NCBI GenBank assembly: GCA_019456305.1
Contig: VRUD01000030.1
Coordinates: forward strand, 1 to 46,162
Direction of reading: 5' to 3'
DNA: 46,162 nucleotides
Source of the DNA: Cytophagales bacterium
GTDB lineage: Bacteria; Bacteroidota; Bacteroidia; Cytophagales; VRUD01
The notes under the pieces are model-generated. The model worked only from the letters and a program-made list of their open reading frames with translations. It was not told the origin of the DNA and did no database searches. The position numbers were made by a program, and so were the translations under genes. Positions within the stretch are counted from its first letter, which is position 1, and the number at the start of each line of letters is the position of its first letter. Shown one piece after another: positions 1 through 46,162 of the stretch.

Positions 1-158
1 TAACCATTTGTTGATTAATAACGAAAGAATCTATTTATTACTAATTAATGTTGCAAAACTAAATTGTTGCTACACTACATTGCATAGAGCAAAGGCCAAA
101 GCGTTGAACCCAGCCAGTTGGCGGGGCTCTGCTCTCTACATTTATTTATTTGTCAATC

Positions 159-557
159 ATGAGTGAATTATTAAAACTAATAGAAAAAGAATACCAGGAA
201 ACACGTAAGAACTTACCTGATTTTAAAGCCGGGGATACAATTAATGTCCATTATAAGATCCGTGAGGGCAAAAAGGAAAGGGTGCAGCAATTCCAGGGGA
301 CAGTAATTCAAAGGAAAAATCCGAGTTCTAATGGTGAAACTTTTACTGTCAGGAAAATATCGAATGGTATTGGTGTAGAAAGGATCTTCCCATTTATTTC
401 ACCAAATATTGCTGAAATAAAGGTCATCCGACAAGGTTCTGTAAGACGGGCCAGACTGTATTATTTAAGAAATGTTTCCACTAAAGCTGCCAGGATCAAG
501 GAAAAAATAATCGGAGATTCCAGGAAATCAGGTACTAAGAAACAGAAAAGCGCGTAA
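159..557 (+). CDS. rplS: 50S ribosomal protein L19
   Basis: L19 sits at the interface of the 30S and 50S subunits. The 132-residue protein has the family hallmarks: an N-terminal helix, then [16 protein letters not shown], then [13 protein letters not shown], then the [18 protein letters not shown] segment, and a basic tail rich in K and R. The frame is open from a TTG at 150, but the ATG at 159 ([12 protein letters not shown]) matches the usual L19 start. It stands alone here and is followed by a repeat-filled spacer. The upstream 158 bases contain a short GC-rich repeat (GCCAGTTGGCGGGGC near 111-127) of the kind found throughout the window. Identification is secure. Confidence 0.97.
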
Positions 558-598
558 CGCAGGGCGTTTTCACCACGCTTAAGCTCTTTTTCCCCATC

Positions 599-772
599 AA
601 AAGGTATAGTAGAATACTAATAAAAAATGCTAATATACGAATGTTCCATAAGCTGGCGTAGCCAGAACCAAACAAGTTATTAATCAACAGTCGGCAATCG
701 GCAATCGGCAATCGGCAGTCGGCAGTCGGCAACATTGGCGACTGTGGACTGCCGACTGTGGACTTGTTTCAG
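599..772 (+). repeat. Direct repeat copy 1 flanking dapF
   Basis: This copy begins with the same sequence as the last codons of dapF (AAAGGTATAGTAGAATACTAA), continues through AATGCTAATATACGAATG and a GCTGGCGTAGCCAG hairpin, and ends in a CGGCAGT heptamer hairpin. A near-identical second copy lies at about 1733-1885, so dapF is bracketed by direct repeats. The copies differ mainly in the number of heptamers. Confidence 0.9.
677..771 (+). repeat. CGGCAGT/CGGCAAT heptamer array with inverted arm
   Basis: Tandem 7-bp units of the CGGCAAT/CGGCAGT type are followed by a short spacer and the complementary GACTGTGGACTGCCGACTG, so the transcript can form a long hairpin. Similar arrays occur near 1818, 21272, 28804 and 45550, each downstream of a gene's stop codon on the plus strand. 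Confidence 0.85.
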
Positions 773-847
773 ATTAGCTTCTCTAAAGGGTAAAGTCAGG
801 ATGTCTGAATTTACTCATCTCTAAACCAATCCCTATTTCCCAGATCA

Positions 848-1753
848 ATGAACGTTGAATTTTACAAATACCAGGGTACTGGCAATGATTTTATTATGAT
901 TGATGACAGAAAGAATGATTTTGACCACAATGATCATCAATTAATAAACAAATTGTGTAGCAGGAAATTTGGAATTGGGGCTGATGGGCTTATCCTGATC
1001 CGGGATCACGCTGATCATAACTTTGAAATGGTTTATTTTAATGCAGATGGGTATCAAAGTTCATTGTGCGGTAATGGAGCAAGATGTGCCGTCCATTTTG
1101 CAAATTATTTAAGTATTGTTAATAATAAATGTCGTTTTAAAGCAATTGATGGCGAACATGAAGCTTTTATTGATGATCTCATGCCCGTCAGCCCTAAAGC
1201 AAAAAAGGAAATAGAGGAAATAACGGCAAAAATAAGGCAGGCAGGCCTAATCCGCTTAAAAATGAATGATGTAACACTGATTGAAAAAAACCCTGCCCGC
1301 CCACAAAGCTCTTCCTCAATGCAGGCAGGCGGGAGTGACCATTACTTATTAGACACCGGTTCTCCACAATACGTTTCTTTTGTAGATAATTTAACTGATT
1401 TTGATGTAAAAAATAATGGGAGAAAGATCAGAAACAGTCAACGCTTCAGGAAAGAAGGCATAAACGTAAACTTTGTAGAGAAAATTTCCAATGACACAAT
1501 TTTCGTCCGATCCTATGAAAGAGGAGTAGAAGATGAAACGCTTTCATGCGGTACGGGTGTTACGGCTGCGGCTTTAACATGTACTATAGATGGAAGGAGT
1601 AAGATAGGAAATAGTATGATAGGCACTGTAAAAATCAGAACTTTAGGCGGTGAGTTAAAAGTTACATTTAAAAGCATTAATGAAATGCGTTTTGAAGATA
1701 TTTACCTTATTGGCCCTGTTGAAATGGTCTATAAAGGTATAGTAGAATACTAA
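848..1753 (+). CDS. dapF: Diaminopimelate epimerase
   Basis: DapF interconverts LL- and meso-diaminopimelate in the lysine and peptidoglycan pathway, using two cysteines in the cytosol. Both catalytic contexts are present: SSLCGNGARCAVHF (about residues 74-87) and LSCGTGVTAAALT (about 231-243). The N-terminal YKYQGTGNDFIMID also matches the family. At 301 residues it is longer than the usual 260-275. The excess is around residues 115-165, where NPARPQSSSSMQAGG is encoded by a GC-rich palindrome (CCTGCCCGCC at 1292-1301, GGCAGGCGGG at 1324-1333) inserted in frame. A run GGCAGGCAGGCC near 1237 may belong to the same insertion. The 3' end of the gene is duplicated upstream in a direct repeat. 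Function is certain; the effect of the insert is unknown. Confidence 0.95.
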   Translation: MNVEFYKYQGTGNDFIMIDDRKNDFDHNDHQLINKLCSRKFGIGADGLILIRDHADHNFEMVYFNADGYQSSLCGNGARCAVHFANYLSIVNNKCRFKAIDGEHEAFIDDLMPVSPKAKKEIEEITAKIRQAGLIRLKMNDVTLIEKNPARPQSSSSMQAGGSDHYLLDTGSPQYVSFVDNLTDFDVKNNGRKIRNSQRFRKEGINVNFVEKISNDTIFVRSYERGVEDETLSCGTGVTAAALTCTIDGRSKIGNSMIGTVKIRTLGGELKVTFKSINEMRFEDIYLIGPVEMVYKGIVEY

Positions 1754-1885
1754 TAAAAAATGCTAATATACGAATGTTCCCTAAGCTGGCGTAGCCAGAA
1801 CCAAACAAGTTATTAATCGGCAGTCGACAGTCGGCAGTCAGCAACATTGGCGACTGTGGACTGCCGAGTGTGGACTTGTTTCAGA
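1733..1885 (+). repeat. Direct repeat copy 2 flanking dapF
   Basis: This is the downstream partner of the copy at 599-772. It overlaps the last codons of dapF and then carries the same spacer, GCTGGCGTAGCCAG hairpin and heptamer hairpin. It has fewer CGGCAGT units than copy 1. Confidence 0.9.
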
Positions 1886-1965
1886 ATGTATAAAAATATT
1901 CTGCCAAAATATGTCAGAAGTAAAAATATTAGTATAAATTAGTATATCAGCATTATTTTATTAGT

Positions 1966-3441
1966 ATGCCTTTCACCAATGCTTTAAATTTCATCAAATC
2001 CTCCCTCTGGCCTCTTCTCGTTGTCTTCTTCAGAATACTGAGCAGTTTAGCAGTGAATAAGCTTTTTGCCGTTTTCTATGGGCCGGCAGGAATTACACTA
2101 CTCGCACATTTTCAGAATTTATTAAGTATTATCACTACTATTCCAGGAGATGGCATCAATCGTGGCATGATAAAATACACGGCAGCCTGCCTGCCAAACA
2201 ACCGGCAAGGGAAAGGCAGGCAGGCAGGGACTCATGCCTCTTCCCACAAAAAAAATAACCAGGAGTTGTACCCCGCCAAAGGCGGGGCAGGTAAGAACTA
2301 TTTTGTTGCGGGTTTCTGGTTAAATATGATCGTTTTCGTTATTACAATGCTTGTGCTGGTTCTTGCAAAGCAACAATACTTTGTATTATTTCTAATAGAT
2401 TATAGCTTTCCGGATAAGTTTATCTGGTTTACTGTATTTATAATAGCCTCACTATTCCTAACCATCAATCTCTTTTTACTATCAGTAATTCTTTCAAAAC
2501 AATTATTACGTACTGTTGCATTGATCACCATTGCAGGAAGTGTTTTTACTATTGTTTTTTCAGGTATTGGTGTCTTGCATTTCACGATTACCAAAGCTTT
2601 ACTCGTATTTCTGCTGGGACAATCATGTGCTTTTTTGTTTTCAATAATTTATGTAACAAAGAAAAAGTTTATACTTGTCATTTCGACCGCAGGGAGAAAT
2701 CTTCCGATTGGAAGTTGCTGCTTGCAAATCAGGATATTCCTCGCTGCCCTTCGGAATGGCAGATACTCTAGCGGGGGAGGATGGAGGGTTTATAAAGATT
2801 TAGGCAAATTCATTCTAATGGCGCTCAGTGTAGTGTTGTTTGATAAAATGGTTGATTTTTTTGTCAGGATGTATATCATCAATCAGTATGATCTTTACCA
2901 AACAGGGTTATGGCAAACGGTTGTCAAAGTATCTGACAGCTATACAATGGTTTTTACAGCCATTTTAGGAATGGTTTATTATCCGAAGATATCTGCACTG
3001 ATCAATAATGACCCAGGGAATGAGCACCCTTCGGGGGGATTTAGGGGGGCTCCAACTAATCTACAAAAATATGTTAGCAATGTTTTTTACTTGCTGGCGC
3101 CATCTATTGCAATAGCGCTTGGGTTTGTGTTTTTATTCAAACAAGGTATTATCCTCCTCCTTTTTGATACACAATTTTTAGGATCCGCGTTTTTGATGAA
3201 ATACCAGATACTGGGAGATTTCTTTAAAATGTCGTCATGGATACTTGCTTACCTGATACTTGCTCAGGCCCGGGTAGGTTTGTTTATAGCCACCCAGGCA
3301 ATTTCAGCAATCATATATGTGGTATCATTATATTTATTAACTCCTGTTTTTGGATTAGAAGGGTTGACAATCTCGCATTTGATTCGTTTTGTGTTATATT
3401 TCATCTTTAATATTATTTATTTCAGGAAAATATTTCATTAA
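1966..3441 (+). CDS. O-antigen/polysaccharide flippase (Wzx-like, MATE/MOP superfamily)
   Basis: An inner-membrane protein with about 10-12 hydrophobic segments, likely moving lipid-linked oligosaccharide across the membrane. The N-terminal segment LAVNKLFAVFYGPAGITLLAHFQ and the spacing of helices resemble Bacteroidota O-antigen translocases. The adjacent family 2 glycosyltransferase fits a surface-polysaccharide role. At 491 residues it is longer than the usual 420 or so because at least four repeat-derived segments interrupt it in frame: around 2185-2226 (GC-rich arms), 2271-2287 (CCCCGCCAAAGGCGGGG), 2676-2765 (a TGTCATTTCGACC-type element) and 3018-3053. They fall in predicted loops between membrane helices. 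The start at 1966 follows a run of ATTAGTAT repeats. Substrate cannot be told from sequence. Confidence 0.8.
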   Translation: MPFTNALNFIKSSLWPLLVVFFRILSSLAVNKLFAVFYGPAGITLLAHFQNLLSIITTIPGDGINRGMIKYTAACLPNNRQGKGRQAGTHASSHKKNNQELYPAKGGAGKNYFVAGFWLNMIVFVITMLVLVLAKQQYFVLFLIDYSFPDKFIWFTVFIIASLFLTINLFLLSVILSKQLLRTVALITIAGSVFTIVFSGIGVLHFTITKALLVFLLGQSCAFLFSIIYVTKKKFILVISTAGRNLPIGSCCLQIRIFLAALRNGRYSSGGGWRVYKDLGKFILMALSVVLFDKMVDFFVRMYIINQYDLYQTGLWQTVVKVSDSYTMVFTAILGMVYYPKISALINNDPGNEHPSGGFRGAPTNLQKYVSNVFYLLAPSIAIALGFVFLFKQGIILLLFDTQFLGSAFLMKYQILGDFFKMSSWILAYLILAQARVGLFIATQAISAIIYVVSLYLLTPVFGLEGLTISHLIRFVLYFIFNIIYFRKIFH

Positions 3442-3477
3442 TGGAAGATGGATATTTATTCTTGATTTTGAAACCAC

Positions 3478-3556
3478 GAAACCACTAATTACACGAATTA
3501 CACTAATTAAGAATTATACTAATTAAATTAGTGAAATTCGTGTAATTAGTGGTTTC
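3478..3556 (+). repeat. Long intergenic palindrome
   Basis: Two 22-bp arms (GAAACCACTAATTACACG... and its reverse complement ending CTAATTAGTGGTTTC) are perfectly complementary, and the stem is extended by CACTAATT/AATTAGTG. It lies between the flippase and the glycosyltransferase. It may act as a transcriptional or RNA-stability hairpin, but it is more likely one of the genome's repeat elements. Confidence 0.85.
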
Positions 3557-3588
3557 GGATTTCGAGTTTCGAGTTTAGAATTTTACAT

Positions 3589-4635
3589 ATGTCCCCTCTT
3601 GTCTCAATCATATGCCTTTGCCATAATCATGGTCGCTTTATTCGCGAAGCATTGAATTCGGTTATTAACCAGACTTACAATAATATTGAGATAATAATAG
3701 TTGATGATGCAAGCAGCGATAATAGTACATCTATAATCAATGAATATGTAAAGATACATCCTGAATTTAAATTTTTAGCGCTCAAAAAAAATGCAGGCAA
3801 CTGCACAGCTTTTAATAAGGGGCTTTCTTTAGCCAAAGGTGAATTTGTGATTGACTTTGCAACTGATGACGTTTTAACAAAGGAAAGGGTGGGATTACAG
3901 GTTGAAATATTTAAAAAACTGGATAAGTTTTATGGTGTAGTATTTACCAATGCGATTTATATTAATGAACATTCGGAATTTTTGGGTTATCACTATAAAA
4001 TGTCTAAAACATCCAACATCCAACCCCGGATGGATAAAAAAGAAATCGAACGAGGTAAATATCAAACACCTGCCCGCCAAAGGCCTATGGCAGGCGGGTC
4101 AAATATCCGGCAACCAGTACCTAGTGGAAACGTTTATAAAGAAATACTTGAACGATATTTCATTTGTCCGCCTACGATGATGATCCGTAAGCGGGTTTTG
4201 GATGAACTGGAAGGCTATGATGAGCAGCTTGCTTATGAAGACTTTGATTTTTGGGTGCGCTCTGCAAGGAATTACAAATATTACTATTTAGATAAAGCGT
4301 TAACTTACAGGAGAATCGTCAGCGATTCTCATTCCGTAAAATTCAATAAAGCCGGAAACGACCGGATGATAAGGAGTACTTATTTAGTATGTAAAAAAGC
4401 GTTTGAATTAAACAGGAATGAGATAGAAAATAAAACATTGGCAAAACGCGTTAAATATGAAATGAGGCTGGCTTTTTTTACTGAAAATTTTGATATTACA
4501 CAGGATTTTGCGATATTGCTAAAAAAATTAAACTACCTTGATTGGTTTCACAGGATAATTGATTTGCTTTCAAAAATTAAAATAAGAGTATCTTATCTGT
4601 ATAAATGGTATTATAGATTAAGATATGGAAAATAA
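3589..4635 (+). CDS. Glycosyltransferase family 2
   Basis: A GT-A fold inverting transferase that adds a sugar from a nucleotide donor at the cytoplasmic face of the membrane. Visible motifs are VSIICLCHNHGRFIREAL (residues 4-21), the VDDASSDNS donor-binding motif (about 38-46), FATDDVLTKERVG in place of the DxD (about 89-101), and YEDFDFWVRS with the ED acid pair (about 216-225). The C-terminal 100 residues are basic and helical with no membrane span. An in-frame insert (TPARQRPMAGGSNIRQP) comes from a palindrome with arms at 4069-4078 and 4089-4098. The start ATG at 3589 comes just after repeat DNA. It probably works with the upstream flippase in exopolysaccharide or O-antigen synthesis. 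Confidence 0.88.
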   Translation: MSPLVSIICLCHNHGRFIREALNSVINQTYNNIEIIIVDDASSDNSTSIINEYVKIHPEFKFLALKKNAGNCTAFNKGLSLAKGEFVIDFATDDVLTKERVGLQVEIFKKLDKFYGVVFTNAIYINEHSEFLGYHYKMSKTSNIQPRMDKKEIERGKYQTPARQRPMAGGSNIRQPVPSGNVYKEILERYFICPPTMMIRKRVLDELEGYDEQLAYEDFDFWVRSARNYKYYYLDKALTYRRIVSDSHSVKFNKAGNDRMIRSTYLVCKKAFELNRNEIENKTLAKRVKYEMRLAFFTENFDITQDFAILLKKLNYLDWFHRIIDLLSKIKIRVSYLYKWYYRLRYGK

Positions 4636-4682
4636 TTTATTGGTGAGCAGTGCGTTGTTAATGAAAAATAAGTTATTTACAG

Positions 4683-5249
4683 ATGGAAATTAATAAGATC
4701 ATAACGATACTATTTTTATCCTTTTTCATTTCTGTAGCAACAGTGTATGGGCAGGATATGCCTGATACTGATGAACAAACATACCGGGATGAAAAAGCAC
4801 CTTTTAAAGAGCGGCTATATATTGGCGGGAATTTGGGGTTGCAGTTTGGTACAATTACTTTTATTGATCTTTCTCCTGTAATTGGATATAAATTTACAGA
4901 GCGTTTTTCAGCCGGGCCTGGATTGATCTATCAGTATTTCAACTTCAGAGGAGTTGGTTTTAGTAATTATGGTGGAAAGATCTTTTCCCGTTACCTTATT
5001 AGTGAAAACCTGTTTGCACATTCTGAATATGAATATCTAAATATTGAATTATTAACGGTTGATCGCACAGGAAAAATTGTAGACAGGAGAAGGACAGACG
5101 TCAAAAGCTTTTTTATAGGCGGAGGCTATATTCAACGGATAGGTAACAGAGCTTTTATATCAATCATGTTACTATACAATCTTATCGATAATCCCTATAG
5201 TCCTTATACCAACCCAATAATCCGGATCGGGATAAGTGCAGGGATCTAA
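4683..5249 (+). CDS. Small outer-membrane beta-barrel protein
   Basis: A 188-residue secreted protein. Residues 1-24 form a signal peptide (hydrophobic ILFLSFFISVATVYG, cleavage near GQD). The mature part has alternating beta strands with aromatic ends (RLYIGGNLGLQFGTITFIDLS, FSAGPGLIYQYFNF, NPIIRIGISAGI), typical of small eight-strand barrels common in Bacteroidota. It follows the glycosyltransferase by 47 bases and may be co-transcribed. No specific function can be assigned. Confidence 0.7.
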   Translation: MEINKIITILFLSFFISVATVYGQDMPDTDEQTYRDEKAPFKERLYIGGNLGLQFGTITFIDLSPVIGYKFTERFSAGPGLIYQYFNFRGVGFSNYGGKIFSRYLISENLFAHSEYEYLNIELLTVDRTGKIVDRRRTDVKSFFIGGGYIQRIGNRAFISIMLLYNLIDNPYSPYTNPIIRIGISAGI

Positions 5250-5287
5250 ATATTTACGAATGACGAATGACGAAGTACGAATTATGT

Positions 5288-5589
5288 AATAGGTATATGC
5301 GTTTAGGTCGCACAAGATTTATACTTTTGAATATGTATGAGTGACTAACCACGCCATTTATGGCGTGGACATTAAAGAATAAAACTGACAGGGCTTTAGC
5401 CCAATTATGCTAAAAACGGGCTAAAGCCCAGGGTTTGTATAGTTTGATTATCTCCGCCATAAATGGCGGAGTTAGTCAGCCATAAATAGACACAATCTTC
5501 AATTTGTTTATAAAAAGGATGGTAGAGAATGAGTAAAAGCCAACAAAATCAATATCAACTGATGTGATACCTAAACGCATATACCTATT
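5288..5589. mobile_element. MITE-like element with 21-bp terminal inverted repeats
   Basis: Perfect 21-bp terminal inverted repeats lie at 5288-5308 (beginning AATAGGTATATGCG) and 5569-5589 (beginning ACCTAAACGCATATACC). Inside is a second inverted pair (TGACTAAC plus CGCCATTTATGGCG near 5342-5366, complement near 5455-5478) and a GGGCTTTAGCCC/GGGCTAAAGCCC hairpin around 5392-5430. There is no ORF of note. It is flanked on both sides by CGAATGACGAA-type heptamers. This fills the gap between the barrel gene and waaA and could be a non-autonomous transposable element. Confidence 0.75.
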
Positions 5590-5596
5590 ATGTAAT

Positions 5597-7135
5597 TCAT
5601 CCCCTCGTCATTCGTACTTCGTCATTCGTAATTTGAAAGATCTTTTCGGCTGCTCCGGTATTTTTCAGAACGTAATTGCGTGCAATAGATGCCTTATTAG
5701 CTCTGAGCTCATCGTTTTCGTAGTTGGCCTTAAACTGCTTTTCAAACTCCTTTGTATTTTTTATTGAAAATGCTGCTCCTGACGCAACCAGGTCAACAGC
5801 TTCATGAAATTTTTTATAATTGGGACCAAAAAATATGGGCATCCCGAAAGTGGCTGCCTCCAGGATATTGTGCAGACCTAACCCAAAAGCGCCCCCTATG
5901 TAGGCAAAATCGGCATATTGATAAAGCGAAGATAACATACCAATATTGTCTATTATCAATACTTTATATTTTGCTGCATTTTGTTTGTTTAACATTGAAT
6001 AGCGTATGCAATCAGCTGTTTCTTTCCTAAAATGTTTTTTTTGAGTTTTTTCCTGAACTTTTAATATTTGTTTACGTATATTTGCGGTGAAGTCTTTTGT
6101 GGTTTCCACACTTGGGGAATTGAACCCCTCTGTTGGCTGGAGCCACTTTAGGCTTCTTTTTTTGTTATTGAATCCTTTATTAATTTTATGTAGAATATCT
6201 TCTTCACTCACTTTATGGAATAAACGAGACTGTAGTTTTTCTATCTCATTTTCACCTATCTCATGCGGAGCAATTACAATTTTAAGTTGTTTGTTAAAAT
6301 TATTAATAAAAGGAATCAGTATTTTCATATCCTCAGGCCAACTACTTCCAATAATAAGCAGCTTTTCACCAGCTTTAAATTGCTCAACTATGGGTATCTC
6401 TTTTTTATTATCGCAAATCGTTTTCACCCTGTCAAACCGGGTATCACCTGCTATGGTTAGGTTATTTATTCCAATATTTTTTAACAGATCATAAGAAATT
6501 TGGTCTTGCACAAAAATGTACTGAAAAAAGGAGAGCATTTTCCTGTAAAATCCGCCATGAGGCTTAAAAAATAATTGATTGGTTCTGAATATTGCGGAAA
6601 ATAAAATGACCGGAATATTGTTTTTCTTTAAAGTATTGAGGTAGTGATACCAGAATTCATATTTAACAAAGAATACAATTTTGGGCTGAACTATTTCTAC
6701 GAATCTCTCTGCATTTTTTTTGCTGTCTATGGGTAAATAGAAAACAAAATCTGCCAATTCATAGTCTTTCCTGACTTCATATCCGGAAGGGGAAAAAAAA
6801 GTTAGTAAAATTTTCCATTTCCCATCTTCCCACCCTTTCGGGTGGTCACCCGTTAGGGGTGACATTTTCCATTTTTCAATAACTGGCCTTGCCTGCTCAA
6901 ACTCTCCCAGGGACGCGCAATGAAACCAGGCTATTGGGGAATTATTATCTTTCAATGTCAGCTTGATCTGATCAAAAATCCCTTTCCTTCCTATAATCCA
7001 TTTTTTTGCTTTGGGATTGAAAGATGAAGCTATTATGATTGCTAAATGATAAAGCCTGATACTAATATTATAGAAAAATAGTGACAATTGAGAGATGAAG
7101 CGTAAGCTTTTTTTACTAACATAAAGATGACTCAT
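5597..7135 (-). CDS. waaA: 3-deoxy-D-manno-octulosonic acid (Kdo) transferase
   Basis: WaaA attaches Kdo to lipid A at the inner membrane. The N-terminal half contains the membrane anchor (residues 15-38) and the WFHCASLGEFEQARPVIE motif; the C-terminal half contains YIGGAFGLGLHNILEAATFGMPIFFGP, the glycosyltransferase signature. At 512 residues it exceeds the usual 400-430. One insert is MSPLTGDHPKGWEDG, encoded by two adjacent hairpins (CACCCTTTCGGGTG at 6831 and GTCACCC...GGGGTGAC at 6845-6862). A second long excess lies around residues 325-395. The last residues (NDEVRMTRG) are encoded by the AATGACGAA heptamer repeat next to the inverted-repeat element, so the C-terminus has been replaced or extended by repeat DNA. 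Confidence 0.92.
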   Translation of the reverse strand: MSHLYVSKKSLRFISQLSLFFYNISIRLYHLAIIIASSFNPKAKKWIIGRKGIFDQIKLTLKDNNSPIAWFHCASLGEFEQARPVIEKWKMSPLTGDHPKGWEDGKWKILLTFFSPSGYEVRKDYELADFVFYLPIDSKKNAERFVEIVQPKIVFFVKYEFWYHYLNTLKKNNIPVILFSAIFRTNQLFFKPHGGFYRKMLSFFQYIFVQDQISYDLLKNIGINNLTIAGDTRFDRVKTICDNKKEIPIVEQFKAGEKLLIIGSSWPEDMKILIPFINNFNKQLKIVIAPHEIGENEIEKLQSRLFHKVSEEDILHKINKGFNNKKRSLKWLQPTEGFNSPSVETTKDFTANIRKQILKVQEKTQKKHFRKETADCIRYSMLNKQNAAKYKVLIIDNIGMLSSLYQYADFAYIGGAFGLGLHNILEAATFGMPIFFGPNYKKFHEAVDLVASGAAFSIKNTKEFEKQFKANYENDELRANKASIARNYVLKNTGAAEKIFQITNDEVRMTRG

Positions 7136-7168
7136 TAGCGTATGGTTTTATACATACGCTTACTATGA

Positions 7169-7199
7169 CAAAACCCTCTAAACAATTCAGAGGGTTTTG
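7169..7199 (-). terminator. Hairpin between aquaporin and waaA
   Basis: The arms CAAAACCCTCT (7169-7179) and AGAGGGTTTTG (7189-7199) form an 11-bp perfect stem just after the aquaporin stop on the minus strand. The T-run is short, so termination is only probable. Confidence 0.6.
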
Positions 7200-7240
7200 C
7201 AGCCAAAGATTATTTTAATTTATTTTCCCGTAGTGATTAA

Positions 7241-7864
7241 TCACCCTGTTTCATCAAGGTTCAGGATATTATAAGCCAAACCAGCTAATGCTCCACCAGC
7301 AAGCGGGCCCAACAGGTAAATCCAAAGATCCCCTATTGAATCACCACCGGTAAATGTATCTATCAAAATTGGGCCAATACCAACAGCAGGATTAAAAGCG
7401 CCTCCTGAAATTGGACCGCCCGCAAAAGCAGCTGCCAATATAGTAAACCCGATGGCAAGCCCGTAATAGGAATTTCCTTCGGTTTTTTTTGAGGTGGCAA
7501 CATTAAGAACAACCATACAAAGAGCAAAAGTGAAGGCTCCTTCAATAGCTAAAGGCTTTAAAACATTGAATCCTTCTTTTGGAGCCGGGAAAAAAGTATC
7601 TTTATACAATAAATAGAAAAATAATGCCGCTAATAAAGCTCCAATGATCTGGAAGATCATATACATCAAGGCATCTTTGCCTCCGATCTTTTTCCTGATC
7701 AAAACCGCAAGGGTTACGGCAGGATTATAATGTGCACCTGATAAATGCCAGCCCATATAGACCATGACCATTAAGATGGCACCAATGGCTATAGGATTAC
7801 CTGTCAATCCTATTACGAGCACTAAGAAAAAGGTGCCGGTTAATTCTACTAAATAATTTCTCAT
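7241..7864 (-). CDS. Aquaporin (MIP family water/glycerol channel)
   Basis: A 207-residue inner-membrane channel with six hydrophobic helices. The two signature NPA boxes are present: HYNPAVTLAVL (about residues 46-56) and GGAFNPAVGIG (about 153-163), which form the pore half-helices. The first NPA is preceded by HLSGAH, the second by GGPISGGAFNPA; the constriction arginine usual after the second box is replaced (NPAVGIG), so selectivity is uncertain. It is slightly shorter than the usual 230. A Bacteroidota -7 element TAGCTTTG lies just upstream (minus strand, 7888-7895). It is a single-gene unit divergent from the peroxiredoxin gene. Confidence 0.9.
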   Translation of the reverse strand: MRNYLVELTGTFFLVLVIGLTGNPIAIGAILMVMVYMGWHLSGAHYNPAVTLAVLIRKKIGGKDALMYMIFQIIGALLAALFFYLLYKDTFFPAPKEGFNVLKPLAIEGAFTFALCMVVLNVATSKKTEGNSYYGLAIGFTILAAAFAGGPISGGAFNPAVGIGPILIDTFTGGDSIGDLWIYLLGPLAGGALAGLAYNILNLDETG

Positions 7865-7887
7865 AATAATAATATTTTAGTTTGGTA

Positions 7888-7895
7888 CAAAGCTA
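7888..7895 (-). promoter_or_regulatory. Bacteroidota -7 promoter element for aquaporin
   Basis: The minus strand reads TAGCTTTG, matching the TAnnTTTG consensus, about 24 bases upstream of the aquaporin ATG. No clear TTTG -33 element was seen. Confidence 0.5.
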
Positions 7896-7935
7896 TGATT
7901 TTTTTAAATAATTATTTATTTGATAAGATTTTTTT

Positions 7936-7943
7936 TACATTTG
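7936..7943 (+). promoter_or_regulatory. Bacteroidota -7 promoter element for peroxiredoxin
   Basis: TACATTTG matches TAnnTTTG, 40 bases before the peroxiredoxin ATG. An upstream TTTG at 7919 is closer than the usual -33 spacing, so only the -7 element is claimed. Confidence 0.55.
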
Positions 7944-7983
7944 CCTTCTAAAATATGACTATAAAATTAAAAACCAATTAATT

Positions 7984-8469
7984 ATGAATGTTGAAAAAGG
8001 ACAACAAGCGCCTTCGTTTACGCTGCGTGATACAGAGAAAAACGAAGTTTCATTAGATGATTTCAAAGGAAAAAATGTGGTATTATTGTTTTTCCCTCTG
8101 GCATTTACCGGGGTTTGCACAAAAGAATTATGTGCAACCAGGGATGACCTTGCATTTTACGATGATCTTAATGCCCAGGTTTTAGCCGTTTCGGTTGATT
8201 CCTTGTTTTCCCTTGGCAAGTTTAAGGAAGAGCAAAATCTCAATTTCCCGTTATTATCAGATTTTAATAAGGAAACGGCCCGATCCTATGGAGCGCTTTA
8301 TGAAGAATTTGGACTGGGGATGAAAGGCGTTGCTAAAAGATCAGCTTTTGTGATCGATGCAAACCAGGTGATCAGGTATGCGGAAGTATTGGAATCGGTA
8401 GATGATCTGCCAAATTTTGATGCTATTAAAGAAACGCTCTCTTCTTTACAAAAGGAACGTGTAGCTTAA
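7984..8469 (+). CDS. Peroxiredoxin (AhpC/TSA family, AhpE-like)
   Basis: A cytosolic thiol peroxidase that reduces peroxides. The 161-residue thioredoxin-fold protein has the peroxidatic site PLAFTGVCTKELCATRDD (about residues 38-55), with the TxxC motif and a second cysteine five residues on. VLAVSVDSLFSLGKFKEE and the NFPLLSDFNKETARSYG segment also match the family. The conserved arginine is in KRSAFVIDANQVIRY. It is monocistronic, with its own promoter-like element and a strong terminator hairpin. Confidence 0.92.
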   Translation: MNVEKGQQAPSFTLRDTEKNEVSLDDFKGKNVVLLFFPLAFTGVCTKELCATRDDLAFYDDLNAQVLAVSVDSLFSLGKFKEEQNLNFPLLSDFNKETARSYGALYEEFGLGMKGVAKRSAFVIDANQVIRYAEVLESVDDLPNFDAIKETLSSLQKERVA

Positions 8470-8496
8470 TTTTAGCTGTAAACGATAATTACAGGG

Positions 8497-8530
8497 TTAC
8501 TAGCCCTCCGAGGGTTAGTAATCCTTTTTT
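8497..8530 (+). terminator. Rho-independent terminator after peroxiredoxin
   Basis: The sequence TTACTAgCCCTC pairs with GAGGGtTAGTAA across a very small loop (8497-8521) and is followed by TCCTTTTTT. Confidence 0.85.
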
Positions 8531-8574
8531 AAAAACAAAAAAACTAAAAATATTTTTCTTTTTAAAAAAAGTGA

Positions 8575-8582
8575 TACATTTG
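8575..8582 (+). promoter_or_regulatory. Bacteroidota -7 promoter element
   Basis: TACATTTG (TAnnTTTG) lies 63 bases before the start of the beta-barrel gene at 8645, preceded by a long A-rich tract. Confidence 0.55.
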
Positions 8583-8644
8583 CCCCCGATAATGATTTGT
8601 ACAAAACAGATCAACAAATATTAACCAATTAAATTTTTACAACT

Positions 8645-9433
8645 ATGAAAAAACTTTTTTTATCAAGCGTATTGGCATTTGCTATGACATTTGCCTTCGC
8701 ACAGGATGATGACTCAAGAAAACCCGTTGCAGGTGACATGGGTTTTGCATTTGGCGTTAATAGCCCATTCGTGACTTCATCAATTTTTACCACTGTAGGT
8801 AATGCCGGAACTGTGGTATTTAAATATGTAGTTGCTGATGGCATTGTGGCAAGGGTAGGTATTATTATATCTAACAGTAATAGTACTATTGAAAATGAGT
8901 TTTTAGATTCTACAGGAATTTCCGGAAATGGTATTTTTAGCATTAACACAACCAAAACTAATTCATGGACCATCAGTGTGGGTGGTGAGTACCATCTTGA
9001 AGGTACCTCCAAGTTAGACCCGTATGCTGCTGCTGATCTGTATTATGGCGGATTGGGTGGATCTACCATTGTTCGACAGGAAGTAAAAGAAGCAACAGGT
9101 GTCTTACAAACAGGAGCTGTAAACGGAGATTTTAAAGAAACTAAAACAACTAAAGTAGGAAAAGGATCTGTTTTGGGTTTACAGGGCGCTGTAGGAGTTA
9201 ATTATTTTATTGCCAAGAACTTTGCAATAGGAGCTGAATTTAATTATGGCCTTGCAAAAACGGTATTTAACAATAAAAAAAGTGAAACAATTATTGAAAC
9301 TAAAGGTAATACATTTCTTTTACCTGGTGAAACAGCTGGTATAAAAACTTTTACAAATTCCAATGCTGTTAATAAATCAGGCGGCTGGGCAACAACCGGA
9401 GGTGGAGTACTTACCGTTAATATTTTCTTTTAA
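8645..9433 (+). CDS. Outer-membrane beta-barrel protein (OmpA/OprF-like porin fold)
   Basis: A 262-residue secreted protein with a clear signal peptide (KKLFLSSVLAFAMTFAFA, cleavage before QDDD). The rest is alternating amphipathic strands separated by charged loops: WTISVGGEYHLEGTSKLDPYAAADLYYG, LGLQGAVGVNYFIAKNFAIGAEFNYGLAKTVF and a final GGGVLTVNIFF ending in an aromatic residue, as in proteins assembled by BamA. It has its own promoter and terminator. Function beyond barrel formation is not visible. Confidence 0.75.
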   Translation: MKKLFLSSVLAFAMTFAFAQDDDSRKPVAGDMGFAFGVNSPFVTSSIFTTVGNAGTVVFKYVVADGIVARVGIIISNSNSTIENEFLDSTGISGNGIFSINTTKTNSWTISVGGEYHLEGTSKLDPYAAADLYYGGLGGSTIVRQEVKEATGVLQTGAVNGDFKETKTTKVGKGSVLGLQGAVGVNYFIAKNFAIGAEFNYGLAKTVFNNKKSETIIETKGNTFLLPGETAGIKTFTNSNAVNKSGGWATTGGGVLTVNIFF

Positions 9434-9446
9434 AAAATAAATTTGT

Positions 9447-9487
9447 AAAAAACGCCTTATCAAATATTTGGTATGGCGTTTTTTTTT
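9447..9487 (+). terminator. Rho-independent terminator after barrel gene
   Basis: AAAAAACGCC and GGCGTTTTTT form the stem around a mostly complementary interior, ending in a run of nine or more T. Confidence 0.85.
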
Positions 9488-9503
9488 AAAAACATTTATT
9501 TTG

Positions 9504-9533
9504 TTTGTATTATTATTTTTATATTTATATTTG
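9504..9533 (+). promoter_or_regulatory. Bacteroidota promoter (TTTG / TAnnTTTG)
   Basis: TTTG at 9504-9507 and TATATTTG at 9526-9533 are separated by 18 bases, a good match to the -33/-7 architecture of Bacteroidota housekeeping sigma factor. The lipoprotein ATG is 32 bases further on. Confidence 0.65.
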
Positions 9534-9565
9534 TAAAAGATATTAAAACCTAAATTTCATTAGTT

Positions 9566-10777
9566 ATGAAAAAGTTCGCAAAAAGTTTCGTGCCACCTGT
9601 ATTTTCAGGTGCATCCTTTGCAACCATGTTGATCTGTATAATGGTTGCTGTTTCGTCATGTAAAAAAGAACCAGACTATGGCAATCCTACACTTTCTGGT
9701 CTTGCTGATAAAGATAGTGTTGATTTAACTACTGTGGCCAGACAAGTGGCAGGTGATGTCAACGAAGGCGCTAATAGTGAAAGCGGGGAAAGTTTGGAAA
9801 ATCTTGTTGATCTGTTAAATACTGCTGATCCATTATTAAGAACTGTAAAGGGCGAAGGATTTAAAGGGATCTTTGAACGAACAAAACTGAAGATCAAAAG
9901 CGCCATACGAAATTTGCCTTTTAGAGATAAATTGGAATCTGCCAAAATTGCAAGCGATACATCCGGCAATTTTTGCTTTGACTGCCATTGGGGCACCTAT
10001 ACCTGGGTCCCTATCGATTCGGGTTATTGGCATTATACTCCTGGGGGTAATACCATTACCATGAAGTTCCCTGCTGATAAGAACAGCCCTGTTAATAATG
10101 CCGTATTGACCATTGGCGCCTATACGGAAATACCCATTACAACGGTGGACGAATTTGGTTTTTCTCAAACTAATTATTATCCCACCAGCCTGGTAGTTGA
10201 TCTGAAAGTTAACAACATTCCTGAAGCTAATCTTAATTATACCGGTACTTTTGATTCTGAAGGTATGCCGCTCTCTATTAAATTAACCATTTATTTCAAA
10301 CCATTTACCCTTTCATTTATATTCTCTAACCAACCTACCACCGTTTCTTTCGATCTGTCCCTTAGTAAAGATGGTGCAGGTGTTATGTACGCTGTTGGCG
10401 GTACAGGAACATTTACAGATGCATCCAAGGATTTTGTAAAAACAATTGAAGGGTACGTACAGCTATATAAGCTAAAACTGGAAACCTCTTCACCTGTTGA
10501 TGTAGAAACGCTTAATGATATTGACCTGAATACTGGCATTACTGCTGCCGATCTTAACAAGTATGTCAATATAGATTTGTTCTATAATACTCTGAAAATT
10601 GGAGAATTATTCTTTATAGATATTATAGATCCTATAATGGGCATAGAGACACAAGTGTACATTAAATTCAATAGTGGCAAGGTGGTGCTCGCAGAGACCT
10701 ATCTTTGTATAGTTGAAGAAACAGTTTGTACTGATTTTGGCGGGCAATGGGATCAGGCCCTTTGCGAGTGCCTGTAA
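9566..10777 (+). CDS. Predicted lipoprotein of unknown function
   Basis: A 403-residue exported protein. The N-terminus has a basic stretch, a hydrophobic segment (ATMLICIMVAVSS) and a lipobox-like AVSSC followed by KKEPDYG, so it is probably lipid-anchored. Mature residues 45-120 are helical and polar; residues 130-380 are predicted beta-rich (TYTWVPIDSGYWHYTPGG, YTEIPITTVDEFGF, LTIYFKPFTLSFIFSN). There are several cysteines at the C-terminus (CIVEETVCTDFGGQWDQALC). I do not recognise a family. It has its own promoter and a strong terminator. Confidence 0.6.
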   Translation: MKKFAKSFVPPVFSGASFATMLICIMVAVSSCKKEPDYGNPTLSGLADKDSVDLTTVARQVAGDVNEGANSESGESLENLVDLLNTADPLLRTVKGEGFKGIFERTKLKIKSAIRNLPFRDKLESAKIASDTSGNFCFDCHWGTYTWVPIDSGYWHYTPGGNTITMKFPADKNSPVNNAVLTIGAYTEIPITTVDEFGFSQTNYYPTSLVVDLKVNNIPEANLNYTGTFDSEGMPLSIKLTIYFKPFTLSFIFSNQPTTVSFDLSLSKDGAGVMYAVGGTGTFTDASKDFVKTIEGYVQLYKLKLETSSPVDVETLNDIDLNTGITAADLNKYVNIDLFYNTLKIGELFFIDIIDPIMGIETQVYIKFNSGKVVLAETYLCIVEETVCTDFGGQWDQALCECL

Positions 10778-10796
10778 AGAATTAATTTACAGAACT

Positions 10797-10831
10797 AAAA
10801 AGCCTTTCCAAAATTGGAAAGGCTTTTTTTA
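10797..10831. terminator. Bidirectional rho-independent terminator
   Basis: AAAAAGCCTTTCC and GGAAAGGCTTTTTTT form a 13-bp stem with a short loop, with T-runs on both strands. It sits between the convergent lipoprotein and DUF2283 genes and can serve both. Confidence 0.9.
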
Positions 10832-11056
10832 TTAAGATACAGGCTTATTTTCCACCATTACCTTGTCAAATGCCTGAATAATAAGCTGCTTTATTTCTGC
10901 ATTTTTAGATGCTGCTAATACTTCAATACCTATAATATTTCCATCAACATCATAGTCTGCTATAATATCATCAGTAATCGCATCAGTATTCTTTATAGCT
11001 AACTCCTTTAGTCGTATGTATAATGCATCTGCCTGTTGGGAATAGTGTATTCTCAT
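10832..11056 (-). CDS. DUF2283 domain protein
   Basis: A 74-residue protein with the DUF2283 pattern: IHYSQQADALYIRLKE, then DDIIADYDVDGNIIGIEVLAASK. Such proteins are often encoded next to DUF4258 and YgiT genes, as here, and may be an accessory or antitoxin component. The role is not established. It is the last gene of a three-gene minus-strand unit, 16 bases after the YgiT-like gene, and it ends at a terminator. Confidence 0.82.
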   Translation of the reverse strand: MRIHYSQQADALYIRLKELAIKNTDAITDDIIADYDVDGNIIGIEVLAASKNAEIKQLIIQAFDKVMVENKPVS

Positions 11057-11072
11057 TTATTACTAATGCTTT

Positions 11073-11318
11073 TTATAATACTACTTGAAAGGATTTGCCA
11101 AGAGGTTGGAAATCAGATGTTTCATGATTTTTGAGTTTCGCTTCAATTTTCTCAAAACTTCTTATTACTTCTGACGAGTATAATCTTTCCCCGCAATGGA
11201 GACAAACACCAGCCTTTACGTTCAGAATAGCAGTGTTGATACCTCCGGATAAAATCTCTTTAACTTCTTTTTTAACTATTTGCCCCTCACATCGAGGGCA
11301 TTTTTTTACGTATTTCAT
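11073..11318 (-). CDS. YgiT/MqsA-type zinc-finger protein (probable antitoxin)
   Basis: An 81-residue protein with two CxxC motifs, CPRCEGQ (residues 8-14) and CLHCGERLY (about 38-46), a zinc finger like the N-terminal domain of the MqsA antitoxin. There is no C-terminal HTH domain, unlike full MqsA. The ATGA overlap with the upstream DUF4258 gene shows translational coupling, as in toxin-antitoxin operons. Confidence 0.82.
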   Translation of the reverse strand: MKYVKKCPRCEGQIVKKEVKEILSGGINTAILNVKAGVCLHCGERLYSSEVIRSFEKIEAKLKNHETSDFQPLGKSFQVVL

Positions 11319-11629
11319 GTCTTTTTTCTTTTCTTAAAATTAATCCAACGATTAGGATTAGGACGATATACTGTGATCAAGATTGCAATCTTGCTTTCAG
11401 GATCATAAGCCCAAACGCTATGAATTGGTTCATCCCCTGAAGATTTACCATAGATTAAACAACTTGGATAGGGCATATCTGTTTGGTAATCCTCTATAAC
11501 TTCACCATTGCTTACTGAAAATAAAATGTCATCCAAAACCAACAAATCATTCCTTGCTTCTTGTTTTGCATGAAAGGTAATATTTAATTGATTTGCCTGT
11601 ATAGCATCAATAATCTCAACTATTTTCAA
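11315..11629 (-). CDS. DUF4258 domain protein (probable RelE-like toxin)
   Basis: A 104-residue protein with the DUF4258 layout: ITFHAKQEARNDLLVLDDI (helix with conserved H and R), GEVIEDY, then PYPSCLIYGKS and HSVWAYDPESKIAILITVYRPNPNRW. The fold is related to small RNase toxins of the RelE/MqsR class, and its YgiT partner supports a toxin role, but activity is inferred. It is first in the unit with the YgiT and DUF2283 genes. Confidence 0.8.
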   Translation of the reverse strand: MKIVEIIDAIQANQLNITFHAKQEARNDLLVLDDILFSVSNGEVIEDYQTDMPYPSCLIYGKSSGDEPIHSVWAYDPESKIAILITVYRPNPNRWINFKKRKKT

Positions 11630-11659
11630 CTTATAAATATTATAAGGCCAAAAAAATTT

Positions 11660-12229
11660 CTACTTCAACGGGTCTGCCGTTACGCTGAAAGTATAATTAA
11701 CGTTAAAAGTAAGCGTATCAAATATGAATCTGTTAGTAAATAATTGGGGATTCATTATAAGTGTATCCTTATTAACATAAGGAATAAAATCACCACCTTT
11801 TGTATCTAAAGTAAGAACATTGCTGTTGGTGTCAGCAGGTGTAACATTTTTACCTGCAAGTAAAATATTGCCAAGTACAGCATCAGCAAGATAGATCTTT
11901 ACAGAGTCTAAAAAAGCAAATGTTCTGCCGGAATTAGTAATCGTCAATTTTAGGGCTTTCAAACTTGCCTTTTTGATGTTCTTAATATCTGCACCATTCT
12001 TTCCAAATTCATCTTTTGCTTTTGTTGGATATGTAACTATTGTATCAACCTTCACTTCAAGGATTGGAGTTGTGAAAGAGGTACTGTCTGAATAATCAAA
12101 GGTCAAAAATTTATCCACAAGATCATCTTTATTGCAGGAATACCACACCATAGCAAAAGAGAAAATAACGAGCGACCCCATCAGATATTTAATATCCAAC
12201 GAAGTAAAAATTTTTCTTAAAGTTTTCAT
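11660..12229 (-). CDS. Predicted lipoprotein of unknown function
   Basis: A 189-residue protein with a hydrophobic N-terminal segment (LMGSLVIFSFAMVWYSC) ending in a cysteine that may be lipidated, followed by NKDDLVDKF. The rest is beta-rich and serine/threonine-rich, like Bacteroidota surface lipoproteins. It is immediately upstream of the DUF4258 gene in the same direction, with a 30-base gap. No family was recognised. Confidence 0.55.
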   Translation of the reverse strand: MKTLRKIFTSLDIKYLMGSLVIFSFAMVWYSCNKDDLVDKFLTFDYSDSTSFTTPILEVKVDTIVTYPTKAKDEFGKNGADIKNIKKASLKALKLTITNSGRTFAFLDSVKIYLADAVLGNILLAGKNVTPADTNSNVLTLDTKGGDFIPYVNKDTLIMNPQLFTNRFIFDTLTFNVNYTFSVTADPLK

Positions 12230-12324
12230 GATTTTGTTGTTTTTGGTTCAAAGATATTTTAATACAGTTGCAAATATAAGACTAATCTGGTATTGCTGCA
12301 AATAAAAGTGATAATAATTAAATT

Positions 12325-13305
12325 TTATAATAATTGTTCATCCTCCAACCATCGACAGGAATCACCGGCCATCTCCTCCAGCGATGAAGTTTTATAGTCC
12401 AATGTCTCAATCGCCTTATCATATTTACATGAAACATTTCCTGTTAACAACTCTAACGTTTCGGGTGTTATCTGAGGCTCTTTTGAAGTAAAAATTGATA
12501 CGAACATATACCAGTTACAGGCAAGTTGCAGAGCCCATTTAGGCGTTACTTTACGGGTTTCTTTTTTTTTCAACAACTTTTCAATCTGGTTGATCACTTC
12601 CTTAAAACTTGCTTCTACGCCTCCCAAAAGGTAATTTTCACCTGTCTTTCCTTTTTCAACAGCGTTAATATGAGCCCTCGCAATGTCTTTTACATGGCAA
12701 AACATCCCGATTCCCGGAGGAATGCCGGGCAAATTATTATAATAAATCGTTTTAATCAGCTTAGCCCAGTTGTGCTTGTCGTAAGGGCCCATAATATGTG
12801 CAGGGTTGATGATCACCGCATCTAATCCTTTTGAAACGGCTTTTTTAACTTCCTGTTCACCAAGATATTTGGTGATAAAGTAATTGATTTTGGATGTTTC
12901 TGCATTGGAAGGTGTATTTTCATCAATCATTTCTCTATGAATACCGAATGCAGCCACTGAAGAGGTGTGTATGAATCGTTTTGCTTTCTTGGCAAGGGCA
13001 CAATTCACCATATTGCGGGTACCTGTCACATTGTCAATATATTGTTGTTTATTCCGTTTAGACCACATATTGGTATTACCGGCAACGTGGAATACTGCAT
13101 CAACCTGGTCAGGCATGGCTGCTATCAATGAATCATGATCGTCAATAGATCCAACTACCTTATTTACGCTAAAACGATTTAAATACTTTAAATCGGAAGT
13201 GGGGCGGTGTAAGGCGTAAACTTCCCAGTCTTCCTTACACAATTCTTCTATCAGGTTGAGGCCTACAAAGCCGGTTGATCCTGTTACAAAAGCTGTTTTT
13301 GGCAT
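12325..13305 (-). CDS. NAD-dependent epimerase/dehydratase (extended SDR)
   Basis: A 326-residue Rossmann-fold enzyme. The glycine motif TAFVTGSTGFVGLNLIEEL is at residues 4-22. The active site is HTSSVAAFG (Ser) and INYFITKYLGEQEV (YxxxK is NYFITK: Y-F-I-T-K). It resembles dihydroflavonol reductase/3-beta-hydroxysteroid dehydrogenase-like proteins that act on alcohol or ketone substrates. The frame opens 12 codons earlier at 13341, but the ATG at 13305 directly precedes the first beta strand (PKTAFVTG), so it is preferred. The substrate is not visible from the sequence. Confidence 0.85.
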   Translation of the reverse strand: MPKTAFVTGSTGFVGLNLIEELCKEDWEVYALHRPTSDLKYLNRFSVNKVVGSIDDHDSLIAAMPDQVDAVFHVAGNTNMWSKRNKQQYIDNVTGTRNMVNCALAKKAKRFIHTSSVAAFGIHREMIDENTPSNAETSKINYFITKYLGEQEVKKAVSKGLDAVIINPAHIMGPYDKHNWAKLIKTIYYNNLPGIPPGIGMFCHVKDIARAHINAVEKGKTGENYLLGGVEASFKEVINQIEKLLKKKETRKVTPKWALQLACNWYMFVSIFTSKEPQITPETLELLTGNVSCKYDKAIETLDYKTSSLEEMAGDSCRWLEDEQLL

Positions 13306-13374
13306 CGTGTTGTTTACAGTGAGGTTTATATGTAGCAACAATTTAATTACGCAATATTGTAATCATAAAATATA

Positions 13375-13590
13375 TTATTTCATTAAGAAACCACTTAAAG
13401 ATTGGAGTTTTATTCCTTTTTTCCTTGCTGTTTTTACTTCGATAATTCCGTCCTTTATAGCTTTAAAAACATCCAACTTGTTTTTTAATTTTTCATAATT
13501 TTCATTCAATTTCTTCCATTCTTTAACTGGAACAAGCACAGAGGTTTTATTGCCCGATTCGTCAATTACATATTTTACATTTTGGTTCAT
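13375..13590 (-). CDS. Small protein resembling a Phd/YefM-type antitoxin (orphan)
   Basis: 71 residues. It starts MNQNVKYVIDESGNKTSVLVPVKEW, a pattern frequent in Bacteroidota antitoxins paired with RelE/ParE-like toxins: a short beta N-terminus then a long charged helix (KKLNENYEKLKNKLDVF). No toxin gene adjoins it: 13341-13375 is non-coding and the upstream gene is the enoyl-CoA hydratase. It may be an orphan remnant or act on a distant toxin. Confidence 0.5.
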   Translation of the reverse strand: MNQNVKYVIDESGNKTSVLVPVKEWKKLNENYEKLKNKLDVFKAIKDGIIEVKTARKKGIKLQSLSGFLMK

Positions 13591-13618
13591 AATAACAAAT
13601 TTACAGATTGCAAAGCTA

Positions 13619-14392
13619 CTATTTTTTCTTCAACTTTTCAATAGCCTTAGCAACAAAATCTGATAAAACAAGCCTGCCGCTAATTTCAGCACGTTCCTCT
13701 AATAAAGTATCCCATTGTTCAGCGCCTTTCCAGAATATGTTTTTCAGCTTTTCCATTGCTTCCGGGCTGCTATTGGCCAGTTTTTCTGCGAGGGTATATA
13801 CAGCTTCGTCTAATTCACCAACGCCTGGAAAAATATTAGCATAAAGCCCTTTTTCTTTTGCCCATTGGGCAGTCTGCCATTCGGCAGCGTTGATGGCAAG
13901 CTGGCTGAATACAGCTGTCCCGATTTTTCGTTCAACAGCAGGGCCAACTACAAAGGGGCCTATCCCAAGCGCCAGCTCACTGAGCTTTACCGATGCTCTA
14001 TCCACAGCCAGAGCATAATCACAGGCAGCTACCAATCCAACGCCACCGCCTACCGCTTTTGCCTGTACACGTGCAATGATAAACTTTTTGCATTTACGCG
14101 CTGCATTGATAACCTTAGCAAAACCCATAAAAAACGCTTTGCCTTTTTCAATATTATCAATTGCGAGCAGTTCATCAAATGACGCCCCGGCACAGAATGC
14201 TTTCTCACCCTCACTATGCAAAACAATTACCTTAGCTTCGGGATCATTGCCAACCGAGGTAATTTCATCAGCGAGTTTTCTAAGTAAACTGCCCGGAAGG
14301 GAATTGCTTTTTGGGTGGGAAAAAGTGATGGCTGCTATTCCGTTTTCTATCGTAGTATCTACTTTGCCTTGTTCCATGATGTTTGTTTCCAT
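13619..14392 (-). CDS. Enoyl-CoA hydratase/isomerase (crotonase family)
   Basis: A 257-residue crotonase-fold enzyme that adds water to, or isomerises, an enoyl-CoA. The oxyanion-hole segments are visible: AFCAGASFDEL (about residues 66-76) and KAVGGGVGLVAACDYA (about 112-127). LSELALGIGPFVVGPAVERKIG is typical of Bacteroidota homologues found with phenylacetate genes. Two starts are possible, METNIMEQG at 14392 or MEQGKVD at 14377. PaaZ lies 0.9 kb upstream in the same direction, suggesting a role in phenylacetyl-CoA degradation, but a HigBA pair separates them. Confidence 0.85.
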   Translation of the reverse strand: METNIMEQGKVDTTIENGIAAITFSHPKSNSLPGSLLRKLADEITSVGNDPEAKVIVLHSEGEKAFCAGASFDELLAIDNIEKGKAFFMGFAKVINAARKCKKFIIARVQAKAVGGGVGLVAACDYALAVDRASVKLSELALGIGPFVVGPAVERKIGTAVFSQLAINAAEWQTAQWAKEKGLYANIFPGVGELDEAVYTLAEKLANSSPEAMEKLKNIFWKGAEQWDTLLEERAEISGRLVLSDFVAKAIEKLKKK

Positions 14393-14428
14393 AGCCTTTC
14401 CTGAACCTCTCCAACGAAAAAGGACCGT

Positions 14429-14893
14429 TTAGTAAACCAATGCTTCTTTATTTACCTTTGATCGATCAAGATTTTCTAAAAGTTGCTTTTTGGCTGAAAA
14501 ATTTAAATCAAATTTAGAATTTTTAGTCATTTTATTAATTAACGATGTAAATGAGATCCCTAAATAATGATTTAGATTATAAACCATTTTCAAAGTAAGC
14601 GGTCTCTTTTTATTCAACACTTCAGAGACACGTGTTTTTCCTCCAAAAATAGGCGCAATGTCCTTTTGTTTAAGGTTCATTTGATCCATTCTAAACTTAA
14701 TGGCTTCAACGGGGTCAGGTGGTGGAATAGGAAAATATTTTTTCTCATAATTTTCTATCAAAATAGCTAATATTTCAAATTCGTCTCCTTCAGGTGTATT
14801 AGGTTCTAATGGATTTGTACTTGAATGTATTAGGTCATAAGCTCTTTTAAGGGCTTTGTCTAATTCTTTGTCATTTTTTATAGGTTTAATCAT
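14429..14893 (-). CDS. higA: HigA-type antitoxin (XRE HTH)
   Basis: A 154-residue antitoxin. Residues 35-60 have the acidic FEILAILIENYEKKYFPIPPPDPVEAIKF region common in HigA proteins of this type, followed by an HTH: MNLKQKDIAPIFGGKTRVSEVLNKKRPLTLKMVYNLNHYLGI. It overlaps higB by 8 bases, so the two are coupled. Such antitoxins bind their own promoter and neutralise the toxin by direct contact. Confidence 0.88.
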   Translation of the reverse strand: MIKPIKNDKELDKALKRAYDLIHSSTNPLEPNTPEGDEFEILAILIENYEKKYFPIPPPDPVEAIKFRMDQMNLKQKDIAPIFGGKTRVSEVLNKKRPLTLKMVYNLNHYLGISFTSLINKMTKNSKFDLNFSAKKQLLENLDRSKVNKEALVY

Positions 14894-15218
14894 GGTTGTA
14901 TTTTTTTATAGGTTTATATGCTATCGTTTTTATATTTATATTATCATATTCCTGATGAGTTCCGAACCAAACGATGTAGATAGTTTTAAATCTATATTCA
15001 ATATCTACAACCAATCGAAAATGATTTCCACTAATATCAAAAACCACTCTTTTATTATCAATAATAGATGCATTACCATATTTTTTTTTCACATCCTGAG
15101 TATTATTCCAATTTTCATTATAAGTATTAATAATCCATGCTTTTAATTCTTTTGCTGCCCTTTTATATTTTGGACTTTGCCAATATTTCTTTAATGTACT
15201 TTCAGCTATAATTCTCAT
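14886..15218 (-). CDS. higB: HigB-type toxin (mRNA interferase)
   Basis: A 110-residue basic protein with the HigB pattern: MRIIAESTLKKYWQ, the AAKELKAWI helix, NHFRLVVDIEYRFKTIYIVWFGTHQEYD and a C-terminal KTIAYKP. HigB cleaves mRNA on the ribosome. It is placed toxin-first with higA directly following, the standard HigBA order. The pair sits between paaZ and the enoyl-CoA hydratase gene, likely inserted into that operon. Confidence 0.88.
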   Translation of the reverse strand: MRIIAESTLKKYWQSPKYKRAAKELKAWIINTYNENWNNTQDVKKKYGNASIIDNKRVVFDISGNHFRLVVDIEYRFKTIYIVWFGTHQEYDNINIKTIAYKPIKKYNHD

Positions 15219-15244
15219 TAATGTATATGAGATAAACGTATGAG

Positions 15245-15285
15245 AAAGAAAAAAGTTACCAATTAGGGTAACTTTCCCTCAGGAT
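15245..15285 (-). terminator. Terminator after paaZ
   Basis: On the minus strand AAAGTTACC and GGTAACTTT (15252-15260, 15267-15275) form a stem followed by a T-rich tract (TTTTTTCTTTC). It suggests paaZ transcription ends before the HigBA pair. Confidence 0.7.
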
Positions 15286-15292
15286 GTTAATT

Positions 15293-17353
15293 CTACTTTC
15301 TTTGAACCAACGTCAAAATAGTCGCCAGCGCCACCGTTTCCCCGGTTTCATCAAGTACCTCTGCCAGCCATTTCACAATGCCTTTTGCCACCTTATCATC
15401 CGGACGTTTTTCCTGGGCTGTTTTTTCTTTGACGGTCAACCTTACACCAATGGTAGCGCCAACGTAAACAGGTTTTGTAAAACGGCACTCATCAATACCA
15501 TAATTGGCTAAAACCGGTCCTTTTTTCGGATCAACGAAAAGGCCGGCAGCGGCAGAAAGGATAAAATAGCCGTGTGCTACCCGTTCTTCAAACATGGTAT
15601 TCTCAAGTGAGGTTACATCCATGTGTGCATAAAAATTATCACCGCTGATGTTGGCAAAATTCACGATATCTGCTTCGGTTACAGTGCGTTTATGCGTGAC
15701 CAATGTTTCGCCAATTTTCAGGTCATCAAAATATTTCCTAAACGGATGGACAATATCTTCTTCCTGCTTAGCGCCTGCTAAGTAGGTGTTTGTTACTTTC
15801 ATAAGCGTGGTAGGGGAACCCTGGATAGCCGTTCTTTGCATAAAATGAAAAACCCCTCTTATACCACCCATCTCTTCCCCGCCCCCGGCTCTTCCGGGCC
15901 CTCCATGAACAAGATGGGGCATGGGAGAACCGTGCCCGGTAGATTCCGAAGCACAGTCTTTATTGACAACTATGATCCTGCCATGATAAGCGGCTGTACC
16001 TAATATAATATCCCTTGCAAAGTTATCATCGGCAGTAAAAACCGATCCGACAAGGCTGCCTTTACCCATTTTAGCTAATTCTGCTGCTTCATCAATATTC
16101 TTATAAGGCATCACCGTGCAAACTGGTCCGAATGCTTCTACATTGTGCGGTTCGGTTTTATTGAATGGGTCATCACAATACAACAGCATGGAAGGCATAA
16201 ATGCACCTAACTTCTTATCTGCACCCATTACTTCAAAATCATCATAACCGCCATGAACCAGTTTACCGGCTTTCAGAAGTTCCGATACACGGTCTTTAAC
16301 TTCATCTACCTGTCCTATACTTGCCAGCGGGCCCATTCTTACACCGTCTACCGAGGGATTGCCCAATATTATTCCTTCAAGTCGTTTTTTTAAAGCTTTT
16401 ATAACATCCTCACACAATTTTTCAGTTATTAGTGTTCGCCTTATTGCTGTACATTTCTGTCCGGCTTTTACGGTCATCTCCCTTGCAACTTCTTTGATAA
16501 ATAGCTTAAATTCCTCCGTATCAGGAGTCGCATCCGGACCCAGGACTGAAAAATTCAGTGAATCAGCTTCCATATTAAACCGTACTGAATTATCAACAAT
16601 TGCGGGATGCTGCTTTAACATTTTCCCTGTTTCAGCAGATCCGGTAAATGTGACCACATCCTGACTACTAACGTGATCCAACAGGTCTCCTACGCTTCCG
16701 CAAATGAGTTGCAAGGCGCCTTCGGGCAATATTTTTGAGTTAACGATCTCCTGTACCATCAGCTCAGTGAGATAGGAAGTGATCGTAGCAGGTTTTACTA
16801 TTGCCGGCACCCCAGCTAAAAAGTTAACGGCAATTTTTTCTAACATTCCCCAGCAAGGGAAATTAAAGGCATTGATATGTATGGCAGTTCCCTCCATAGG
16901 CACACATATATGATGCCCAATAAAAGTTCCGTTTTTAGATAAAGCTTCCAGGTTGCCATCAACATAAAATGGCTCATCAGGAAGTTCGCGCCTGCCCTTG
17001 CTTGCATACACAAACAGGTTGCCGATACCGCCTTCAATATCTACCCAGGAATCGGTCTTGGTAGCGCCCGTAGCTGCTGACAATTCATAAAATATATTCT
17101 TCTTTTCGGTAAGGTATAGCGCCAATGCTTTCAGCATCCTTCCCCTTTCATGAAAGGTCATTTTGCGTAAGGCAGGCCCCCCTACCCTTCTTGCATATTC
17201 CAGCATGGCTTTAAAATCCAGCCCTTTGCTCGTAGCTATAGCAATTTGCTCACCGGTAACAGCATTGAACAGATCCTTTCCGTTTCCTTCACCCTCTATC
17301 CATTTGCCCTGAACGTAGTTTTTTAATTTGATGGTTTTTGTTTTTACTTGCAT
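15293..17353 (-). CDS. paaZ: Phenylacetic acid degradation bifunctional protein PaaZ (oxepin-CoA hydrolase / aldehyde dehydrogenase)
   Basis: PaaZ opens the ring of oxepin-CoA and oxidises the resulting semialdehyde. The 686 residues match the two-domain family. Residues about 1-520 are an aldehyde dehydrogenase domain with GTAIHINAFNFPCWGMLEK, VTFTGSAETGKML and the catalytic cysteine in KAGQKCTAIRR. Residues about 545-680 are a MaoC-like (R)-hydratase domain with DLKIGETLVTHKRTVTEADIVNFANISGDNFYAHMD and FEERVAHGYFILSAAAGLFV. The Bacteroidota-type ordering is intact and no repeat insert was found. It is followed by a terminator and the HigBA pair. Confidence 0.95.
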   Translation of the reverse strand: MQVKTKTIKLKNYVQGKWIEGEGNGKDLFNAVTGEQIAIATSKGLDFKAMLEYARRVGGPALRKMTFHERGRMLKALALYLTEKKNIFYELSAATGATKTDSWVDIEGGIGNLFVYASKGRRELPDEPFYVDGNLEALSKNGTFIGHHICVPMEGTAIHINAFNFPCWGMLEKIAVNFLAGVPAIVKPATITSYLTELMVQEIVNSKILPEGALQLICGSVGDLLDHVSSQDVVTFTGSAETGKMLKQHPAIVDNSVRFNMEADSLNFSVLGPDATPDTEEFKLFIKEVAREMTVKAGQKCTAIRRTLITEKLCEDVIKALKKRLEGIILGNPSVDGVRMGPLASIGQVDEVKDRVSELLKAGKLVHGGYDDFEVMGADKKLGAFMPSMLLYCDDPFNKTEPHNVEAFGPVCTVMPYKNIDEAAELAKMGKGSLVGSVFTADDNFARDIILGTAAYHGRIIVVNKDCASESTGHGSPMPHLVHGGPGRAGGGEEMGGIRGVFHFMQRTAIQGSPTTLMKVTNTYLAGAKQEEDIVHPFRKYFDDLKIGETLVTHKRTVTEADIVNFANISGDNFYAHMDVTSLENTMFEERVAHGYFILSAAAGLFVDPKKGPVLANYGIDECRFTKPVYVGATIGVRLTVKEKTAQEKRPDDKVAKGIVKWLAEVLDETGETVALATILTLVQRK

Positions 17354-17380
17354 GATTGGTTTATTTATTTTAATGACAGG

Positions 17381-17704
17381 CTAAACAGTTACCTCCTGTT
17401 TTTTCTTTACTACAATTTTCTTCTTGTATTGCTTTTTAGCTTTCATTGGAGTAATTATTATATCTTCATCCAATACGGCCTCAATCTTAGCAATAGTTTT
17501 TAGAGTAATATTATGCTCCCCGGATAACCATTTGCTGATCTCTGATTCATTTTTCCATAGGGCCTTAGCAAGGTCCTTTTGAGTCATACCTTTACGCTCT
17601 GTTATTTCATAGATTTGATCTATTATATCAAGTGATTTAGTCACAAAGATTTTCGATTCTTTGCTAGTTCTTTTAATTATTTTATCGAAGAATTTACTTG
17701 GCAT
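17381..17704 (-). CDS. XRE-family HTH protein
   Basis: A 107-residue protein (MPSKFFDKI start preferred to the TTG-type start 15 codons earlier). Residues about 30-80 form an HTH: ERKGMTQKDLAKALWKNESEISKWLSGEHNITLKTIAKIEAVLDED. The C-terminal 25 residues are strongly basic (KAKKQYKKKIVVKKK). It could be a stand-alone regulator or the antitoxin of a lost RelE/HigB toxin. It lies 28 bases upstream of paaZ in the same direction, so it might regulate paaZ. Confidence 0.75.
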   Translation of the reverse strand: MPSKFFDKIIKRTSKESKIFVTKSLDIIDQIYEITERKGMTQKDLAKALWKNESEISKWLSGEHNITLKTIAKIEAVLDEDIIITPMKAKKQYKKKIVVKKKQEVTV

Positions 17705-17806
17705 TTTTTTATATTTAACTATTTTATTAAAAATATAATTCCAATTCACCTTCTAGAGATGATGAATTCCTATTAATTCTTATTAGACCTTCTGCAATAC
17801 AATTAT

Positions 17807-18349
17807 TCACTTATTTAAAAACATTTGTTTCAACCGTTCCAATGCCTCTGCCCAATAAGCCTTCATTTTCTCTGCTCCTTTCGCATCAGGCAGTTTCGTA
17901 TGTTGCACGACCACCTGGCTTTTATCCTGGCCTTTGTCGTAAAAGTTCACATTTAAGCTTTTTTGACCATCGGTCCAGGTGATGCGCATGGATACTTCCG
18001 GAGTGGCTTTATGAATGGTAATGGGCGTATCCGGCTGCCAATTATTCCTGGCTCTTTCATCTTCAAAGGCATTATATAGTTCAGCTAACGAAACGTCAAT
18101 AGTTTTGCTCACACTGATCTCATACCCTTCGGGTTTCTGGTGTAATGCACGCATTCCTCTTTCCTGTTCGTAAGTTACCGTTACCATTTGCTGCCACCAT
18201 GGCTTAACCTGGTATGCCTTACCAATATAGGTAACAATTTCCTTGTGGTTCATCTTGGCAGCGCCTGCCGCATCCAGTATTTTAAACCATTCATCCCAGG
18301 CTTTTCCTGTGCTTGCCAGGACTTTTTCATCGCTTATTTTTTGGGACAT
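17807..18349 (-). CDS. DUF4287-like / SRPBCC (AHSA1) protein
   Basis: A 180-residue protein. The first part (DEKVLASTGKAWDEWFKILDAAGAAKMNHKEIVTYIG...WWQQMVTVTYEQERG) is DUF4287-like. The second (SVSKTIDVSLAELYNAFEDERARNNW...SMRITWTDGQKSLNVNFYDKGQDKSQVVVQHTKLPDAKGAEKMKAYWAEALERL) is a SRPBCC helix-grip fold like AHSA1, which binds hydrophobic ligands or Hsp90. The start MSQKISDEK at 18349 is preferred to an in-frame upstream codon at 18400. Its role is unknown. Confidence 0.78.
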   Translation of the reverse strand: MSQKISDEKVLASTGKAWDEWFKILDAAGAAKMNHKEIVTYIGKAYQVKPWWQQMVTVTYEQERGMRALHQKPEGYEISVSKTIDVSLAELYNAFEDERARNNWQPDTPITIHKATPEVSMRITWTDGQKSLNVNFYDKGQDKSQVVVQHTKLPDAKGAEKMKAYWAEALERLKQMFLNK

Positions 18350-18523
18350 AATGATGAGTTGTTTGATGATTGACAGGCAAAAATAGATAAAACCTGCCAC
18401 AAAGACACGAAGAAACTAAGTTTTACAAAATATTTTAGACGCGAATTACACGCCTGCGTGCCGAAACTTGTGTCAGCCCGTACTATGGCGTGCAGGCACG
18501 AATTTCACTAATTATATTTAGTT

Positions 18524-20113
18524 TTATGTTTTTCGACCTGGCCTTATCTTTTGCCACAAAACGGCCCAGGCATCTGTCTGAAACAACCTTGAATCATTTT
18601 TTGCCTGCCGTAAAAAAAACAAACCGATGGGTAATAATATAAAATCTGCTGCCCACATTCCGTAAGGAATTAAAATAATTCCCTCTTTAGCCCACTTCTC
18701 TCCAATGATAGAGAGCACGTAAAAAATCATAAAAAACATAATTGAAATTATCGCAGGTACGCCCAAACCTCCCTTTTTAATGATAGCGCCCAGCGGTGCC
18801 CCGATCAGAAAAAATATTATACAGGCAACAGATTGAGTATATTTTCGCCACTTTTCAATTTCAAAATAATTTGCATCCCTGTCAATGTTTTTTAGCCTTT
18901 GCCTGTTAGCTTTTATATAGCTTTTAACGCCTCTTGCCTGGTTTGTCGCTTTTTTGAGGATATGCGGGTTCTCCCGTGTACCAGGGACAGGTTGTTCCGG
19001 GTGCCCGGAACGTGATGCGTCTGTGGATGTTTTATTTAGAGCAGCTTTTAGTTTTGAAGATTGGTGGAATCTTCCAGCCACCTGGCGGCCAGGACGGCTA
19101 AATGTATCAGAGGGAGTAAAACCCGTTTGATATTTACCTGCCTGGCGATCTCTAAATCTTCGATCAGTACTTTTAATTTTTATATATGTACTCTCATTTT
19201 TAGCGCTATCTAACGGGGAAAATAAATAATGATAATAAGCAGCAATATTTTTTGATAGCTTAGTCTCCAATTTGTCATATTCACGCCTTGATGAATCAAC
19301 ATATGTATTCAATTCACTTATATTATTCATCATTCTATTACCCTTAAACAGCTCTTCTTTTGTGCGCTCAAGGTCAAACGATGCAAGGCTGAATATCAAC
19401 TTACTCTGCCTGAATTGGTTTCTAACAAATTGCTGTGGTTGTGCAACATTCTGTTCATGAATCTCATTAAAGCTTTTACCATTGAAAAGTTCAAGCACCA
19501 GGTACCTGTCATTGTAAATGGTATATGTGTAACCCGAATCGGCTAATATTACATTAGTGTTACCTCTGCCGCTGGTATGATCATATATCATTACACCTTT
19601 CAGTGCATTACCCCCTGGAAACTTTTTACTAACTTTTATACTATAGCCCGGCAAACCGTTATAAAAAGCGCCCTCCTTAAAATTCAATGTGGGCTTCTTC
19701 TGTCTGATGTCGAATAACAAACTATAAGCTTTAAGATTTGCTTTGGGTACGATATAGTCATTAAAATAGAATATTCCGAATGTTAATATTAACACAACTA
19801 TAAAAATCGGAAACAGCGCCCTGATCAATGATATGCCAGCGCCTTTTATTGCTGTTAATTCATTATGTTCAGCTAAATTGCCAAAGGTCATTAAAGTTGA
19901 TAACAAGATGGCTAAAGGTAGGGCGACAGGGGTCATATTCAGACTAAAATAAAAAAGGAGCTCGGCAAAAACTGTAAATCCCAGGTCCTTGCCCACAAAG
20001 TCTTCTATATATTTTAACATATATTGAATTAGTAAAATAAATACTACTACAACAAATGTTATAGAAAAGGGTCCAATGAATGCCCTTAGAACAAGCTTAT
20101 CTATCTTTTTCAT
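18524..20113 (-). CDS. LptF/LptG-family permease (YjgP/YjgQ)
   Basis: Part of the LptB2FG transporter that extracts lipopolysaccharide from the inner membrane. The N-terminal transmembrane domain (residues 10-130, MKKIDKLVLRAFIGPFSITFVVVVF, LLSTLMTFGNLAEHNELTAIKGAGIS) and C-terminal domain (about 420-515, VACIIFFLIGAPLGAIIKKGGLGVPAIIS) match the family. At 529 residues it is longer than the usual. The extra stretch, about residues 300-390, is repeat-derived: CACCTGGCGGCCAGG near 19080 and GTTCCGGGTGCCCGGAAC at 18994-19011. It falls in the periplasmic jelly-roll region. The ATG at 20113 is preferred to a TTG at 20119. Confidence 0.9.
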   Translation of the reverse strand: MKKIDKLVLRAFIGPFSITFVVVVFILLIQYMLKYIEDFVGKDLGFTVFAELLFYFSLNMTPVALPLAILLSTLMTFGNLAEHNELTAIKGAGISLIRALFPIFIVVLILTFGIFYFNDYIVPKANLKAYSLLFDIRQKKPTLNFKEGAFYNGLPGYSIKVSKKFPGGNALKGVMIYDHTSGRGNTNVILADSGYTYTIYNDRYLVLELFNGKSFNEIHEQNVAQPQQFVRNQFRQSKLIFSLASFDLERTKEELFKGNRMMNNISELNTYVDSSRREYDKLETKLSKNIAAYYHYLFSPLDSAKNESTYIKIKSTDRRFRDRQAGKYQTGFTPSDTFSRPGRQVAGRFHQSSKLKAALNKTSTDASRSGHPEQPVPGTRENPHILKKATNQARGVKSYIKANRQRLKNIDRDANYFEIEKWRKYTQSVACIIFFLIGAPLGAIIKKGGLGVPAIISIMFFMIFYVLSIIGEKWAKEGIILIPYGMWAADFILLPIGLFFLRQAKNDSRLFQTDAWAVLWQKIRPGRKT

Positions 20114-20172
20114 TAGCAATTGTACAAAGATATGAAATTTTATATGTAATTTTGAGTGGATTAAATCAGATA

Positions 20173-21252
20173 ATGAGTAAAAATAAAATCAATGTTGCTG
20201 TCCTCATGGGCGGAACCTCCACCGAACATGAAATATCCCTTCTTACTGGCGCTACCATCATTAATGCCCTTAATAAAGATAAATACAACATTTATTCCAT
20301 AAAAATAGAAAAAAACGGGATATGGTTGTTACCCAATGGTTACCTAAACGAAAACCCGAAATCCCACCCTGCGGGTGACCCCGCCAACTGGCGGGGCAAA
20401 ATCCGAAATCCAAAATCTGAAATTAAAGAGCTTGATGCTGGTTTAGCATTAAATACTATTAAAAAAGAAAACATGGATGTGGTATTTATTGCTCTTCATG
20501 GAAAACATGGTGAAGATGGCACTATCCAGGGATTATTGGAATTGGCAGGAATTCCCTATACAGGTTCAGGTGTGATGGCAAGTGCATTGGCTATGAATAA
20601 GGTGAAATCCATGGAAATATTTCAATTTCATGGGCTTAAAGTACCCCCCTATATTGTATTTGATAAGATCCGATCCCAGAATAACCTGGTTGAAATAATC
20701 AATGAGATAAAAACAAAATTTAGCTTTCCTTGTGTTTTAAAACCAACAGATGGCGGATCAAGTGCCGGAGTTTATATTTTAAAAAGCGAAAAGGAAATTA
20801 AACAGGCAGTACGTAAAGCATTTGAAGTCACAAATAAACTTATGTTTCAGCAATACATCAAAGGCGATGAAGTAACCTGTGCAGTACTTGATACCGGCAA
20901 AGCGCCTATTGCACTACCCCCAACACAAATAATACCTAAAACAAGCGATTTTTTTGACTATAAAGCAAAATACACACCGGGAGCCTCCGAAGAAATAACT
21001 CCTGCAAAGTTTCCTCAAAAGACCCTTGAAAAAATACAAGAGATATCCTTGAAAGCACATAAGATCCTGGAATGTTCGGGTTTGTCGAGAGCAGATATGA
21101 TCGTGAGTGATGACGACATATACATTCTGGAAACCAACACTATTCCGGGAATGACCCAAACAAGTCTTTATCCGCAGGCAGCATCTAAGATCGGTTTAAG
21201 CTTTGAGGTATTGTTGGATAAGATAATAGAACGTGCTTTGAAGAAGTTGTAA
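20173..21252 (+). CDS. ddl: D-alanine--D-alanine ligase
   Basis: Ddl joins two D-alanines for peptidoglycan using ATP (ATP-grasp fold, cytosol). The motifs are VAVLMGGTSTEHEISLLTG (residues 8-26), ALHGKHGEDGTIQGLLEL, PCVLKPTDGGSSAGVYI and LETNTIPGMTQTSLYPQAA (C-terminal metal and substrate site). The frame opens at 20080, but the ATG at 20173 fits the family N-terminus. The 359 residues include an in-frame insert (NPKSHPAGDPANWRGKIRNP) encoded by two hairpins at 20365-20377 and 20379-20396 followed by CGAAATC-type heptamers. The gene is divergent from the LptF/LptG permease gene. Confidence 0.94.
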   Translation: MSKNKINVAVLMGGTSTEHEISLLTGATIINALNKDKYNIYSIKIEKNGIWLLPNGYLNENPKSHPAGDPANWRGKIRNPKSEIKELDAGLALNTIKKENMDVVFIALHGKHGEDGTIQGLLELAGIPYTGSGVMASALAMNKVKSMEIFQFHGLKVPPYIVFDKIRSQNNLVEIINEIKTKFSFPCVLKPTDGGSSAGVYILKSEKEIKQAVRKAFEVTNKLMFQQYIKGDEVTCAVLDTGKAPIALPPTQIIPKTSDFFDYKAKYTPGASEEITPAKFPQKTLEKIQEISLKAHKILECSGLSRADMIVSDDDIYILETNTIPGMTQTSLYPQAASKIGLSFEVLLDKIIERALKKL

Positions 21253-21271
21253 CGCAACAGAAGAAATTGGC

Positions 21272-21358
21272 AGTTGGCAGTAGGCAGTAGGCAATATTGC
21301 CTACCTATTGCCTACCTATTTGCCTATTGCCAACTGCCTACTGCCAACTGCAAACTGC
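21272..21358 (+). repeat. Heptamer hairpin after ddl
   Basis: Units of the GGCAGTT/GGCAGTA type are followed by an inverted, longer run of TTGCCTA and ACTGCCA units, giving a strong stem just after the ddl stop codon. Confidence 0.85.
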
Positions 21359-21381
21359 TTTCGTGGGTTTTTCAAAGCCTC

Positions 21382-22824
21382 CTACAACTTCACACACACA
21401 TTCTTTGCCTCGGTAAAAAATTTCAAAGCCTCAAAGCCCCCTTCACGCCCAACTCCCGAATTTTTCATCCCACCAAATGGCGTGCGCAGGTCTCTCAGCA
21501 GCCAGCAGTTGATCCAGATGATACCATTATTTAGCCGGTGTGCAACATTATGCGCTTTGGTTAGATTTTCTGTCCAGATGGTGGCAGACAGGCCATATTG
21601 AGTGCTGTTGGCATAAGTCAAAACTTCTTCCTCTGTATCAAATGGAATAAGCGTTACTACAGGGCCAAATATTTCTTCCTGGTTGGTACGGCATTTATAG
21701 TCTAATCCTTCGATAACTGTGGGGGCAACAAAGTAGCCGTTTTTACAAGGCCCGTTCAATTTAACCTGACTGCCTCCTGTTAGTATTTTTCCACCTTCTT
21801 CTTTGGCCAGGTCAATATAATACAATATTTTATTCATATGTTGTTTTGAAACAACCGCACCGATCTTACAGCTTTCTTCTTTTGGGTTTCCCACTTTCAG
21901 TTTTTTTGTTTGTTCTATAAAAGCATCTTTAAATTTTTCGTAAATGGACTTTTCTATGAACATTCTCGATCCGCATAAGCAAATTTCACCCTGGTTTGAA
22001 AATGATGAACGTATAGAGGTGCTTAATGCTTTTTCAAAATCACAATCTGCAAAAATGATGTTTGGATTTTTACCCCCCAGTTCAAGTGACAATTTCTTGA
22101 ACATCGGTGCAGCTACACGGGCAATGGTTTCACCTGTTTTGGTACCGCCTGTAAACGAGATCACAGGAATATCTGGATGTGATATAATAGCATTGCCTGC
22201 TTTATTACCATTACCATGAATTATATTTAAAACTCCTGGCGGCATTCCGGCTTCAATACATAATTCAGATAGCATCGAGGCAGTCACAGGTGTGAGCTCT
22301 GAAGGTTTGCCTATCACACAATTGCCGGCAGCAAGTGCCGGAGCAATTTTCCAGGTAAACAGGTAGAGCGGTAAATTCCAGGGAGAAATACATCCTGCTA
22401 TGCCTATTGGATGATGCATCGTATAGTTGATGGCTGTCTCTTCCATGTAATGAGCGTCAGAAGAGTCATGCAGAATGGCTGTAGCAAAAAAACGGAAATT
22501 ACTTGCTGCCCTGGGTATATCAACAACTTTGGCTAATTTCACCGGCTTGCCGTTATCCATGCTTTCTGCCTCCGCCAGCTTTTGGAGATCTCTCTTAATC
22601 AGGCCGGCTATTTTTAGTAAGATACCAGACCGCTTTTCCGCACTCATTATGGACCATTGTGGAAATGCTTTTTTTGCAGCTTCCACAGCTAATGCTACAT
22701 CTTTTTCATCTGAATCAGGAATTAGCGAATATACTTCCCCCGTTGCAGGGTTATAATTGTCTATATACTTGCCCGATTTTGGTTCAATTAATTCTCCGTT
22801 AATGTAGTTTTTTAGTTTTTGCAT
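21382..22824 (-). CDS. Aldehyde dehydrogenase, probable 2-aminomuconate-6-semialdehyde dehydrogenase
   Basis: A 480-residue NAD-dependent aldehyde dehydrogenase. It has ISPWNLPLYLFTWKIAPALAAGNCVIGKPSE (cofactor site), FTGGTKTGETI, LELGGKNPNIIF with the catalytic Glu, and GEICLCGSR with the catalytic Cys. These are close to 2-hydroxymuconate and 2-aminomuconate semialdehyde dehydrogenases. The presence nearby of 3-hydroxyanthranilate dioxygenase, ACMS decarboxylase and kynureninase supports the aminomuconate assignment; the substrate is inferred. The start at MQKLKNYINGE (22824) is preferred to an upstream codon at 22839. It is divergent from the nitronate monooxygenase gene. Confidence 0.85.
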   Translation of the reverse strand: MQKLKNYINGELIEPKSGKYIDNYNPATGEVYSLIPDSDEKDVALAVEAAKKAFPQWSIMSAEKRSGILLKIAGLIKRDLQKLAEAESMDNGKPVKLAKVVDIPRAASNFRFFATAILHDSSDAHYMEETAINYTMHHPIGIAGCISPWNLPLYLFTWKIAPALAAGNCVIGKPSELTPVTASMLSELCIEAGMPPGVLNIIHGNGNKAGNAIISHPDIPVISFTGGTKTGETIARVAAPMFKKLSLELGGKNPNIIFADCDFEKALSTSIRSSFSNQGEICLCGSRMFIEKSIYEKFKDAFIEQTKKLKVGNPKEESCKIGAVVSKQHMNKILYYIDLAKEEGGKILTGGSQVKLNGPCKNGYFVAPTVIEGLDYKCRTNQEEIFGPVVTLIPFDTEEEVLTYANSTQYGLSATIWTENLTKAHNVAHRLNNGIIWINCWLLRDLRTPFGGMKNSGVGREGGFEALKFFTEAKNVCVKL

Positions 22825-22920
22825 TTCTAAAATTTTCATAAAAGTACAAATTTTGTACCGGATTTTTGATTTAAACTATTAAATTTGCATGGGTATTTTT
22901 TTATATAAAAATACACATTT

Positions 22921-23937
22921 ATGAAAACCCCGGAAAAACCCCAACCAATCCATACCCCCTTCAGCAATCACTTTGACATCAAATACCCCATCATTTGTGC
23001 CCCAATGTTTTTGGTAAGTTCTGTGGAGATGGTAGTAAAAGCGTCCAATGCAGGCGGACTTGGTACTTTCCCGGCTTTTAATTACAGGCCCATTGAAAAT
23101 TACAGAAAAGCCATAAGGGAGATCAAACAACAGACAAAGCACCCTTTTGGCGTCAATATAATTGTCCAGAAGACAAACAAGTTCCAAAAAGAACAATTAG
23201 AGATTGCCCTGGATGAAAAAGTGCCATTGATCATCAGTTCTCTCGGCAACCCCAAAGAAGTCATACGCCTGGCACACGAGGTTGGTACCAAAGTGTATTG
23301 TGATATTGTAAACATAGAGCACGCAAAAAAAGTGATTGGTCTCGGAGCTGACGGACTTATTGCCGTGGGCAGCGGGGCTGGTGGGCATGCCGGGGATATT
23401 TCGATCTTCGCACTTATTCCTTCTTTGAAAAAAATGTGCCAGGTGGAAACTCCTGACACCACCATACCCATTATTGCAGCAGGAAGCATTGTAGACGGGA
23501 TAGGTATGTTGGCAGCTTTGAGCCTTGGAGCATCAGCTATTTATATGGGAACACGTTTTATTGCTTCAAAGGAAAGCGAAGCGCCTGATGAATACAAAAA
23601 TGCGATCCTCAATGCAATTTCTGAAGACATCGTGAACACCGATAAAGTAGATGGTTTCCCTGGAAATTTTATCAAAAGCCCCAGGCTTGAAAGGCTGGGT
23701 ATCGAGCCTGGCATTGTTGAATTTGCAGCAAAGAAGCATCCCAAATTGAAACGCTGGATAGCCATGTCACGGGCAGCGAGCATCCTGTTTAAATCTAATG
23801 ATAAGATGAAAACATCGTATAATACGATTTTTTCGGCAGGCCATGGTGTTGGTTTGATCGAAAAGATAGAATCTATTGAAGATATTATTACTAACACGGT
23901 TATTCAGTATCACCAGCTTAAAGAACAACTGCCATAA
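22921..23937 (+). CDS. Nitronate monooxygenase (2-nitropropane dioxygenase family)
   Basis: A 338-residue FMN-dependent TIM-barrel enzyme. It has YPIICAPMFLVSSVEMVVKASNAGGLGTFPA, the FMN and catalytic motif LIAVGSGAGGHAGDIS (the His in GHAG is the family catalytic base) and SLGASAIYMGTRFIASKES. Members oxidise nitronates; others act as enoyl reductases. The segment MCQVETPDTT (about residues 179-188) is not homologous to the family and is encoded by a degenerate palindrome at 23435-23463 that also occurs in the neighbouring SDR gene. Confidence 0.85.
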   Translation: MKTPEKPQPIHTPFSNHFDIKYPIICAPMFLVSSVEMVVKASNAGGLGTFPAFNYRPIENYRKAIREIKQQTKHPFGVNIIVQKTNKFQKEQLEIALDEKVPLIISSLGNPKEVIRLAHEVGTKVYCDIVNIEHAKKVIGLGADGLIAVGSGAGGHAGDISIFALIPSLKKMCQVETPDTTIPIIAAGSIVDGIGMLAALSLGASAIYMGTRFIASKESEAPDEYKNAILNAISEDIVNTDKVDGFPGNFIKSPRLERLGIEPGIVEFAAKKHPKLKRWIAMSRAASILFKSNDKMKTSYNTIFSAGHGVGLIEKIESIEDIITNTVIQYHQLKEQLP

Positions 23938-23996
23938 TTAACTGACGTACTGGTACGAATTACGAAGTACAAATGAAGAAGTTAGAATTCGCAGGA

Positions 23997-24066
23997 ATAT
24001 TCGTCATTCGTCATTCGTAATTCGTCATTCGTCATTTGTCATTCGTCATTCGTCATTCGTCATTAA
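23997..24066 (+). repeat. CGTCATT heptamer array
   Basis: About nine 7-bp units of CGTCATT, CGTAATT or TGTCATT run in tandem in the spacer between the convergent nitronate monooxygenase and SDR genes. The same unit occurs next to waaA and inside the propeller gene. Confidence 0.88.
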
Positions 24067-24118
24067 GCCATTAATCATTCGTAATTCGCCATGCTCTATG
24101 CGCCCTGCACCATGCGCT

Positions 24119-24931
24119 TTACAGGCATCCCAACCTTCCCCCATCCACTGGCAGGTTAATACCGTTGATATAACTTGCAGCCGGACTGGCTAAGAAAGCT
24201 GCGGCTGCAGCTATTTCCTCAGGTTTTGCCAGGCGCAAGGCAGGAATTGATGAGATCATGTCTTTTTTAATTTCATCAACAGCTTTTCCAAGTTTTTTTG
24301 CTTTGTTTTTAATAAGTGATTCTAAACGTACAGTATCTGTATAACCCGGCAATATATTATTGACGGTAATACCAAACGGGCCAAGTTCTGCTGATAATGT
24401 TTTAGCCCAGCTTGCAACTGCACCGCGTATGGTATTTGAAACTCCTAATCCGGGAATTGGCTGTTTTACCGAAGTTGAAATAATATTGATGATCCTGCCG
24501 TATCCAGCTTTTTTCATCAGGGGCACAACAGCCTGCACTAAAATCTGATTGCAGATAAGATGATTTGAAAAGCCTTGCATAAATTCTTCTGATTGAGCCT
24601 CTAAGATAGCGCCTGCCTTTGGCCCTCCCGTGTTGTTTACCAGGATATGTATGGTTGCTGTTGAAGTAGTGTCAGGTGTTTCCACCTGACACACATATCC
24701 ATTTATTTTGGTTCTTAGCTCATCCGGTTTATTGAAATCCACACAGATAATTTCATGTTTCTGACCGGCATTGGTATCTAATTCTGAGCGCACTGATCCT
24801 AATTTTTTTTCATCTCTTGCCACTAATATTATTTCCGCTCCCAAAGAAGCTAATTCCAATGCTACAGCTTTCCCGATTCCTTGGGTGCTGCCGCATACGA
24901 TGGCTTTTTTATTTTTAAGATTTATATCCAT
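24119..24931 (-). CDS. Atypical short-chain dehydrogenase/reductase
   Basis: A 270-residue Rossmann-fold SDR. The cofactor motif CGSTQGIGKAVA (residues 13-24) and NNTGG (about 101-105) are present, as is the C-terminal INGINLPVDGGRLGCL. The catalytic YxxxK is missing: the aligned position reads GVSNTIRGAV, so the tyrosine and lysine are replaced. Related Bacteroidota/proteobacterial SDRs carry the same change. CQVETPDTTS at about residues 84-93 is encoded by a perfect palindrome (24670-24691) and is foreign to the fold. Such SDRs often sit in kynurenine clusters; the reaction is unknown. Confidence 0.8.
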   Translation of the reverse strand: MDINLKNKKAIVCGSTQGIGKAVALELASLGAEIILVARDEKKLGSVRSELDTNAGQKHEIICVDFNKPDELRTKINGYVCQVETPDTTSTATIHILVNNTGGPKAGAILEAQSEEFMQGFSNHLICNQILVQAVVPLMKKAGYGRIINIISTSVKQPIPGLGVSNTIRGAVASWAKTLSAELGPFGITVNNILPGYTDTVRLESLIKNKAKKLGKAVDEIKKDMISSIPALRLAKPEEIAAAAAFLASPAASYINGINLPVDGGRLGCL

Positions 24932-24964
24932 ACTAATAAAAAATGCTAAAGTACTATTCGTATG

Positions 24965-27787
24965 TTAGGTTAATTCCTCAATCTTCCTGCCTATTTTCTT
25001 TTTCTTTCTTCCAATCAAGTACTTTCTTAGAAAAATTTGTACCGGTAATAATATACCAAAAAGAATAAGATTAAGCAGCGTCTTGATAATAGGGGCGCTT
25101 CCAACATATTTCTCATAAAAAGGTTCACACAAATTCTGTATAAACTCAAAAATGACAAACAAACAAATTATCACAATCGCAGTAATAATGGTTTCACTCT
25201 TCCCTACCCGGCTGGCAAGCAATGTACCGCCTATTAACAAAACAAAAAATAATACCTGACCGGCATAAAACCACCACCTCTCCCAATAAGGCAGCTCGAT
25301 CTCAAAAGGAAATGCAGCCGGTTCTTTATTCCATACTCCCTCATCATTACACGCTTTCACCATAAAAGTATAATCACCGGACGGTATGTTAGAATAGGTT
25401 GCCTCTGTCTTACTCGTTACAGGCAACCAGTCCTTGTCCAATCCCTCTAACTTAAACTGGTAACGAACCTTCTCAGGTATCTTTAACGAAATACCAACAT
25501 ATTCAAAAGTAAGGTGATTTTTATCATAAGGCAAAACTAAATTCTCAGGCAAGTGATACCACTTTGTTACCCCTGTATATTCAATCCCTGCAAGCTGCTG
25601 GTTTTGTTCATTTGTCATTCGTAATTCGTCATTCGTAATTCGTAGGGCTTTCTTCCAATCCACATCCTCAAAAAACAGCTTTATCCCTTTAATATGCGTT
25701 TGCGGCTCTAACTTATTTACCCAATCAACTTTTGGATCATATTTCGTCAACTGTATAGTCGTCCCGAACCACAAATTGCCCTTACTGTCAAGGTAACTTG
25801 CGTTTTGGTTACACTCAATCCCTTTAAATCCTTCTAACTTAGTGTACGACCTTACTTCAAAAGTTTCTGTATTTATCCTGCTAATCCCTTTATTCGTTCC
25901 AGCCCATACGTATCCCTCTGCATCAAAAACCATCGAAACTACTCCATCATCCACCAAACCATTATTTGTAGTAATATAAGTCCATTCATATTGGGAGCTG
26001 TCTTTGGGCGTTGGCTCTCCCTCCCCATCGGGGAGGTCCGGGGTGGGGCTCCTCTTTAGCACACACACGCCACCACCGTACGTACCTACCCATATATTAC
26101 CCCTGTTATCTTCAAGTAAGCAAATTACACTGTTGTGGCTCAGCCCCTCTTTTGTCGTGAAGTGAGTAAAGGCCTGTTCCGAACGAAGTGAGGAATCTCC
26201 TTTTTCATCAGCAGCGCTATTTTTAGGAGATCCTTCGCTGTCGCTCCCCGAGCGCATCGGGGCAGGCAAGACAAGTTTATTAACCCCGCCCCCATAAGTG
26301 CCGAACCAAAGATTTCCCGCCTTGTCCTCTAAGATGCTAGATACCATGTTGTGGCTCAGCCCCTCTTTTGTCGTGAAGTGAGTAAAGGTTTCGCCATCGT
26401 ATTTATTAACCCCGCCCCTGTATGTGCCGAACCAAAGATTTCCCGACTTGTCCTCTAAGATGCTCAAAACTTGGTTGTTGCTCAGCCCCTCTTTTGTCGT
26501 AAAGTGAGTAAAGGTTTCGCCATCGTATTTATTAACCCCGCCCCCGTCTGTGCCGAACCAAAGATTTCCCGCCTTGTCCTCTAAGATGCCCCAAACGCTG
26601 TTGTGGCTCAGCCCCTCTTTTGTCGTGAAGTGAGTAAAGGCCTGTTCAGAACGAAGTGAGGAATCTCCTTTTTCACCAGCAGTGCTATTTTTAGGAGATC
26701 CTTCGCTGTCGCTCCCCGATGTATTCGGGGCAGGCAGGACAAGTTTATTAACCCCGCCCCCGTATGTGCCGAACCAAAGATTTCCCACCTTGTCCTCTAA
26801 GATGCTCATTACTCTGTTGTTGCTCAGCCCATCTTTTGTCGTAAAATGGGTAAAGGTTTCGCCATCGTATTTATTTGCGCCCTCGTCTGTGCCAAACCAA
26901 ATATTTCCCGCCTTGTCCTCTAAGATGCTCATTACCTGGTTGTTGCTCAGCCCATCTTTTGTCGTGAAGTGAGTAAAGGTTTCGCCATCGTATTTATTTG
27001 CGCCCCCGTTTGTGCCGAACCAAAGATTTCCCGATTTGTCCTCTAAGATTGACCGGACCTTGTTATTTGACAGCCCCTCTTTTTCGGTGAAGTGAGTAAA
27101 GGTTTCGCCATCGTATTTGCTTACCCCGCCCCCGTATGTGCCGAACCAAAGATTTCCCGCCTTGTCCTCTAAGATGCTCCAAACACTGTTGTGGCTCAGC
27201 CCCTCTTTTGTCGTAAAATGGGTAAAGGCCTGTTCCGAACGAAGTGAGGAATCTCCTTTTTCACCAGCAGCGCTATTTTTAGGAGATCCTTCCCCGCCTT
27301 TGGCGGGGCTCAGGACAAGTTTATTAACCCCGCCCCCGTATGTGCCGAACCAAAGATTTCCCGCCTTGTCCTCTAAGATGCTCATTACTATGTTGTGGCT
27401 CAGCCCCTCTTTTGTCGTGAAGTGAGTAAAGGTTTCGCCATCGTATTTGCACACTCCGCCATAAGTACCGAACCACACGTTACCTTTGCTGTCCTCGCAC
27501 ATCGAAACCACCTGCGATTGCACCAGCCCCTCTTCAATATTATAGTTGCGGAAAGTATAGAGAATACCGGCATCAACTTTGGTGGGAGTACCGGCTTTTA
27601 CTACTTTTGGCTTACCGGCTTTAACTACTTTTGGAGCGGATAGGGTATCGGGTTGGGCGAAAGAAGGATTTACTGCAAATTGAAAAGTGAAAAAGGCAAA
27701 ATGCAAGACGAGTAATGAATATCCAATGATGAATGTAGCATGTAGAATTGTTTGTTTTATTTTAAATAAAACTCCTGTGCAAGTCAT
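24965..27787 (-). CDS. Two-component-regulator propeller / Y_Y_Y protein lacking a kinase or regulator domain
   Basis: A large exported sensor-like protein of about 940 residues (the ATG at 27787 gives a signal-anchor start). Residues about 70-700 are repeated blades of the form GLSHNSVWSILEDKAGNLWFGTYGGGV...GETFTHFTTKE, a 14-bladed two-component-regulator propeller, followed by a Y_Y_Y domain (FEYVGISLKIPEKVRYQFKLEGLDKDWLPVTSKTEATYSNIPSGDYTFMVKACN). Two or three membrane helices and a basic tail end the protein. The usual histidine kinase, LytTR or HTH output is absent. Three copies of a GDSSLRSEQAF insert sit between blades, and RITNDELRMTNEQ near residue 737 is heptamer-derived. Recent blade amplification is evident. 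Confidence 0.85.
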   Translation of the reverse strand: MTCTGVLFKIKQTILHATFIIGYSLLVLHFAFFTFQFAVNPSFAQPDTLSAPKVVKAGKPKVVKAGTPTKVDAGILYTFRNYNIEEGLVQSQVVSMCEDSKGNVWFGTYGGVCKYDGETFTHFTTKEGLSHNIVMSILEDKAGNLWFGTYGGGVNKLVLSPAKGGEGSPKNSAAGEKGDSSLRSEQAFTHFTTKEGLSHNSVWSILEDKAGNLWFGTYGGGVSKYDGETFTHFTEKEGLSNNKVRSILEDKSGNLWFGTNGGANKYDGETFTHFTTKDGLSNNQVMSILEDKAGNIWFGTDEGANKYDGETFTHFTTKDGLSNNRVMSILEDKVGNLWFGTYGGGVNKLVLPAPNTSGSDSEGSPKNSTAGEKGDSSLRSEQAFTHFTTKEGLSHNSVWGILEDKAGNLWFGTDGGGVNKYDGETFTHFTTKEGLSNNQVLSILEDKSGNLWFGTYRGGVNKYDGETFTHFTTKEGLSHNMVSSILEDKAGNLWFGTYGGGVNKLVLPAPMRSGSDSEGSPKNSAADEKGDSSLRSEQAFTHFTTKEGLSHNSVICLLEDNRGNIWVGTYGGGVCVLKRSPTPDLPDGEGEPTPKDSSQYEWTYITTNNGLVDDGVVSMVFDAEGYVWAGTNKGISRINTETFEVRSYTKLEGFKGIECNQNASYLDSKGNLWFGTTIQLTKYDPKVDWVNKLEPQTHIKGIKLFFEDVDWKKALRITNDELRMTNEQNQQLAGIEYTGVTKWYHLPENLVLPYDKNHLTFEYVGISLKIPEKVRYQFKLEGLDKDWLPVTSKTEATYSNIPSGDYTFMVKACNDEGVWNKEPAAFPFEIELPYWERWWFYAGQVLFFVLLIGGTLLASRVGKSETIITAIVIICLFVIFEFIQNLCEPFYEKYVGSAPIIKTLLNLILFGILLPVQIFLRKYLIGRKKKKIGRKIEELT

Positions 27788-28092
27788 TTTTATACAAAAG
27801 CTAAAATCATATGTAAAGCAGCCAGCAAGATAAATCCAAAAACAATGAGCCATTTGATAAACTTAAATTCAGATAGGTAAACAGATAATTATCTTCTTCA
27901 AACGTTTTCATTTTTTAAAATCATTTACTACGCAAAGCTACAAATTTTATTCATTTAAACCAATTTTGTGTAAATTTTAATGTGATGCCTATTGGAAACA
28001 CCTGAAACCACTTGTAATCAACTAAATATTTGTATTAACTTATTGCAGGATATTATTTTTTTTCTAAATTTAGGGCAAATTTCAAAATTTAT

Positions 28093-28257
28093 AACTACAG
28101 GAATATTTTTTTAAAAGAATGAAAAAAATACCATATAATTGCAAAAATGGATTAATTACTAATTTTAACAATACAGTTGTGGATTTCAGATTAGATTCCT
28201 CGCTTCGCTCGGAACAAGTTTTGGTCTTTATTCTTTTAAAAAAGTATTCCTGTAGTT
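28093..28257. mobile_element. MITE-like element with 28-bp terminal inverted repeats
   Basis: The arms at 28093-28120 (AACTACAGGAATATTTTTTT...) and 28230-28257 are complementary at 27 of 28 positions. The interior has no ORF but holds GATTCCTCGCTTCGCTCGG, the core of the repeat inserted in the propeller gene. The right end is 29 bases before the nbaC ATG. The rest of the 27,788-28,092 gap is AT-rich with no clear gene. Confidence 0.75.
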
Positions 28258-28285
28258 CTTTTTTAAACCTTTAACTCTTATTATC

Positions 28286-28801
28286 ATGGCTATTCAGTTA
28301 CCTTTTAACTTCAAAAAATGGATTGCCGATAACAGGCACTTGCTAAAACCTCCTGTAGGCAATCAATGTGTTTACAAAGAAGCAGAAAGTTTTATCGTAA
28401 TGGTGGTAGGGGGGCCTAATGCGAGAAAAGACTATCATTATAATGAAAGCGAAGAATTTTTCCATCAGCTTGAAGGTGATATTGTTTTAAAGATCATTGA
28501 TGAGGGCAAACCTGTTGATATACCGATCAGGGAAGGGGAAATTTTCTTATTACCACCTAAAGTTCCCCATTCTCCTCAAAGACCGGCAAATACGGTTGGT
28601 TTAGTTATGGAGAAGAAAAGAGATCCGAAAGATACGGATGGACTCATGTGGTTTTGTGGAAGCTGTAATGAGAAATTGTATGATGAATATTTTCAACTTA
28701 CAGACATCGTTAAGCAATTACCACCCATTATGAACAAGTTCTACGCTTCAGAAGAACTTAGAACCTGCAAGAAGTGCGGCACGGTGATGGAAAAACCGTA
28801 A
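28286..28801 (+). CDS. nbaC: 3-hydroxyanthranilate 3,4-dioxygenase
   Basis: This cupin opens the ring of 3-hydroxyanthranilate to ACMS, in kynurenine-pathway degradation of tryptophan. Iron ligands fit HYNESEEFFHQLEG (His and Glu) and VPHSPQRP (His). The C-terminal rubredoxin-like metal site CGSCNEKL...TCKKCGTVM is present, as in bacterial enzymes of 170-175 residues (this one has 171). Downstream are ACMS decarboxylase and kynureninase. A MITE-like repeat just upstream and a heptamer array just downstream interrupt the operon context. Confidence 0.95.
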   Translation: MAIQLPFNFKKWIADNRHLLKPPVGNQCVYKEAESFIVMVVGGPNARKDYHYNESEEFFHQLEGDIVLKIIDEGKPVDIPIREGEIFLLPPKVPHSPQRPANTVGLVMEKKRDPKDTDGLMWFCGSCNEKLYDEYFQLTDIVKQLPPIMNKFYASEELRTCKKCGTVMEKP

Positions 28802-28803
28802 TT

Positions 28804-28960
28804 CAGTCGGCAGTCGGCAGTCGGCAGTCGGCAGTCGGCAGTTGGACAGTCGGAAGTCGGAAGGCGGAAGTCGGAAGGCGGAAGGCGGAAGGCGGAAGGC
28901 GGAAGGCGGAAGTCGGAAGTCGGAAGGCGGAAGGCGGAAGGCGACTGTGGACTGCCGACT
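28804..28960 (+). repeat. Expanded CGGCAGT/GGCGGAA heptamer array
   Basis: About twenty 7-bp units: five or so CGGCAGT units, then many CGGAAGT and GGCGGAA units, closed by GACTGTGGACTGCCGACTG complementary to the first units. It starts 3 bases after the nbaC stop codon. It is the longest of the arrays in the window. Confidence 0.92.
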
Positions 28961-29027
28961 GATTGGTTACACTGCGTTTAATTTTTTGAAAATTGAAGAT
29001 TTTGATGTAAATTTTAAAAATAAGAAT

Positions 29028-29192
29028 ATGCGAATAGCACAAATACTATCAGAAGTTAAAGATCAATTATCAGATCTCTACAGTAAACGTTTGAGCAAGA
29101 TCATATTGTACGGATCCCAGGTGAGAGGAGATACAACTAAAGAATCTGATATTGATCTTTTGATCGTTTTAAAGGGCAGGGTAAATAAGTAA
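29028..29192 (+). pseudogene. Truncated nucleotidyltransferase (MNT-like) remnant
   Basis: 54 residues from an ATG at 29028. It carries the KIILYGSQVRGDTTKESDIDLLIVLKG motif (GSQVRG then SDIDLLI) of the minimal nucleotidyltransferase family, usually about 100 residues and paired with HEPN proteins as a toxin-antitoxin. Here it ends abruptly 12 bases before the ACMS decarboxylase gene. The missing C-terminal half suggests a remnant left by insertion or deletion in the kynurenine operon. Confidence 0.75.
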
Positions 29193-29203
29193 CCAATAAA
29201 TAC

Positions 29204-30253
29204 TTGAAGATAGATATCCACACCCACATCCTCCCCAAATCCTGGCCTGACCTGAAAAAAAAATATGGTTATGGAGGATTTATACGTCTTGAACATCATC
29301 AGCCCGGTTGTGCCCGCATGATGCTGGATGATAAGTTATTCCGGGAGATCAAAGAGAACTGCTGGGATCCAAAAGTGAGGTTGAAGGAATGTGATAAGAA
29401 AGTTGATGTTCAGGTGCTTTCAACCACACCGGTAATGTTTAGTTACTGGGCAAAACCTCAGCACACACTTGATCTGTCAAGGATACTTAATGATCATATT
29501 GCAGAAATAGTTGCTGATTTTCCGGCCAGGTTTGTCGGGCTTGGAACATTGCCAATGCAAGCGCCTGATTTGGCGATTAAAGAATTGGAAAGGTGTATTG
29601 AAATAGGGTTAGCAGGCGCTCAGATTGGTACTCATATTAACGAATGGAACCTTGACGCTCCTGAACTGTTCCCTGTATTTGAAGCTGCCCAACAGTTAGG
29701 AGCCGCAATTTTTGTACACCCCTGGGATATAATGGGTAAAGAAAAAATGCCAAAATACTGGCTGCCCTGGCTGGTGGGCATGCCTGCCGAAACATCCCTG
29801 GCTATTTGCTCAATGATATTTGGTGGGGTATTGGAAAAGTTACCAAAATTAAGGGTTGCCTTTGCCCATGGAGGGGGAGCTTTCCCGATTACGATTGGCA
29901 GGATTGAACATGGATTCAACGTCAGACCCGATCTGTGTGCAGTTGATAATCCCGTGAATCCCAGGAAATACATCGGTAAGTTTTATATCGATTCCTTAGT
30001 TCATGATCCAAAAGCTTTGGATTATATTGTTGAAGTGATCGGAGCAAATAATATTGCCCTGGGGTCTGATTATCCTTTCCCTCTCGGTGAATCTGAACCC
30101 GGAAAATTAATTGAGTCTATGCCTTATGACGATAAAACAAAGGAGCGGCTATTATGTGGTACTGCGATGGAGTGGTTGGGGATGGGGAAAGGGGATTTTA
30201 GTAAGAAAGAGAATAAAGTTGGAGTTAAAGTCAGGGCTGAAATTAATAGTTAG
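29204..30253 (+). CDS. nbaD: 2-amino-3-carboxymuconate-6-semialdehyde decarboxylase (ACMSD)
   Basis: This amidohydrolase-fold enzyme decarboxylates ACMS to aminomuconate semialdehyde, diverting flux from quinolinate. The zinc ligands are visible: KIDIHTHILP (HxH), FVHPWDIMG, VAFAHGGGAFP and LGSDYPFPLGE (Asp). At 349 residues it is a usual length. The family N-terminus KIDIHTHILP begins here, so the start must be TTG at 29204; a stop (TAA) lies 18 bases upstream in the same frame and no ATG or GTG is available. It belongs with nbaC, kynU and the semialdehyde dehydrogenase. Confidence 0.94.
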   Translation: MKIDIHTHILPKSWPDLKKKYGYGGFIRLEHHQPGCARMMLDDKLFREIKENCWDPKVRLKECDKKVDVQVLSTTPVMFSYWAKPQHTLDLSRILNDHIAEIVADFPARFVGLGTLPMQAPDLAIKELERCIEIGLAGAQIGTHINEWNLDAPELFPVFEAAQQLGAAIFVHPWDIMGKEKMPKYWLPWLVGMPAETSLAICSMIFGGVLEKLPKLRVAFAHGGGAFPITIGRIEHGFNVRPDLCAVDNPVNPRKYIGKFYIDSLVHDPKALDYIVEVIGANNIALGSDYPFPLGESEPGKLIESMPYDDKTKERLLCGTAMEWLGMGKGDFSKKENKVGVKVRAEINS

Positions 30254-30280
30254 ATTTATTGATTAAAATTTATCACCCAA

Positions 30281-31546
30281 ATGACCTACCAAAACACCCT
30301 CGATTTCGCTCGCCAACTGGATAAAAAAGATCCCTTAAAAAAATACCGTGATCAATTTTATATACCTCAGATCAACGGTAAACCCGTTATTTACTTTTCC
30401 GGGAATTCTCTTGGTTTACAACCAAAAAATGTAAGAGCAGCCATAGAGCAGGAGCTTCTTGATTGGGAAAAGCTTGCTACTAATGCTCATTTTCATGGGA
30501 AAAACCCCTGGTTTCATTATCATAAATTCCTGACCGATGCAACAGCTAGTATAGTGGGAGCAAATACAGACGAAGTTGTAGTCATGAACAGCCTTACAGT
30601 AAACCTGCACCTGATGCTTGTGTCATTTTACCGACCAACTCAAAACAGGTACTGTATTATTACCGAAAACAAACCTTTTCCGTCTGACCGGTATGCTTTG
30701 GAATCGCAGGTAAAATATCATGGATTTACTCCTGAAGAAGCCATTATTGAATTAATGCCTGAAGAAGGAGCACATACACTCCATACGGAAGATATTTTAA
30801 AGACAATCAGGAGCGTAGGAAAGGAGCTGGCATTAGTGATGATAGGCGGAGTAAATTATTATAGCGGCCAGGCATTTGATATGGAAGCAATCGCAAAAGC
30901 AGCACATGAAGTTGGCGCTGTTGCGGGTTTTGATCTTGCCCATGCAGCAGGAAACCTGAAAATGAACTTACACGATTGGAATGTTGATTTTGCAGTGTGG
31001 TGCACTTACAAGTACTTAAATTCCGGGCCGGGAGGAGCAGCAGGCGCTTTTGTTCATGAAAAGCATGGCAGTGATCCTGATATACCTCGCTTTGCAGGCT
31101 GGTGGGGTTATGATGAAGAAGACCGTTTTTTGATGAAAAAAGGGTTTAAACCTATGAAAGGCGCTGCCGGATGGCAACTTAGTAACGCGCCCATATTCCC
31201 AATGGCTGTGCAAAAAGCCTCACTGGATATTTTTGAGGCAGCAGGAATGGATGCTATTGTACAAAAATCTCAATTGCTTACAGGGTACCTGGAATATTTA
31301 TTTAATGAGATCAAAAAAGAAAAAGATAGTTTTGAGATCATTACCCCATCTGATAAAAACCAAAGAGGCTGCCAGTTATCGTTGCTGTTTTATAAAAACG
31401 GGAAGGAAGTATATGATAAATTAACCCAGGCTGGCGTTATAGCTGACTGGCGTGAACCCAGTATAATTCGTGTAGCTCCTGTGCCTTTGTATAATACTTT
31501 TGAGGAGGTGTATAGGTTTGGGAAGATGTTGAAGATATCTATTTAA
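30281..31546 (+). CDS. kynU: Kynureninase
   Basis: A PLP enzyme that cleaves 3-hydroxykynurenine to 3-hydroxyanthranilate and alanine, feeding NbaC. The 421 residues include YFSGNSLGLQPKNVRAA near the N-terminus, GFDLAHAAGN (PLP Asp) and the cofactor lysine in CTYKYLNSGPGG. RFAGWWGYD also matches the family. It starts 27 bases after the ACMSD gene, so the two are probably co-transcribed. No kynurenine 3-monooxygenase or aminomuconate deaminase is visible in this window. Confidence 0.96.
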   Translation: MTYQNTLDFARQLDKKDPLKKYRDQFYIPQINGKPVIYFSGNSLGLQPKNVRAAIEQELLDWEKLATNAHFHGKNPWFHYHKFLTDATASIVGANTDEVVVMNSLTVNLHLMLVSFYRPTQNRYCIITENKPFPSDRYALESQVKYHGFTPEEAIIELMPEEGAHTLHTEDILKTIRSVGKELALVMIGGVNYYSGQAFDMEAIAKAAHEVGAVAGFDLAHAAGNLKMNLHDWNVDFAVWCTYKYLNSGPGGAAGAFVHEKHGSDPDIPRFAGWWGYDEEDRFLMKKGFKPMKGAAGWQLSNAPIFPMAVQKASLDIFEAAGMDAIVQKSQLLTGYLEYLFNEIKKEKDSFEIITPSDKNQRGCQLSLLFYKNGKEVYDKLTQAGVIADWREPSIIRVAPVPLYNTFEEVYRFGKMLKISI

Positions 31547-31569
31547 ATATAGCTTTCAAATTTTATATT

Positions 31570-32559
31570 TTATTCATATTTCAAAAGATACTTCGGATTA
31601 ACAACCTTAAATGATACCCTGCCATTTTTATCATATTTTTCTTCCAGGGGTCTGATCACAATGCCTTCACGCATGGTTTCGGGGTTAATTAATGAATTGC
31701 CAATAGAAATTTCCACCAGCTTATTAATATCAACAAACAATACAAAATCCTTATTAATTAAGGGAACGGTCTCTAATCCTAAATTATTGATAGTATCATA
31801 AAACTGCTGAAAGTCTGAATATTTGTGGTTGTCAATGTCGTAGAGATTAAAGACATAGACCGTTTGTCCTCTTAACTTTAGTGTATTCTTTTGTATTCCT
31901 TCACCTACCATTTCTCCCTGTACGGCATAGTTGCCGTTAAGTGAGCGCAGCTTGTTTTCAATATCCAGGTCTTTTGCTACTTTCCATAGCGTATTTTCAT
32001 CGGTTTCCAGCAGCTCTAAATTCCGGCTGCATACGCCAAACGTTCCCTCATTGATATAATATGTTACACTGCTGCCATCTAATTTTTCTGTAATATAGCA
32101 CTTTTCGCCTTTGAAGCTGTCGAGCGTGTCCTGTACAACCTGTACCCTGGGTTCATCTGTTTTTGGAATGAATGATGGGATCTTTCCTTTTGCTACTCCC
32201 TGCAGATGGGCAGGTATGGGCGGTTCATATTTTATTATGCCAAGAATTTCAGTGACGTCCATATCCTCTCTTATTTCAGTATCAGTAGGTAGTATTGATA
32301 ACGGAAAGCATATACCCTGGGATATTTGTCCACGGAGCTTGACGGTTTTTATTCGCATTTTCCGTGGCTTGAGAAATTCAAATTCCGACCGCTCGGGTAA
32401 TACACTGTCAATTTCGCAATATACACACAGATCGCCTGGTTTAAATTCACCCTTTTTTACTACCAACTGCCAGCCCAAAACGGTTGCTTTTTCAATAGCA
32501 TCAGCGTCTTGTATTGGTTCAGTGGCAGAAATTTTTTGAATAGATGCTAATTTTCTCAT
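31570..32559 (-). CDS. RNA ligase (ATP), DRB0094/Rnl5-like
   Basis: A 329-residue covalent nucleotidyltransferase. The N-terminal OB-like domain is followed by the ligase core: EKLDGSSVTYY with the adenylated lysine (motif I), SRNLELLET (motif Ia-like), YAVQGEMVGEG, VYVFNLYDID (motif III), MREGIVIRP (motif IV) and SFKVVNPKYL (motif V). The family is named for the Deinococcus radiodurans ligase and seals nicks in RNA, often joining 3'-OH and 5'-phosphate ends. It is convergent with kynU. There is a long GC-poor 3' end but no visible insert. Confidence 0.88.
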   Translation of the reverse strand: MRKLASIQKISATEPIQDADAIEKATVLGWQLVVKKGEFKPGDLCVYCEIDSVLPERSEFEFLKPRKMRIKTVKLRGQISQGICFPLSILPTDTEIREDMDVTEILGIIKYEPPIPAHLQGVAKGKIPSFIPKTDEPRVQVVQDTLDSFKGEKCYITEKLDGSSVTYYINEGTFGVCSRNLELLETDENTLWKVAKDLDIENKLRSLNGNYAVQGEMVGEGIQKNTLKLRGQTVYVFNLYDIDNHKYSDFQQFYDTINNLGLETVPLINKDFVLFVDINKLVEISIGNSLINPETMREGIVIRPLEEKYDKNGRVSFKVVNPKYLLKYE

Positions 32560-32574
32560 ATACTAATCGGGTTT

Positions 32575-33102
32575 TTAATGACAAGATTTGTCGTATTTTT
32601 TTAATTTGTAATAATTGTAAGGTAAAGGCACAAGAAAACCAGCTATTGAAGCAATAATAAAAGCTATCCAATACATGGGTGAAGTAAAAGCTGCTTTTCC
32701 TCCTGTAATTAAGAAATCTGTTGCATTCATTGCTATTTCCATGGCTATCATTGACAGGAATGACATGGATAACGCTGTTTTAAAAGCCAACAGCCATAGG
32801 AATTTTTCTCTTGTTCTTAAAATCATTGTTTCCAAAGCTATAGAAGTTATTAAGCCGGCTATAATTGCCAGTACCATTTGCCATATCATGGAAGTATCAG
32901 GATAAAAAGCCTGTAAAAAAAGCAACATCCCATAATCACCAATACTACATCCGATCAAACAATTCAACGTATTGAAAGACGCTCTATTCCAGGTATTTAA
33001 ATTATTCCAAAAATGGATGTTACTTTCTTTTTTAAGTTGCGAGTCGATTTTTTCTACACAATCTTCGCAATGAATATCTGTAGTGAATGTTAGATTTTCC
33101 AT
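32575..33102 (-). CDS. DUF4396 membrane protein with N-terminal metal-binding-like segment
   Basis: A 175-residue protein. Residues 1-25 (FTTDIHCEDCVEKIDSQLK) carry a CxxC like a heavy-metal-associated domain start, but the rest of that fold is missing. Residues 38-170 (WNRASFNTLNCLIGCSIGDYGMLLFLQ and four membrane helices) match DUF4396. The unit starts by overlapping the upstream membrane protein gene by 13 bases. A role in metal homeostasis is possible but not shown. Confidence 0.75.
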   Translation of the reverse strand: MENLTFTTDIHCEDCVEKIDSQLKKESNIHFWNNLNTWNRASFNTLNCLIGCSIGDYGMLLFLQAFYPDTSMIWQMVLAIIAGLITSIALETMILRTREKFLWLLAFKTALSMSFLSMIAMEIAMNATDFLITGGKAAFTSPMYWIAFIIASIAGFLVPLPYNYYKLKKYDKSCH

Positions 33103-33554
33103 TGTATTATTTTATTTTTCAATGTTCTGTTTATGCCATAATAGTTTATTACTCTTTTGAGAAATATCGAGTAGACCTTGTCATTTTCTATTTGCTGGTC
33201 AATTGGTCTTTTGTTCAGATAATTTCTAATCATGATGTGTCCTAAGTACCAATGATAAAGTGCTGAAACAGCAACAATGAGTAGAAATATTAGAAGGGAT
33301 ATTCCTATCAATGGAATGAGGTCAAGGTATTCAAATAGAAACATAAGTCCAAGTCCAGGTAAAGCAAAAATAAGTGTCAAGGTCAATCCGACAATGAGCA
33401 AAGTCGGGTATGAGATTATTGCTGTCAGAATTATTATCTTTCCTTTTATTCTCCAGTTTTTTGAGAGTAACATAGGTCCTCCGATAAGAAATGCAACTCC
33501 AAGTAATCCAAAGTACACAATGAAACCCATAAATATCAGAAAGGTTGGTGGCAT
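33090..33554 (-). CDS. Membrane protein of unknown function
   Basis: A 154-residue protein with about four hydrophobic helices (LIFMGFIVYFGLLGVAFLIGG; IIILTAIISYPTLLIVGLTLTLIFAL; LIGISLLIFLLIVAVSALYHW) and a basic C-terminal tail (LNKRPIDQQIENDK). It is co-transcribed with, and overlaps, the DUF4396 gene. It is not recognised as a named family. Confidence 0.6.
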   Translation of the reverse strand: MPPTFLIFMGFIVYFGLLGVAFLIGGPMLLSKNWRIKGKIIILTAIISYPTLLIVGLTLTLIFALPGLGLMFLFEYLDLIPLIGISLLIFLLIVAVSALYHWYLGHIMIRNYLNKRPIDQQIENDKVYSIFLKRVINYYGINRTLKNKIIQWKI

Positions 33555-33621
33555 GGTTTATTTACGATTAAGTTTCTTGTTTTTCAAATTACAGCTAACG
33601 ATATGCTTTCTAGTTTTCAAT

Positions 33622-34461
33622 TTAAAAACCATATTCCTTATATTCTTTTGTAAACTCTTCCGGTTTAAAAAAGGGGTTTACCACTACATTTATATATTCA
33701 TATTGTTCATATAACCCCTGGTCATCATATATTTTCATTACTAAAGGGATCATTCTTTGTTTATCAATATAAATGATCATTTTGGGAGAATAATCATTTG
33801 GAATTTCAATAATTTGCCCGGAATTTACATCTTCATAATCATCCACCGCCTCATTTTTTTCCAGGATCATATATTCACTTAGTTTAGTTCTCTCAGAAAT
33901 AGCAGGCAAAGTTTCTCCATGCCGGACTGTATAATCAAAAAACTTAAAATATGGGTTTGAAAACATTATTACATAACAAGCACGCCCATCACAAATTACC
34001 GTTCCTTGTTTTTTAACCATTGTATCAATTATTGTGTCATACTTGTCAAACAAATATTCTAAAATGGAGACAACATAGTCAAAGCCGGAACGATGAATAG
34101 TATGATGCTGGTTTGCTCTCATGAGACTGCCGTAAGGATCTAATCTTATATTAAACCATGGAAATCCATTAGGATTGACCAATGCTTTATTGTTATTAGT
34201 TCCACTAACATACAAAGCTTCCATTCCTTTATTAGGGAAATCTTGTTTTATATAAACTTTGAATGGTTGCCGAACTAATTTTACAAAAGATATTTGCCGG
34301 ATCATCTCACCATCTATTCGCTCCTGTTTTTTTATTGTATAGGTCAATGTTTTTATTTGTTTGGTTTTTGTAAACATTGTTTTTGCTAATTCACGGGCAG
34401 ATTGGCCATGGAGCCCTTGAAAGGTTACTAAAATAAAGGCTAAACTAATACTTAGTTGCAT
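33622..34461 (-). CDS. DUF1571-like secreted protein with embedded LysM domain
   Basis: A 279-residue exported protein. Residues 1-19 are a signal peptide ending HGQ. Residues 20-170 and 225-279 (MFTKTKQIKTLTYTIKKQERIDG, VKLVRQPFKVYIK, MIIYIDKQRMIPLVMKIYDDQGLYEQYEY) match DUF1571. Between them, about residues 177-223, is a LysM motif (YTVRHGETLPAISERTKL...SGQIIEIPNDY), which binds peptidoglycan. Its upstream DNA is at the edge of the putative cassette array (site at 34541-34670), so it might be the last cassette; no matching downstream site was found. Confidence 0.78.
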   Translation of the reverse strand: MQLSISLAFILVTFQGLHGQSARELAKTMFTKTKQIKTLTYTIKKQERIDGEMIRQISFVKLVRQPFKVYIKQDFPNKGMEALYVSGTNNNKALVNPNGFPWFNIRLDPYGSLMRANQHHTIHRSGFDYVVSILEYLFDKYDTIIDTMVKKQGTVICDGRACYVIMFSNPYFKFFDYTVRHGETLPAISERTKLSEYMILEKNEAVDDYEDVNSGQIIEIPNDYSPKMIIYIDKQRMIPLVMKIYDDQGLYEQYEYINVVVNPFFKPEEFTKEYKEYGF

Positions 34462-34540
34462 AAATAAGGGTTATTTCAATAGTAATTCAATAGTAATTTG
34501 ATGGTCATACAATAGCTATACAATCGTATAACAATCATAT

Positions 34541-34670
34541 GATAACGATTTGGATAAAGGCAGTGGGGTTTAGGTTACGAAACTGTCTCCCGTTACGAGA
34601 TTTTCAATGGGAATTGAGAGTCTCTTTTCGAGACGGTCAGCCCCATTGCCTTTATGTTTTGTTGGGCATA
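34541..34670 (-). other. attC-like recombination site (site C)
   Basis: On the minus strand it reads TATGCCCAAC at one edge and GTTATCATATG at the other. Between them ATAAAGGCAGTGGGG (34554-34568) pairs with CCCCATTGCCTTTAT (34641-34655), with a further inner hairpin (ACTGTCTC/GAGACGGT). It ends the MORN-protein unit. The TATGCCCAAC arm is complementary, with one mismatch, to that unit's 5' edge GTTGTGCATA at 36323-36332. Confidence 0.75.
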
Positions 34671-34677
34671 GTGCTTT

Positions 34678-36315
34678 TCATTGTTTAATTATTTCTTTGA
34701 TGCTAACCATACCTTCCTCTTTTTCCTTGTAAATGATGTGGTGCTTCACTACCGTGTCGTCATCTTTTAATTCAAGGTCCCAATGGTCAGGCATATAATC
34801 TCCTGTCTCTGCTTCAATGAAGCCTTTATACAAGATAGAACCATCCTTATTCCAGCAAGCCAGTTCAGTTCCTGTTGCTTTCCATATACAGGCTTTCATC
34901 ATCTGTCCATTCTTCCACCAATAGCTTTCAGATAATAATCCCTCCTTACTCCTCACTTTTTTACTTCGTAAACTCCCGCTGGAGTACCATTCCCTGGTTG
35001 CATCCTTACCATGTTCCTTGCTTTTTATCCCATTGGGATGCCATTCAGTATAAGGTTTTCCTTTAACGTTACGCAGCTTCATTTGGCCGTTCTTGTACCA
35101 TTGGAATTGTCCTGCGTCTGATCTTTCCCAGAGCTTTTTACCTGAGGGATACCATTCTGTTTCGATGCCATTGCCATGCTCTTTTATCTTTTGTCCGGTT
35201 TTATCAAAGGTGGTATATACATACGTGTTCTGTTGATAATCATTTACACTTTGAATTTCTCCGGTTTCGTAGTAGTGAATCTCTTTCAGTACCTTCTTTT
35301 TGCCTTTGACATAAGCAACCGATCTTGGACCTCCTGAAGAGAAATAAGTCCTTAGTGTGTCCAACACATTGGCCAGGGAATCCAGCCTGTGCTGTTCCGT
35401 TGCTTTGCGGGTGCTGTCTGCACGTTGCTTTTCGGCCAGCAAGTTTGCTTTTTGCATTTCGTATGCCAGCATCATGGAGTCTGCGTCAATTTGCAGGCGA
35501 GCAGGGGTGGGAGTAGCGGCAAGATGAATTACCAGGTCATTTAAGCAAGTCCACCTCATTTTGCGCGAACTGATCTGCTCTATGGTGCAATCAAACAAAG
35601 GAATATTCTCAAGGATAAAAAGCAGTTTACCTTCCACCTGCCATGCACCCACTATTATGCGGGCAGTATCGCTGGCCGGCTGCATAAGCACCACTCCATT
35701 TTTCTTAAACAGGTATTTGCCTCCCTTATATATGCTGTTCCAATCAATAGGCCCGCCCATTTCCTCCGGATCAATTTCAGGCTCCGACAATGCTGCATAT
35801 TCAATCTCCCAAAGGGTATCGCACAGCATATCCTCTGGGCTCATTAGCGCCTCTTTTAGTAATACTTCTGCTTCTTTCGGGGGTAGATAACGCCCATCAT
35901 ATTTTACCAACTTCCCTGCACTCAGCTTTTCATAGGTAGTATAATCAGGCAATTCAGTTCCCTCTTTGTCCCAGTAGCGCCAGCCATCCATTTTCACACT
36001 GGTGCGATATATTCTTATTAACGGGTTTTTAGGAGGTGGGTATATTCTCGTTTGTATTTTGTCCCGGCCAATCCGTACTTTTAGTGCTATCCTGTAGTCG
36101 CCTGATGCCCCTTTTTTTCCGTTCTCATAGTAGTCTGTTCTTTTCCCTTTTTTCAGGAATGGCCTTCCTTTTTTGTATTTGTAATTAGCCAGCGACATCA
36201 TAGAGCCGTCATTATATCTCGTCAGATGGTTGAAGCTTTCTCCATTCACAACCGTGTCTTGCTGTGCTGCGGTTAGTAAGGGAAACAGTAATAATATGGC
36301 TGTCAGTTCTCTCAT
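34678..36315 (-). CDS. Secreted MORN-2 repeat protein (YwqK-like) with lipocalin-like middle
   Basis: A 545-residue exported protein (signal peptide RELTAILLLFPLLTAA). The N-terminal and C-terminal parts carry MORN-2/YwqK repeats: YENGKKGASGDY, YYETGEIQSVNDYQQ, TEWYPSGKKLWERS, WYKNGQMKLRNVKGKPYTEWHPNGIKSKEHG. The middle (LCDTLWEIEYAAL... GAWQVEGKLLFILENIPLFDCTIEQISS) is lipocalin-like. These proteins are often found near toxins or effectors and the function is unclear. The gene fills one unit of the putative cassette array (about 34547-36331) by itself. Confidence 0.7.
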   Translation of the reverse strand: MRELTAILLLFPLLTAAQQDTVVNGESFNHLTRYNDGSMMSLANYKYKKGRPFLKKGKRTDYYENGKKGASGDYRIALKVRIGRDKIQTRIYPPPKNPLIRIYRTSVKMDGWRYWDKEGTELPDYTTYEKLSAGKLVKYDGRYLPPKEAEVLLKEALMSPEDMLCDTLWEIEYAALSEPEIDPEEMGGPIDWNSIYKGGKYLFKKNGVVLMQPASDTARIIVGAWQVEGKLLFILENIPLFDCTIEQISSRKMRWTCLNDLVIHLAATPTPARLQIDADSMMLAYEMQKANLLAEKQRADSTRKATEQHRLDSLANVLDTLRTYFSSGGPRSVAYVKGKKKVLKEIHYYETGEIQSVNDYQQNTYVYTTFDKTGQKIKEHGNGIETEWYPSGKKLWERSDAGQFQWYKNGQMKLRNVKGKPYTEWHPNGIKSKEHGKDATREWYSSGSLRSKKVRSKEGLLSESYWWKNGQMMKACIWKATGTELACWNKDGSILYKGFIEAETGDYMPDHWDLELKDDDTVVKHHIIYKEKEEGMVSIKEIIKQ

Positions 36316-36322
36316 TTTGCAT

Positions 36323-36395
36323 TATGCACAACGTTTAGTATATGAAGCGTAGCATCCCGAAGGATGCTATGATTTCATATACATTGTTACCATGC
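36323..36395 (-). other. attC-like recombination site (site B)
   Basis: The minus strand has GCATGGTAAC at its 5' edge and GTTGTGCATA at its 3' edge. TATATGAA/TTCATATA and GTAGCATCC/GGATGCTA form a nested stem of a 70-bp hairpin. It lies between the EcoRI-like gene and the MORN gene. GCATGGTAAC is exactly complementary to GTTACCATGC, the 5' edge of the restriction-modification unit at site A. Confidence 0.8.
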
Positions 36396-36418
36396 GTTTC
36401 TTTTTAATTTTTAACTCC

Positions 36419-37228
36419 TTATGTCGTTATGAAATTCATTACTCTTAATGAAGTCTTAGCAATATCAATCATAATTGGAAGCATTTCTTCAGTTGTTGTC
36501 CACGGAGTGGCTTTAGTATAAATTGAAACAGCTTGCAGCATTATTTTTTGACCGTCTATAGAAATAAAAATATTTTCACATCTATTTTGATTAATGGGCA
36601 AACTATAATTTGCGGCAGTTAATCTATCAATTCTGTTTAAAGATCCAACATCGTGTCTCAATTCTACCTCTCTTCCATCAGGTCTTTTTACTGTTATAGA
36701 TTCAGTGAGAAAATTCGAACCTTGTAAAAAAAGGATATAAGGAAAGTGTTTCTCATTCATCATAATGTTCCTTATTTCATTGATATTTTTGTGAGAACGT
36801 TCAATAGCATTTCCTGCAACCATTATGTCCTGATCTTTATTTTTCCCCACCAATATACCTTCCTGTATATTGTCTATATCCTTGCCTTGATGCTTCGCTT
36901 CGGAGACCAAGATAATTCTCCAATTCTCATCTTTATCTTTAACTTCTATTATTCCACCATCAGGCTTTATAGCTGCTTTTTCTACAAATATTGTTACGCC
37001 TAACCGAGAATCAGTTTCATTAAGTTTTTCGTTTATTTCTTTTTTTGCAATAAACTCCCTATAACGGAATTCTAAGTCAGTAAATTCTTTTTTTAAAGAT
37101 TCAAATGCACTTTTTGAAATATCTTTTACGGACAAATCATGGTCTTGTGCTGATTTTCCAAAAATCCCTTTAGGTCCTTCAATTTTCTCTTGTTGCTTAC
37201 TTAATCTATCTGTTTGTTTCTTTTTCAA
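36419..37228 (-). CDS. EcoRI/RsrI-family type II restriction endonuclease
   Basis: A 269-residue homologue of R.EcoRI, recognised along its length. The PD...ExK site is intact: KPDGGI with Asp90, then SEAKHQGKD with Glu110 and Lys112, one residue offset from EcoRI D91, E111, K113. The recognition segment AGNAIERSHKNINE keeps the EcoRI N141 and R145 equivalents (N140, R144), and NRIDRLTAANY keeps R200/R203 equivalents. This predicts cutting at GAATTC. The gene overlaps the methylase gene by 4 bases (ATGA). The pair occupies one putative integron cassette. Confidence 0.95.
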   Translation of the reverse strand: MKKKQTDRLSKQQEKIEGPKGIFGKSAQDHDLSVKDISKSAFESLKKEFTDLEFRYREFIAKKEINEKLNETDSRLGVTIFVEKAAIKPDGGIIEVKDKDENWRIILVSEAKHQGKDIDNIQEGILVGKNKDQDIMVAGNAIERSHKNINEIRNIMMNEKHFPYILFLQGSNFLTESITVKRPDGREVELRHDVGSLNRIDRLTAANYSLPINQNRCENIFISIDGQKIMLQAVSIYTKATPWTTTEEMLPIMIDIAKTSLRVMNFITT

Positions 37229-38193
37229 TGTGATTCTTTAACTTCTAATGATTCTTGTTTTGTCAATCTTTTGATTGCTTGATCAACAGTTAAATTCTTT
37301 TCTATTGAATATGGCTTGATAAACATATTTTCATTAATTTGAGAAAGATGTAAATCTAAATATTCATATAGCTTAGAATCAGTATCTACAAGAATAGAGT
37401 TTCTCGCTTCTTCAATTGCAACACGACCTGTTGTTCCTGAACCAGCAAAGAAATCTAAGACAGTTGATCCTGGATATGACAAACTACGAATGAATCTACG
37501 AATAATCTCAACCGGCTTTTGAGTAGGGTGCCCAACTCGCTCCTTAGAATTTCCGTTTAATCTATTGATTTCCCATACGTTTGTTGGGTTTTTCCCTTTT
37601 TCGATAGTTTCTGGATTCAATCTTTTATCTTTTCTATAAAGCTCTTTTGTCTTTTCATCATATGGGATTCTTACAGAATCTAATTCAAAATAGTACTTCT
37701 TAGTTTTGGATAACCAAATGGCTTCTTCATGTCTATTTGCAAAAAAACGATGAGCACTCATACCGTTTTTATAATACCAAATTACCAAATTGATAAAGCG
37801 TAATTTGGTAGAATGTCTTGTGTAATGTAATATTTCAAGTAAATCACCTTTCTTTAGGTCTTGAAATTGGAATCCACCAAAAATTACACAATTTCCTGAA
37901 TCAGATAATATCCTATAAATCTGATCCAACCAATCTTTTGCCCATTCCAGATAGTTTTCGTAAGTATCCCAATAATCTAAATCCAGATTATATGGAGGAT
38001 CGATTAATATAAGTTGAATCGAAGAGTCAGGAATTTGCCTTAGCACTTCAACTGCATCCTTAATGAAAATAGTATGCATAGTGCTTTCCACTTCTTGACG
38101 TGTTACATCTATTGTAGAACTGTGTCGCACCCCATTTTTCCTTTGTCGGTTGATCGCGATATGACCTTTATTAAAGTGAGATTTATTTGGCAT
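37225..38193 (-). CDS. DNA methyltransferase of the M.RsrI type
   Basis: A 322-residue beta-class N6-adenine methyltransferase. The DPPYNL motif (IV) is at residues 65-70 and the SAM-binding DFFAGSGTTGRVAIEEARNSI motif (I) lies near the C-terminus, giving the beta order. NGMSAHRFFANRHEE and NPTNVWEINRLNGNSKERVGHPTQKP match M.RsrI closely. M.RsrI protects GAATTC, so this enzyme should protect the host from the partner endonuclease. The endonuclease gene follows with a 4-base overlap; the methylase is translated first. Confidence 0.95.
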   Translation of the reverse strand: MPNKSHFNKGHIAINRQRKNGVRHSSTIDVTRQEVESTMHTIFIKDAVEVLRQIPDSSIQLILIDPPYNLDLDYWDTYENYLEWAKDWLDQIYRILSDSGNCVIFGGFQFQDLKKGDLLEILHYTRHSTKLRFINLVIWYYKNGMSAHRFFANRHEEAIWLSKTKKYYFELDSVRIPYDEKTKELYRKDKRLNPETIEKGKNPTNVWEINRLNGNSKERVGHPTQKPVEIIRRFIRSLSYPGSTVLDFFAGSGTTGRVAIEEARNSILVDTDSKLYEYLDLHLSQINENMFIKPYSIEKNLTVDQAIKRLTKQESLEVKESH

Positions 38194-38245
38194 CTTTTGA
38201 ATTTTGGCTAAGGTCTAACATTTTTTTGATTTATTATTTAATAAT

Positions 38246-38305
38246 GCATGGTAACGTGTTTGGCTAAACTGCGTTTCAATGCAGTTTAGGTATTGTTGGG
38301 CTTAG
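38246..38305 (-). other. attC-like recombination site (site A)
   Basis: On the minus strand CTAAGCCCAAC marks one edge and GTTACCATGC the other. The stem is GCAGTTTAG/CTAAACTGC, 9 bp, perfect, with an 8-base loop. The AAGCCCAAC edge is complementary to the 5' edge (GTTGGGCTTA, site D) of the preceding unit. Length is about 60 bp, a usual size for attC. Confidence 0.82.
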
Positions 38306-38308
38306 TTC

Positions 38309-39106
38309 TTAATTAGTTGTAAAATTCAATGTTCTTGCACAGGCAGGGTTAGGGCACAAAACGGACGTGTAACCTGTCAACTTCCTTTTATCAATTTCTA
38401 TTTTTGTTGTGCAAAATGGACAATTCCCAGAAACCAAATTAGGATTTCCTCCAAAAATCAAGGTGCCTCCAGCGCCAAAACCAACACTATTGCCTTGTAC
38501 AGAAATATCACCTTGCGTTGTAATTCCATCCATTCCAACACTTCCTTCTGAACTAGAGAATTTTGTCTTGTCAATGAAGTTCTTACTTCCGTCTTTGGCG
38601 TGCAGATGAGTCTTCTTAGCTTTTATCTCAGTATTCTCGACAACATTTGTGCTATTGTTCTTTGCTATTATAGCTGCGAAATCAGCTTCAACAAACGAAT
38701 TCAGTACTTCTTGATAGCTCCAATCCTCAGTTTCCATTATCCATTCAGTTCCATCGTCTGTGTTCAAGTCTTCGATAATTTCAGCAACTAATTTTTCTAC
38801 TTGCTCATTTAAAGCTTTATTGTAGTTAATGGTTCCTCCAATCTCTTGTAGTTTTTCAATTTCATCGTCTATTGAAGCAATTTTATCGTTTGTAGAATTA
38901 ATCTCAGTCCAGATATCATCTAGTCTTATTTTGAGGGCTTCATTGGACGAGATTCGGTCAATTATCTGATTGACTTGCTGAAATCCAGGTATTGGTATAA
39001 AGCTTAACCAAAAGGACGTATAACTCACATCATCTTGCAAGTGTTCATTTTTAAGGTGAATTTTAACTGTCTGAAGTAATTCCTTTGCTTTTTCTGCTAT
39101 GTTCAT
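38309..39106 (-). CDS. Coiled-coil / zinc-ribbon protein of unknown function
   Basis: A 265-residue soluble protein. Residues 1-130 are helical and coiled-coil (IWTEINSTNDKIASIDDEIEKLQEIGGTINYNKALNEQVEKLVAEI). A loop of charged residues then links to a beta-rich segment (GITTQGDISVQGNSVGFGAGGTLIFGG) and a C-terminal zinc ribbon CPFCTTKI...CPNPACARTL (four cysteines). I do not recognise a family. It is the sole gene of its unit in the putative cassette array and lies next to the ParDE pair. Confidence 0.6.
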   Translation of the reverse strand: MNIAEKAKELLQTVKIHLKNEHLQDDVSYTSFWLSFIPIPGFQQVNQIIDRISSNEALKIRLDDIWTEINSTNDKIASIDDEIEKLQEIGGTINYNKALNEQVEKLVAEIIEDLNTDDGTEWIMETEDWSYQEVLNSFVEADFAAIIAKNNSTNVVENTEIKAKKTHLHAKDGSKNFIDKTKFSSSEGSVGMDGITTQGDISVQGNSVGFGAGGTLIFGGNPNLVSGNCPFCTTKIEIDKRKLTGYTSVLCPNPACARTLNFTTN

Positions 39107-39132
39107 ATGGAGTGTTTTGGTTGTCTAATTAA

Positions 39133-39264
39133 GCCCAACGGTTTGAATATGGTGCGTTTGGCATTTCAAAGCTCACATCTTTCAGTTTATTACTATGTTT
39201 ATTCATTGCTATCATTTTCCATTTTAGCACTATCTGCCAAATGCACTATATTTTTTGTTATGTG
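39133..39264 (-). other. attC-like recombination site (site D)
   Basis: On the minus strand it runs from CACATAAC at 39264-39257 to GTTGGGCTTAATTAG ending near 39125. The outer stem pairs GTGC(A)TTTGGCA with TGCCAAACGCAC (11 of 12), with a central region of about 60 bases that is only partly paired. The 132-bp length resembles the long attC sites of Vibrio arrays. It begins 3 bases after the parE stop codon. Confidence 0.7.
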
Positions 39265-39267
39265 GGG

Positions 39268-39567
39268 TTATTCTGTTATTCTATGTTTTAAATCCATTTG
39301 CTCGTGCAATATTCTTATTATTTCAATTTCATTCTTATTTAACTTTCTGTAAAAAATAATATGTCGCCCAGTTCTATAACCAAATAATTTGTCTGCAATT
39401 CCGTCATAATTTTTACCAATATTTGGCTTTTCTGCAATTCCCTTACAGTTATCGAGTAACATTTGATAGTATTTGTCAGCTTGTTGTTCAGACCAGTTAT
39501 CAAAGGTATAATTCCAAATTTTGGATAAATCTTCTACGGCTTTATTAGTCAAAAAGTAATTAGCCAT
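39268..39567 (-). CDS. parE: ParE-family toxin
   Basis: A 99-residue RelE/ParE-fold protein: YFLTNKAVEDLSKIWNYTFDNWSEQQADKYYQML, then NIGKNYDGIADKLFGYRTGRHIIFYRKLNKNEIEIIRILHEQMDLKHRI. ParE toxins poison DNA gyrase. It overlaps parD by 8 bases, with antitoxin first. Its stop codon is 3 bases from attC-like site D, typical of cassette-borne toxin-antitoxin genes. Confidence 0.93.
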   Translation of the reverse strand: MANYFLTNKAVEDLSKIWNYTFDNWSEQQADKYYQMLLDNCKGIAEKPNIGKNYDGIADKLFGYRTGRHIIFYRKLNKNEIEIIRILHEQMDLKHRITE

Positions 39568-39811
39568 TCTGATCTTTTTTTGCTTTTAATTCTTTCAGAT
39601 GTGTTTTTGGATTGAAGTCAAGAGCTAATCCGCTTTCAACACCTTCTTGAATTGCATTTTTTAAAGCAATAATCTTATTTTCTTCTTCTTCCAAAAGCCG
39701 CAGTCCTGCTCGTATTACTTCACTTGCATTTTTATATCTTCCAGTAATCAAGCTACTCTGAACAAACTTATCAAAGTAATTCCCTAATGATATTGACGTA
39801 TTTCTATTCAT
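39560..39811 (-). CDS. parD: ParD-family antitoxin
   Basis: An 83-residue ribbon-helix-helix antitoxin: NTSISLGNYFDKFVQSSLITGRYKNASEVIRAGLRLLEEEE, the classic ParD N-terminus, followed by a polar tail that binds ParE. It is co-transcribed with parE. The upstream 39,812-39,978 spacer holds imperfect GAATTACAACT-type tandem repeats and no recognised cassette edge. Confidence 0.93.
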   Translation of the reverse strand: MNRNTSISLGNYFDKFVQSSLITGRYKNASEVIRAGLRLLEEEENKIIALKNAIQEGVESGLALDFNPKTHLKELKAKKDQNG

Positions 39812-39978
39812 TTTAAATATTTTTTTTTATTTTTCAAAGATACCAAATATTGGTACAATAGTCAAATCTTTTCCTTTTTTTTATCACTAACATTGATCAT
39901 TACGGCAACCGTATGGCAACTGAATTGCAAGGAGTTACAACTGAGTTACAACTGAATTACAACTGAATTACTATTGAA

Positions 39979-42900
39979 TTATACGTCATAATTCAAATTA
40001 GGCGAAAGCCATTTCTCTGTTTCTTTCAGGTCCATTTCCTTTCGTTTGGCATAGTCTTCAATCTGGTCTTTACCGATCTTTCCCAGGCCAAAGTATTTGG
40101 ATTGAGGATGGGCAAAATAGATGCCGCATACCGAAGCAGCAGGGTACATTGCAAGGTTCTCGGTTAAGGTAATACCTGTGTTTTTTTCTACTTCTAAAAG
40201 ATCAAATAATGTTCTTTTTTCAGTATGATCGGGACAGGCGGGATAGCCTGGCGCCGGACGAATACCGGCATATTTTTCATGGATCAGTTCTTCACTGGTA
40301 AAATTTTCATCTTTAGCATAACCCCAGAACTCTTTACGTACACGCTGGTGCAGCAATTCAGTAAATGCTTCAGCTAACCTGTCTGCCAGCGCTTTTATCA
40401 TAATGCTGCTGTAATCATCAAGGTCTGCTTCAAATTTCTTAATCATCTTTTCTATTTCAATGCCAGTTGTAACGGCAAAGAAGCCGATGTAATCCCCGCC
40501 ACTATTCCTTGCTATAAAATCTGCTAAAGCAAGGTTAGGCACTCCGGGAGCTTTTTGTCCTTGCTGCCTTAATGTATGAATTACGGCTTTAACCTTTTCT
40601 CTGCTTTCATCTTCATAGACAGTGATGTCATCATCACTCGTAGCATTGGCCGGATAAATACCTATTGAGGCATTTGCGGTAAGAAGGCGTTTATCAATCA
40701 CTTCCTGCAATAATTTTAGAGCATCATTAAGTAGTTTTTGTGCTTCTTTACCCATTTTAGGGTCATCAAGCAATTTCGGAAATTTACCCTTTAGCTCCCA
40801 GGCCTGGAAAAAGGGCGTCCAGTCAATGAAATTGCTTATTTCTTTGAGTGAATAATTTACAAAAAATTTATTTCCAATAAATGATGGTTTGGTAATTTTT
40901 GTGGTTTTCCAGTCAATATTAAATTTATTAGCCCGCGCCTTTGTAATGCTCAGAAGTTGCTTATCCTTTTGGCGGGATAAATGATCGATCCGGAGTTTTT
41001 CATATTCTGTTTTTATATCGTTGCAAAATACTGCTTTGTTCTTTTCATTCACAAGTTTACTGGCAACTCCGACACTGATGGAAGCGTTTAAAACGTGAAT
41101 AACAGAACCATTGTAGTTAGGTTCAATTTTTACAGCAGTATGTATGCGTGAAGTAGTAGCTCCACCAATTAGTAACGGAAGATCGAAGTTCAACCGCTTC
41201 ATTTCTTTGGCAACGTGCACCATTTCATCTAATGAAGGCGTAATTAAGCCGCTCAAACCAATGATATCTACATCATTCTCTTTTGCTGCTTGCAGAATTT
41301 TATCACTGGCAACCATCACCCCCAGGTCAATGATCTCATAATTATTACACCCTAATACAACTCCTACGATGTTTTTCCCTATATCATGTACGTCACCTTT
41401 TACTGTTGCCATTAATATTTTACCTGCGGCTTTGGGCTTGCCGCCATCTTGCTTTTCCTCTTCAATAAATGGTGTCAGGTGAGCTACTCCCTTTTTCATC
41501 ACCCTTGCACTTTTCACAACCTGGGGAAGGAACATTTTACCCGAACCAAAAAGATCGCCCACCACATTCATACCGTCCATCAAAGGCCCTTCTATAACGT
41601 GCAGGGGCCTGTCATATTTTTTTCTCGCCTCCTCAACATCTTCTACAATATAATCTGTAATACCTTCTACCAGGGCATGTTTGAGACGTTCCTCAACATT
41701 TTCTTTTCTCCAGCGCTCGTCCTTTACCTTTACAATACCATTGGATACTACATTTGCTGCGTATTCAACCAATTTCTCTGTAGCATTTTCACGTTTATTG
41801 AACAGCACATCTTCAACCTTACCAAGCAAATCTTTTGGAATGTTTTCATATACCTCTATCATTCCTGCATTCACTATTCCCATATCCATACCAGCCTGTA
41901 TCCCATGATAGAGAAATGCAGAATGCATTGCTTCCCGTACCGGGTTATTTCCCCGAAAGGAAAAAGATACATTGCTTACGCCCCCACTAACCATTGCGTA
42001 TGGTAAATTCTTTTTTATCCACCTGGCTGCTTCAAAATAATCTACTGCATTTTTATTGTGTTCGGGAAGACCGGTTGCAACCGGAAAGACATTAGGATCA
42101 AAAATGATGTCTTCAGGTGGAAAATTTAATTCTCCGGTAAGTATTTTATACGCCCGTTCACATATTTCTATCCTGCGTTGGATTGTATCTGCCTGGCCTT
42201 CTTCATCAAAAGCCATCACCACAACTGCTGCACCGTATTGCCTGATCTTTCTGGCATATTCTATAAACTTTTCTTTCCCTTCTTTGAGACTTATAGAGTT
42301 AACTATTGATTTTCCCTGCACACATTTAAGCCCGGCTTCAATCACCGACCATTTTGAAGAATCTACCATAATAGGGATCCTGGCAATATCAGGTTCTGAG
42401 GCAATAAGATTCAGAAATGTGGTCATTTCTGCTTCAGAATCAAGTAAACCTTCGTCCATATTTACATCAAGGATCTGGGCTCCGCCTTCAACCTGGTCTT
42501 TCGCTATTGCTATTGCTTTTTCATATTCCTTGGCTTTGATCAGCTTTGAAAATTTTTTTGAGCCGGTTATATTGGTTCTTTCACCAATGTTTATAAAGTT
42601 GCTTTCTGAAAAGATCGTTAACGGCTCTAAGCCGCTGTAATTTGGTTTTTTCTCTTTTTCCGGAACTTTCCTTGGGGAATATTTTTCTGCTAATACCGCT
42701 ATTTGTTTAATATGTTCAGGAGTAGTACCGCAACAGCCCCCAACAATATTTACAAAGCCACTTTTTAAGTAATCTTCAATAACAGATGCCATGCGTTCCG
42801 GAGTTTCATCGTACTCACCAAATTCATTAGGAAGCCCTGCATTGGGATGGACACTTACAAAAAATGGCGCTGTATCGGATAATGTTTCAAGGTAGGGCCG

Positions 42901-43716
42901 TAATTGTTCCGCTCCAAGAGCACAATTTAAACCAATACTCAACATAGCTGTATGTGATACTGAATACAGGAATGCTTTAACGGTTTGACCGGACAAAGTA
43001 CGCCCGCTTGCGTCTGTGATGGTCCCTGAAACCATGACTGGAATACGAATTGAGGATTTCGGATTTTGGATTTCGGATTTCGAGTTTCGAATTTCGAGTT
43101 TCGAGTTTTGAATTTCAAGCTCATTAAATTGCGATTCAATAGCAAACAGCGCCGCTTTACAGTTCAGTGTATCAAAAACGGTTTCTACGAATAAGAAATC
43201 TACGCCACCGTCAATTAAACCCCGTACCTGTTCTGAATAAGTTCCAACCAGATCATCAAAGGTGGTAGCCCGGTATTCCGGCCGGTTTACGTCAGGAGAA
43301 AGAGAGGCGGTTTTATTGGTCGGGCCGATGGAACCGGCAACGAATCTGGGTTTGTCAGGATTCTTATTAGTGAATTCATCAGCCACTTTTCGTGCTATTT
43401 TCGCAGATGCCACATTGAGCTCATACACAATGTCTTCCATCTGGTAATCAGCCATTGAAATTGAAGTAGAATTGAATGTATTGGTTTCAATAATATCAGC
43501 GCCCACTTGCAAAAAAGCAGCATGAATATCTTCAATTATTTTGGGTTGGGTAATGGAAAGCAGGTCATTATTGCCCTTCAGATCACTGGAAAAATCTGCA
43601 AAGCGCTTCCCCCTGAAGTCTTCCTCTTCTAATTTGTGTGCTTGTATCATTGTGCCCATTGCACCGTCTAATACAAGTATTCTTTCTTTTAATATGTTAG
43701 TGATTTTGTTTGTCAT
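39979..43716 (-). CDS. metH: Cobalamin-dependent methionine synthase
   Basis: MetH transfers a methyl group from methyltetrahydrofolate to homocysteine. All four modules are present in 1245 residues: homocysteine domain (zinc cysteines GLNCALG and [11 protein letters not shown]), pterin domain ([16 protein letters not shown]), B12 domain ([22 protein letters not shown] with the DxHxxG ligand) and the SAM-activation domain ([24 protein letters not shown]). An insert about residues 195-225 ([17 protein letters not shown]), with a 7-residue period, is encoded by CGAAATC-type heptamers (43043-43120). A SAM-I riboswitch lies upstream, so it is repressed when SAM is plentiful. Confidence 0.96.
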
Positions 43717-43729
43717 AACTTATTCGTAA

Positions 43730-43800
43730 ATACGAAACTCGAAATCCGAAACTCGAAATTCGAAAATCGAAAATCGAAATACGAAATCCGAAATCCGAAT
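43730..43800 (-). repeat. CGAAATC heptamer array upstream of metH
   Basis: Ten or so contiguous 7-bp units (CGAAACT, CGAAATC, CGAAATT, CGAAAAT, CGAAATA) fill the start of the leader between the SAM riboswitch and the metH start. The same unit appears inside metH and ddl. Confidence 0.9.
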
Positions 43801-43952
43801 GGAATTATCCAACGGGATAAATTCGTTATTCCCTGATGATTTGCTTATCAGAAAGAGAAGTATCGGTGATGGGGTAATCCCGGTTGAATAAAGGGGGAAA
43901 CCTTATCTTTTCCCGAACATAAATTTTATCGCTACAGCCACAAAATTTATAT

Positions 43953-44043
43953 GCAAGATGGGATTTAGCACCCTGACTTTAGGTATTTTTCAGGGTTGCT
44001 AAGACTTCAAAGGGCCCATTCCCTCCATCTTTCTCGATAAGTT
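43953..44043 (-). ncRNA. SAM-I (S-box) riboswitch upstream of metH
   Basis: On the minus strand the conserved core is present in order: CTTATCGAGAAAGATGG, GGGCCC, TGAAGTCTTAGCAACC, then TCAGGGTGCTAAATCCC and CATCTTGC, where AAGATGG pairs with CCATCTT as P1. GCAACC and GGTGCTAA are the SAM-binding internal loops. It is about 240 bases upstream of metH, fitting regulation by SAM. Confidence 0.9.
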
Positions 44044-44173
44044 ACAATTTAGCTATAAAAAATCAAATAAGCGCTTTAAATTGCAGTTTGCTTTTCTAAT
44101 TTTACAATTTGTCGATTTGATCACGAGTACCCGGGATTAAATGATAATATTTTAAGATTATCAAATCGTCAAA

Positions 44174-44320
44174 TTATAATACTCCATTCTTAATGATCCT
44201 TGAACGAAGTTTTTTACGTGCAATAGGAGAAATATTATACCATGTACATAACATTCTAAACCTGATCAGCCTATATAAATGGTAAAATGTAATGACCTTA
44301 CTTAAATTCCTTGCTTTCAT
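44174..44320 (-). CDS. Small basic ORF upstream of the SAM riboswitch
   Basis: A 48-codon ORF (MKARNLSKVITFYHLYRLIRFRM...RKKLRSRIIKNGVL) with ATG at 44320. It has an amphipathic, arginine- and lysine-rich composition and no homology I can name. A TATTTTTG element (TAnnTTTG) lies about 20 bases upstream on the minus strand, near 44336-44345. It precedes the riboswitch by 130 bases and may be in the same transcript. The evidence for translation is weak. Confidence 0.35.
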   Translation of the reverse strand: MKARNLSKVITFYHLYRLIRFRMLCTWYNISPIARKKLRSRIIKNGVL

Positions 44321-44403
44321 GTTAAAATAATTTGGTGCAAAAATAATAATAAAATATTTCTTTAGAACAATTTTTTTAGATTTTTTTAATCTAATTGAAG
44401 ATC

Positions 44404-44578
44404 AGATGCTAATTTTGCAAATTACACAGAATGTATACTGCTAATATACTAATTAATAAAATGCTAATATACGAATGAATACTAATGATACTAATAAAGA
44501 AATCTATATTAAGAAGCAGAGTAAAAATATTCGTATCATTATATAAATTAGTATATTAGCATTATACCCTATTCGTAT
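44404..44578. repeat. ATTAGTAT/TGCTAATATACGAATG inverted repeat region
   Basis: Copies of ATGCTAATATACGAATG and GATACTAAT are followed by their complements (ATATTCGTATCATT, AATTAGTATATTAGCAT), ending exactly at the ppx start codon. Related sequence is at 615-640, 1750-1780, 1925-1965 and 24930-24962. The remaining stretch from 44,321 to 44,403 is AT-rich leader DNA. Confidence 0.8.
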
Positions 44579-45526
44579 ATGAAATTAGCAGCCATAGACA
44601 TAGGCACAAATGCCGTAAGACTTCAGATATCATCTGTTCTCAATGAACAAGAGCAGCGTACAAATACGGCATCAGAAGAGGCAAACGTTAAATTTAAAAA
44701 ACTGGAATATATCCGCTTTCCATTACGGCTTGGGTCAAATGTTTTTAAAAATCAGAAGATAACTCCTAAAAAGATAAAAAAGCTCTCCAAACTTCTGCGT
44801 GCATTTAAAATATTATTAAAGTTGTACAAAGTGGATGAAACCATGATCTGTGCAACGGCTGCTATCCGGGAAGCCGAAAATGGTAAACAGATCGTTAAAC
44901 ACATCAAGGATAAGTTAGGATTGGAGATCCGGATAATTACCGGAAAAGATGAGGCAGATATGATTAGCAAAGTTATTTTAAATAAGCTGGACGACAAAAA
45001 TTATCTCCATATTGATGTAGGAGGCGGCAGTACCGAACTGAATTTGTACGTAAACAAAGAAAAAGTGTCTTCAACATCTTTTAAAATAGGAACTGTAAGG
45101 ATATTAAAAGGCAAGATCAAACCTGAAAGGTGGGAGAAAATGGAAAAATGGATAATTGACAATGTTAAAAGTGATTATCTGCCAATTACTGCGATAGGTA
45201 CGGGAGGAAGCATTTCCAAAATTTCTGATCTGTTAAGAGAAAATTTCAGCGATCAGGAAGTAGAGAATAAAACAATTTCGTTTAAATCAATAAAAAAGGT
45301 TCAGCAATATTTAATGCGGTTCACAGAGGAGGAACGGATCAATAAGCTAATGCTCAACCCCGACAGGGCTGACGTGATCATACCTGCTTCAAAGATCTAT
45401 CTTTCTGTAATGAAATGGGCCAAGGCTGAGAAGATAATGGTGCCGGAAGTTGGATTGAAGGATGGGATGATACAGGTGCTTTATGAGGGCGCACAGCGCA
45501 TAGCCCCGCCAACTGGCGGGGCATAG
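44579..45526 (+). CDS. Ppx/GppA family phosphatase (exopolyphosphatase-like)
   Basis: A 315-residue ASKHA-fold phosphatase. It has MKLAAIDIGTNAVRLQI (phosphate motif), AICATAAIREAENG, the HIDVGGGSTELNLY motif and IGTGGSISKIS. It hydrolyses polyphosphate or pppGpp, so it links to the stringent response. The last residues (QRIAPPTGGA) come from the repeat CCCCGCCAACTGGCGGGG at 45504-45521, replacing the native C-terminus. It is divergent from metH. Confidence 0.9.
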   Translation: MKLAAIDIGTNAVRLQISSVLNEQEQRTNTASEEANVKFKKLEYIRFPLRLGSNVFKNQKITPKKIKKLSKLLRAFKILLKLYKVDETMICATAAIREAENGKQIVKHIKDKLGLEIRIITGKDEADMISKVILNKLDDKNYLHIDVGGGSTELNLYVNKEKVSSTSFKIGTVRILKGKIKPERWEKMEKWIIDNVKSDYLPITAIGTGGSISKISDLLRENFSDQEVENKTISFKSIKKVQQYLMRFTEEERINKLMLNPDRADVIIPASKIYLSVMKWAKAEKIMVPEVGLKDGMIQVLYEGAQRIAPPTGGA

Positions 45527-45550
45527 CGCATGAAACATGGCGTACAACAA

Positions 45551-45637
45551 TCGGCAGTCCACAATCGGCAATCGGCAGTCCACAATCGGCAGTCGGCAAT
45601 TGTTTTTTGCCGACTGGGGACTGTAGATTGCCGACTT
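45551..45637 (+). repeat. CGGCAGT heptamer hairpin after ppx
   Basis: Units CGGCAGTCCACAAT and CGGCAAT repeat, followed by TTGCCGACTGGGGACTGTAGATTGCCGAC, giving a long stem with a TTGTTTTTT loop. It lies between the convergent ppx and ERCC4 genes. Confidence 0.85.
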
Positions 45638-45672
45638 TTCTCTATCCAATATCTTCTTTCCCCCTTGCACTG

Positions 45673-46089
45673 TTAGCTTTTTAGAAATTTTTTTATAAGT
45701 CCGGCTCCCTTTAAACTAATCCCTTTGATCTTTGTTAGCTCGTCAGCAGGAGCATTTATGATGGATTCAATGCTTTTAAAATGGTTTGCCAGACGTTTGG
45801 AAAGATTCCTGCCGATACCGGGTAAGCCCTCCAGGAAATAATTTTTTTGTTTTTGTAGAGACGTTGCATGTTGGAACGAAGTGGAAATCCCGACTTGTCG
45901 GGGCAACGTCTCTACAAAAACAGGAAAACTTTTTTTTGGAGTTGTAGTGACCTGGCATGTTGATCCCGGGTTACTCCCGATATATCCGGACTCTATCAGG
46001 GCCCGTACTTTATATAATTTATTATTCCCCGGATACTTCTTCGCAATAGAACATAATAATTCTGCAGTATCTTTTATGTTTTTTGTCAC
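45673..46089 (-). pseudogene. C-terminal part of an ERCC4-type nuclease, interrupted
   Basis: 138 residues with a C-terminal helix-hairpin-helix pair (LEGLPGIGRNLSKRLANHFKSIESIINAPADELTKIKGISLKGAGLI) as in XPF/Hef-type and archaeal-like ERCC4 nucleases. NIKDTAELLCSIAKK upstream matches the end of the ERCC4 domain, but the catalytic ERK segment is absent. The GTG start at 46089 is likely a shift artefact: upstream (46,130 region) another frame reads SNFISL then breaks. About 62 bases of a palindrome (arms 45850-45867, 45903-45920, 18 bp perfect) sit in frame between the ERCC4 remnant and the HhH. Probably a pseudogene; the N-terminal part lies beyond the window. Confidence 0.6.
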
Positions 46090-46162
46090 TGTTGTCCGAT
46101 TAAATTTATAAACTAATAAAATTACTTCTAAAAATTATAAATTTACTCATCAGCATAGGATT

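Follow-up and report, generated by a model that had tools for sequence, protein, structure and literature searches.

A two-gene restriction-modification system of the EcoRI family as a probable cassette of an integron-like array in a Cytophagales bacterium

The restriction-modification genes and their partners

The window analysed here, a whole stretch of 46,162 nucleotides from a Cytophagales bacterium, contains on its minus strand a methylase gene followed by an EcoRI-family endonuclease gene, and these two genes lie within a series of predicted gene cassettes. The features of the region are given below in the order in which the minus strand reads them; R1 denotes a covariance model of attC-like sites that is described in the next section.

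39979–43716, minus: metH, the chromosomal gene bordering the array, assigned by its family to methionine synthase; the C-terminal third is similar to proteins in 32 of 39 relatives
39835–39866, minus: candidate promoter before parDE, read from the sequence as TTTG, 20 nt and TATCTTTG, and resembling the Bacteroidota consensus
39560–39811, minus: ParD antitoxin cassette gene (PF03693, 7e-24)
39268–39567, minus: ParE toxin cassette gene (PF05016, 2e-17)
39137–39259, minus: attC-like hairpin of the ParDE cassette, 123 nt (R1 rank 1, 70.5 bits)
38309–39106, minus: zinc-ribbon-like cassette gene with C-terminal CxxC pairs, recognised by its ORF and the edges GTTGGGCTTA/TAAGCCCAAC
38253–38297, minus: attC-like hairpin of the zinc-ribbon cassette, 45 nt (R1 rank 4, 17.1 bits)
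36332–38254, minus: predicted restriction-modification (RM) gene cassette, with complementary edges, abutting neighbours and a hairpin at its 3' end, delimited by the G^TT rule
38246–38255, minus: start edge of the RM cassette, GTTACCATGC, the exact complement of its end edge
37225–38193, minus: M.RsrI-type adenine methylase, 322 aa (PF01555, 7e-57), with DPPY before FAGSG, beta class
36419–37228, minus: EcoRI-family endonuclease, 269 aa, with a TTG start within the methylase stop (PF02963, 6e-118)
36386–36395, minus: end edge of the RM cassette, GCATGGTAAC, the exact complement of its start edge
36330–36388, minus: attC-like hairpin of the RM cassette, 59 nt (R1 rank 3, 20.3 bits)
34678–36315, minus: MORN-repeat-like gene of the last recognised cassette, recognised by its ORF and the edges GTTGTGCATAATGC/GCACTATGCCCAAC, which match at 12 of 14 positions
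34544–34663, minus: attC-like hairpin of the MORN-repeat cassette, 120 nt (R1 rank 2, 27.7 bits)

The EcoRI Pfam domain spans the endonuclease (E=6e-118, positions 2-250 of 257), EcoRI structures were its nearest solved match in a structure-sequence search (E=2.7e-94), and it is 57% identical to EcoRI from an E. coli plasmid. The initial annotation of this DNA had claimed that all catalytic and recognition residues of EcoRI are kept, and the alignments bear this out: D90, E110 and K112 of the window protein correspond to the catalytic D91, E111 and K113 of EcoRI, and N140, R144, R199 and R202 to the recognition residues N141, R145, R200 and R203, all seven being invariant first among five EcoRI-family proteins and later among the best 80 of 290 relatives. 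The same annotation had the two genes overlapping by ATGA, which has to be corrected, as the overlap is the 4-nt TTGA, with the TTG of the endonuclease inside the TGA stop of the methylase. Inspection of the ORF found no ATG or GTG start in the endonuclease frame, and because only AGA, ATC and ACA codons remain in frame before an upstream TAA, TTG is taken as the start codon.

At the positions equivalent to A138, E192 and Y193 of EcoRI, the window endonuclease carries V, R and H, and the residues are similar across its clade. These three positions are tied to relaxed specificity, substitutions at A138 and E192 relaxing that of EcoRI; at the A138 position, the PDB sequence 2oxv has T where 1ckq has A. 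The three differences offer a lead on specificity and weigh against the reading of the locus favoured below.

The partner methylase had been described as M.RsrI-type rather than M.EcoRI-type, and this description holds: M.RsrI (structure 1eg2) is its best structural match (E=1.5e-108, residues 1-291), no significant similarity to M.EcoRI was detected (E=0.25), and the motif order, DPPY before FAGSG, was read directly from the sequence. The protein is 72% identical to a methylase encoded beside an EcoRI-family endonuclease on an Acinetobacter plasmid. A scan of approximately 85,000 species genomes yielded 290 relatives of EcoRI, and among the best 80 of these, which were retained, EcoRI-type endonucleases are partnered by M.EcoRI-type or M.RsrI-type methylases in either gene order. 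Because both families serve as partners, the contrast between the two methylase types at the window is, on this comparison, real but ordinary. The 18 closest relatives of the endonuclease (70-79% identical) mostly have an M.EcoRI-type partner, with M.RsrI-type methylases in three of them; the methylase has therefore been swapped within one endonuclease clade, and, as far as these pairings can be read, methylase partners of EcoRI-type endonucleases have been exchanged repeatedly.

The pairing of two GAATTC-methylase families with one endonuclease clade argues that this clade has retained GAATTC specificity. The window methylase would protect GAATTC and the endonuclease would cleave it when unmodified. 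GAATTC sites, of which the initial annotation had noted several, number nine in the window, against 18.6 expected, and one of them lies within the endonuclease gene. In 365 kb of the source genome the sequence occurs at 0.58 of expectation and ranks 9th among 64 palindromes, so its depletion is not specific evidence of restriction. We also considered GAATTC avoidance as a sign of long residence of the system and rejected it, several palindromes being more depleted in the same 365 kb.

The cassette array and its hairpins

Along the minus strand the cassettes follow each other in the order ParDE, zinc-ribbon, RM and MORN-repeat, with attC-like hairpins in between. Three of the four units start GTTxxx and end in their own complement; for the ParDE cassette, no start edge was recognised in the window. 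The RM unit begins with GTTACCATGC and ends with GCATGGTAAC, which is followed by the hairpin and then by the GTT of the next unit, and the neighbouring units have edge matches of their own, 10/10 for zinc-ribbon and 12/14 for MORN-repeat, head to tail. Edges that pair up inside each unit, are not shared between units and meet those of the next unit head to tail are read as those of integron cassettes and not as transposon ends. When the window edges are set against the canonical integron core sites, RYYYAAC (R'') and GTTRRRY (R'), GTT/AAC is invariant, and RRRY fits GTTGGGC and does not fit GTTACCA or GTTGTGC.

The RM pair had been presented from the outset as a compact unit with complementary edges that is carried as one cassette. 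The 10-nt edges (38255-38246 and 36395-36386) are indeed exact complements, the pair belongs to a run of four cassettes that each have an attC-like hairpin, and the limits proposed for it, 36333-38254, differ by at most one base from those that G^TT cutting would give (38254-36332). Searches of the source genome with the whole RM cassette DNA and with the pattern of its own hairpin returned this copy only. The nearest available genomes belong to the same taxonomic order as the organism of the window and are no closer, and no empty site was seen. The zinc-ribbon-like and MORN-repeat-like proteins gave weak matches to Beta_helix and MORN_2, respectively, both below the Pfam cut-off. Short tandem repeats of AATTCAGTTGTAA type occupy 39920-39980, between metH and the array, and elsewhere in the window, at 31570-32559, lies a gene for a phage-like RNA ligase-family protein with a PHA02142 OB-fold domain.

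An earlier detector based on AACAA...CGTT and strict stems missed one of the four window sites and, outside the window, found one site in a Bacteroidales locus (L054); it was therefore replaced by a linkage test on edges plus stem, in which self-matching edges, a stem and abutment on the next cassette are required. Applied to the 475 kb of 34 sequences, this linkage detector made 25 strand-wise detections, whereas one Markov-shuffled copy yielded 0 links. Since the units are palindromic, it also flags the opposite strand, and the strand was set by the asymmetric spacer and the gene direction.

R1 was built from the core of 22 sites, one of which came from another contig of the source genome (L209), the others from relatives and none from the window. 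With filters off, its four best window matches are the four predicted sites, the next best match scoring 12.6 bits; the RM and zinc-ribbon hairpins are short (59 and 45 nt, against approximately 121) and score weakly when taken alone. Rebuilt with their own edges, the 22 sites consist of an outer 4-bp stem, a 2-nt mismatch, a 9-bp stem ending in AAC/GTT and a bulge of 1 nt on one side versus 5 nt on the other, followed inward by a stem of approximately 10 bp, an inner 6-bp stem and a terminal region. Compensatory changes occur in 26 of 29 stem pairs of the 22 aligned sites; as the sites had been selected on 9-bp edges and one stem, only the features outside that selection, namely a length near 121 nt, the outer stem (three of four pairs) and the inner stem, are largely independent. 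Rfam yielded no matching family. In the source genome R1 found 38 sites, and it found none in 12 genomes that were reached via EcoRI-relative loci and are labelled as other phyla.

Recombinases and arrays in the source genome and in other Bacteroidota

No integrase gene was matched on the contig of the window, where no attI-like site was seen either, and the source genome (159 contigs, 98% complete) contains no intact array-linked recombinase, an assembly in that state being one from which an intact copy could be missing. It does encode two ordinary-length Xer-like genes (33% identical) and short recombinase fragments on four contigs (C6, C9, C42 and C24), those on C6 and C24 having attC-like sites nearby. 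On contig C24 (L209, 9333-13139), a second cassette array lies beside a decayed recombinase fragment. Because only such decayed remnants are present, the RM array is best described, from what the assembly contains, as an integrase-less cluster. Under the CALIN criterion, at least two attC within 4 kb with no integrase nearby, the four sites in 4.7 kb qualify, as judged with R1.

In Flavobacterium luteum (L060, 402-7200), a recombinase is followed by an attI-like palindrome and then by at least four cassettes, and the head of the array lies a few hundred bases downstream of this 347-aa tyrosine recombinase. The third recognised cassette, GTTAGGTGCAAGCGTT...AACGCCAGCACCTAAC, is an RM cassette with an EcoRI-type endonuclease and an M.EcoRI-type methylase. 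The recombinase reaches 199 bits against a cut-off of 265 on the integron-integrase model and 218 bits against a cut-off of 220 on the XerA/integron-integrase model, and it is close to NCBIfam NF040815. It aligns with Vibrio IntI (2a3v) on both sides of a stretch in which it has 20 residues where IntI has 62, and against IntI1 it shows gaps across the ALPDALERKYP...RRHH region. Between the conserved KDR and LRH motifs lie 60-61 residues in nearly every member that could be measured, and 65 in one, compared with approximately 102 in IntI1, a value counted by eye on the alignment. Judged by these alignments, the insertion specific to IntI, of roughly 40 residues, is absent from the array-linked recombinase. 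The recombinase tree has poor resolution, with IntI1 on a long branch; it was used for rough grouping only, and one row (L196_1, a wrong-frame ORF) was left out.

In seven fetched loci, the array starts 64-103 bp past the recombinase stop, on the same strand. The gap between recombinase and array (L186-L205) usually contains a palindrome with a conserved ATATAAACnAGTT tail, where the first cassette begins, and this arrangement is a candidate attI-like site. All 74 R1 sites in 25 recombinase loci lie on the strand of the recombinase. The Chryseobacterium plasmid NZ_CP041688.1 (L218, 11989-22122) carries this same recombinase with five attC-like sites, and an IS110 element and a group II intron break up the stretch.

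With presence defined as a match with E below 1e-60, the recombinase was detected in 50 of the 198 Bacteroidota genomes sampled, and genomes with an array-linked recombinase also carry other Xer-like genes. Sites of the attC-like type occur in 48 of these 50 genomes versus 67 of the other 148 (Fisher p=1.1e-11), which leaves two recombinase-positive genomes with no R1 site and 67 genomes with sites and no strong recombinase match. Because some recombinases score weaker than the 1e-60 threshold and site numbers were capped at 17 per genome, this co-occurrence is an association and not a proof.

Of 65 RM loci, 19 are surrounded by matching GTT/AAC edges, while mispairing of left and right flanks gave a mean of 4, and EcoRI-type RM pairs are, by this measure, recurrent cassette cargo. 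A Bacteroidales locus (L054, 1271-4536) contains a larger cassette-like unit, in which an EcoRI-type RM and apparent further genes lie between matching edges. Edge matches also surround RM loci of other phyla (L068, L069 and L095), in whose genomes R1 finds no site, and these may represent other integron types or chance.

Interpretation of the locus and its relation to known systems

We consider it highly probable that the two-gene system, with its EcoRI-family endonuclease and M.RsrI-type methylase, is one cassette of an integrase-less, four-cassette integron-like array of Bacteroidota. The gene identities, residues, edges, hairpins, covariation, recombinase adjacency and co-occurrence are observed in the sequence, and we infer the rest of the scheme, that is, specificity, methylation, excision, integration and the identity of the acting recombinase. 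Once joined in an excised circle, the two edges of the RM cassette would lengthen the stem of the hairpin found at the 3' end of the cassette. Insertion and excision would be the work of a tyrosine recombinase that recognises the single strand in its folded form and cuts it at G^TT. Among related Bacteroidota, the acting recombinase is most probably the protein encoded directly upstream of the arrays, which would be an IntI/Xer-like enzyme without the IntI-specific insertion, and the window array, at present apparently without an integrase of its own, would possibly be mobilised in trans.

Expression would follow from the same arrangement. The promoter-like sequence ahead of parDE, the first recognised cassette, might read through the array; the methylase, translated first, would protect GAATTC, and the endonuclease, probably translationally coupled to it via the TTGA overlap, should cut unmodified GAATTC, providing defence and probably post-segregational selection for the cassette. 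Loss of the cassette would expose unmethylated GAATTC, and its retention would thereby be favoured.

The main alternative is a canonical CALIN, in which standard cassettes were inserted by a canonical IntI acting in trans and the neighbouring Bacteroidota recombinase is irrelevant. Clusters without an integrase are frequent and broader in range than IntI (PMC8618304), and the principle of attC hairpins with G^TT-type borders is the same, but TIGR02249 gave no match over its cut-off in the source genome or in any of 14 genomes that carry EcoRI-type RM loci, the recombinase that precedes the arrays on their own strand and co-occurs with the sites is of the kind without the IntI insertion, and the sites have an outer stem and a stereotyped length of approximately 121 nt. 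We therefore regard a canonical CALIN as unlikely. That the RM genes sit in a transposon-like or MITE-like unit bounded by terminal inverted repeats is very improbable: the 10-bp inverted termini would fit, but the termini of the neighbours differ and each matches only itself, no transposase lies inside, the units abut via hairpins and the hairpin stands at the 3' end only. Transposon-type inverted repeats were rejected as an explanation on the ground that neighbouring units end in different, self-matching sequences. We find it scarcely credible that this is an RM locus of the ordinary sort in a hypervariable part of the chromosome, with edges that are coincidental or terminator-like hairpins, since, although variable regions often hold RM genes and two of the window hairpins are weak alone, there are three abutting edge pairs, the independent model ranks the four sites at its top and the shuffled control gave 0 linked pairs.

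The cassette reading places the window system among known ones. With EcoRI (E. coli) and RsrI (Rhodobacter sphaeroides) it shares the catalytic and recognition residues and an M.RsrI-type methylase; it differs from them in combining an EcoRI-family endonuclease with an M.RsrI-type methylase, methylase first and with a TTGA overlap, in its location in a chromosomal cassette and not on a plasmid, and in V, R and H at A138, E192 and Y193.

Tandem same-strand cassettes, a 3'-end attC-like hairpin and a GTT border are common to the array, to the class 1 IntI1 and Vibrio IntIA integrons and to CALIN, and relatives also have a tyrosine recombinase and a candidate attI-like site, as in those integrons. 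In contrast to the IntI1 and IntIA integrons, the recombinase of the relatives is without the IntI-specific insertion and is encoded upstream of the cassettes, on their strand, the edges are complementary over 9-14 bases plus an outer stem, attC is approximately 121 nt long in array-linked loci, and the attI-like site in relatives is usually a palindrome with a ATATAAACnAGTT tail. Of the features by which a canonical integron is recognised, tandem same-orientation cassettes with attC hairpins were found and the IntI-specific additional domain was not. The array-linked recombinase is nearest to XerA among solved structures and near NCBIfam NF040815, and it differs from XerA, XerC and XerD in heading cassette arrays and in an extra N-terminal region of approximately 70 residues.

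Sedentary chromosomal integrons with defence cassettes likewise carry RM and toxin-antitoxin genes, which are known integron cargo (PMC8618304); here the host belongs to the Bacteroidota. This phylum is among those listed with integrons (PMC8618304, PMC9668308), and IntegronFinder 2.0 reports few complete integrons in it. In the open-access literature covered by PMC, we found no description of a Bacteroidota system with such a recombinase. Both the kind of RM system and the principle of the cassette are thus known ones; the platform would seem to be a variant that is undescribed in the open literature searched. We lean, by a modest degree, towards the broader view that it represents a widespread, largely unrecognised Bacteroidota integron class, characterised by a recombinase that has no IntI-specific domain, an attI-like site in the form of a palindrome, hairpins of approximately 121 nt and self-matching edges, which would spread whole EcoRI-type RM systems among other cargo, on chromosomes and at least one plasmid.

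Carriage of the RM system in one cassette would mean that a single recombination event brings its own protection, followed by selection for retention, and placement in an integron-like array would explain how the pair can move when it has neither a transposon nor a plasmid to itself. Should the array-linked recombinase prove to be the active integrase, the domain thought to define integron integrases would be unneeded for cassette arrays, and standard integron searches would overlook a system that roughly a quarter to one half of the Bacteroidota genomes sampled contain.

Follow-up and report, generated by a model that had tools for sequence, protein, structure and literature searches.

In classical integrons the integrase gene intI is usually divergent from the cassettes, and the boxes of the attC sites follow the consensus RYYYAAC / GTTRRRY; genomic non-attC sites that take cassettes are termed attG. 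Integron integrases act on the folded bottom strand of attC, according to the accessible text of PMC11023631, and in the accessible parts of PMC2426708 and PMC9176274 they are chosen by an additional domain. For Bacteroidetes beyond Chlorobi and Ignavibacteriae, the part of the IntegronFinder 2.0 paper available to us (PMC9024848) reports one complete integron, in Salinibacter. Otherwise, the literature searched, with subscription journals and preprints largely outside its scope and sources accessible in part, yielded no description of Bacteroidota integrons or of integron integrases without this domain (hereafter patch-less).

We analyzed a 46,162-nucleotide stretch of the genome of a Cytophagales bacterium (the window), in which four genes or gene pairs on the minus strand lie between metH and a DUF1571 gene, and after each of them comes a site in which RYYYAAC- and GTTRRRY-like boxes enclose a stem. 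The first cassette holds parD (39560-39811) and parE (39268-39567), together covering 39268-39811 and matched by Pfam ParD_antitoxin (6.6e-24) and ParE_toxin (2.1e-17), and ends in attC1 (131 nt, 39133-39263). It is followed by an 884-bp cassette (38255-39138, beginning with the T that follows the G|TT cut of attC1 and ending with the G in the attC2 R' box) carrying an orphan gene, an ORF of 265 codons from ATG to TAA (38309-39106, 265 aa), with attC2 (53 nt, 38249-38301) directly past the stop codon. The third cassette (36332-38254) encodes a methylase (37225-38193) and an EcoRI-family endonuclease (36419-37228; Pfam EcoRI, 6.3e-118), the pair spanning 36419-38193, and is closed by attC3 (67 nt, 36326-36392), while the fourth (34547-36331) encodes a 545-aa protein with a weak Pfam match to MORN_2 (34678-36315) and is closed by attC4 (128 nt, 34540-34667). 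All these features are on the minus strand. The first-pass annotation had described the orphan gene as a single-gene unit and a cassette of its own, placed between ParDE and a restriction-modification pair where defence or stability genes gather. Pfam matches on both sides bear out this placement, the unit does carry one gene, and the word cassette turns out to hold in its strict sense, with attC1 and attC2 bounding the gene.

Several other features of the window can be mentioned here. The endonuclease is 47-58.5% identical to plasmid EcoRI-family enzymes, and the window contains 9 GAATTC sites versus 17.6 expected from its pentamers. Degenerate 11-base repeats in inverted orientation, 89% complementary, flank the whole array (34472-34498 and 39895-39981); similar repeats follow a lone attC elsewhere in the host (L033), and they are possibly an insertion target. 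An ordinary SAM riboswitch lies upstream of metH (43944-44043, 58.2 bits), and the match of one window protein to PorZ is partial and under the cut-off.

All four sites, taken on the plus (bottom) strand, follow the same register, made of AACG-NTTTG or a near variant, a stem of 8-11 bp whose sequence is unlike from site to site, and TTGTT. In the alignment of the four sites (A4), 94.6% of cells are paired and 7/14 pairs carry double changes, compared with 33.9-44.6% paired in slid controls, the structure having been derived from the same four sites, which favours it. The bottom strand has the more stable fold of the two strands at 4/4 sites (-13.8/-12.7, -9.4/-7.8, -14.5/-13.6 and -20.4/-18.0 kcal/mol, bottom/top). 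A boundary rule was also observed: in 3/3 internal cassettes the cassette start, at the expected place, agrees at 12/14 positions with the reverse-complemented R'' of the same cassette. Of the window's 1513 GTT sites, 2, 3 and 4 reach at least 12/14, own site left out and expected one included. For the parDE cassette, the boundary search in the window recognized no upstream limit.

Two covariance models were used to search for further sites, R1 being built from the four window sites and R2 from 24 sites of a relative (G008) only; the two are not fully independent, as the G008 sites were picked with R1. When R2 was run on the window, its top four matches were exactly the four attC (E 1e-8 for attC2, 6e-8 for attC4, 9.5e-7 for attC3 and 2.8e-6 for attC1), and the next match had an E of 1.9. 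With their true long loops present, attC1 and attC4 score poorly with R1 (E 0.53 and 0.31). The window thus carries four attC in the same orientation and its contig no TIGR02249 match, as in a CALIN. We conclude that the orphan is very probably an integron gene cassette, a promoter-poor single gene with its own attC, in a four-attC CALIN beside metH. This cassette status explains why the gene is rare, single and located beside unrelated stability and restriction genes.

Sites of the same type are found elsewhere in the host genome. R1 gave 13 matches at E ≤ 1, eight of those outside the window reaching E ≤ 2.1e-4 on eight other contigs. Applied to the 13 host loci, R2 recovered nine sites at E ≤ 0.01, three in the window and six elsewhere (L032, L033, L034, L035, L039, L040); five loci (L037, L038, L041, L042, L043) were not confirmed as attC by R2 at this threshold. 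Whole single cassettes obeying the boundary rule (11/12 and 10/12 positions) were seen at 2/11 lone loci, with NUDIX-like and AHSA1-like genes, and none at the remaining 9/11. At L035:1559-2410 a lone attC lies six bases past a Fic/DOC-family gene. No intact integron integrase was seen in the host, which has no TIGR02249 match at E ≤ 1e-30. The weaker host matches were rejected as integron integrases: L009 is XerD (343.5 bits, over the cut-off), L007 is XerC-like (303.7 bits, under the XerC cut-off of 335) and the others are fragments. At least two host fragments have an SPLD/SPFD ending, one a 159-aa piece without the central part of the catalytic domain, the other a piece of 87 codons. Four truncated tyrosine-recombinase fragments lie on four host contigs (L003, L004, L006, L010) and possibly represent a graveyard of integrases.

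Within the order, 14/98 genomes (own included) match R1 at E ≤ 1e-3, and in G008 24 R1 matches lie on one strand over 42 kb. TIGR02249 was matched at E ≤ 1e-30 in 8/13 attC-bearing relatives, 2/14 relatives without an R1 match and 0/14 control genomes, its curated cut-off being passed by 0/28 genomes. Most integrase loci were covered on their downstream side only, and there R2 detected attC at 8/13 loci, for 137 matches (69 in G089, 34 in G008, 8 and 13 at the two G036 loci, 5 in G033, 3 each in G048 and G049, and 2 in G076). All 137 are on the expected strand, the integrase and the cassettes being codirectional. Seven further matches lie on another G089 contig, and 144/144 are strand-coherent within their region. 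No R2 match was found at the other 5/13 loci, namely a second G048 locus and two G003 loci (20 kb each) and the loci of G014 and G054, where little sequence is left, nor in 20 kb on the upstream side of one of the G036 integrases. Array cassettes in the relatives measure 0.5-3.7 kb. When the boundary rule (at least 12/14) was applied to G008, it held for 18/33 neighbouring pairs versus 4/1123 other pairs.

These observations bear on a more ordinary explanation, according to which the attC-like hairpins would be terminators or REP-like repeats in an unremarkable gene order. Intergenic hairpins are common, and attC2 also scores as terminator-like on the plus strand; however, the boundary rule, the register kept despite unlike stems and, downstream of integrases, the arrays of 34 and 69 sites that keep to one strand make this explanation very unlikely, and we retain the sites as attC.

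The integrases at the head of these arrays differ from IntI. Three of them score 194.5, 219.3 and 214.7 bits on TIGR02249, all below the cut-off of 265 that a canonical IntI passes and each in two separate stretches, whereas IntI1 of R751 scores 507.5 bits in one stretch. Aligned with IntI1 of R751, the same three do not have the IntI1 insert (I2 helix region) and thus lack the IntI-specific domain. The KDR and HxLRH motifs stand 58-62 residues apart in 11 of the 13 integrases and 82 apart in another, with a looser pattern, the last one having no single frame; the distance is 100 residues in IntI1, 62 in host XerC and 66 in host XerD. A 12-row tree that includes nine of the 13 integrases places the array-linked integrases with IntI1 and apart from Xer, a placement that is unsure because of the long branches. 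Among the plasmid matches of the G008 integrase, those listed first come from Rufibacter, Pontibacter and Persicobacter, and Acinetobacter plasmid recombinases are as similar. These plasmid matches, the Arenibacter relative of the orphan described below and the partial PorZ match suggest the assignment to Bacteroidota. One G036 array integrase (L070, G036:C1:300086-303598) has a long N-terminal extension and is directly followed by an ORF that, by eye, resembles a single-stranded DNA-binding protein.

Compared with Pfam, NCBIfam, PADLOC, PHROGs and PDB sequences, the orphan protein reaches no cut-off, in agreement with the earlier impression that it fits no known family. Its layout in predictions is as the first-pass annotation had described it, with long helices (about residues 3-114), a beta-rich segment (strands at about 143-228) and a terminal ribbon, C229-x2-C232 ... 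C251-x4-C256. Its fold is not established, both structure models being poor (mean pLDDT 39.7 and 50.5). The best sub-threshold match is Pfam Beta_helix (PF13229), over residues 141-228, at 20.1 bits for a cut-off of 25.9. The protein thus resembles Beta_helix and zinc-ribbon proteins through this weak match and its CxxC/CxxxxC ribbon, but the score lies under the gathering cut-off and the combination with a helical half matches nothing.

Arenibacter nanhaiticus provides the sole relative found in a collection of 84,980 species, with 70% identity over residues 121-265. This copy is truncated at its 5' end, and the preceding sequence reads, by eye, like an IS transposase fragment. Over the 137 aligned codons, which cover the C-terminal part of the orphan, its N-terminal half having no relative, pN is 0.152 and pS 0.870, with 26, 22 and 78 differences at codon positions 1, 2 and 3. 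As change is mostly synonymous, at least the C-terminal half of the orphan is a protein under purifying selection. C229, C232, C251 and C256 are invariant between the two sequences and would provide the four metal ligands of a zinc ribbon. The beta-rich segment and the predicted zinc ribbon are most likely the conserved working part, in what is most likely a cytosolic, oligomeric protein with a helical N-terminal part; no membrane-length hydrophobic segment was found in it (top 19-residue hydropathy 0.89).

Searches for other relatives were conducted at several levels. None was found in plasmids or phages by tblastn, nor in viral contigs. In whole-genome searches at E ≤ 1e-3, on samples that overlap, only the host's own genome matches (1/148 relatives, 1/395 genomes of the phylum, 1/390 of the order). 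Likewise, the known Arenibacter genome is the only one to match in its genus (1/18) and in its class (1/395, E ≤ 1e-6). In the family of Arenibacter, 64/397 genomes have a row at E ≤ 1, Arenibacter itself standing at 7e-98, and four other rows with E ≤ 1e-3 (6.1e-5 to 8.6e-4) concern partial stretches. These weak rows were not kept as homologues: L012 lacks a 60-aa ORF at the matching position, L021 was inspected as well, and the remaining ones were judged, unopened, to be chance or coiled-coil matches. Homologues lying mainly in housekeeping operons, which the first-pass annotation had named as evidence against its suggestion of a stability or anti-phage factor, were not encountered: the sole clear relative is the truncated Arenibacter copy, whose surroundings read like an accessory region. 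It is flanked by two similar structured-looking repeats (L002:2860-2990 and 5760-5870) that, by eye, resemble group II intron or IS remains. The site 3' of this copy was dropped as a proven attC, with fold z values of -1.2 and -0.8 and no R2 match there. That the orphan would be a housekeeping or envelope protein located here by chance is exceedingly unlikely given this distribution, with the host genome as sole match in 148, 395 and 390 genomes, and given the hydropathy maximum of 0.89.

Defence or another accessory function is possible for the orphan protein, as one option only. As an anti-phage factor, it could sense a phage product through the ribbon or the beta segment and act on the cell through its helical half. 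It shares the array with restriction-modification and toxin-antitoxin cassettes, and defence is well represented among integron cassettes: the accessible text of a review-type source (PMC12409362) counts at least 16/179 anti-phage cassettes in V. cholerae and 9/57 tested in V. parahaemolyticus. This documented enrichment sets a low prior for the orphan and is no proof. Moreover, the neighbours are shuffled units, each a separate cassette with its own attC, so that adjacency is weak evidence for a common function. The best PADLOC match, LmuB, is at chance level (E 0.063), phage, plasmid and viral-contig collections hold no relative, and one relative is known in all; we therefore regard an anti-phage role as rather unlikely. 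A factor stabilizing the array or replicon, by addiction or maintenance for instance, is suggested by the adjoining parDE and by the link between toxin-antitoxin cassettes and the stability of large integrons made in the accessible text of PMC11023631. It appears quite improbable, since the orphan gene stands alone in its cassette, without a partner, and matches no toxin or antitoxin, and a stabilizing role would fall to parDE itself.

Concerning expression, the orphan gene begins 32 bases past the cut in attC1 and itself lacks a strong promoter, which makes read-through from a promoter-like site upstream of parD plausible. This site (TTGACT-17-TATCTT, 39837-39865, minus strand) overlaps a palindrome (39841-39855) and is itself weak, with 10 such sites in the region versus 7.2 expected in shuffles.

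Taken together, these data suggest a scenario in which patch-less integrases would have moved cassettes through recombination of attC in its folded bottom-strand form, one of them having presumably placed cassettes at the window and elsewhere in the host chromosome. The lone cassettes away from arrays would fit integration at attG sites, and the host array would now be stuck unless an integrase comes from elsewhere. Our judgement is evenly balanced on the broader proposal that these elements form a widespread, overlooked class of Bacteroidota integrons, in which IntI-like integrases that never had or have lost the IntI-specific domain head, in the same direction, arrays that can reach dozens of cassettes (69 R2 matches in one region), the orphan being a new cassette-borne family with a possible role in defence. 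If this is true, recombination of attC hairpins would not need the IntI-specific domain, and what lets a Xer-like recombinase use a folded single-strand attC becomes directly testable. Surveys based on this domain would miss the Bacteroidota variant and, if patch-less integrases run arrays across a Bacteroidota order, a reservoir of genes for accessory and defence functions has been passed over.

Compared with known systems, the restriction-modification unit of the window differs from EcoRI/RsrI-type systems (we take RsrI to be a member of the EcoRI-type group to which the window endonuclease is likened) in being a gene cassette with an attC in a chromosomal array. The array itself resembles a CALIN in the IntegronFinder sense, defined by at least two tandem attC in the same orientation with no integrase nearby, four being present here; it differs in that the integrases linked to this attC type lack the IntI insert and in that lone attC occur on other contigs of the host as well. 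Finally, the arrays of the relatives share with a chromosomal integron driven by IntI a tyrosine integrase heading a cassette array, a folded attC and the SPLD-type C-terminal end of IntI1. They depart from it by integrases that score below the TIGR02249 cut-off, carry no insert between KDR and HxLRH and are codirectional with their cassettes, whereas in R751 intI1 is on the minus strand and the cassettes are on the plus strand.
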